DNA of 32,128 nucleotides, from NCBI GenBank assembly GCA_034926675.1, contig JAYFQW010000074.1, forward strand, positions 1 to 32,128, given 5' to 3'. Below, in pieces: positions 1 to 32,128 of this stretch; positions within the stretch are counted from its first letter, which is position 1; the number at the start of each line of letters is the position of its first letter. The notes beneath the pieces were generated by a model. The model searched no databases and had not been told where the DNA came from. It saw only the letters and a list, made by a program, of their open reading frames with translations. The stretch comes from Clostridia bacterium (GTDB lineage: Bacteria > Bacillota > DTU025). The translations under genes were made by a program, and so were the position numbers.

Positions 1-2
1 CT

Positions 3-341
3 TACCGTGACCCATCTACAGTCATATACGAACTCGCCGACCCTCAACCTGCTCTAGGCCTCACTCCGGGCCTTCTGGGCCGGCGTCGGGAAGGACTCAA
101 GTATAAGTACCTCGTAGATGAGATGTGGTATGAAGGGAGCAACATCCCTGATATCGAGAACGCCATTGAGGCCAAGAAGGCAGCGCCCATAGGCCAGAAC
201 AGCGCCGAGACGGAAGGCACCACCCCTAGGCGGATCGAGGATATCATAGCGAGCCTCGCCGATCTCGTGAGCGGCTCTGCTGACGCCGGCACCCCTGTGG
301 TGCTCGTGAAGGGATTCCTAGGCGCGCCAATGAGGGGTTGA
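3..341 (+). CDS. Hypothetical protein, C-terminal part (5' end outside window)
   Basis: The frame is open from the first complete codon of the window to a TGA at about 339-341, giving 112 residues. I do not recognise the family. The visible part has a hydrophilic first half with a basic RRR patch followed by a KYKYLVDEMWYEG stretch, a linker rich in Ala, Lys and Glu, then an amphipathic segment (IEDIIASLADLV) and a hydrophobic tail. No membrane segment or metal site is evident. It faces the LysM gene tail to tail with a GC-rich stem-loop in between, which fits a genuine gene end. The start lies off the left edge; an internal ATG at 123 exists but would discard in-frame sequence that reads like protein. 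Function unknown. Confidence 0.5.
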   Translation, partial: YRDPSTVIYELADPQPALGLTPGLLGRRREGLKYKYLVDEMWYEGSNIPDIENAIEAKKAAPIGQNSAETEGTTPRRIEDIIASLADLVSGSADAGTPVVLVKGFLGAPMRG

Positions 342-352
342 TTGGTCAAATC

Positions 353-383
353 GAAGGCCGACGCCCTGCCGGCGCCGGCCTTC
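353..383. terminator. Stem-loop between convergent genes
   Basis: GAAGGCCG at 353-360 pairs perfectly with CGGCCTTC at 376-383, and the loop contains a further GCC/GGC pairing. It lies between the stop of the plus-strand gene (341) and the stop of the minus-strand LysM gene (427), so it could serve both as a bidirectional terminator. No strong T-run flanks either side, which lowers certainty. Confidence 0.45.
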
Positions 384-426
384 AGTGCATATGCCTTACC
401 TTCAGATGTCTTACGCTCAGAATCTA

Positions 427-1356
427 CTACCTGCAGCTCGAAAACCAGCCAGTCAGAACCGGTCCTGGATACACATTCACTCTTCCACGTGAGAGAAGCG
501 CTGCCGGTGCGCGTCGCGTTGCCGTTCCAGCCCATCTCCCGGCCACAGTCTCCACCATAGGCACAGCAAAGCTGGTCCCGTCCACATTGATGATGGCGCT
601 GTAGGCAGCGCCTCCCATCGCGGCAGGCGCTGGCAGGTTCTCTGCCGCGACCGTGATCTCGGCATTGCCCATTGGGTCGATAGTCAGCCACAGCCTTCCC
701 CCAGCATATGGCGCAGTAGTTCCCGCTACCGGCTGAAGAATGATCGAACAGGCCGTAGGCCTCGGAACAGGCGCCATCGCCCGTGGGACGCATATCGTCT
801 GACCGATGCTAAGCCTGTTCGGGTCGATCCCAGGGTTGGCCCTGAGGATGGCCTGAACGGTCGTGCGGAACCGAGCTGCAATGCCGTACAGGGTATCTCC
901 AGCTCGTATCACGTAAGGCATTCCGCCGGGGCACGTGCCTGGCGCAGGGGCTCCAGTGGGCGATGGTACGCATATGAGCTGCCCAACCTGTAGGCTATTC
1001 GGGTTTACCCCAGGGTTTGCTCGTCTGATGGCGTCAACACTCGTTCCGAAACGCTGTGCTATCCTGTACAGAGTGTCGCCGGATCGGATCACGTACGGAG
1101 TCAGCCCAGGAGGGCATGCCGCTGTCGGCGGCACTGGCGGCGTCACAGCCCCTCCCGCTGGGATACAGATCAGCTGACCCACTCGGAGTGCGTTCGGGTT
1201 GAGGCCAGGGTTGGCAGCGGTGATCGCCTCCACTGAAGTGCCGTAGCGGCGGGCCAGGGCGTACAGCGTGTCGCCGCTCCTGATCTCATACAGGAACCCA
1301 CCCGGGCAAGGCGGCGCCTGGCGCGTGCGGGTCTCATCCTTATCCTCATCTGGCAT
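427..1356 (-). CDS. Protein with three LysM domains and a C-terminal beta domain
   Basis: LysM modules bind peptidoglycan or chitin-like glycans. Three LysM repeats are visible at about residues 22-66, 87-131 and 147-191, each with the Y-x-I-R-x-GDTLY opening, an ANPG turn and a closing GQ-x-IC-[IV]P. They are joined by Pro/Ala-rich linkers with Cys pairs. Residues 200-309 form a separate domain of unknown type, Gly/Ala/Val-rich and ending in WFSSCR. No signal peptide is seen. With this architecture the protein could belong to the spore coat/cortex group (SafA-like) or be exported by another route; this is inference. I place the start at the ATG at 1356 because AGGGGAG lies about 11 bases upstream of it; an in-frame GTG at 1386 has no such site. 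Confidence 0.85.
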   Translation of the reverse strand: MPDEDKDETRTRQAPPCPGGFLYEIRSGDTLYALARRYGTSVEAITAANPGLNPNALRVGQLICIPAGGAVTPPVPPTAACPPGLTPYVIRSGDTLYRIAQRFGTSVDAIRRANPGVNPNSLQVGQLICVPSPTGAPAPGTCPGGMPYVIRAGDTLYGIAARFRTTVQAILRANPGIDPNRLSIGQTICVPRAMAPVPRPTACSIILQPVAGTTAPYAGGRLWLTIDPMGNAEITVAAENLPAPAAMGGAAYSAIINVDGTSFAVPMVETVAGRWAGTATRRAPAALLSRGRVNVYPGPVLTGWFSSCR

Positions 1357-1488
1357 GGTGCGATTCACTCCCCTAGTAGAGTCCACTGCACCATATGCGG
1401 CAGGCTGCCCACATGCCTACAGGACTTGCGCATACACGTGACCGCCGCCGATCCTACGCGGTTGGAGGATTGCCCTGAAGGAAGGATG

Positions 1489-1959
1489 CTATCTCCTCGC
1501 TTCTCGGCACTCTGCTGCCTCGAGGGCGCCTGATTCGCTCGCCATGAGTATCTGCTGACGCATCTCAGGCGGCAGGTCAATGTAGGCCGAATTCTCCCGC
1601 GAGGTATCGCAGTTCTCAACTATCAGCACCACCGAGTCGCGACCAAGCACGCACGTATGCCATACACCTCGTTTCACGTTGTAGGCAGTGAGCGGCGCCA
1701 TATCGATGGTGTGAAGGACAGTCAGACCCTCCTGACCTTCCGAAACGAACAGGAGCGCATGCCCGCGCATGGTGATGAACACTTCATCGGTCTCATTGTG
1801 CCTCTCGGCAAGCCTCACATTTTCCGCCCTATTGTGCTCTGACGGGCAGATCGATGCCACTCGCCAGGTTCGGTAGTCGATGAGCGGAGCATAGTCCTCT
1901 ACAAGGCAGCTATGGACCTCCATCAAGTTCGGATCAATGGTCAAAACACTCGCCTCCAT
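1489..1959 (-). CDS. Cupin-fold protein, possibly related to ureidoglycolate lyase
   Basis: This is a 156-residue protein with the pattern of a small single-domain cupin. It has ERHNETDEVFITMRGHALL in the middle (His and Glu typical of cupin motif 1) and, about 40 residues later, VKRGVWHTCVLG, where the His fits motif 2, followed by beta strands. The layout is reminiscent of ureidoglycolate lyase-type and sugar-binding cupins, but I cannot assign a substrate. It would be a soluble cytoplasmic protein, with no signal or membrane segment. A GAGAGGA site lies about 13 bases upstream of the ATG at 1959. It is divergent from the PHP phosphoesterase gene; about 120 bp separate the two starts. Confidence 0.65.
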   Translation of the reverse strand: MEASVLTIDPNLMEVHSCLVEDYAPLIDYRTWRVASICPSEHNRAENVRLAERHNETDEVFITMRGHALLFVSEGQEGLTVLHTIDMAPLTAYNVKRGVWHTCVLGRDSVVLIVENCDTSRENSAYIDLPPEMRQQILMASESGALEAAECREARR

Positions 1960-2079
1960 GAAGCCATGATTGTCCTCTCATGTGATATACTTGATTCTGC
2001 CCACCGGCGCCGCAGTTCGCATTGCAGTTGGCAACGCACAAAGAGAGGTGCCTGAACTACGAGCCTATTTGACTGTCAT

Positions 2080-2838
2080 ATGCACTCCATACATTCGCCA
2101 GACTCCATGTCATCCCTTGACGACCTATGCGAAAACGCCATCCGTCGCGGCTTGAGCGGAGTGTGCTTCACCGATCACATTGATTTCGATCCCACCCAGG
2201 ATGCCTTCGAGTATCGTGACCGCGATGCCTATTTGGCCGACGTTCAGCGGGTACGGAACGCATATGCCGGACAACTCATAGTCAAGACCGGCGCGGAGAT
2301 CACATATCAGTCGGAGTACGCCTCAGATATCCGTCGATTCCTCGCCGCGTGTGGCTACGACTACATCTTGGGCTCAATTCATAACCTTCATCACGCGTTC
2401 GTTGCAAGCCCTGAGTACTTCGTTGGGAAGAGCGAGGATGAGGCATACTCACTATACTGGAGAGAGACAGCCTCAATGGTGGCAAGTGGCATGTTCAGGC
2501 GGATTGGGCACTTCGACTACATCAAGACAAGGCGGCCTGGGGCATACGGGCCATTTGAGCTCACGAGATGGCAGTCGGAGATCGTGAGCATCCTAAAGCA
2601 GGCGGTAAGTTCAGGCGCCACGCTGGAGGTAAACACCTCCGGCATAAGGAAAGGCCTTGGCGAACCCTACCCAAGCTGGGATATCCTCGGGCTGTATAGG
2701 GAGGTCGGAGGACTGTACGTGACGATGGGCTCCGACTCGCACGTTGCGTCCGGTGTAGGCAGGTACTTCGAGGAAGTCCACGCCGAGCTGAAAGCTATGG
2801 GACTCACGGTATGTGGCGAGGAAATATTCGAGCGATGA
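2080..2838 (+). CDS. PHP-domain phosphoesterase, histidinol-phosphatase (HisJ/HisK) family
   Basis: PHP enzymes hydrolyse phosphomonoesters such as L-histidinol phosphate at a metal cluster held by His and Asp residues. Visible motifs are HSIHSPDS at the N-terminus, FTDHIDFD near residue 30, a TGAEITY strand, GSIHNLHH, RIGHFDYIKTRRPG and, near the end, MGSDSH. This is the full set expected for the family, and the length (252 aa) is normal. The oddity is the start. The ATG at 2080 begins MHSIHS, so the first His of the expected D-x-H-x-H motif, encoded at 2077-2079 in a context reading LFDCHMHS, lies outside. No ATG, GTG or TTG occurs in frame between the TGA at 2053-2055 and 2080. A non-standard start, a small deletion or a sequence error is possible. 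Without other his genes nearby the true substrate is uncertain. Confidence 0.82.
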   Translation: MHSIHSPDSMSSLDDLCENAIRRGLSGVCFTDHIDFDPTQDAFEYRDRDAYLADVQRVRNAYAGQLIVKTGAEITYQSEYASDIRRFLAACGYDYILGSIHNLHHAFVASPEYFVGKSEDEAYSLYWRETASMVASGMFRRIGHFDYIKTRRPGAYGPFELTRWQSEIVSILKQAVSSGATLEVNTSGIRKGLGEPYPSWDILGLYREVGGLYVTMGSDSHVASGVGRYFEEVHAELKAMGLTVCGEEIFER

Positions 2839-2842
2839 CACA

Positions 2843-3031
2843 TCAAGCGCTACTCCCGTACCAGGCGCCGGTGTATGGCGCAAAGCGGATCCCCCAGGCC
2901 ACAGCGGCGCTGGTAGACGGGGTTGACTCCGCAATCAGCAGTCCGTAGTTAGCCTGTGTGCCGGCGCTGCTCTCTATAAGCTGACATAGTAATTCTGAGC
3001 ATCCCAGGCGCAATCCCGCGCCCGCATTCAT
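2843..3031 (-). CDS. Possible small protein of unknown function
   Basis: This is a 62-residue frame starting at an ATG at 3031, with GGGAG six bases upstream, and ending at 2843. It reads as a compact Ala/Ser/Gly-rich peptide with a Cys pair in the first 20 residues and aromatic residues near the end (YTGAWYGSSA). It lies about 50 bp downstream of the PIG-L gene on the same strand and almost abuts the end of the convergent PHP gene. I recognise no family. The ribosome site is the main support; it may be a chance frame in an intergenic spacer. Confidence 0.3.
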   Translation of the reverse strand: MNAGAGLRLGCSELLCQLIESSAGTQANYGLLIAESTPSTSAAVAWGIRFAPYTGAWYGSSA

Positions 3032-3080
3032 GGAATCTCCCACAACCTTTCATGCGGAGGGCGCTGGCGCTGGCGCCCGA

Positions 3081-3920
3081 TCAGTACGCCTCAGCCTCCG
3101 GCATGGCATGAAGCATTATCGGCGGAAGCACTTTGAATGCTTCCGCCGTTTGAAATCCCCGTCCTTCAGCTAAGGACTGCGCCCTGGCTGCAAGGAAGGA
3201 CGAGACCATCTCCCATTCGTAAGCAAACTGCGATGCGTGGGCGGCGACCGCTTTCATCTTCAGTTCCCAGGTATCGTCTGCATTCACCCACACATTTGGA
3301 CGGGACGTACTGTGGAGAATCACCCATTCAGGCTGGCATGGCGCAGCGAGGACGAACCTTGAAGCGTCAGTGCCAGAGCATTCGCCGATGCCTCCGCAGT
3401 TGCCGCCGCTATGTTCAGCGCCGCACGCATCGCCGGCGCCGCCACCGCACCTGGGAAGTGCCGAAAACAGGCAGGCTTCAACCGCTGCGAGCCCTGTCCT
3501 AACGTGATCCGGGTGCCCCTCGTAGAGAAGCCACGGGTCTGGCGCCATAAGTGCTGCCGGACGCAGTTCGCGAATGAGCCGTACCAGCTGGTCCCTGAGG
3601 TCGCGCCCGCTCCAGCCGCCGCCATCGGGATAATCCAGCCATACGAAGCCGCTAACCCCAAGCATCCCGCCAGACTCCTGAGCTTCGCCGCGGCGTATAG
3701 AAGCTAGGGCCTCCCTGGACATTCGCATGTCGGTGCTGCCCATTCCCCCATCCGTTACGGTCACGTACGTAACGCGACAGCCCTTCTTCGCCACGCGTGC
3801 GATTGTCGCGCCTGCTCCCACCTCGTTATCGTCAGGGTGAGGCTGCACGCACAGGAGCGATGGAAGGGCATCAAGATCGGGAAGGGGCAAGAACTGCTTG
3901 AGATCCATGTGCAGGCTCAT
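3081..3920 (-). CDS. PIG-L family N-acetylglucosaminyl deacetylase
   Basis: PIG-L/LmbE enzymes are zinc-dependent deacetylases that remove acetyl groups from N-acetylglucosamine moieties (as in bacillithiol or mycothiol synthesis, diacetylchitobiose use or antibiotic modification). The zinc motif PHPDD is at residues 27-31, the second motif EGHPDH at 134-139, and an AHASQF motif near the C-terminus completes the family signature. The protein is 279 aa. An unusual Gly/Cys-rich insertion lies at about residues 150-190, after the HPDH helix. It follows the GPH symporter gene by 17 bp on the same strand, so the two are probably cotranscribed and may import and deacetylate an N-acetylated sugar; this is inference. 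The start could also be the ATG at 3908, because the GGAAGGA site sits directly against the first ATG. Confidence 0.88.
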   Translation of the reverse strand: MSLHMDLKQFLPLPDLDALPSLLCVQPHPDDNEVGAGATIARVAKKGCRVTYVTVTDGGMGSTDMRMSREALASIRRGEAQESGGMLGVSGFVWLDYPDGGGWSGRDLRDQLVRLIRELRPAALMAPDPWLLYEGHPDHVRTGLAAVEACLFSALPRCGGGAGDACGAEHSGGNCGGIGECSGTDASRFVLAAPCQPEWVILHSTSRPNVWVNADDTWELKMKAVAAHASQFAYEWEMVSSFLAARAQSLAEGRGFQTAEAFKVLPPIMLHAMPEAEAY

Positions 3921-3937
3921 TCCTTCCCAATGCGTGG

Positions 3938-5287
3938 CTAGTTGCGTTCCCCACGGCGACTGGCCAGCTTCGCCAGCATGTCGACGCGCCTCTGGCCGTC
4001 GATCGGGTAGAAATAGAGTGCAGCCATGGCCAGAGCCAACGACACCATGGGCACCACAGTCATGAGAAACTTCAGACCAGCCACGACAGAGTCCGGCTGA
4101 GTAGCGAGGCTGGGATTGTAGCCGTGAGCGCCCATGACCGCGCTGAACGCGATGGCCTCCATAGAGACTCCGAAGCGCATTACGAAAGCGTTGGCCCCGA
4201 AATAGGAGCCTTCTCTCCGGACGCCGGTGGTGAGTTCATCCTCATCCACCACCTCAGCGATCAGCACATCGATGATGATCAGAAGACCGGCGAGGCCCAA
4301 GCCGATGAGAGAGGTAGTGATCATGCCGCCTATGAGAGTGCGCACGAATGAGAAGGGAATGAGAGCGACAGCGAAGACGATAATCGCCAGCATGGTAGTG
4401 CGCCGCGGGCCAATGCGATTTGTGACCCAGCTCCACACCCACACCATTGGGAGAGCGACGGCGAACATAGGCGCCAGCAGAAGTGTGTTCTGGGAATCAG
4501 ATAGCCCCAGCACGTACTTCGCGAAGAACGGCAAGGTAGCGGGAGTAAGCACGAATACGAACTGAACGAACAGGCTCACCAGGACGAATGTGGCAAAGGA
4601 CTTATTGACAAAGGTGGACCTCAGCGCCTCACCTATCTTCAATCCCTGCCGCTCGCTGAGTTCCGGTCGTTCCTTGGAGCCCAGCAGGCTCAGGAACATG
4701 ATGAACATCGATAGAATGCCAAAGAAGAGCCCCATGCCTCCCCAGCCAAATGCGGCTCTCACCTGCGGCGCCAGAACCATCCCTATAACCATGCCCAGAA
4801 TGCCCATGACCTGCCGAAGGGCGGAGACCGACGAACGTTGGGCCAGAGATGGGTACATCTCGGGGTAAAGCGCCGTCCAGTTGAGGATGACCACCGTGAA
4901 CAGCCCGTCGAATAGGAAGGCGATGGCAAGGAAATAGGCGAACAGCCTCGTCGGAACGGCCAGGGCGAATGCCGGGACTGCCCACACGAAGACGAATACC
5001 GCACAGAGAGGCAGTGTCCCGAAGAGAATGAAAGGAATCCGTCGCCCCCAGCGCGTCCGCGTGTTATCAGACCATTGGCCTGCTAGAGGGTCGTTGATGG
5101 CATTCCATATGCCATAGATCGTCATGCCCACCCCATACAGCGCCAGCGGCATCTTGAGGATATCCACGTAGTAGAGCTGGACCCAGGTAGTGAACGACTG
5201 ACCTAGGAGCGCCGCAGTGAACGACCCAAGGCTGTATAGCAGGGCGCCGCTGGGATTTCCATAGTACTTGCCTATCTGCCCTCTCAC
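3938..5287 (-). CDS. MFS transporter of the GPH (glycoside-pentoside-hexuronide:cation) symporter family
   Basis: This is a 12-helix membrane protein of about 449 residues in the MelB/XynP/UidB family, which takes up sugars or glycosides with H+ or Na+. The family hallmark between helices 2 and 3 is present: NAINDPLAGQWSDNTRTRWGRRIPFIL (positions about 5030-5105), with the conserved Asn-Asp and basic cluster, preceded by a YYVDIL segment. A late cytoplasmic DELTTGVRREGSYFG motif is also typical. I choose the GTG at 5287 as start because GGAGG lies seven bases upstream; an upstream in-frame GTG at 5344 would add a Cys/Gly-rich 19-residue head with no ribosome site. It heads a likely operon with the PIG-L deacetylase. 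The substrate cannot be read from sequence. Confidence 0.88.
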   Translation of the reverse strand: MRGQIGKYYGNPSGALLYSLGSFTAALLGQSFTTWVQLYYVDILKMPLALYGVGMTIYGIWNAINDPLAGQWSDNTRTRWGRRIPFILFGTLPLCAVFVFVWAVPAFALAVPTRLFAYFLAIAFLFDGLFTVVILNWTALYPEMYPSLAQRSSVSALRQVMGILGMVIGMVLAPQVRAAFGWGGMGLFFGILSMFIMFLSLLGSKERPELSERQGLKIGEALRSTFVNKSFATFVLVSLFVQFVFVLTPATLPFFAKYVLGLSDSQNTLLLAPMFAVALPMVWVWSWVTNRIGPRRTTMLAIIVFAVALIPFSFVRTLIGGMITTSLIGLGLAGLLIIIDVLIAEVVDEDELTTGVRREGSYFGANAFVMRFGVSMEAIAFSAVMGAHGYNPSLATQPDSVVAGLKFLMTVVPMVSLALAMAALYFYPIDGQRRVDMLAKLASRRGERN

Positions 5288-5370
5288 AAAACCACCTCCA
5301 CCGGTATCAATCTGACACGAGTTTCGACAGCGTGGATCGTTCACACTCGCCGGCAGTCAGGATCGCACGT

Positions 5371-6012
5371 CTACGCCAGCAGGTAGATGAGATAAAAGTG
5401 GCTTAGGCTGCCCAGCAGTATGAAAATGTGAAAGATCTCGTGAAACCCGAGCCATCCAGGGATCAGATTCGGTTTCTTGAGGCCATATATCACCGCGCCT
5501 ATGGAGTAGAAGACACCGCCTATGAAGAGCCACGATACCGTTCTCCAACCGACCGCGCGGACAAGAGGCATGACGACGAATACCGCAACCCATCCCATAA
5601 GCAGATATACAGCGGTATACGCCCATCGCGGAGCGTTCAGGTAGAATACCTTGAAGAACACGCCTCCTATGGCCAACGCCCAGACGATGGCGAACAACGC
5701 CCAGCCAACGGGGCCACGCAGGGCCACAAGGCAGATAGGTGTGTATGTCCCAGCTATCAGCACGAAGATCATGATGTGATCCAGTTTCCTGAGCACAACC
5801 TGCGCGCGATCAGACACCTTCAGCAGATGGTACACTGCACTCGCCGAGTAGAGCAGTATCAGGCTCCCGCCGAAAATAGAGAAGGACACGATCTCCCATA
5901 GGTCCCGTTTGGCAATGGCGATGCGCAACAGGACGACGAGCCCTGCCACGGACAGCAGGGCGCCGAACAGGTGACTGAACCCGCTTGCCGGGTCCTTCAG
6001 CCTGGCGCTCAA
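5371..6012 (-). CDS. Hemolysin III / PAQR family membrane protein (YqfA-like)
   Basis: This is a seven-helix integral membrane protein of 213 residues. It has the PAQR/hemolysin III signatures SASAVYH (residues 56-62), KLDH (76-79) and a C-terminal GFHEIFHIFILLGSLSHF block, whose Ser/His/Asp residues form the putative zinc site of this superfamily. PAQR proteins are thought to be metal-dependent membrane hydrolases or membrane-homeostasis factors; the name hemolysin III is historical. The start codon is TTG at 6012, supported by AAAGGGG eight bases upstream. It is separated from the transporter operon by about 80 bp and from ferritin by a terminator, so it is probably transcribed on its own or into the transporter operon. 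Confidence 0.9.
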   Translation of the reverse strand: MSARLKDPASGFSHLFGALLSVAGLVVLLRIAIAKRDLWEIVSFSIFGGSLILLYSASAVYHLLKVSDRAQVVLRKLDHIMIFVLIAGTYTPICLVALRGPVGWALFAIVWALAIGGVFFKVFYLNAPRWAYTAVYLLMGWVAVFVVMPLVRAVGWRTVSWLFIGGVFYSIGAVIYGLKKPNLIPGWLGFHEIFHIFILLGSLSHFYLIYLLA

Positions 6013-6126
6013 TAGATTATCCCCTTTCGCCCCAATACAGCTGAAGCCAAATTCAAACGTGTATTCGTGGCCTTCAGGGATTACTCCTTCAGAACCTGCT
6101 AAACAGGGGAACGCGGAAATGGAAAG

Positions 6127-6150
6127 CCCCCGAGGGAAGATCCCCGGGGG
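6127..6150 (-). terminator. Rho-independent-type terminator of the ferritin gene
   Basis: CCCCCG-A-GGGA pairs with TCCCCGGGGG across an AGA loop, a ten-base-pair stem with one bulged A. On the minus strand the stem is followed by GCTTTCCATTTCC, a modest U-rich tail. It lies 40 bp past the ferritin stop codon and before the hemolysin III start, so it most likely ends ferritin transcription. Confidence 0.65.
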
Positions 6151-6190
6151 TGTGACTCATCCAAGGCTATGGGCGTCAGAAAGCCGTGGT

Positions 6191-6718
6191 CTAGGGCTGC
6201 GCCTGGGTCGAGAGCGGCGCAGGCATCACAAACACCCTGGCCGCAAGCTCTGCGTCGAGCATGAGGAGAGCGTGGGGATTATCCCCTATGAGCTTAAGCT
6301 TGTCGACTAGCCCTTGGAAGTTATCTTCCTCCTCCACCTGCTCATCCACGAACCACTGAAGGAAACTCACCGTGGAGTGCTCTCTTTCTTCCTTTGCGAT
6401 GTCCATCAGAGTGTAGATACGGCCTGTCACGAACTTCTCGTGGGCCAGAGCCCTCTCAAACACATCGAGAATGCTCCTAAAGTCGGCATCTGGCTTGCCG
6501 ATTGCCTCTAGGTCAACAGCTGCGTTCTTTCGATGCATGAACTCGAAGAAGATCCTGGCATGGGCCATCTCCTCTTGCGTTTGCACCTTCAGCCAGTTGG
6601 CGAAGCCATTCAGGCTCTTCCCAAGGAAGTAGGTCTCCATGGACGCGTAGAGATAGGCCGAGTACAGCTCGTAGTTTATCTGCTGGTTCAGCTCTCCCTG
6701 GAGTCTCTCACTGAGCAT
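6191..6718 (-). CDS. ftnA: Bacterial ferritin (non-heme iron storage)
   Basis: Ferritin oxidises Fe(II) at a di-iron centre and stores iron in a 24-subunit shell in the cytoplasm. All ferroxidase ligands fall at the positions familiar from bacterial FtnA: Glu17 (NYELYSAYLY), Glu50 and His53 (EEMAHA), Glu94 (HEKF), Gln127 and Glu130 (DEQVEEE). The protein has 175 residues, normal length, with a short Pro/Ala-rich tail. GAGAGGAGG lies seven bases before the ATG at 6718. The gene is monocistronic, bounded by its own terminator downstream and a roughly 80 bp spacer from livF upstream. The spacer holds a weak -35/-10 candidate (TTGTGA, 16 bp, TATCAG on the minus strand). No clear Fur box is visible. 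Confidence 0.95.
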   Translation of the reverse strand: MLSERLQGELNQQINYELYSAYLYASMETYFLGKSLNGFANWLKVQTQEEMAHARIFFEFMHRKNAAVDLEAIGKPDADFRSILDVFERALAHEKFVTGRIYTLMDIAKEEREHSTVSFLQWFVDEQVEEEDNFQGLVDKLKLIGDNPHALLMLDAELAARVFVMPAPLSTQAQP

Positions 6719-6801
6719 CAGCGCGCCTCCTCTCTTTTGTCATCAGTTTACACCATACTGGCCTGATACTCCAGGGGGGTTCCGTCACAAAGCGGAAACG
6801 C

Positions 6802-7509
6802 CTACCGCTTCACTCCGAGGTACGACTCCTGGATCTTGGGGTCCATCGCAAGCTCACGTGCGGGCCCGGATTTCGTGATCCGCCCCTGCTCCAACACGTA
6901 AGCGCGGTCTGCAGTGGCCAGCGCCTTGTTGGCATTCTGCTCCACAAGGAGAAGGGTCTTGCCTGTCTTCCTGATGTTCTCGACCACCTCGTAGATAGTC
7001 TCCACCAGTATGGGAGCAAGCCCCAATGAAGGCTCGTCCAGCAGGACTAGCTCAGGGTCGCTCATCAGGCCCCTCCCCATAGTGAGCATCTGCTGTTCGC
7101 CCCCTGAGAGAGTGCCGGCCATCTGCCGATGGCGCTCGCGGAGCCGCGGAAACAGCTGGTACACTCGGTCCAAATCCTCCTGAATGCCCACAGGATCCCG
7201 GCGCAGGTAAGCCCCGAGCATAAGATTATCCTTCACGGAAAGGTTAGAAAACACCAGCCTGCCCTCGGGAACCTGGCTGATCCCCCGCTTCACCACAAGG
7301 TGCGGCGCGGAGCAGAGCGGGGCGCCCTTGAATGAGATCGTGCCTTCCCTGCGCTTCACGATTCCCGAGATCGCATTGAGGAGAGTGGACTTCCCGGCGC
7401 CGTTCGCGCCGATTATGGTCACGATCTCGCCCTTGTTTACGGATATCGCAACACCTCTGAGGGCGTGGATTCCCCCGTAGTACACATGGAGATTATCCAC
7501 CTCAAGCAT
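6802..7509 (-). CDS. livF: Branched-chain amino acid ABC transporter ATP-binding protein LivF
   Basis: This is the second ATPase of the high-affinity branched-chain amino acid type importer (HAAT family), which drives LivHM. Walker A GANGAGKST, signature LSGGEQQ, Walker B LVLLDEPSLGLAP and the switch His/Gln region (LLVEQNANKAL) are all present in about 235 residues, the usual LivF length. The ATG at 7509 (MLEVDNLHVYYGG) is the natural family start and overlaps the livG stop by eight bases (ATGCTTGA), showing translational coupling; an upstream in-frame start at 7548 lies inside livG and is unlikely. It is the last gene of the liv operon. Confidence 0.95.
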   Translation of the reverse strand: MLEVDNLHVYYGGIHALRGVAISVNKGEIVTIIGANGAGKSTLLNAISGIVKRREGTISFKGAPLCSAPHLVVKRGISQVPEGRLVFSNLSVKDNLMLGAYLRRDPVGIQEDLDRVYQLFPRLRERHRQMAGTLSGGEQQMLTMGRGLMSDPELVLLDEPSLGLAPILVETIYEVVENIRKTGKTLLLVEQNANKALATADRAYVLEQGRITKSGPARELAMDPKIQESYLGVKR

Positions 7510-8278
7510 CGGCCCGCACCCCCTTGCCGAGGTAAGCCTCGATAACATCGGGATCGTTCTGGATAGCTGCAGGAGGGCCTTCGGTTAGCTTCCTTCCGAA
7601 GTTGAGGACGACGATGCTCTCGCAGATGCCCATTATCAGGTCCATGCGATGCTCGATCACCAGCACCGTGCAGTGGAATCTGCTCCTGACCGCGCAGATG
7701 AGCTCCATCAGCTGGCCGGTCTCGTCCGGGTTCATGCCCGCGGCAGGCTCATCGAGAAGCAGAAGGCGCGGCTTCACGGCGAGGGCCCTTGCGATCTCAA
7801 GCCGCCGCTGCAGGCCGTATGGCAGGCTTGAGGCTCGGTTGTCGCGCCATTCGGAAAGGCCCATCACGTTGATGAGGTCAAGGGCGTTGCGACGCAACCG
7901 TTCCTCCTCCGCCCTGTACCTACGTGACCGGAAAGTAGCATCGATGATGCCGTAACCTGAGTCGCCGTGGCAAGCGGTAAGAACATTGTCGTACACTGAG
8001 AGCCTCTTGAACAGCCTGATATTCTGAAACGTGCGAGTGATTCCCATGTTCGCAATCACGTGGGGGTCGAGATTGTGAATGGGCTTGCCGTCGAATATGA
8101 CCTCCCCGCCTGACACCCTATATATGCCGGTGATGAGGTTGAACACAGTCGTCTTTCCCGCGCCGTTGGGCCCGATCAGCCCCGATATCGCGCCCTCCTC
8201 AACAGAGAAGCTGACGTTTTCCACAGCCGTGAGGCCCCCGAAGGCTTTCGTGAGGCCGCGTGTTTCAAGTATGCCCAT
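7502..8278 (-). CDS. livG: Branched-chain amino acid ABC transporter ATP-binding protein LivG
   Basis: This is the first ATPase of the HAAT importer, about 258 residues. It has Walker A GPNGAGKTT, a long LivG-specific insert after the Q loop (TRTFQNIRLFKRLSVYDNV), the variant signature SLPYGLQRRLEIARAL typical of LivG, Walker B LLLLDEPAAGMNP and the H loop VIEHRMDLIM. The start at the ATG at 8278 is favoured because GGAGGGG lies five bases upstream; an ATG five codons earlier sits too close to its own purine run. It overlaps livF and follows livM by 26 bp. With LivF it forms the heterodimeric motor. Confidence 0.95.
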   Translation of the reverse strand: MGILETRGLTKAFGGLTAVENVSFSVEEGAISGLIGPNGAGKTTVFNLITGIYRVSGGEVIFDGKPIHNLDPHVIANMGITRTFQNIRLFKRLSVYDNVLTACHGDSGYGIIDATFRSRRYRAEEERLRRNALDLINVMGLSEWRDNRASSLPYGLQRRLEIARALAVKPRLLLLDEPAAGMNPDETGQLMELICAVRSRFHCTVLVIEHRMDLIMGICESIVVLNFGRKLTEGPPAAIQNDPDVIEAYLGKGVRADA

Positions 8279-8304
8279 GCCATCCCCTCCCATCCTCCGG
8301 CCCC

Positions 8305-9204
8305 CTAGGCCTCATTTGCTTTCTTGTGCCCGAGGCCAAGGCGGAGCAGCATGCGACGGAACAGCCTGCGGATGCCCGCAATCGTGATCTCGCGGCCTCC
8401 CATCAACCCCTCAGGCCTGCTTATCATTATGAATATCACCGCTGCGCCGTAAACAACAAGCCGCCAGAGGGAGAACGCCCGCAGCAACTCCGGAAGCGCC
8501 GTGAGCAAGAGCGCGCCAAGCACACTCCCGGAGATGCTGCCCATGCCTCCGAATATGACAATGATAGTCAGCTCTGTAGACTTCGTCATTCCGAACATCT
8601 TCGGCTGCAGGAATCCGGTGTAGTACGCAACGAGACCGCCGGCGACCCCTGCGTATACAGCGCTCACAAACAGGGAGATCATCTTGTTCCTGAAGGTATC
8701 GATTCCGATGGTCTTGGCGGCAAGCTCCTCCTCGCGAATGGCGATCATGTTCCGTCCATATCGAGAGTTGATGAGCCGCACCATGAAAAGCACCGCGACG
8801 GCGCTCACTATAATCACGTTGGTGAGATTGGTGTTGAGGGGTATCCCAGCCCAACCACGCGCCCCGCCAAATAGTTGCACGTTATCGAGGATCAAACGTA
8901 TCGCCTCTCCAAATCCTAGGGTGGCGATGCAGAAGTAGTCGCCCTTGAGCCTCAGAGTAAGCTTGCCTATAGGCAGGCTCACCAAGCCCGCGAACAGCCC
9001 GCCAAGGAGAAGCGCGATGCCGAATGGAAGCCCAAGTCGAGTCCCAAAATAGGCGGCGGCGTAGCCGCCTAGGGCCATGAACCCTGCATGGCCGAACGAG
9101 AAGAGCCCCGTGAAGCCAGTGAGGAGCGACAGCCCCAAGACAGCCACCAGGTTGATCCCCGAGAGCAGCAGGATGCCCTTAATGTAGAACCAGTCCACGG
9201 CCAT
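8305..9204 (-). CDS. livM: Branched-chain amino acid ABC transporter permease LivM
   Basis: This is an inner-membrane permease of about 299 residues with eight to ten hydrophobic segments. It carries the family signatures GLFSFGHAGFMALGGYAAA near the N-terminus and the cytoplasmic coupling loop AIREEELAAKTIGIDTFRNK, followed by a GGMGSISGSVLGA stretch. The C-terminus is a basic tail (RRLFRRMLLRLGLGHKK). The start is ATG at 9204 (a TTG one codon earlier is possible); TAGGAG, part of which overlaps the livH stop region, serves as ribosome site, so livH and livM are closely coupled. It pairs with LivH to form the channel. Confidence 0.95.
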   Translation of the reverse strand: MAVDWFYIKGILLLSGINLVAVLGLSLLTGFTGLFSFGHAGFMALGGYAAAYFGTRLGLPFGIALLLGGLFAGLVSLPIGKLTLRLKGDYFCIATLGFGEAIRLILDNVQLFGGARGWAGIPLNTNLTNVIIVSAVAVLFMVRLINSRYGRNMIAIREEELAAKTIGIDTFRNKMISLFVSAVYAGVAGGLVAYYTGFLQPKMFGMTKSTELTIIVIFGGMGSISGSVLGALLLTALPELLRAFSLWRLVVYGAAVIFIMISRPEGLMGGREITIAGIRRLFRRMLLRLGLGHKKANEA

Positions 9205-9210
9205 CAACTC

Positions 9211-10089
9211 CTACGCCTTTTCCTCAGTCGGCTTCCCCATCAGGCCTATGGGACGGAAAACGAGAATGGCTATGAGCAGACTGAACGAGATCAAGTCGCG
9301 GAATTGGGATGAGAAATAGCCCGATATCAGGGTCTCGATCACCCCAAGAAGTACAGATCCGACTACCGCCCCAGGCAGGCTTCCCAGGCCCCCGAACACC
9401 GCTGCGATAAACGATTTGATGGTTATTGCTCCTATCTGGGGGTACACCGTGTACTTCATCCCGAACAGAACACCTGCAATCCCAGCAAGGAACCCGCCGA
9501 TGGCGAAGACGAGGGTCACGATAACGTCGGTGTTGATGCCCATCAGCGCACTCGCTCGGGCACTGAAGGCAGTAGCCTGAATCGCTTTCCCGATTTTGGT
9601 TGAATCGATGAGGTACACCAGGAGCACAAGACAGACGGCAGCAGTGATGAAGATCATCGCATCCAGCCGCCCGATGTAGAGCGGGCCCAAGTGAAATGGT
9701 TCCCTTGAGAGCACGAGCGGGTAGGTCTTGAAGGTGGGACCGATCGTGGCCACCACGAAATTCTCTATGAACATGGACGCGCCCATTGCTGAGATTATGA
9801 AGTAGAGGAACGGGGCGCTCCGCATCCTGAGGGGCCTGTACGCGACTCGCTCCACGAGAACCGCAATGACTGCTGAGCAGATGGCGGCCCCAGCGAGGGC
9901 CAGAGGGAAAGGCCACTTGAAGAGGGTCAACAGGTAGAATCCGAAATACGCGCCGAGCATGATCACGCCGCCATGGGCGAAGTTGCTGAAGCTCATGATG
10001 CTGTAAACCAGTGAATATCCCACGGCCATCAGGGCATATACACTGCCGATCGATAACCCATTAATCATCTGCTGCAGAAACTGGGCCAT
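9211..10089 (-). CDS. livH: Branched-chain amino acid ABC transporter permease LivH
   Basis: This is an inner-membrane permease of about 292 residues with the LivH hallmarks: the N-terminal GLSIGSVYALMAVGYSLVYS helix, SFSNFAHGGVIMLGAY, the coupling segment AIQATAFSARASALMGINTD and GGLGSLPGAVVGS near the end. The start is probably the ATG at 10089, with GGGGG spaced six bases upstream; an ATG two codons earlier (10095) directly abuts the purine run. It lies about 120 bp downstream of livK, past a GC-rich hairpin, and is immediately followed by livM. Confidence 0.95.
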   Translation of the reverse strand: MAQFLQQMINGLSIGSVYALMAVGYSLVYSIMSFSNFAHGGVIMLGAYFGFYLLTLFKWPFPLALAGAAICSAVIAVLVERVAYRPLRMRSAPFLYFIISAMGASMFIENFVVATIGPTFKTYPLVLSREPFHLGPLYIGRLDAMIFITAAVCLVLLVYLIDSTKIGKAIQATAFSARASALMGINTDVIVTLVFAIGGFLAGIAGVLFGMKYTVYPQIGAITIKSFIAAVFGGLGSLPGAVVGSVLLGVIETLISGYFSSQFRDLISFSLLIAILVFRPIGLMGKPTEEKA

Positions 10090-10138
10090 CGGCATCCCCC
10101 TTCACGGTAACTGAGCGCGCGCTCGCTGTAGGAGGCAT

Positions 10139-10171
10139 GGGCGGCGGGCATCACAGCGCGCCTCGCCGCCC
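10139..10171 (-). terminator. GC-rich hairpin between livK and livH (possible partial terminator or mRNA stabiliser)
   Basis: GGGCGGCG at 10139-10146 pairs with CGCCGCCC at 10164-10171. A second palindrome, GAGCGCGCGCTC, lies at 10113-10124. No U-run follows, so read-through into livH is expected. In many importer operons such a structure keeps the binding-protein mRNA more abundant than the permease mRNA; that role here is inference. Confidence 0.4.
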
Positions 10172-10208
10172 CACTCCGCAGAATACCAGCTACTTCGCAG
10201 AAGACCGG

Positions 10209-11363
10209 CTACCTCGGTGCGTACTTCTGCTGGAATACGTACTTGCCATCAACGATCTTGATGATGGCAGCTTCCTTGCCCTCTGGGTTATGGGTGGCCT
10301 TGTTGATCCGTATCGTTCCGGTGATGCCCTGGATATTGGTGGTCTCCAGAGCGTCCTTGATAGCCACGGGGTCGAAGCTCCCCGCCCTCTTCACTGCGTC
10401 TACGAACATGAGGAACGCATCATATGCGAGGAATCCGTTTAGCTCCACCGCCCTCTTGTACTTGGCGGTGTACCTATCTTTGAACTCCTTCACATCGGGG
10501 TCATCGAAGTCGAGGTGGTTCACGAGGTAGCAGTTGTTCACGGCATCCTTGGCCATCTCAATCAGGATCTCCGACGGCCAACCGTCCCCGCCCATCAGTG
10601 TGCACTTGATGCCAAGCTCTCGAGCTTGGTTCGCCGACAGCGCCACTTCCTTGAAGAAGTACGGCATAAATATAATCTCGGGGTTCGACGCCTTTATCTT
10701 CGATAGCTGCGCCCGGAAATCCGTGTCTCCGCCCTTGAAGGCCTCCCTGGCGACGATCTTGCCTCCCTTGTCGGTGAAGGTCTTGATAAAGAACTCGGTG
10801 AGGCCCTGAGAATAGTCGTCAGCCACGTCATAGAGAACGGCGGCCTTCCGGCATTTGAGGACATCGAAGGCGTACCCGGCTGCAACCGCGCCCTGATAGG
10901 GATCGATGAAGCACACTCTGAAGTTGAACGGCTTCACCTTGCCATCCACAACTGTGACCTTGGGGTTCGTGGCAACAGTCGCGATGTCCGGCACCTTCAT
11001 CTGTTCGAGCACCGAGGCGATGGGAATCGCGTGGCCGCTGGCGTTGGGCCCGATGATGGTGACTACCTTGTCCTGGCTGGTAAGGCGCCTCACGACGTTC
11101 ACGGCCTCCATCGCGTCACCACGGTGATCATAGCCAACAACCTCGACCTTCGCTCCTAGCAGCCCGCCTGCCGCATTTAGCTCCTCCGCAAGCATTTTCA
11201 CAGTGTTGAACTCGCACTGGCCCCATATAGCCTGATCGCCGGTGAGCGATCCGACCCAGCCGAGCTTCACGACCTTGTCGGCGGCACGGACAGAGGACAT
11301 CAGGACGAGACAGAACGCGACACACAGGCACACCACAGCAGCTCTTCTGATCCTGGTCAACAT
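10209..11363 (-). CDS. livK: Branched-chain amino acid ABC transporter substrate-binding protein (LivK/LivJ-like)
   Basis: This is a 384-residue extracytoplasmic binding protein of type 1 periplasmic-binding fold. Residues 1-27 are a signal peptide with a basic head (LTRIRRA), a hydrophobic core containing several Cys, and an SSVRA-A cleavage site; there is no clean lipobox, which is unusual if the host is a Gram-positive organism. The mature protein opens with KLGWVGSLTGDQAIWGQ and shows the family's GPNASGHAIPIASV and YDVADDYSQGL blocks. The ligand may be leucine/isoleucine/valine, but amides, urea or aromatic acids are also carried by this family. GAAGGAGG precedes the ATG. It heads the liv operon. 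Confidence 0.93.
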   Translation of the reverse strand: MLTRIRRAAVVCLCVAFCLVLMSSVRAADKVVKLGWVGSLTGDQAIWGQCEFNTVKMLAEELNAAGGLLGAKVEVVGYDHRGDAMEAVNVVRRLTSQDKVVTIIGPNASGHAIPIASVLEQMKVPDIATVATNPKVTVVDGKVKPFNFRVCFIDPYQGAVAAGYAFDVLKCRKAAVLYDVADDYSQGLTEFFIKTFTDKGGKIVAREAFKGGDTDFRAQLSKIKASNPEIIFMPYFFKEVALSANQARELGIKCTLMGGDGWPSEILIEMAKDAVNNCYLVNHLDFDDPDVKEFKDRYTAKYKRAVELNGFLAYDAFLMFVDAVKRAGSFDPVAIKDALETTNIQGITGTIRINKATHNPEGKEAAIIKIVDGKYVFQQKYAPR

Positions 11364-11639
11364 CGCATTTCCTCCTTCATGTGCAGGGCCATCCTGGTTT
11401 CCGCAGGGCGTTGGGCGTTCAACAGATGACGTGAAGTCCTCAATAGCTCGTTCTGAGCGAATTCCCGGCCACCACCTCCCAAGAAAAGCATTTGCGACAC
11501 AGCGTCGATGTGGGAAAGTGCAGGCATAGCACAGTGACTACTTTCCACCAATGATCTGGTCTGCCTTCATCCAGTTTTCGACGTCTATTTGCATATCCCT
11601 CTACACAAACTGTATAAAACCTACATCTAACGTGATCCT
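11364..11639. other. Intergenic region upstream of livK
   Basis: These 276 bp hold the livK ribosome site and presumably its promoter. The part at 11575-11630 is AT-rich compared with its neighbours (ACACAAACTGTATAAAACC on the plus strand) and is the most likely promoter zone for the minus-strand operon, but no pair of hexamers with good spacing stands out. No hairpin or RNA motif was recognised. Confidence 0.4.
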
Positions 11640-12830
11640 CTAGAACCGATCTGACGGATGCAGGTGGGGGTATCCCATTGGAAATATGGCGTTAAGCAGC
11701 GCCTCTCCTTGACCTCCCGTTCCAGCGCCGGCAAGCCTGATTCTGGCCTCGTGCAGCACGTCGTCCACACTTCTGAATCCCATAACCAACGCCAACAGCT
11801 GGCCCTGGTCGATCTTGAGTTCCCAATCAGCGTGGAGAGCGTCCACCGGCGCGGGACCCAATTGGAGGTTCGCTCCATCGACCAGCAAATCCAGATCTCC
11901 GATATCGGTCGAGATCCGTAACACTCCCGACATCGCCGGGAGCGGGAGGCGCCCAGCGCCCGCCAGGCGCGCGTTCAGCTCAGGGAGGAGCTTCTCGAAG
12001 GTGGCGCGCAGGTTGATGATTCGCCCCATACCGTCTCGGCAGTTGGGAAAGGCAATGTGAGACGTGCACCCATATCTTCGTGCAAAGCCCGCGAAAGCGT
12101 GGTCCGGAGGCGCCAAGAACGCCACGCTGGCAGCTCTCCTTCTCACTGCCATGTCCGCGAAATACTTTATGAACGTCGAATAGACATCGCCTCCAGCGCC
12201 TACAACCTCGGTTACGTTCACGTGGTCTGGAACATCGTCGTAAGCAGCGTATCCAACTACCTTGCCGCCTGACTTGGCCACCACGGCCGCGCTGGGAATA
12301 TCCCAGTCGCTTCCGAGCCGAAAGACAGTCCATGTAGACAATTGCCTCACAAGGCTCCCAGTGCGCCTGGAGTTGTCGCTGTTGTACATACCGATGATGG
12401 CGGGTACATCGTCAGGGCTCATCGAAAGCACTTCGCAATACGTCATGGCCTGCTCCCCGCCTCCAGTGGGGATTTCAATTCTGTAATCCCCTATCACGGA
12501 TGTATAGCCGAACCTATCGTAGAAGTATGGGATGCCAAACAGTATGGACACATCAAACCCCATGCTTCCCATGAGCCGAATTGACTCGGAAAGTAGTTCC
12601 CTCGCATGCCCGTGCCTTCGAAACGAAGGCTTTGTCACGACATTCCCGATTCCACCAATCCTAACTACAGCCGAACCTACCCTCATCTCGCGCCGGTGTA
12701 TGATGAGCCTTGTGATCTCCTTTCCATCTACAACGTCCCTAACTAGAGTGTCGCGACCCCTGGTGCTCGTACGTATCACTGTAATGGCCTCCATGATGCA
12801 GGTCTTCCCGCACGCTTCTTCTTGTCGCAT
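11640..12830 (-). CDS. Eis-like GNAT N-acetyltransferase
   Basis: GNAT enzymes move an acetyl group from acetyl-CoA to an amine. The architecture of the 396-residue protein fits the Eis group: an N-terminal GNAT domain with GGIGNVVTKPSFRRHGHARELL (acetyl-CoA-binding motif A), then FGIPYFYDRFGYTSV, a second GNAT-like half in the middle, and a C-terminal SCP2-like domain (about residues 290-390). Eis proteins acetylate aminoglycosides or protein lysines; the substrate here is unknown. The start is uncertain. The ATG at 12830 has no nearby ribosome site, although an orphan AGGAGG lies about 28 bases upstream at 12858-12863. The ATG at 12794 is an alternative. The N-terminal GNAT part looks shorter than usual for the family. 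Confidence 0.82.
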   Translation of the reverse strand: MRQEEACGKTCIMEAITVIRTSTRGRDTLVRDVVDGKEITRLIIHRREMRVGSAVVRIGGIGNVVTKPSFRRHGHARELLSESIRLMGSMGFDVSILFGIPYFYDRFGYTSVIGDYRIEIPTGGGEQAMTYCEVLSMSPDDVPAIIGMYNSDNSRRTGSLVRQLSTWTVFRLGSDWDIPSAAVVAKSGGKVVGYAAYDDVPDHVNVTEVVGAGGDVYSTFIKYFADMAVRRRAASVAFLAPPDHAFAGFARRYGCTSHIAFPNCRDGMGRIINLRATFEKLLPELNARLAGAGRLPLPAMSGVLRISTDIGDLDLLVDGANLQLGPAPVDALHADWELKIDQGQLLALVMGFRSVDDVLHEARIRLAGAGTGGQGEALLNAIFPMGYPHLHPSDRF

Positions 12831-13163
12831 GTTGATTAAGTACTAACTAGGCACATTCCTCCTGCTGTTTGCCAATAACGTCCATCCATGGAGGCTCAAG
12901 CGCAGCCGACAGGGCCCGGATCTCGTAGCCGACGCTTGGCTGCGCCCGGCAGTCCTCACCTCGAATAACCTCTATATCTGTATGGAGGACACTAGACGCG
13001 CATTGGCGAAGGCATCTATTGCTTCATTCCAGATCTTCATCACGAAGGGGGAATCACAGTGCCAAGGCGCTTGTGGGAAATGGTGCGACTCGGTCCGGCG
13101 GCCCTGTGCAAGGCCAGACCGAGTCGCACCACATGGTCCTAATGGTCTCCTCACTGCTGCTCG
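12831..13163. other. Gene-free spacer between the acetyltransferase and a chemoreceptor gene
   Basis: No frame here reads like protein. The spacer holds the orphan ribosome site near 12858-12863 on the minus strand and the long hairpin at 13081-13131. It presumably also contains the acetyltransferase promoter, which I could not place. Confidence 0.5.
13081..13131 (-). terminator. Perfect 15-bp inverted repeat after the first chemoreceptor gene
   Basis: TGGTGCGACTCGGTC at 13081-13095 is the exact reverse complement of GACCGAGTCGCACCA at 13117-13131. The 21-base loop contains a further GGCC/GGCC pairing. It lies 33 bp past the receptor stop codon. On the minus strand the stem is followed by CATTTCCC, a weak U-tract. 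It is most likely the terminator of the receptor gene. Confidence 0.6.
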
Positions 13164-15029
13164 CTACTGCGCCACTTTGAACCTCGCTGCCAGAGCCAGC
13201 ATGCGCTGGGCCATCTCCGCAAGGGCCGCAGACGACGCCGACATCTCCTCTATGGATGCACTGACTTCCTCTGAAGAAGCCGATACTTCCTCAACTGCAG
13301 CCGCGTTTTCCTCCGACACTGCAGCAACACTCTCCACGGATTTCTGGACCTCGCCAACGCTGGCAGCCATCTGCTCGGCTGCCGCTGAGTTCTCGTCAGT
13401 CACCGCTACTACCTGGCTCATGGCTTCCTTCACCTTCCCATTGCCCTGCGAAAGGGAATGCCCAGACGTAACCACCGATTCAACACACTTCAGGCTCTCC
13501 ACGGCCCGGTCACGTATCTGTCCCAGGGAATCGGTGGATGCCGCCACCATCGGCCCGCTCTCCTGAATGAGCTGGCCCGTGACCCCGATCGCCGAAGTGA
13601 CCCTCATCGTATCAGCCATTGTCTGCTCGATTAGCTGGGCAATGAGCTTGGTCTCCTGAAGCGACCTCTCGGCGAGCTTGCGCACCTCGTCTGCGACAAC
13701 TGCGAAGCCCCTTCCCTGCTCGCCTGCGCGTGCAGCTTCTATTGCGGCATTTAGTGCAAGCAGGTTGGTCTGGTCGGCTATGTCGCCGATCACCTCAACC
13801 ACCTGCCCGATCTGCTTCGAGCTCTTGTCGAGGCCAGATGCTGCCTCTACTACCTCGTCAGACGCTGCCTTGATCTTCGACATGCTCTGCGCGACCTGAT
13901 CCACTGCCTTGTCCCCTTGCTGCGCTGCCTCGACCGTCTGGTTCATCGACTCTCCCATTCGAGTCAGGAACCCGCTCACCGTAGCCAGCTCCTCGCCCAT
14001 CTGCTCAGCCAGTCCGGAGGCGACCCTCACCCGCTCGGTCTGCACGCCCGCGCCTTTTGCGACCTGTTCAACTCCTACCCTGAGTTCCGCTGTCGCCGCA
14101 GCACTCTCGGTCGCACTGGCGCTCTGCTGCTCAGCCCCGCCCGCCATCTGCTGGATGGTCGCAGATATCTGCTCCACGGCCTTAGCCGACTCAGATGACG
14201 ACGCAGACAGCTCCTCACTGGCTGCTGCGACATGCTCTGCCTCCAGCCTTACGTCACGCAACAAGGCAGTGAGGTTCTGCACCATCTTCATGATAGAATC
14301 GCTCAGGTCTTCCATTTCGTCGCGGGTCTTGATTGAGGGAGGAGAGATGGTGAGATCTCCAGCTGCCACCGCCTCGGCCACAAAACGCATCTTCTCGACG
14401 GGAACCGCGATGCCGCGCGAAAGGATGACGGTCATTGCCACAATGGCTACCAACGCCACCGCAAGGCATATCACGATCACGACGGTTCCGATAGCCGTGT
14501 CCTTTCTGGCGTCCGCAAGCCATTCCTGGTTGAAACCCCTGATGTACTCCAACCAGTTCGCAATCGTCTTGTCGAGAGTCGTGAGGGTCAAGTGTCCTTC
14601 CTTCAGCATGCCGGCGATGCCTTCCTCTGCTTTCCCTGCCGTAACAAGTGAGAACATCTTCTCTGCAGCCGCATTGTATGCCTCATCCGTACTCATGATT
14701 TCGCTGCGACAACGTAACGATTCGTCGTACAGCCCGAAATCGTCCATTCCCTTCAGAGTGGCCCGGATGCCCTCACTAAGCTTGTCGTATTTCGAGATGA
14801 CCGAGTCATCCCTGGTGATCATGTAATCCCGAACCGCCAATCCTCTTTCCAACATCTGTCCGCGGAGTATGTCGATCTGCATCTCCAGCGGCATGCTCTT
14901 CGCGATCATACTCATGTACTGCTCTGAGGTCATCCTGTTGGACCAGATTCCAGCGGCTCCAACTGCAGTCGCCAGAACGAACACTATTGCGAAACATCCA
15001 ATGAGTTTGGCGCGAATCTTCAGCTTCAA
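13164..15029 (-). CDS. Methyl-accepting chemotaxis protein (first of a pair)
   Basis: This is a membrane chemoreceptor of 621 residues. TM1 is at about residues 10-30, followed by a roughly 150-residue helical extracytoplasmic sensor of the four-helix-bundle type, TM2 at about 180-204, HAMP at about 205-257, and then the long cytoplasmic coiled coil. The signalling tip around residues 415-455 carries the invariant [20 protein letters not shown] and [13 protein letters not shown], which contact CheA and CheW. The tail has Glu/Ser-rich heptads ([18 protein letters not shown]) and no CheR-tethering pentapeptide. TTG at 15029 is chosen as start because AGGAGGTG lies eight bases upstream and a sigma-28-like promoter maps just above it; an in-frame ATG at 15068 lies inside that promoter. 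The ligand is unknown. Confidence 0.94.
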
Positions 15030-15064
15030 GTAAACTGCACCTCCTGAGAATCGTGACATTACAT

Positions 15065-15092
15065 TCATCGGCGCAGTGGAGCTCGAAGTTTA
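15065..15092 (-). promoter_or_regulatory. Sigma-28/sigma-D-like promoter of the first chemoreceptor gene
   Basis: Read on the minus strand, TAAA (15092-15089) is followed after 16 bases by GCCGATGA (15072-15065). The motility sigma factor consensus is TAAA, about 15 bases, GCCGATAA/T. Transcription would begin near 15057, leaving a short leader with the AGGAGGTG site before the TTG start. Confidence 0.6.
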
Positions 15093-15215
15093 TGCCGGAG
15101 GACCAGTCTTCGAACAAATTCGTAGGTTTCGGCGTGCGCCGGGCATGAACGGAGCTTCCATTTCGATGATGAGCGGGATGATGAGTTCGTTCGCGACCTT
15201 ACGACTGGAATCGGC

Positions 15216-15221
15216 TATAAT
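15216..15221 (+). promoter_or_regulatory. Candidate -10 box (TATAAT) for the dehydrogenase gene
   Basis: A perfect TATAAT lies 42 bp upstream of the ATG at 15264. No convincing -35 hexamer is found at 16-18 bp; GACCTT at 15195-15200 gives a 15 bp spacing. This is the only promoter-like element in the 195 bp between the divergent receptor and dehydrogenase genes on this strand. Confidence 0.4.
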
Positions 15222-15263
15222 GGTGGCAGCGCATAATCACTGATCGAGGGTTGGAGGTCCACA

Positions 15264-16052
15264 ATGAACGATTGCATGAACGATCTCTCGCAGGAGGTTG
15301 TGTTCATCACTGGCGCCACATCCGGATTCGGACTAGCCTGCGCCAAGCTGTTCGCGCTGCACGGCGCGCGCATCGTCGCGGCAGGCAGGCGTGCAGATAG
15401 GCTCGATGCTCTGAAGCGCGAGCTAGGCGACGGGGTTTGCCGCCTGGAACTGGATGTGCGCGACCGCGCCAGTGTAGAACAGGCCGTATCTTCGCTTCCA
15501 GATGAGTTCGCAGCAGTCACGGTGCTGGTCAACAGCGCCGGGCTGGCGCTTGGCCTGGAGCCTGCGCAAAGGGCTCTACTGGACGACTGGGACACGATGG
15601 TCGACACCAACTGCAAGGGCCTGATCTACTGCACACGGGCGCTTCTCCCTGGCATGGTCGCGCGGGACCGCGGGCACATCGTAAACATGGGATCCATAGC
15701 AGGAACATACCCATATCCTGGCGGAAACGTTTATGGGGCGACCAAGGCCTTCGTGAGGCAGTTCTCCCTCAACCTTCGAGCGGATCTTCTTGGCGCCGGG
15801 ATTCGTGTGACCAATATCGAGCCAGGCATGGCCGAAACCGAATTCTCCGCAGTGCGGTTCCATGGGGATTTCGAGAAGGCCGCGCAGGTCTATGCCGGAA
15901 TGAAGCCAATGACAGCCGAGGACGTCGCCGATGCAGTTCTCTGGTGCGTTACTCGCCCTGCTCACGTAAACATCAACAATATCGAGCTCATGCCGGTCAG
16001 TCAGGCATTCGGACCGCTGGCCGTCAAACGCAGCAAGCAGCCCGGCCAATAG
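15264..16052 (+). CDS. Short-chain dehydrogenase, YdfG-like (3-hydroxy acid / L-allo-threonine dehydrogenase type)
   Basis: This is a cytoplasmic NAD(P)-dependent oxidoreductase of 262 residues. The cofactor motif TGATSGFG starts at residue 16, NSAG is at 90-93, Asn116, and the catalytic triad is Ser144, Tyr157 and Lys161 (VYGATKAF). The stretch KAFVRQFSLNLRADL, the EPGMAETEFS segment and PAHVNINNIELMPVSQ closely follow E. coli YdfG, which oxidises serine and allo-threonine and reduces malonic semialdehyde. An Arg pair after beta-2 (AGRRADRL) favours NADP. GGAGG lies six bases before the ATG. It sits alone on the plus strand between two receptor genes and has no evident link to chemotaxis. 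Confidence 0.9.
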   Translation: MNDCMNDLSQEVVFITGATSGFGLACAKLFALHGARIVAAGRRADRLDALKRELGDGVCRLELDVRDRASVEQAVSSLPDEFAAVTVLVNSAGLALGLEPAQRALLDDWDTMVDTNCKGLIYCTRALLPGMVARDRGHIVNMGSIAGTYPYPGGNVYGATKAFVRQFSLNLRADLLGAGIRVTNIEPGMAETEFSAVRFHGDFEKAAQVYAGMKPMTAEDVADAVLWCVTRPAHVNINNIELMPVSQAFGPLAVKRSKQPGQ

Positions 16053-16080
16053 CGCAGCTGGCGAATGGCAATCCCAGTCG

Positions 16081-16125
16081 CGGCGGCTCGGAGGCTTCGC
16101 CACAGGAAGCCGCGCCGAGCCGCCG
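16081..16125. terminator. Large stem-loop between convergent dehydrogenase and second chemoreceptor genes
   Basis: CGGCGGCTCGG at 16081-16091 pairs perfectly with CCGAGCCGCCG at 16115-16125, and an inner stem GGCTTC/GAAGCC (16093-16098 with 16106-16111) continues the structure. It is 28 bp past the dehydrogenase stop and 60 bp past the stop of the convergent receptor gene, so it is probably a shared bidirectional terminator. A short A-run follows on the plus strand, which acts as a GTTTT run ahead of the stem on the minus strand. Confidence 0.6.
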
Positions 16126-16184
16126 AAAACGCCGAACATGGAGGTGAATCACCGCGAATCAGCAGTTCCTCGGCATCGGTTTGA

Positions 16185-18053
16185 TCATCCTCTCCCCACC
16201 TTGAACCTGGCTGCAAGCTGGGACAGGCGCTGCGCCATCTCCGCAAGGGACATGGAGGACGCCGACATCTCCTCTATTGATGCGCTAACCTCCTCCGATG
16301 AGGCCGACACCTCCTGGACTGCCGCCGCGTTCTCCTCCGATACTGCGGCGACGCTCTCCACTGACTTCTGGACCTCGCTGACGCTGGCAGCCATCTGCTC
16401 TGCTGCTGCCGCGTTCTCGTCCGCCACAGTAACGACCTGACCCATGGCCTCCTTCACTCGATCATTGTCTTTCAGTAGAGCCCGTCCAGACTGGACTACT
16501 GACTCAACAAGCTTGAGGCTCTCCATCGCCCGTTTGCGTATCTCCTGCAGAGACTCGGTGGACGCGGTCACCATCGGCGTGCTTTCATGGATCAACTGAC
16601 CCGTGGTTCCAATCGCCGAAGTCAGCCTCACCGTATCAGCCATGGTCTCCTCGATGAGCCGCGAGATGAGCTTCGTCTCCTGAAGTGACTTCTCGGCTAG
16701 TTTGCGGACCTCATCGGCCACTACAGCAAAGCCCCTGCCCTGTTCCCCTGCACGGGCTGCTTCGATCGCCGCGTTTAGCGCAAGCAAGTTGGTCTGATCA
16801 GCTATATCGCCGATGACCTGCACGACCTGTCCGATCTGCTTCGAACTCTTGTCCAAGCGAGATGCAGCCTCGACTACGTCGCCTGATGCAGTCGTTATCT
16901 TCGACATACCCTCAGCCACTTTGTCGACGGCCTTATCTCCCTGCTGTGCAGCCTCTACCGTCTGGTTCATCGATTCCCCCATTTGTGCTAGGAACCCGCT
17001 CACACTAGCCAGTTCCTCGCCCATCTGTGCGGTGGACTGGGAAGTCACGTGCACGCGCTCAGTCTGCACCTCAGCGCCATGCGCGATTCCGTCGATCCCG
17101 GCCTTGAGTTGAGCTGCCGCCGCGGCACTCTGGGCAGCGCCAGCACTTTGTTGCTCTGCACCGCCTGCCATCTGCTGAATCGTCTCGGATATCTGCTCTA
17201 CAGCCTTGGCGGACTCCGACGAAGAGGCGGAGAGTTCCTCGCTGGCACTGGCCACATGCTCAGTCTCCTGCATGAGGTCGTGGAGCAAGGCAGTGAGGTT
17301 CTGCACCATTTTCTTAATGGATTCGGTCAGATCAGCAATTTCGTCTCTAGTGTTAACTGTAGGAGGAGTGACGGTCAGGTCGCCCGCCGCTACTGCCTCT
17401 GTGACCGCTCTGAGTTTCTCAATTGGAAGAGCTATCGAACGAGACTGCATCGCGCTCATGATAAACACAAGACATGCAGCCACCGCTATTGCAGCGATCG
17501 TGATGACGTACGACTGCCAACCGGTGCGCTGAGCATCTGCCAGCCACTGTGCGTTCGCCGTCTCGATGAACTGCTGCCACTTGGTGATTGTCTCGTCTAG
17601 CGAACCGAGCAATCGACGGCCTTCGGCTCCCGCAAGGTTGATGGCGTCTTCTCTCTTGCCCTCGCTCGCCAGCGCGAACACCTTCTCCGCCATTGCATTG
17701 TACTCGGCGTTCGTCTGCATGATCTGAGCAAGGCGCTGTTTGGATTCCTCGGCTTTGCTCAACTCCTTGATTGCCGCTTCCACATCAGTGATGGCCTTGT
17801 CTCCATCACGGAATCGCGCGGCGTAGGATTGGTCGCCATAGAGCAGGACGGCCCGCAGGTTCAGGCCCTTCTCCAGAATCAGCCCTTTCATCTTGTTGAT
17901 GAGGGCAGTGACAGGCAAACTCCTCTGGATCAGGTTCATGTGCTGACTCGTGATGCGTCTCTGAGCCCATATGCCAAAAACCCCCACTGCAAGTATGAGC
18001 GCGAATGCTACAATATATGACCCCGTAAGCTTGGCGCGGATTCCTAGTCTCAT
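16185..18053 (-). CDS. Methyl-accepting chemotaxis protein (second of a pair)
   Basis: This is a chemoreceptor of 622 residues and a close paralogue of the receptor at 13164-15029: from HAMP to the C-terminus the two are nearly colinear and largely identical. TM1 is at about residues 10-30, the helical sensor domain runs to about 180, TM2 to about 203, then HAMP and the coiled coil with the invariant [20 protein letters not shown] tip. The sensor halves differ strongly in sequence but share the layout, including a Trp-containing helix just before TM2 ([11 protein letters not shown] here, [11 protein letters not shown] in the other), so the pair probably arose by duplication with divergence of ligand specificity. 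The ATG at 18053 is chosen as start because GGAGG lies eight bases upstream. No CheR-binding pentapeptide is present. Confidence 0.94.
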
Positions 18054-18086
18054 CCAATGCACCTCCACCTAGTTGCCCTTCTGCAG

Positions 18087-18113
18087 ATATCGGCAACTCC
18101 ATGGTGTACTTTC
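18087..18113 (-). promoter_or_regulatory. Sigma-28/sigma-D-like promoter of the second chemoreceptor gene
   Basis: On the minus strand GAAA (18113-18110) is followed after exactly 15 bases by GCCGATAT (18094-18087), which matches the Bacillus sigma-D -10 element in full; the -35 differs from TAAA by one base. Initiation would fall near 18080, about 27 bp before the start codon. Confidence 0.65.
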
Positions 18114-18150
18114 AGGCATTCGCACCAGTGCCTGAAGGTATTCCTTCAGG
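18111..18150. repeat. Overlapping, mutually exclusive inverted repeats upstream of the second chemoreceptor
   Basis: CCTGAAGG (18131-18138) pairs with CCTTCAGG (18143-18150) around a TATT loop, while TTCAGGC (18111-18117) can pair with GCCTGAA (18130-18136). Both stems use the same middle copy. The first copy touches the -35 of the sigma-28-like promoter. These may be spaced half-sites for a DNA-binding regulator rather than an RNA switch, since they lie upstream of the predicted transcription start. Confidence 0.45.
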
Positions 18151-18297
18151 CGGATGACTGTTCTGCAAAGACATGATGCCTACAGCACGTGACGCACCGT
18201 CTTCCAGCAATCTGCATGATCCGCACGATCGAGCCTGCGAGATAATCGGCGATTTGCGCATACTACCACCGATCACTCAAGCAAGGAAGGTGACAAT

Positions 18298-18600
18298 ATG
18301 CCTGATGTCAAGTGTTCCATCGATAGCTGCAAGTACTGGGGCGTAGGGCAGGTGTGCCACGCCGACTCCATCTGGGTGCAGCCCAATACCGACGCCGGAG
18401 GAACCAGGGATCTCGTTCAGTCAACCCAGATGGAATTCGCCGTGGAGCCGGGCGCCAAAGCGGGCAGCGTAGGAACCCCAAAATCCCAGCCCAGCGCGCC
18501 CGGCTCGCGTGCGAGCAACTCCGCCCAGACCCGCTGCGGCACCATGACGCCCCGCGACACCAACGCTGACCACGGCAAGCATGATCGGCACGGCAAGTAG
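18298..18600 (+). CDS. DUF1540 domain protein
   Basis: This is a 100-residue protein. Its N-terminus (VKCSIDSCKYWGVGQVCHAD) is the DUF1540 pattern, with Cys6, Cys11 and Cys20 in the usual spacing and a conserved YWG. A fourth Cys (Cys80, in NSAQTRCGTM) falls where the family has its closing cysteine(s), giving a likely metal-binding cluster. Between them lies an Ala/Gly/Pro-rich linker that is longer than usual, and the tail ends in HGKHDRHGK, another possible metal site. DUF1540 proteins are small, common in Clostridia and of unknown function. AAGGAAGGTG lies just before the ATG. Just past the stop the DNA becomes a GC-rich degenerate repeat that shares the GGCACGGCA motif with the end of this gene, so the tail may be derived from that repeat. 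Confidence 0.75.
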   Translation: MPDVKCSIDSCKYWGVGQVCHADSIWVQPNTDAGGTRDLVQSTQMEFAVEPGAKAGSVGTPKSQPSAPGSRASNSAQTRCGTMTPRDTNADHGKHDRHGK

Positions 18601-18619
18601 CAACTGGCGCAGCGAAGTA

Positions 18620-18756
18620 TGACCAGCACGGCTGAGTGCGGCACAGCACCGCGAAGTGCAGTAAGCACGGCGAGGCACGGCAGGGTGTGACCAGCACGGC
18701 AGGGAGCGGCCGGCACGGCAGGGTGTGACCAGCACGACCGGAGTGCGGCACAGCAC
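18620..18756. repeat. Degenerate GC-rich direct repeats
   Basis: GGCACGGCAGGGTGTGACC with the following AGCACG occurs at 18674-18698 and again at 18712-18736, 38 bp apart. A longer unit, TGACCAGCACGGCTGAGTGC with GGCACAGCAC, at 18620-18649 recurs with small changes at 18726-18756. The core (A/G)GCACGGC appears at least six times from about 18585 on. The block lies in the spacer after the DUF1540 gene and codes for nothing I can support. It could be slipped-strand amplification of the gene's 3' end. Confidence 0.6.
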
Positions 18757-18771
18757 ATGGGCTTGGCAGAG

Positions 18772-18799
18772 AGGGGCGGGCAGACGATTGCCCGCCCCT
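18772..18799. terminator. Stem-loop after the repeat block
   Basis: AGGGGCGGGCA at 18772-18782 pairs perfectly with TGCCCGCCCCT at 18789-18799 around a GACGAT loop. This eleven-base-pair, almost all-GC stem is the probable terminator for the DUF1540 transcript, although no T-run follows on the plus strand. Confidence 0.5.
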
Positions 18800-18862
18800 G
18801 CTCCATGCTCAATACGATGAGAATCGAGGACGCACCCGCCTCCCCGCCCGCGCCACCACATG

Positions 18863-18892
18863 TTGGCGGCAGGCATCTAAAGATGGTAGGAT
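18863..18892 (+). promoter_or_regulatory. Candidate promoter of the 2H-phosphoesterase-like gene
   Basis: TTGGCG at 18863-18868 is followed after 18 bp by TAGGAT at 18887-18892, 80 bp upstream of the first possible start codon. The match to the vegetative consensus is only moderate. Confidence 0.3.
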
Positions 18893-18972
18893 CATGATGT
18901 GAAAGTGGTGAGGTCTGCCCGATAGCAGTTGGACACGATGCGCCTGGAATACCACTGCGAAATGGATCGGGA

Positions 18973-19521
18973 GTGACGTTGGTGGCTGACTGGTACGTTA
19001 TGCTGTTTCCAAGCGGAATCCCCGAGTCGTTCAGAGTCACAGTCGAGGCGTTGGAACAACGAATGGGCGGCGTCCCAGTGGACAGTCCCCACGTGACAGT
19101 CGCCTATCTCGAGGGAGAGGCGCGCCCCGATGATCTCGTTGAGCGTATGGCATCCATGCCCAATCCCTCGGTGCACATCCAAGGGAGAGGGCTGTTCAGC
19201 TTCTGGCCAGATAGCCCCCACGCACTGTTCGGGTTCTGCCTTTTCATGCGTATACGGAAGAACGCGGCCCTCCGATCCCTGTATGTTTCGATAGCCAGTG
19301 CTTTTGAAGGCTCCGGCGTGCTCCCGGCACGTTCGTGGCAGGATTCGATTCTTCACCTAAGGCTGTTGGATCACCTTCCGGTCAGCCCGTCAGAAGCCCT
19401 CTCCGGCCTGGATGATGAGGCGTACACGATTTCCTTCCCTGCTGCATGGCTAGTCCTGTCACAGGTCGACGAGGACGGCCGGTTCCAAGAGTGGTTCAGG
19501 CTTCCTCTGCAAGCGGATTGA
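18973..19521 (+). CDS. 2H-phosphoesterase-like protein (2'-5' RNA ligase / cyclic phosphodiesterase superfamily)
   Basis: This is a cytoplasmic protein of about 182 residues. 2H enzymes act on 2',3'-cyclic or 2'-5' phosphodiester bonds using two H-x-[TS] motifs. The first motif is intact (SPHVTVAYL, His40 and Thr42). The second candidate, about 88 residues later, reads ILHLRLLDH (His128), so Thr/Ser at the third position is replaced by Arg, which could weaken catalysis or indicate a different substrate. The spacing and the central FSFWPDSPHALFGF strand support the fold. Start uncertain: GTG at 18973, TTG at 18979 or GTG at 18982 are all in frame, and the purine run GATCGGGAG ends inside the first; TTG at 18979 has the best spacing. 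Neighbouring genes give no clue to a pathway. Confidence 0.6.
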   Translation: MTLVADWYVMLFPSGIPESFRVTVEALEQRMGGVPVDSPHVTVAYLEGEARPDDLVERMASMPNPSVHIQGRGLFSFWPDSPHALFGFCLFMRIRKNAALRSLYVSIASAFEGSGVLPARSWQDSILHLRLLDHLPVSPSEALSGLDDEAYTISFPAAWLVLSQVDEDGRFQEWFRLPLQAD

Positions 19522-19554
19522 GCGTAGAGAAGGCTCTACCCCCAATCCATCGGC

Positions 19555-19571
19555 ACTGAGCGTCGCTCAGT
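19555..19571. terminator. Small stem-loop after the 2H-like gene
   Basis: ACTGAGC pairs with GCTCAGT around GTC, flanked farther out by CCCCA (within 19539-19544) and TGGGG (19573-19577). It lies 33 bp after the stop codon at 19521. No T-run follows, so this is a tentative terminator. Confidence 0.4.
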
Positions 19572-19618
19572 ATGGGGTTGGATTCATCGACACTCCCCGA
19601 ACCAACCCAGCATGCGTG

Positions 19619-19627
19619 TGCTATCAT
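19619..19627 (+). promoter_or_regulatory. Extended -10 promoter candidate for the DUF2284 gene
   Basis: TGCTATCAT at 19619-19627 is an extended -10 element (TG, one base, TATCAT) 60 bp upstream of the DUF2284 start. No good -35 is visible, as is common for extended -10 promoters. Confidence 0.35.
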
Positions 19628-19686
19628 GAAGCCATGGCGCGGCAGAATCGGCACTGCAGCATCGCCTGACTACTGGAGGTATTGCC

Positions 19687-20193
19687 ATGGATTCGTCGCT
19701 CTTCACTGATCGTGCGATTGAGCTGGGGGCGGACCACGCCGTCCGATTTGAGATCGATGACATCGTTTTCGATCCACGCACGATTCTCAAGTGCGCCTTC
19801 GGCTGTTCAGACTGGGGATACGGCCACACCTGCCCTTCGAGGCCGGGTTCGCTCAGGCCGTGGGAGTATGAGCAGATCCTCAGGCGTTACTCGTGGGGAA
19901 TCATCATCCATTCCACGCGGAAGAAGGTCTCCCAGGAAGTGTCGTTCGCCCTGGAGAGAGAGGCCTTCCTCAGGGGCTGCTACTTCGCGTTCTCCCTAAG
20001 CGACTGCGCCATCTGCAGCGAGTGCCTGGGCCACATGGGAAAGCCATGTGCAAACCTGAAGAAGGCGAGGCCAGCCTTCCACAGCGTTGGCATCGACGTT
20101 TTCAAGACCGTACGGAAGTTCGGCCTTCCAATTGAGACCCTTAAGGACGAGAACCAGGAGCAAAACTGGTACTCGGCGGTGTTCGTCGAGTAA
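19687..20193 (+). CDS. DUF2284 family cysteine-rich metal-binding protein
   Basis: This is a 168-residue cytoplasmic protein with the DUF2284 layout. The first Cys cluster is KCAFGCSDWGYGHTCPSRPG (Cys36, 40, 49). The second is CYFAFSLSDCAICSECLGHM with PCANLKKARP (Cys98, 107, 110, 113, 121), followed by the conserved VGIDVFKTVRKFGLP. The arrangement suggests an iron-sulfur or zinc site. Related proteins occur in anaerobes near corrinoid and methyltransfer functions, but the role is not known. The C-terminal family motif ending in NWYSAVFVE is complete, so the gene is full length. GGAGG lies eight bases before the ATG at 19687. Confidence 0.82.
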   Translation: MDSSLFTDRAIELGADHAVRFEIDDIVFDPRTILKCAFGCSDWGYGHTCPSRPGSLRPWEYEQILRRYSWGIIIHSTRKKVSQEVSFALEREAFLRGCYFAFSLSDCAICSECLGHMGKPCANLKKARPAFHSVGIDVFKTVRKFGLPIETLKDENQEQNWYSAVFVE

Positions 20194-21060
20194 GGCGGGC
20201 TGTTCCTCACCGGACAATCGAGGCCGTGCAGTCTTCCCCATCAACCCCGTGCGCGTTTCGCGTATTCCGTGCAGGTCCGTCGATACTGCTCTGCTGCCTC
20301 TGGGCAAAAGCTCAGCTAGACGGTGTACCGATGGGGTGGAGGTGAACTCCCCGTGTTTGCCAAAGTTACTCCTTAACCCATATGCGATATCTACAAGGCT
20401 ATGGAGCCGGGCTTCGGGCTCTTCGCGCGGGAAAAGAGCATGTGGTCGCTTGAGCTCCACATCGTCAGGTTGCTGTCCGACGTGCCCGCCGAAAGACTTG
20501 CCCGGGCATACCTGACACGTCGTCCCAGCAGCTTCAGGAGCTGCTCACGAATACGAACCGGGATGAGCAGGCTTTCGGTGCTCGTCGAGTTGAGCATCTG
20601 TCGAGGCCAACCGCGTAGGCGCGTGATGGAACTGACGATCCAGAGCGTTGCCACAAGGCGCATGTACCAGATAACGTCACGTCCAGAACCAAGCCCGATA
20701 GCGCCATCAAACTGCTCGATGAAGCCGACGCCATGGGCATTCCATACGGAGCTGTGGTGTTCGGCATGGAAGACTGTGGCAAGGGTTGCACCGTCATCTC
20801 ATCTCCTTATCGTGGACCCATTCATGGCCTGCAATGATGCGGCGCCCACGCATATGACGGATGACACGTACCGACCTGCCTGCTAGGGCATCCAGTGCGG
20901 CGGGCTATCCCCCTCCAGACTTGTTGGGAGCAGCATAGTGCCAGTCAGACGTAGCTTGCTGGAGAGCCTCTTCTTGGCTGCCCAGACATGGTTGTCCGGG
21001 TAGGACTCGATCCTGTAGCATCCAGCCACATGCTTGGCAGGCCCAGAAGCTCCTCGCCTA
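20194..21060. other. Long region without an intact gene
   Basis: These 867 bp between the DUF2284 gene and the convergent foldase gene contain no full-length coding frame I can support. The part at about 20510-20837 is the remnant of a transposase (listed separately). The rest, 20194-20510 and 20838-21060, has several medium open frames on both strands, but their composition does not read like protein and they are not supported by ribosome sites. Confidence 0.55.
20511..20837 (+). pseudogene. Decayed transposase remnant, IS701-like DDE family
   Basis: In the frame ending at the TGA at 20835-20837 the segment DGTDDPERCHKAHVPDNV followed by RTKPDSAIKLLDEADAMGIP and YGAVVFG (about 20625-20770) follows the pattern I know from the centre of IS701/DDE-endonuclease transposases, which read roughly SWT-DDPERC-x-x-A-[GH]-[IV]-P followed by KPELA-x-x-[LM]-[LI]-[DE]-x-A-x-x-GIP-x-x-[AW]-V and a catalytic Asp. 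An in-frame TAG at 20616-20618 interrupts the preceding part, the WT of the first motif seems shifted by one inserted base, and the catalytic D-x-x-YG is replaced by MEDCG. The 5' third and the whole 3' half are missing. No terminal inverted repeats were found. It marks an old insertion event. Confidence 0.5.
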
Positions 21061-21861
21061 CTAGAACGGCGTGCAGACACAGTCTGCATATCTGGGGTCG
21101 GTCGCGGTGACGTTGCCGCTCATGCGAAGCTCCTGCGATACCTGTTGAGGACTCTTAGCCTGCTTGCCCTTTATCTGGCGTTCCACATCATCCTTGACCT
21201 CTTCGAAGGTGGCCTCGTGAACCGCCTTGCAGTCGGTGACTCGGATTATGTGATAGCCAAACTCGCTCTTCACTGGGTTGCTTGTCTGTCCAGGAGCCAT
21301 GGAAAAAGCGGCCTTCTCGAACTCCGCGATCATCCTGCCGCGAGGGAAGAAGCCGAGGTCTCCACCTTCAGCAGCTGATCCAGGATCGAGCGACTTCTCG
21401 GTCGCTATCGAAGCGAAATCCTCGCCAGCGGCAAGCCTCTTCTGGATCTCCTTCGCTTCGGTTTCAGTCTCGACCAGAATGTGGCTTGCCTTCACCTGCT
21501 CCGGCTCGTCGTAGTCAGACTTGTGCTCGCTGAAGTACTTCTGCATCTCTTCTTCGATGACGGCGACATTCTTGGTTGAGAGTCTAAAGACGACGAGGCT
21601 CATGGCGAGGTTCTTGCTGAGGGCAGCCTCTGTCATCTCATACTGCGCGAGCATGGCATCGAAGCTTGGACCGATCTCCTTCCTGAGCTTCTGGATTTCT
21701 GCGTCCATCTCTTCAGGCTTGACGCTGACCTTCGCCTTCTTGGCCGCCTGCTGGATGAGCATCTCGTCGATCATCTGGTTAAGAATCTGACTGCCGGAGT
21801 TCTCCTCGAGCCGGCCCATGAAATCGTGGCGTGACAGCCTCTCACCGTTCACGATGGCCAC
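21061..21861 (-). CDS. PpiC-type peptidyl-prolyl isomerase, main part (foldase, PrsA/SurA-like)
   Basis: This parvulin-type prolyl isomerase helps fold exported proteins. The 266 residues open with [15 protein letters not shown], the usual SurA/PrsA N-terminal motif, followed by a helical chaperone domain (residues about 10-115) and a parvulin domain at about 120-215 ([39 protein letters not shown]). The tail contains Cys at CVCTPF. This frame has no signal peptide. The signal peptide lies in the upstream frame at 21861-22070, which stops in TAGTG: the stop of the first frame overlaps the GTG taken here as start. The frame of this part continues open upstream as [15 protein letters not shown], as family members read, so a frameshift rather than a true start is likely. 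Confidence 0.85.
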
Positions 21862-22070
21862 TACCCCGCCCTCGGCCAGCCCTTCCTTCCGCCAGATCCA
21901 AAGATCACCGTCTTCACCTGCGACTCGTCCACCGGGATGTCGAACACAGAATATGTACCATCCTTCATGGTCGCGATAAGTGGAGCGGCAAGAGACACGC
22001 TCGGCACGGAGATGATAGTCAGAGCCGCCAGAAACGACACCAAGGTGGCCACCTTCAACTTCGTACGCAT
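21861..22070 (-). pseudogene. Signal peptide and N-terminus of the foldase, separated by a frameshift
   Basis: The frame begins at the ATG at 22070 with AAAGGGG eight bases upstream and encodes a clear signal peptide ([11 protein letters not shown], hydrophobic core, SVSLAA cleavage region) plus about 40 residues ([20 protein letters not shown] and on) before TAG at 21861-21863. The next gene's frame, one base back, carries the isomerase. A single-base insertion or deletion between about 21870 and 21900, in a run of GGAAGGAAGGG, would join both into one secreted foldase of about 335 residues. I mark it as the broken 5' part; if the shift is a sequence error the gene is intact. Confidence 0.65.
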
Positions 22071-22196
22071 GTCAAAATCCCCTTTCGGATACCAAGGCGA
22101 GCCATCTCCGTAGCTGCCAACACATGTGGGTTTTCTGCAGGCGCATCACTAAGGAAGTCTCCTGCCCTGTGTCCGTCTGCTTTAGCATGCTCGCAT

Positions 22197-25100
22197 TCAC
22201 ACGCGAATGCCCGCGTGCTTCAGGAACTCAATGACAGCACCTCGATTCAGCATGTCGTGGCAAAACTGGTTCCCGTAGTCGCGCAGGCAGCCGTAGCAGC
22301 TTCCATTCGCGGTCTCCCCACCACATGTGCAAGAGCTCAGTCTCCTGAGGGAGGCTGTCATCGATTCGCGGAGTGCGCTAGGATCCGCAAGCCTATGGAC
22401 ATACCCTGCACCACCGGGGACGGTATCGAACAGGACAAGCCTGGTCGAGTTGCCCGTAGGACCGCCCCACTGGAGACATCCGTCGATCTCGTTCCTCTCG
22501 ATACCCAGAGCCATGCAGGCTCCTTCGATCAATGCGTAAAGCAGTGAGTACCAGAACCCCTGATTCTGGTTACCGCATGGTTCGAACGCCAGCCTGGCTA
22601 TGTCGGTCATGAACTCGTAACCTAGCGACGCGTGGGTGAAGCTCCCCTTGCACTCGCGACCGTACGGGTCTAGGTGGGAGGCCGTGCCTTTCTTGACGTA
22701 GCCCACCATGGCGTACCCACACCACCTGCATATGGAGAACCCCTGCCCGAACGCTTCATTTATCACGGCGAGCCTCCCTGCCTTTGAAGTGCTCACTTTG
22801 ACCAACGTATCCGATAGCTGCAGTTCTGATGCTGTATCGTCACCCTCGATGCGAGAGAAGAAGACCCTGGTGGCATGGGTCCGCTCTGGCCTCTGCTCAC
22901 CTGGCTCTGCAGGCTCCCCCACATCCGCGATGAAGCCAAACTCCGGAACCACGAACGCCTTTGAGCAGGTGACTTCTGCTCCGCAGGTGTCACACAGCTG
23001 AGTCTTGCTGTCATCCAGGGCCAACTTGGTCACGTAGTTTCCGCACTCTCGACACTCACTGTAGAAGTAGCGCATCCACTCCCGCTGAGGCACACGCTTC
23101 AGATAGCGGCTTGTCCATACCTTGCCCCCCGCCACGACCTGACCATCTGGAGCGTACTCGGATATCGCAAGCCTGAGATCTCGTTGGAGCTCAACTGTTC
23201 GGTCTGAGTACGAGTTCAGGCTCAGATCCAAGTTCACGATGTCGACGGGGAAACCATACCTGGGCAGGACGTTTCGGCTGGCCAGGTAGTTAATGAGATA
23301 GCGCTCTCTTATTGTCTTCATGAGCCTCACAGGGTCTCTCGTGTCCGCGAACTTCGCAGCAAGCTCTGTGTATCGCTCTGTCAAGACTTCGATATCATTG
23401 TTGACTTCCTCACTAGCAAGAGCCAGAACCCCTGGAGCGTCAGAGTCGCTGGACGCGAGAAACCCATCTACCCATGCCCACGAATCGATACCCAGGGGAT
23501 CTAGGAGATTCCCCGGGACCGTACGCATGAGGCTCCTCTTCAGGCCCTCTGGCCTTGAACCCAAGTGCTCTTTGAGGAGCCTCGTTCCGGAGCCCTTGCT
23601 GTTGAGGAAGAAGTCCTGAACAGTGTGCCAGTACTCCTCGTGGGACCGCCAGAAGTCGGCCAGAGCAGTGGCATATACATGCCGCAGTACTATCTTCCTA
23701 TTGTCGAGCTCGAAGTGGGGCGGTCTGATGTGCCCTCTGATCATCCCGTCGGGTTCCCTGTAGTGGAAAGCATCGTGGGGCCTGTCCTGTGCGTATGTGA
23801 CCACCATGGCTGCGACTCCCGCTCTTCGGCCTGCTCTCCCTGCACGCTGTACGTAGTTTGCAGCAGAAGGCGGAACGTTCTTCATCAGCACAGTCTCGAG
23901 ATCTCCAAGGTCTACGCCGAGCTCAAACGTAGTGGAACAGCTGAGAATGTTGATGCGGCCTTCCTGGAAATCGGTCTGGAACTGTGCCGCCGCCTCGGGT
24001 TTGAGCTGGGCAGTGTGCTCTTCAGCCCGCATCTCCCACGGGAAATCGCGTTCCACGTAAAGCCGAACGTAGTGGTTGGACTCAAGGGACTTCGAGACAT
24101 CAGCTGGAGCTAGCATACCCGTGCACCTGTACTGGGGGCACACGCCACGCACATTGTGCAGTGTTATGCGTCCGCACGTGTCACACGCGTACCACTGCGG
24201 CGTGCACCGCGTGCCGTGAGCAAGGACTCCCCATCTCGCAGGGTCCAATTGGTATGTAGGGCCGTTACGGCGATCGCTGATACTATCGAGGTAGCCTTGC
24301 CATACACCGTTCGGCCAGCCCATTAGGAGATCTCTGTTCCACGTGCCCTCGAGCAGTTCCAAGGCCGCTTCTCCGTGATCTCTCTCCAGTTCTATCCTTT
24401 GAGCCAGCCTCACAAGATAGTCGGACCTGCTGTTTCGGGTTGACGGACGGCCCGGCCTCCACGCAATGATGTGTGCAAGCCGATCAGGACCCAATAGTCT
24501 CACAGACACCTCGAAGTTGCGTGGCTCGAAAATCGGATCCCTCGGATTCACGCCCTTAGGAAACTTCATGGCACCATTAAGCCTGAGTGTGTCGAGCATG
24601 ACTCCATAAAGATCCCATACCTCTTCTGGCGTCAGTCGCCACTGCAGCAGGTAGTACGGAGATGGGCTCCAATTGCCCGGCTTATCGAGCTTGAACCCGA
24701 GCAAGCCCATCCTCTCCAGACCGTGACGATCGCGACCCATGAACTCCTGAAGCACCCACTTCTGTGCCTCCTCTCGGATTGCAGCAGAAGTGCGACCGCT
24801 GGCAGCCTCCGTCGACAGTCTCTTCTCGACCTGCCTCCAAAGATCTACAGTCAGCACCGAGCATCCTTCGGATTCCGAGATTACCTCCCTCGCGGCATCA
24901 AGAACGATATTACGCCTCAGAATGCGCTCATAGCTGCTCTGCATGTATGGGGCGAAGTAGGCCGCGTCCTGCCGACTATCAGAAAAGACCAGAAGTTTGT
25001 GAGGATCTGCAGAATCGGCGTTATCAGTGGATTTCGCAACGGCCCACCCGCTTTCGTCGTACTCCACACCGGGCTCGCCGGAGACAATGGAAGTGCCCGG

Positions 25101-27080
25101 AGACTCGACATTTCCCTGATTACGGTTCAGTTCCCGATATGCAGCGGTAGCAATGACACTGGCCGCCGCATCCGCCCCCACCGATATCCTCCGCACTACC
25201 CCGAGCAAGTTGTCACGCGCTCCACACACTGGGCAACGGTTCACCTGCCGATTTCTGGCTTTTGCGTCAATTAGCCTCACTCTGTTGGCACCGCACCTAC
25301 ACAGCGGGACAAGCGCACCCTCGATCCCGATTGCGCCACAGATGGGGCACAACTCGTATGTCTCCACATCGATCTCGTCCTCTGTCGGATCATCCTGATT
25401 GTCCTCATCGTCTGTGCAGCCTGTGGCGAGCGCAGGATCTGGGACCGCATAGTATCTCACCTTGGCGTTGCTGTGAGGCCCGTTTGCAGCAGGTTTCTCC
25501 AGCGCTTCATCCTTCTCCCTAGTGATGATGTACGTTGTGCCGCAGTTCCGGCACAACCCTGCATCGAACGCCACAGCGCTCCCGTTACCGCACGGCACGC
25601 TCTCAACCCGATCCAGATGGATAGCAGGCTCGGGTGCGAACGACACGTAGCCGCCGTTCAGGGCCCTTATCATGAGATGGTACTTGGCAGGCAGCAGCGG
25701 ACCGCTGTCTCCAGCTGGCTTGGCCCTGACCGCTAAGCTGATGAGGGCTACCGCGGCTTTCCCGGCATCCACGGTCGGTAAAGCGCCGCCGAATAGCTCC
25801 TCCGCAAGCTCCGCGACGTCACGCGGAGTATCGGAAAGCAGTTGCTGTACCCGAATGAGATTGCCATCACCGGAGAGAACGTCATGCAGGAAACCCTCGA
25901 CCGATGAGCCCCATTTGATTAGCGCCTTCCCGATCGTTTCCCCTGGCACGCCGTTGCCGGACGCGGTTTCCGCGAGTCTCGCCACGGCGTCCGCCCCATC
26001 AAGCTGAGATGCAATTCCCTGCCAGGCAGAGTAGAGGCGCGGATCGGGCCTTCCCCAGGACGTGTGTACTCCCACCTCCTCCCGCTCAGCGAGGACTAGG
26101 TCCTGGCAGAGCGGATCACCGGGGTCATACTCGAAATCCTCACTGAAGAGCTTGGAGGCGAACCTCATTATGTCCGCGGCATCGTCAACACCTCGGCCCA
26201 ACGTAGCGCTGGTGGCAACGCACTGAAGTCGGCCCGACTCGCCATCTGCTACCCGATCCCTAAGCCTACGAAGCAGCATGGCGGTTTCGATGCCCTTGGC
26301 GCCGGAGTATGTGTGCGCCTCGTCAAGAACGATGAAGCGCCACCCACCGACCATACCGCCGTCGAAGAACACGTTGTCATCCGGGCGCAGCAGGAGATAC
26401 TCGAGCATGGCGTAGTTGGTTATGAGGACGTGCGGCGGGCTCGCCCACATTTGCTCCCTGGATACAAGCTCGTTTGGGAGAGGAGTGCACTTGAAGGTGT
26501 TTCGGTAGGCGTCCAGGGCCTTCGATTTCTCGCGCAGTGTCTCGCCTGTATATCGCCCGAAGGAGATAAACTGGAAGGGCTCAAACAGCTGCCGGAGCCT
26601 CTTGACCTGGTCGTTGGCCAGAGCATTCATGGGGTACAACAGCAGCGCCCTCACTCCTGGAGTCAGCCTTCCCGCCTCGTGCTCACGCATCAGATAGTTA
26701 CACACGGGTATCATGAAACACTCTGTCTTGCCGCTGCCGGTTCCGGTTGCGACCACAACGTTGCGCTGGCCTGATATCATCTTGCGGATGGCCTCTTCCT
26801 GGTGCTTGTAGAGAGGCCTATCCAGGTCGACGCTGCGGGGAGAGGCGTGGGTGAATAGCGAGGAGAGAATCCCCTCGCTGACCAGATCCCGTAATGTGGC
26901 TGCTTTCACGAACGGGGGCGTAGCCTGGACGATCGGACCGCGCACAAGCCTGCCGGGCTCCCTGAGCTTGTGCTCAAACTGGTCCCGAAGCGCCTTGTCG
27001 CGGAAATCGAACGTCGTGGAGAGATACCCGAAATAGGCCTCAGCGATCTCCCTGCTCATCCTGATTGGATCCATGCTCAC
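22197..27080 (-). CDS. Giant superfamily 2 helicase with zinc ribbons and C-terminal DUF1998 (DruE/DrmB/MrfA-related)
   Basis: This is a protein of about 1627 residues. An SF2 helicase core is complete: Q motif LYKHQEEAI (about 91-99), Walker A ATGTGSGKTE (112-121), DEAH (254-257), SAT (292-294), and in the second RecA domain LLVFSDSRQDAAYF (about 695-705), STTFELGVDLGDLE (about 1050) and QRAGRAGRRAG (about 1075). Between the two lobes lies a roughly 400-residue insertion with Cys pairs forming zinc ribbons (CRNCG, CPICG, CRCG, CPVCG at 500-630), with more at CDTCG and later CRECG, CDTCG and CRWCG. The C-terminus is DUF1998, with Cys1585, 1587, 1596, 1599 and 1608 in CTCGG...SCYGCLRDYGNQFCHDML. 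This family includes the defence helicase DruE, DISARM DrmB and repair helicase MrfA. The GTG start at 27080 overlaps the preceding stop as GTGA and has GGAGGGG eight bases upstream. Confidence 0.93.
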   Translation of the reverse strand: MSMDPIRMSREIAEAYFGYLSTTFDFRDKALRDQFEHKLREPGRLVRGPIVQATPPFVKAATLRDLVSEGILSSLFTHASPRSVDLDRPLYKHQEEAIRKMISGQRNVVVATGTGSGKTECFMIPVCNYLMREHEAGRLTPGVRALLLYPMNALANDQVKRLRQLFEPFQFISFGRYTGETLREKSKALDAYRNTFKCTPLPNELVSREQMWASPPHVLITNYAMLEYLLLRPDDNVFFDGGMVGGWRFIVLDEAHTYSGAKGIETAMLLRRLRDRVADGESGRLQCVATSATLGRGVDDAADIMRFASKLFSEDFEYDPGDPLCQDLVLAEREEVGVHTSWGRPDPRLYSAWQGIASQLDGADAVARLAETASGNGVPGETIGKALIKWGSSVEGFLHDVLSGDGNLIRVQQLLSDTPRDVAELAEELFGGALPTVDAGKAAVALISLAVRAKPAGDSGPLLPAKYHLMIRALNGGYVSFAPEPAIHLDRVESVPCGNGSAVAFDAGLCRNCGTTYIITREKDEALEKPAANGPHSNAKVRYYAVPDPALATGCTDDEDNQDDPTEDEIDVETYELCPICGAIGIEGALVPLCRCGANRVRLIDAKARNRQVNRCPVCGARDNLLGVVRRISVGADAAASVIATAAYRELNRNQGNVESPGTSIVSGEPGVEYDESGWAVAKSTDNADSADPHKLLVFSDSRQDAAYFAPYMQSSYERILRRNIVLDAAREVISESEGCSVLTVDLWRQVEKRLSTEAASGRTSAAIREEAQKWVLQEFMGRDRHGLERMGLLGFKLDKPGNWSPSPYYLLQWRLTPEEVWDLYGVMLDTLRLNGAMKFPKGVNPRDPIFEPRNFEVSVRLLGPDRLAHIIAWRPGRPSTRNSRSDYLVRLAQRIELERDHGEAALELLEGTWNRDLLMGWPNGVWQGYLDSISDRRNGPTYQLDPARWGVLAHGTRCTPQWYACDTCGRITLHNVRGVCPQYRCTGMLAPADVSKSLESNHYVRLYVERDFPWEMRAEEHTAQLKPEAAAQFQTDFQEGRINILSCSTTFELGVDLGDLETVLMKNVPPSAANYVQRAGRAGRRAGVAAMVVTYAQDRPHDAFHYREPDGMIRGHIRPPHFELDNRKIVLRHVYATALADFWRSHEEYWHTVQDFFLNSKGSGTRLLKEHLGSRPEGLKRSLMRTVPGNLLDPLGIDSWAWVDGFLASSDSDAPGVLALASEEVNNDIEVLTERYTELAAKFADTRDPVRLMKTIRERYLINYLASRNVLPRYGFPVDIVNLDLSLNSYSDRTVELQRDLRLAISEYAPDGQVVAGGKVWTSRYLKRVPQREWMRYFYSECRECGNYVTKLALDDSKTQLCDTCGAEVTCSKAFVVPEFGFIADVGEPAEPGEQRPERTHATRVFFSRIEGDDTASELQLSDTLVKVSTSKAGRLAVINEAFGQGFSICRWCGYAMVGYVKKGTASHLDPYGRECKGSFTHASLGYEFMTDIARLAFEPCGNQNQGFWYSLLYALIEGACMALGIERNEIDGCLQWGGPTGNSTRLVLFDTVPGGAGYVHRLADPSALRESMTASLRRLSSCTCGGETANGSCYGCLRDYGNQFCHDMLNRGAVIEFLKHAGIRV

Positions 27081-30000
27081 CAAGCGAACCCCTCCTCAGA
27101 CTCCGCGTGTTCTGCGAGACTGGTGCATAAGGTGATGTATGCTTGGACCATGGCCTCAGCCAATTCCCCTTCGGAATCCGCGAGGCTTGGCTGACAGTCG
27201 AGAGGCCTGAAAGCACTATCGGCTACGACCCCGAGGTAAGGGAGACTCGCTGAGAATCTCGCTCCAGGCTGGCGCACCAATCTCTCCAGGTCGTACTCTA
27301 CGCCCAGATGCACTCGGATGTGCTGCGGAACCGGATCGAGGCCCTTGCATTTTGGTGCATGGTTCAAGTGCCACACCTGCTGGGTTATGACCTCCCTCGG
27401 GTACTGACAGTTCTCATCCGTACATCTGCAAAGCATGTCTTGAAGCGTTAGTTGGAAATCCGATTCGAAGCCACTCAGTACCTGGAGTTCAGCTCGGCCT
27501 GTATAGAATGGAGTGCCTAGAGAAAGCCTCACGTGCCCCGTCTCAGAAGATAGTGACTCGAGAACTCGCCTGCTCTGCTCCGATGTCAGTTTGGCAGACT
27601 CGAAGCGATCACCCGAGACGCTGATGATCACGCCGCCCCCGGCTTGTCGGGAACGGCTAAGCCACTGGGCAACCGAGGACCTCGTTAGCAACTGGAGAGC
27701 TTGGCGGCATGGCCCAACGGCGGCAAAGCGGTACACGTTGGCAGTGCCGCCTGCACAAACCCCGATCACACTCGCATCGCGGGTGAGGTCATCAACGGCG
27801 AATTCGAACCGTCCGTCGGCACTGAACCCTACAGGGATCTTCTCCAGCTCGCACCGGTCTCGCATTACGATACCGAAGAGGTTCCCGCCAACGTTCGCAG
27901 GGTGCACAGACCCACTGCAATGCAACTCGATGCCCTTCCGCCTGATCTCCAGCGTGCGCACCTGTGGGAGATCATCTGACACCCATACTGGAACCGCGCC
28001 CAGCTCAGCGGCAGGATGACTGCCGCTCACGCCTGCCTGAGCCCAGAGTAGGGCATCCTCATCCACGATCCTGATCACGTACGGACCAGCCAGCGCCGGA
28101 GTACCTAGTTCGAATGCGCACTCATGGCTGCCAGGTTCCACAAGTGCCTTCAGCGCAGGCGCCCATGGCGCCCACGCGGCATGCAACGTCGCGTTCATCC
28201 TCCTACGGGGGGCGACACCGGCCCAGGCTATCCTGATCTGCTTGCGCTCTCCGCCCTCCATTATGAATCCATCAGGTGACTCGGGCACCCATTCGGTATG
28301 GACGATCGCAACATGAACTCGGGCAACCACCGATGATCTGGAGTCAAGCAGTGCAAGGTGCAACGACGCTTTCGGCCCGCCGCGCCTGATAATCTCGACG
28401 AACCGGCCCAGATCGAAAGACACGGCCCGATCCCCATCCGCAATGCACACGCTGGCAACTACCTCTCCTGCTTCCAGCTGTAGGCTACGCACGGCTGGCG
28501 CCGCGATGACCACTGAGAGTGCTCTAGTAGTCTGGTTTTGGATGTCCTCCAACCAGCAATCGACTGCAGACGACCTCCACGGACCCCGGTCGTCGCCGCC
28601 GGATCCCTCCAGCCGCCAACGTACAGTAGGCAGCTCAATGGCAATTGGAAGCGTCTCATCGCCGCTGACCATCCGGGCGAGAATCACATCAGCATCTGCA
28701 GGCGACTGGATGCATGTGGTCTCCTCGTATCGCTCGGTCACCGTAGCAGGTGGGTCAGGCTCCAACAGCCAGCCAGGAGACGACACAACCTCACATTCGA
28801 AGACCTGACCAGTTTTCGGGACTAGAATCTTCTCGTCGAAATCTGCCACGAGGTAGGGCATACGAGCCAGAGCAAGCTGCCTTGCCATGCCATATGGGTC
28901 AGACCAGATGAGTTCCGCTTTCAGAGGTCGGTCGTCCGAGATGCCCAGCCGCGTCATGAGGTCATCAAGGTCTAGGGTGGAATTGCACAGAACGGACTCC
29001 TCGACGCCTTGCTCAAGCACTTGCTCCACGGAGATGCCGTCATCCAGCGTTTTCACAACTAGCTTGAGGCCTTGCAGCATGCTCCACGATGGGCTATCGC
29101 CAGCCTCAGCCGCACGAAGCTGCAATCGAGGAAGGGCCCCCGAATAGACGGGGCGACGTCCGCAGAAGACCCCCGCCGCGCGGTCTCCGCCGCAAATCGC
29201 GACCTCGTCATCGACGATCTGTGGTCTCAGCCCAAAGCACCGCTCATCTGGACCAGACACTATCCGAAGCGTGTTGTCGCGACACTCCTGAAGGTCTATC
29301 CATGCCAGCTCATGAGTTCCCACTCCTAAAGCTGGAATCCGCATCTTGACCGCCGGCTCTGGGTACACTTCAGCTCCAGACCGGAGCAGAAGCCAGACAG
29401 TGCTGCCTTCTAGCACATCGTGCTTGATAAGCCTGCCGGTTGAGGAGAAAACCATGCAAGGGTCGGCCAAGAGCATTGACGGGATCGGACATGACACGAG
29501 AACCAAGCCCCCACATTCCACATCGAGGCGCAGTTGGCCCTCAAGTGTGGTCAGATCCATGGCCGCGGGCAAGGCCATGGCCCCTCCTGCAATGCGGCGT
29601 GCTTCGAGCTGTTTTCTCTGAATGACCTCTTCACCATCACCGCTGCAGCCGGTACGCTTCAGCACCATCTCCAAGGCCGAGCCGAAGTCGCCACGGAGTC
29701 TCTGCTCACCCACATCCACAACTAGAGCACTCCGCTTGATGTCAAGGCTGAGTTCTGCGCTGGCGCTCACCGAGTCACCAATGCCGCCACAGTGCTTAGC
29801 TGGGACGAGAGAACCGCCCGTGCCAGCGCCTGAGCCTTCCCCGGTTCCGTCTGGCATTCTCAGAAGGCGCCGATGAGAACTGTCCTGTTCAAGAGCAAGC
29901 ATCAGACGTTGTGGTGGACGCCCACGCAGGAGAATGGGGAGTCCTGCCGGAGCACCGAGGAATCGCGCAGTGATCGCCACCCACTGCTCAGCCCACTCCC

Positions 30001-31375
30001 CGCCATGCATAAGGAAGTCGATCACAGGTTTCGTCAACGAATAGTGCGCCCCGCTCTGCTGAATCGTTCCATACTCAGCGGCCAACTGGCGGTCTCTGAA
30101 GTACTCCCTCTTGATATCCTCGCGGAAGCGCGTTACCACCGATCGAGAATCCGTGATCCCATGCCGAGCGAAACGCTTCCACACATACTCGATGAACTCC
30201 GGCATGCACGAGTCTGGTATGCCCATCTGGAACAGCATCTGCGTCACATAGCGTTGGCCCCGGTCAACCCGGCAGCAAGCTAGCGAGAATGCCTTCTTGC
30301 AGCTTTCGAGAGCTGGCGCGAGAAGTCGGGCGGCAGGGATATCCACTCCTAACCGTGCTGCGACGGCTGCCCAAAGCTTCCCTTCGCTGTAGTCCTGAGC
30401 TGTGACATGCACCAGCGCATACGTCACTGCGCATCTGTAGTCTCTAGCGAGACGAAAGGCACAGTCCCGCCGGTTTTCACACCGTGCGAACTCGCCAGCA
30501 ATGAGCTGAATCAGCATATTTACCTGCTCCTTGGGCATCTGAATCTGGCCCAGGAACCGCACCTCATTTGTGGCCTGTGCTAGTCGCTTCTCATACTCCG
30601 AGAGAGTCGCTCCAGGCGGCATCGTCAACTCGATAGGCACCCCGGAAGCAGAGTTGCTTTCGAGCCAGTCTATCTCCGGCGTGACCGCTTCCTGGCCAAG
30701 CTTCCTCTGGACTTCCAGGTCGAAGCCTGCTCTGATGCGAAATCGCCTTCGCACGCGCCCGGTGGGCTCGGCTGGCTCCGGCGACCACGTTGTAGTCTCC
30801 AGCGAAGCCTCCGAGGGCACAGGGAGGTCAATGGGCAAAGCCGACTGAACAAGCTCAACCGGTTCAACTGCCTCGGCGGCCAACGAAGCGGTCGCAGCCG
30901 ACTTTGTGGCCGCGGCACGCTGGTCCAGCCCGGATTCCCATGCAAGGGCTGCCACGCGGAAGCCAGATGCAATCGTGATGGGTGCCACACTCTGAGAGTA
31001 GAGCATAGCAGGAACAGCAAGACTGAAGAGATGTGACTGCGAACCCGGAGGCGGCAGTGTGATGGGGGCTATGACGTATTCGAAGGCCCGGAGACGCATC
31101 CGGGTCCCGCAGCGGGCTGCCGTAGGCCTCTCCATCGCAATGAGGGCGAGCATCTCTCCACTGGGCGCCCCCTTTGCGGGAGCGACCGCAAAGCCAAATG
31201 CATGGCGAGGAGCGATAGGCAGAGCGCCTTGGCCGCGGCCAATTGGGATGAGATTCCAGCATCGGAACTCCCTATCGTTTCGAATCCTCTTGCACACACA
31301 CGCAAGTGCTCGAGCCCGCCTGCGCAATCGCTTGTCACGCCTACATTCGTTCAGAGCTGCTGATGCCAGATCCAT
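27077..31375 (-). CDS. Giant protein of unknown family, partner of the DUF1998 helicase
   Basis: This is 1432 residues with no domain I can name. In order: a basic Arg/Cys-rich head (1-45); a compact hydrophobic region (45-160); an Ala/Glu/Pro linker (about 160-225); an alpha-helical block (about 230-485) with Cys/Arg-rich helices and segments such as DYSEGKLWAAVAARLG and RYVTQMLFQMGIP; a Gly/Ser linker near 505-520; a long beta-rich, Ig-like stretch (about 540-1250) with repeated strand-turn patterns; and a C-terminal part with a Cys cluster, CRCTDENC (Cys1316, 1318, 1323) plus Cys1343, probably zinc-binding. No membrane helix, signal peptide, ATPase or nuclease motif is visible. GAGGTG lies nine bases before the ATG. 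It is translationally coupled to the helicase. A DruH-like partner role in a Druantia-type defence system is plausible but unproven. Confidence 0.85.
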   Translation of the reverse strand: MDLASAALNECRRDKRLRRRARALACVCKRIRNDREFRCWNLIPIGRGQGALPIAPRHAFGFAVAPAKGAPSGEMLALIAMERPTAARCGTRMRLRAFEYVIAPITLPPPGSQSHLFSLAVPAMLYSQSVAPITIASGFRVAALAWESGLDQRAAATKSAATASLAAEAVEPVELVQSALPIDLPVPSEASLETTTWSPEPAEPTGRVRRRFRIRAGFDLEVQRKLGQEAVTPEIDWLESNSASGVPIELTMPPGATLSEYEKRLAQATNEVRFLGQIQMPKEQVNMLIQLIAGEFARCENRRDCAFRLARDYRCAVTYALVHVTAQDYSEGKLWAAVAARLGVDIPAARLLAPALESCKKAFSLACCRVDRGQRYVTQMLFQMGIPDSCMPEFIEYVWKRFARHGITDSRSVVTRFREDIKREYFRDRQLAAEYGTIQQSGAHYSLTKPVIDFLMHGGEWAEQWVAITARFLGAPAGLPILLRGRPPQRLMLALEQDSSHRRLLRMPDGTGEGSGAGTGGSLVPAKHCGGIGDSVSASAELSLDIKRSALVVDVGEQRLRGDFGSALEMVLKRTGCSGDGEEVIQRKQLEARRIAGGAMALPAAMDLTTLEGQLRLDVECGGLVLVSCPIPSMLLADPCMVFSSTGRLIKHDVLEGSTVWLLLRSGAEVYPEPAVKMRIPALGVGTHELAWIDLQECRDNTLRIVSGPDERCFGLRPQIVDDEVAICGGDRAAGVFCGRRPVYSGALPRLQLRAAEAGDSPSWSMLQGLKLVVKTLDDGISVEQVLEQGVEESVLCNSTLDLDDLMTRLGISDDRPLKAELIWSDPYGMARQLALARMPYLVADFDEKILVPKTGQVFECEVVSSPGWLLEPDPPATVTERYEETTCIQSPADADVILARMVSGDETLPIAIELPTVRWRLEGSGGDDRGPWRSSAVDCWLEDIQNQTTRALSVVIAAPAVRSLQLEAGEVVASVCIADGDRAVSFDLGRFVEIIRRGGPKASLHLALLDSRSSVVARVHVAIVHTEWVPESPDGFIMEGGERKQIRIAWAGVAPRRRMNATLHAAWAPWAPALKALVEPGSHECAFELGTPALAGPYVIRIVDEDALLWAQAGVSGSHPAAELGAVPVWVSDDLPQVRTLEIRRKGIELHCSGSVHPANVGGNLFGIVMRDRCELEKIPVGFSADGRFEFAVDDLTRDASVIGVCAGGTANVYRFAAVGPCRQALQLLTRSSVAQWLSRSRQAGGGVIISVSGDRFESAKLTSEQSRRVLESLSSETGHVRLSLGTPFYTGRAELQVLSGFESDFQLTLQDMLCRCTDENCQYPREVITQQVWHLNHAPKCKGLDPVPQHIRVHLGVEYDLERLVRQPGARFSASLPYLGVVADSAFRPLDCQPSLADSEGELAEAMVQAYITLCTSLAEHAESEEGFAW

Positions 31376-31436
31376 TCAGCGGCACACCTCACGCTTCCAT
31401 CAAACGGACAGGAGGGTACACAATCCCGTTGTGTTA

Positions 31437-31451
31437 CTATTTGCCGCTCAT
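31437..31451 (-). other. Four-codon mini-reading frame with strong ribosome site
   Basis: AAGGAG followed after eight bases by ATG AGC GGC AAA TAG encodes Met-Ser-Gly-Lys and stop, about 60 bp before the start of the 1432-residue gene. The ribosome site is better than that of many genes in the window. It could be a leader minigene or a chance match. Confidence 0.25.
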
Positions 31452-31629
31452 TGTATAACTCCTTCTGAATATGCATGATAGTCGGTCAATTAGGTATCAA
31501 AGCGTAAGTGGGGCCTGTAGCCCGCACCCGAGTTCTCACATTAGTCTATAAATTCCTCCGAATGGGAACCCGCGGCGTTCCAACAGGATATCTATCACAC
31601 TACGGCTGACAAGAGTCGGAGGAGACGCG

Positions 31630-31648
31630 CGATACGTATCGAATTATA
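31630..31648 (-). promoter_or_regulatory. Candidate promoter with overlapping palindromic operator for the defence-like operon
   Basis: On the minus strand a perfect TATAAT (31648-31643) is followed one base later by the perfect 12-bp palindrome CGATACGTATCG (31641-31630). A start site seven bases after TATAAT would fall in the centre of the palindrome, a typical repressor-operator position. No good -35 is seen (TAACGT at 17 bp). It lies about 255 bp upstream of the ATG at 31375. Confidence 0.4.
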
Positions 31649-31884
31649 TTGGGTGGACTTGCAGTACGTTACAGATTCCACTACAACTCACTCTGCTAGA
31701 CATGCCACCCTGCCCATGACGCCGATTACGCGTCCGCCGCACGCCTTTTCGCACGCGCTGTGAGTGACAACGAAGTGAGGTACTGGTCCAATGAAGTTCT
31801 CACAGGAACTGCAAGGGCTTGGTTTCAATGTGACCGCGCACGGGTGAGCGGATCGTGACTATTCATTGAGCATGCCGGGCATCG

Positions 31885-31906
31885 GTCAGATTGTGATCAC
31901 TCTGAC
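31885..31906. repeat. Inverted repeat near the end of the transposon ATPase gene
   Basis: GTCAGA at 31885-31890 pairs with TCTGAC at 31901-31906, and the space between contains the perfect palindrome GTGATCAC. It lies 55 bp past the ATPase stop codon. A nearby CCCC/GGGG hairpin at about 31922-31935 may be the terminator. It could be part of the transposon end. Confidence 0.35.
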
Positions 31907-31960
31907 GGCAGAGTTGAGCGCCCCCGTCTGAGGGGACGAGGGCACCGGGCAGGTGGTGTT

Positions 31961-32128
31961 CTATGCGCCTGCGGAGACTCGCAGGTTATCTGCGGCAGCT
32001 TCTTGGACGATTAGCGGGTCGATGGCTCGAGCCTCGTGTGCGTATCCGAAAAGAAGGCACTTGGACGCTGCTTGGTTGATCAGCCGTGGAGCGCCGCCGG
32101 CTAGTTCGTAGATGGCTGTGATCGCATC
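31961..32128 (-). CDS. ExeA/TniB-like AAA ATPase, C-terminal fragment (transposon accessory protein)
   Basis: The last 55 codons of a minus-strand gene, running off the right edge and ending at TAG 31963-31961. The sequence DAITAIYELAGGAPRLINQA, then CLLFGYAHEARAIDP and QEAAADNL, is the characteristic end of ExeA-family AAA ATPases: the sensor-2 GG-x-PRLIN motif followed by the short helix ending in a conserved D-x-x-x-V and A-A-x-[DE]. In genomes these ATPases are mostly encoded beside a DDE transposase and supply target selection, as MuB, TniB and IstB do. The rest of the gene and any transposase would lie beyond the window. Confidence 0.75.
   Translation of the reverse strand, partial: DAITAIYELAGGAPRLINQAASKCLLFGYAHEARAIDPLIVQEAAADNLRVSAGA

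What the first reader, a model, noticed from the sequence alone, without database searches (positions are those of the whole stretch)
22197..31375. Two-gene defence-like locus: giant unknown protein coupled to a DUF1998 helicase
The sequence shows two coupled genes of 1432 and about 1627 codons, sharing GTGA, beside a transposon ATPase. The second is an SF2 helicase with a large inter-lobe insertion, several zinc ribbons and a DUF1998 C-terminus. Established knowledge: DUF1998 helicases of this size are the hallmark of Druantia (DruE) and are related to DISARM DrmB; the simplest Druantia type (III) consists of one large unknown protein (DruH) and DruE. Inference: this is either a divergent Druantia-III-like system or an undescribed anti-phage system. 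It could be a stand-alone two-gene unit, since the flanking genes are a foldase and a transposon ATPase.
Basis: partly seen in the sequence, partly recalled or inferred. Interest (0 to 1): 0.88.

Follow-up and report, generated by a model that had tools for sequence, protein, structure and literature searches.

The report
Giant-protein Druantia-III-like defence pair
Two overlapping bacterial genes, a DruE-type DNA helicase without a nuclease and a huge fast-evolving partner that current defence models do not recognise, form a mobile and very probably anti-phage module related to Druantia type III that recurs across the Bacillota.

Summary
Two co-directional genes of 1432 and 1627 codons overlap by GTGA. 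The second is a YprA/DruE-type helicase with a DUF1998 (MZB) C-terminus and ends about 43 residues after it, so it has no C-terminal nuclease. It is DruE by PADLOC profiles and by phylogeny, separate from ARMADA and MrfA, and in its own Bacillota clade apart from the PLD-nuclease Druantia III. The first protein matches no Pfam, PADLOC, NCBIfam or PHROG family, but it is a real, conserved family. Homologues occur in about 8% of sampled genomes of the phylum, just upstream of this helicase wherever the locus is complete. Flanking genes are unrelated even within one family, and several loci lie in defence islands (BREX, SIR2-HerA, R-M, Cmr). The partner always diverges faster than the helicase. 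Profile comparison links its beta-sandwich middle region to DruH (P about 2e-6), weakly; its N-domain, optional coiled coil and zinc finger are not DruH features. Best reading: a nuclease-less Druantia-III-like system in which a giant DruH-like sensor/scaffold licenses a DruE helicase to act on phage replication intermediates. New variant of a known kind. Anti-phage activity is untested.

The parts
27077..31375 (-). Gene 1: giant partner protein, 1432 aa; DruH-like candidate
   Evidence: homologues; no family in PADLOC, Pfam, NCBIfam, PHROGs
22197..27080 (-). Gene 2: DruE/YprA-type SF2 helicase, 1627 aa from GTG (or 1628 aa from TTG at 27083); no C-terminal nuclease
   Evidence: trees
27077..27080 (-). 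GTGA start/stop overlap (translational coupling)
   Evidence: sequence; gap is at most 30 bp in 28 of 29 homologous loci, overlapping in 18
30686..31375 (-). Giant residues 1-230: N-terminal extension shared only with homologues L018 and L019 of the same family/order
   Evidence: alignment
30071..30610 (-). Giant residues 256-435: conserved alpha-rich N-domain (FLGQI...YxEGxxW...RYVTxxLxxGxP), the part shared by most of the partner family
   Evidence: low-confidence helical model
28058..29566 (-). Giant residues about 604-1106: beta-sandwich (Ig-like) region with remote similarity to DruH 350-831
   Evidence: hhalign; AF2 (mean pLDDT 54; best blocks 75-85 lie here); Foldseek Ig/MG-type matches
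27347..27424 (-). Giant residues 1318-1343: C-terminal zinc finger C-x5-C...W..H-x3-C (CxxC in most relatives)
26721..26747 (-). Walker A TGTGSGKTE of the helicase
26313..26324 (-). DEAH box (motif II)
24039..26147 (-). Inter-lobe insertion (about 700 aa) with several zinc-binding CxxC pairs
   Evidence: invariant cysteines in alignment A2; position between DEAD and Helicase_C
23823..24035 (-). Helicase_C (RecA2)
   Evidence: Pfam PF00271 5e-12
22284..22541 (-). MZB/DUF1998 zinc-binding domain; the protein ends about 43 aa after its cysteine cluster
   Evidence: Pfam PF09369; tail lengths

Best explanation
A nuclease-less, Druantia-III-like anti-phage module of two translationally coupled genes. 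Inferred mechanism: the giant protein, a remote and enlarged DruH-like protein made of beta-sandwich (Ig-like) domains between an alpha-helical N-domain and a C-terminal zinc finger, is the fast-evolving sensor/scaffold. It recognises a phage component and/or gates the helicase. The helicase, a DruE of the YprA family with an OB-CON-DUF1998 canopy and zinc modules, then loads on 3' single-stranded tails of phage replication or circularisation intermediates and translocates 3'-5', blocking phage DNA replication without cutting through a fused nuclease. Shown here by computation: gene structure, DruE kinship, absence of a C-terminal nuclease, conserved coupling, mobility, defence context, faster partner evolution, and a weak DruH link. 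Inferred from published work on other Druantia III systems (PMC13192584, PMC13316683): sensing, 3'-tail loading, replication block.
For: PADLOC DruE scores far exceed those of other YprA families. Helicase phylogeny: an 18-row clade whose partners are all giants (SH-aLRT 97) inside a 31-row Bacillota DruE-like clade (100), apart from PLD-type Druantia III, type I and ARMADA. All 17 helicases scoring over 2000 bits among 398 genomes come from genomes with the giant, upstream where contigs allow, with gap at most 30 bp in 28 of 29 loci. Canonical DruH is almost absent from the same phylum (1 marginal hit in 398 genomes with the model tried). Between the window and its relatives L018 and L019 only the pair is shared, no flanking gene. 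Neighbours: type III methyltransferase and GajB-like UvrD helicase (L019); SIR2-HerA, MTase III and ZacABC (L021, L134); brxC-pglX-[pair]-brxHI-pglZ (L073/L132, L138); PglZ fragment (L023); pAgo, R-M and Cmr beside wider-clade members. The giant is less conserved than the helicase in 136 of 136 pairs, with correlated distances (Mantel r 0.86, 0 of 2000 permutations), as reported for DruH versus DruE (PMC13192584). Profile-profile: giants versus DruH P 2.2e-6, score 69.6; reversed and shuffled controls at most 30. The closest solved chain is the 2108-aa DEAD/DEAH helicase 9tu7 (3.4e-79).
Against: No PADLOC DruH model matches any of 8 giants. The DruH link is sensitive to alignment choice (Prob 89 falls to 0.2 with some settings) and is not seen when the window trio alone is compared. 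The giant's N-domain, coiled coil (in relatives) and zinc finger have no known DruH counterpart. The window itself is flanked by ordinary genes, not a defence island. Some relatives sit beside core genes (L025, L067). No phage assay exists. The AF2 model of the giant is poor (mean pLDDT 54).
Confidence: 0.7

Rival explanations
1. A separate two-gene defence class: the DruE-like helicase was recruited by a giant protein unrelated to DruH, with its own recognition or effector chemistry. Any resemblance to DruH is convergent beta-sandwich signal.
For: Giants match no DruH model; N-domain, coiled coil and zinc finger differ; the DruH profile link weakens with an eighth DruH sequence; the partner family runs on across much of the 31-row clade while DruH is nearly absent from the phylum.
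Against: The same co-linear DruH segment (about 350-831) is hit by nearly every giant alignment tried; reversed and shuffled controls give nothing; same operon order and similar size class as DruH-DruE.
Confidence: 0.22
2. A housekeeping DNA-repair or recombination pair (MrfA-like) rather than defence.
For: YprA family members outside the defence branch act in repair (PMC12458937); the window's downstream neighbours are ordinary genes.
Against: The tree places the helicase far from the genome's own MrfA-like protein (L162, 873 aa, best local score 76 bits against 1924 for L018); patchy presence (32 of 398 genomes; within one genus G001 has it and G005 does not); no shared flanks; defence-island neighbours.
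Confidence: 0.05
3. A degenerate or inactive relic of a Druantia system.
For: Contig ends in a repeated element close upstream; split or fused copies exist elsewhere (L024, L075, L076).
Against: Both window ORFs are full length without stops, with intact Walker A, DEAH, motif VI and MZB cysteines and a GTGA junction.
Confidence: 0.03

Closest known systems
Druantia type III (DruH-DruE; PADLOC DruH3/DruE3; PMC13192584)
   Same: Two genes, large unknown protein first and DruE helicase second; partner more divergent than DruE; helicase core with MZB/DUF1998; found in defence islands
   Different: No PLD nuclease domains (1627 aa against about 2000-2115 aa); partner not recognised by DruH models, with other terminal domains and often a coiled coil; helicase in a separate branch
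Druantia type III-B / 'type III-like' branch (Bell et al., PMC12458937) and M. smegmatis DruH-DruE (1132 + 1667 aa; PMC13316683)
   Same: DruE-like helicase most frequently without any nuclease; two-gene layout in the M. smegmatis system
   Different: Sequences of that branch could not be fetched, so whether the window belongs to it is not tested; the M. smegmatis partner as published is 1132 aa, against 1432 aa here and up to about 1930 aa in relatives
Druantia types I, II and IV (DruE with DruABCD, DruMFG, DruF+DruL)
   Same: DruE homologue; type I DruE and cyanobacterial DruE-like proteins lie nearby in the tree
   Different: None of the other Druantia genes is present; two-gene operon only
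ARMADA (PMC12458937)
   Same: YprA-family helicase with zinc modules
   Different: No BrxHII/RapA helicase or PglX-type methylase partner in the window; helicase falls outside the ARMADA rows
MrfA/YprA repair helicase
   Same: SF2 core and MZB/DUF1998
   Different: About 750-880 aa, no large insertion; very distant

Membership tests
Druantia (any type): DruE | DruE-type YprA helicase with MZB/DUF1998 | tested here: met
   PADLOC DruE1 5.7e-180, DruE3 1.5e-166; Pfam DEAD, Helicase_C, MZB; tree
Druantia type III (canonical, III-A) | Partner is DruH (STY4851/ECs_5259, YjiT-like; PADLOC DruH3) | tested here: not met
   0 DruH hits in 8 giants, while divergent true DruH is recognised
Druantia type III (canonical, III-A) | Partner remotely homologous to DruH | tested here: inconclusive
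   hhalign P 2.2e-6, Prob 89, but Prob falls to 0.2-60 with other alignments
Druantia type III (canonical, III-A) | C-terminal PLD nuclease domains on DruE | tested here: not met
   Protein ends about 43 aa after the MZB cysteines; same in all complete giant-clade helicases
Druantia type III-B / III-like | DruE in the separate, mostly nuclease-less III-like branch | tested here: inconclusive
Druantia type III-B / III-like | Two-gene operon, large partner upstream | tested here: met
   28 of 29 loci with gap at most 30 bp
Druantia | Protects against phage | not testable with these tools
   needs a plaque assay
ARMADA | BrxHII-like helicase plus PglX-like methylase in the operon; helicase in the ARMADA clade | tested here: not met
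   window ORFs; tree
MrfA/YprA repair | Helicase clusters with MrfA | tested here: not met
DISARM / Dpd | DrmA/DrmB or DpdJ-type helicase | tested here: not met
   DrmA 4.5e-15 and DpdJ 2.6e-26 against DruE 5.7e-180

The most novel reading that the evidence does not exclude
The giant family is not DruH at all but an independent phage-sensing or effector protein, so that the pair is a distinct class of YprA-helicase defence, widespread in Bacillota, sometimes built into BREX operons, and invisible as a system to the defence-finding models tried here.
Probability: 0.22. Interest if true: 0.72.

Novelty: new variant of a known kind. Interest (0 to 1): 0.55.

Why it matters
The phylum sampled here almost lacks canonical DruH, yet about one genome in twelve carries this kind of helicase with a large partner that no PADLOC model catches. 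If true, Druantia-III-like defence is broader than annotated. It offers a nuclease-less version in which to separate sensing and helicase action from DNA cutting. The partner, 760 to 1930 aa, fast-evolving and correlated with its helicase, makes the question of what DruH-type proteins recognise testable by swapping natural variants. The loci with the pair inside a BREX operon suggest functional coupling of two systems.

Tried and rejected
Searches for the giant in plasmids and viral contigs found nothing; helicase hits in viral contigs are other Druantia-type systems. A 16-row alignment was too diverse for collection scans. AF2 models of the giant and its N-domain are low confidence; Foldseek gave only generic Ig, fibronectin and alpha-2-macroglobulin-like matches, taken as 'tandem beta-sandwiches' and no more. 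Coiled-coil matches of the long giants to SMC, LmuB, JetC and haemagglutinin stalks were rejected as coiled-coil noise. MrfA repair, ARMADA, DISARM and Dpd membership were rejected on profiles and tree. Base composition does not mark the pair as foreign (58-60% G+C against 58%).
Full report
Observation. The window is a whole contig (C74, 32,128 bp) of a 3.38-Mb, 90-contig genome. On the minus strand the giant ORF (27077-31375, 1432 aa) is followed by the helicase ORF (22197-27083, 1628 aa from TTG). The helicase carries Walker A, DEAH, motif VI, an insertion of about 700 residues between the RecA lobes with several CxxC pairs, and an MZB/DUF1998 domain. The 'transposon ATPase' is a 55-codon fragment at the contig edge. 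No Pfam model matches it, but its DNA recurs at or near three other contig ends, which fits a repeated mobile element.

Helicase identity. PADLOC scores DruE1 5.7e-180, DruE3 1.5e-166, DruE2 1.6e-123 and DruE4 3.9e-114, against DpdJ 2.6e-26 and DrmA 4.5e-15. In trees with type I and PLD-bearing type III DruE, cyanobacterial DruE-like, ARMADA and the genome's own MrfA-like protein, the window helicase sits with L018 and L019 (100), in an 18-row clade whose partners are all giants (97), in a 31-row Bacillota DruE-like clade (100), with cyanobacterial DruE-like proteins as neighbours (96 in one tree, 89 in the other) and outside ARMADA and MrfA. The exact branching among Druantia types is not firmly resolved. 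The protein ends 43 aa after the MZB cysteines, and the same holds (40-48 aa) for all complete helicases of the 18-row clade. PLD-type DruE proteins are 2002-2115 aa. Bell et al. describe a 'Druantia type III-like' branch whose helicases most frequently have no nuclease (PMC12458937). The M. smegmatis pair is DruH 1132 aa and DruE 1667 aa (PMC13316683). The window is of that general sort, but no III-B sequence could be fetched for a direct placement.

The giant. It has no hit in PADLOC, Pfam, NCBIfam or PHROGs. A single-sequence search found it in 9 of 199 related genomes, a profile in 32 of 398. Named carriers are Bacillota: Desulfofundulus australicus, Peptococcaceae, Thermoanaerobacterales and other MAGs. 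Relatives are 760-1930 aa. Many have a long coiled coil after the N-domain; the window's group lacks it and has a 230-aa N-terminal extension instead. Most end in a C..C...W..H..C zinc finger. The partner family runs on by profile comparison across much of the 31-row helicase clade (core to outer group 1.1e-29, L123 3.8e-12, L126 5e-8), though some outer partners (for example L125 and L130) are not linked directly to the core.

Link to DruH. Canonical DruH (STY4851/ECs_5259 family) is recognised by PADLOC even when divergent, but none of 8 giants is. Profile-profile alignment of 23 giants with 7 DruH gives Prob 89, P 2.2e-6, score 69.6, aligning the giants' beta-rich middle with DruH about 360-831. 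Shuffled, block-shuffled and reversed controls score at most 30. The same co-linear segment recurs in almost every setting tried, but the strength varies greatly and some settings lose significance. DruH's published Ig-like domains lie at 257-748 (PMC13192584). The AF2 model of the giant is poor (mean pLDDT 54), but its better parts are tandem beta-sandwiches, and Foldseek returns Ig, fibronectin and MG-domain proteins. I regard DruH descent of the middle region as likely but not shown.

Conserved unit, mobile, in defence islands. In the 29 loci where both genes were read, the junction is an overlap or a gap of at most 30 bp in 28. All 17 helicases above 2000 bits come from genomes with the giant, next to it except where a contig ends. 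Window, L018 (same order) and L019 (same family) share the pair but no flanking gene. PADLOC-recognised neighbours: type III methyltransferase and GajB-like UvrD helicase (L019), SIR2-HerA with MTase III and ZacABC (L021, L134), BREX genes (brxC-pglX-giant-helicase-brxHI-pglZ over two contigs of one genome, and pglX-giant-helicase in L138), and a PglZ fragment (L023). In the wider clade there are pAgo, type I restriction, an RT-associated NERD helicase, and Cmr Cas10. Some loci lie among core genes (L025, L067), as does the window, so defence context is frequent but not universal. Neighbours were not all scanned, so no rate is claimed.

Evolution. In 136 of 136 pairs the giant is less conserved than the helicase (mean identity 0.21 against 0.46), and the distances correlate (Mantel r 0.86; 0 of 2000 permutations). 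This is the pattern reported for DruH and DruE (PMC13192584), expected of a phage-facing sensor paired with a conserved engine.

Mechanism (inferred). Published work shows that DruE loads on 3'-tailed DNA and that DruH is the likely sensor (PMC13192584), and that a DruE annotated only with helicase and DUF1998 domains acts with DruH to block phage DNA circularisation and replication, with a tail protein as activator (PMC13316683). Transferred here: the giant senses or gates, and the helicase acts on phage replication intermediates without a fused nuclease. Each of these steps is inference for this locus.

Verdict. The pair is a nuclease-less Druantia-III-like module with a giant partner that the models tried here miss: a new variant of a known kind, with a minority chance that the partner is unrelated to DruH and the class is separate.

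Noticed in passing
L073 (G278:C17) and L132 (G278:C13); L138: The giant-helicase pair lies inside a BREX-like operon: brxC-pglX-giant-helicase-brxHI-pglZ, all co-directional, across a contig break; L138 repeats pglX-giant-helicase.
   Followed up: partly
window 31961-32128; G000 C23:209-511, C25:8214-8467, C51:1-47: Repeated sequence at or near four contig ends, probably a multi-copy mobile element 0.6 kb upstream of the pair.
   Followed up: partly
L019:2937-3143: A remnant of a second helicase C-terminus (51% identical to window residues 1558-1626) just downstream of the intact pair, suggesting recombination or duplication.
   Followed up: no
L076:8273-11353: A 1026-aa ORF matches both the giant and the helicase profile, which looks like a deletion fusion.
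   Followed up: no
L125:12333-14111 and L126:8739-10508: Two wider-clade pairs carry a third downstream gene matching PADLOC RTasNERD-Hel.
   Followed up: no
L080:9007-12468: Short partner (1153 aa) with a C-terminal stretch similar to BREX PglW (1e-8), next to a helicase that is split in two.
   Followed up: no
L122:12716-14992: A class II prokaryotic Argonaute directly downstream of a wider-clade pair.
   Followed up: no
L133:4959-9854 (G168): A 1631-aa ORF with a marginal DruH match (7.9e-4) and no link to the giants; possibly another large defence protein.
   Followed up: no
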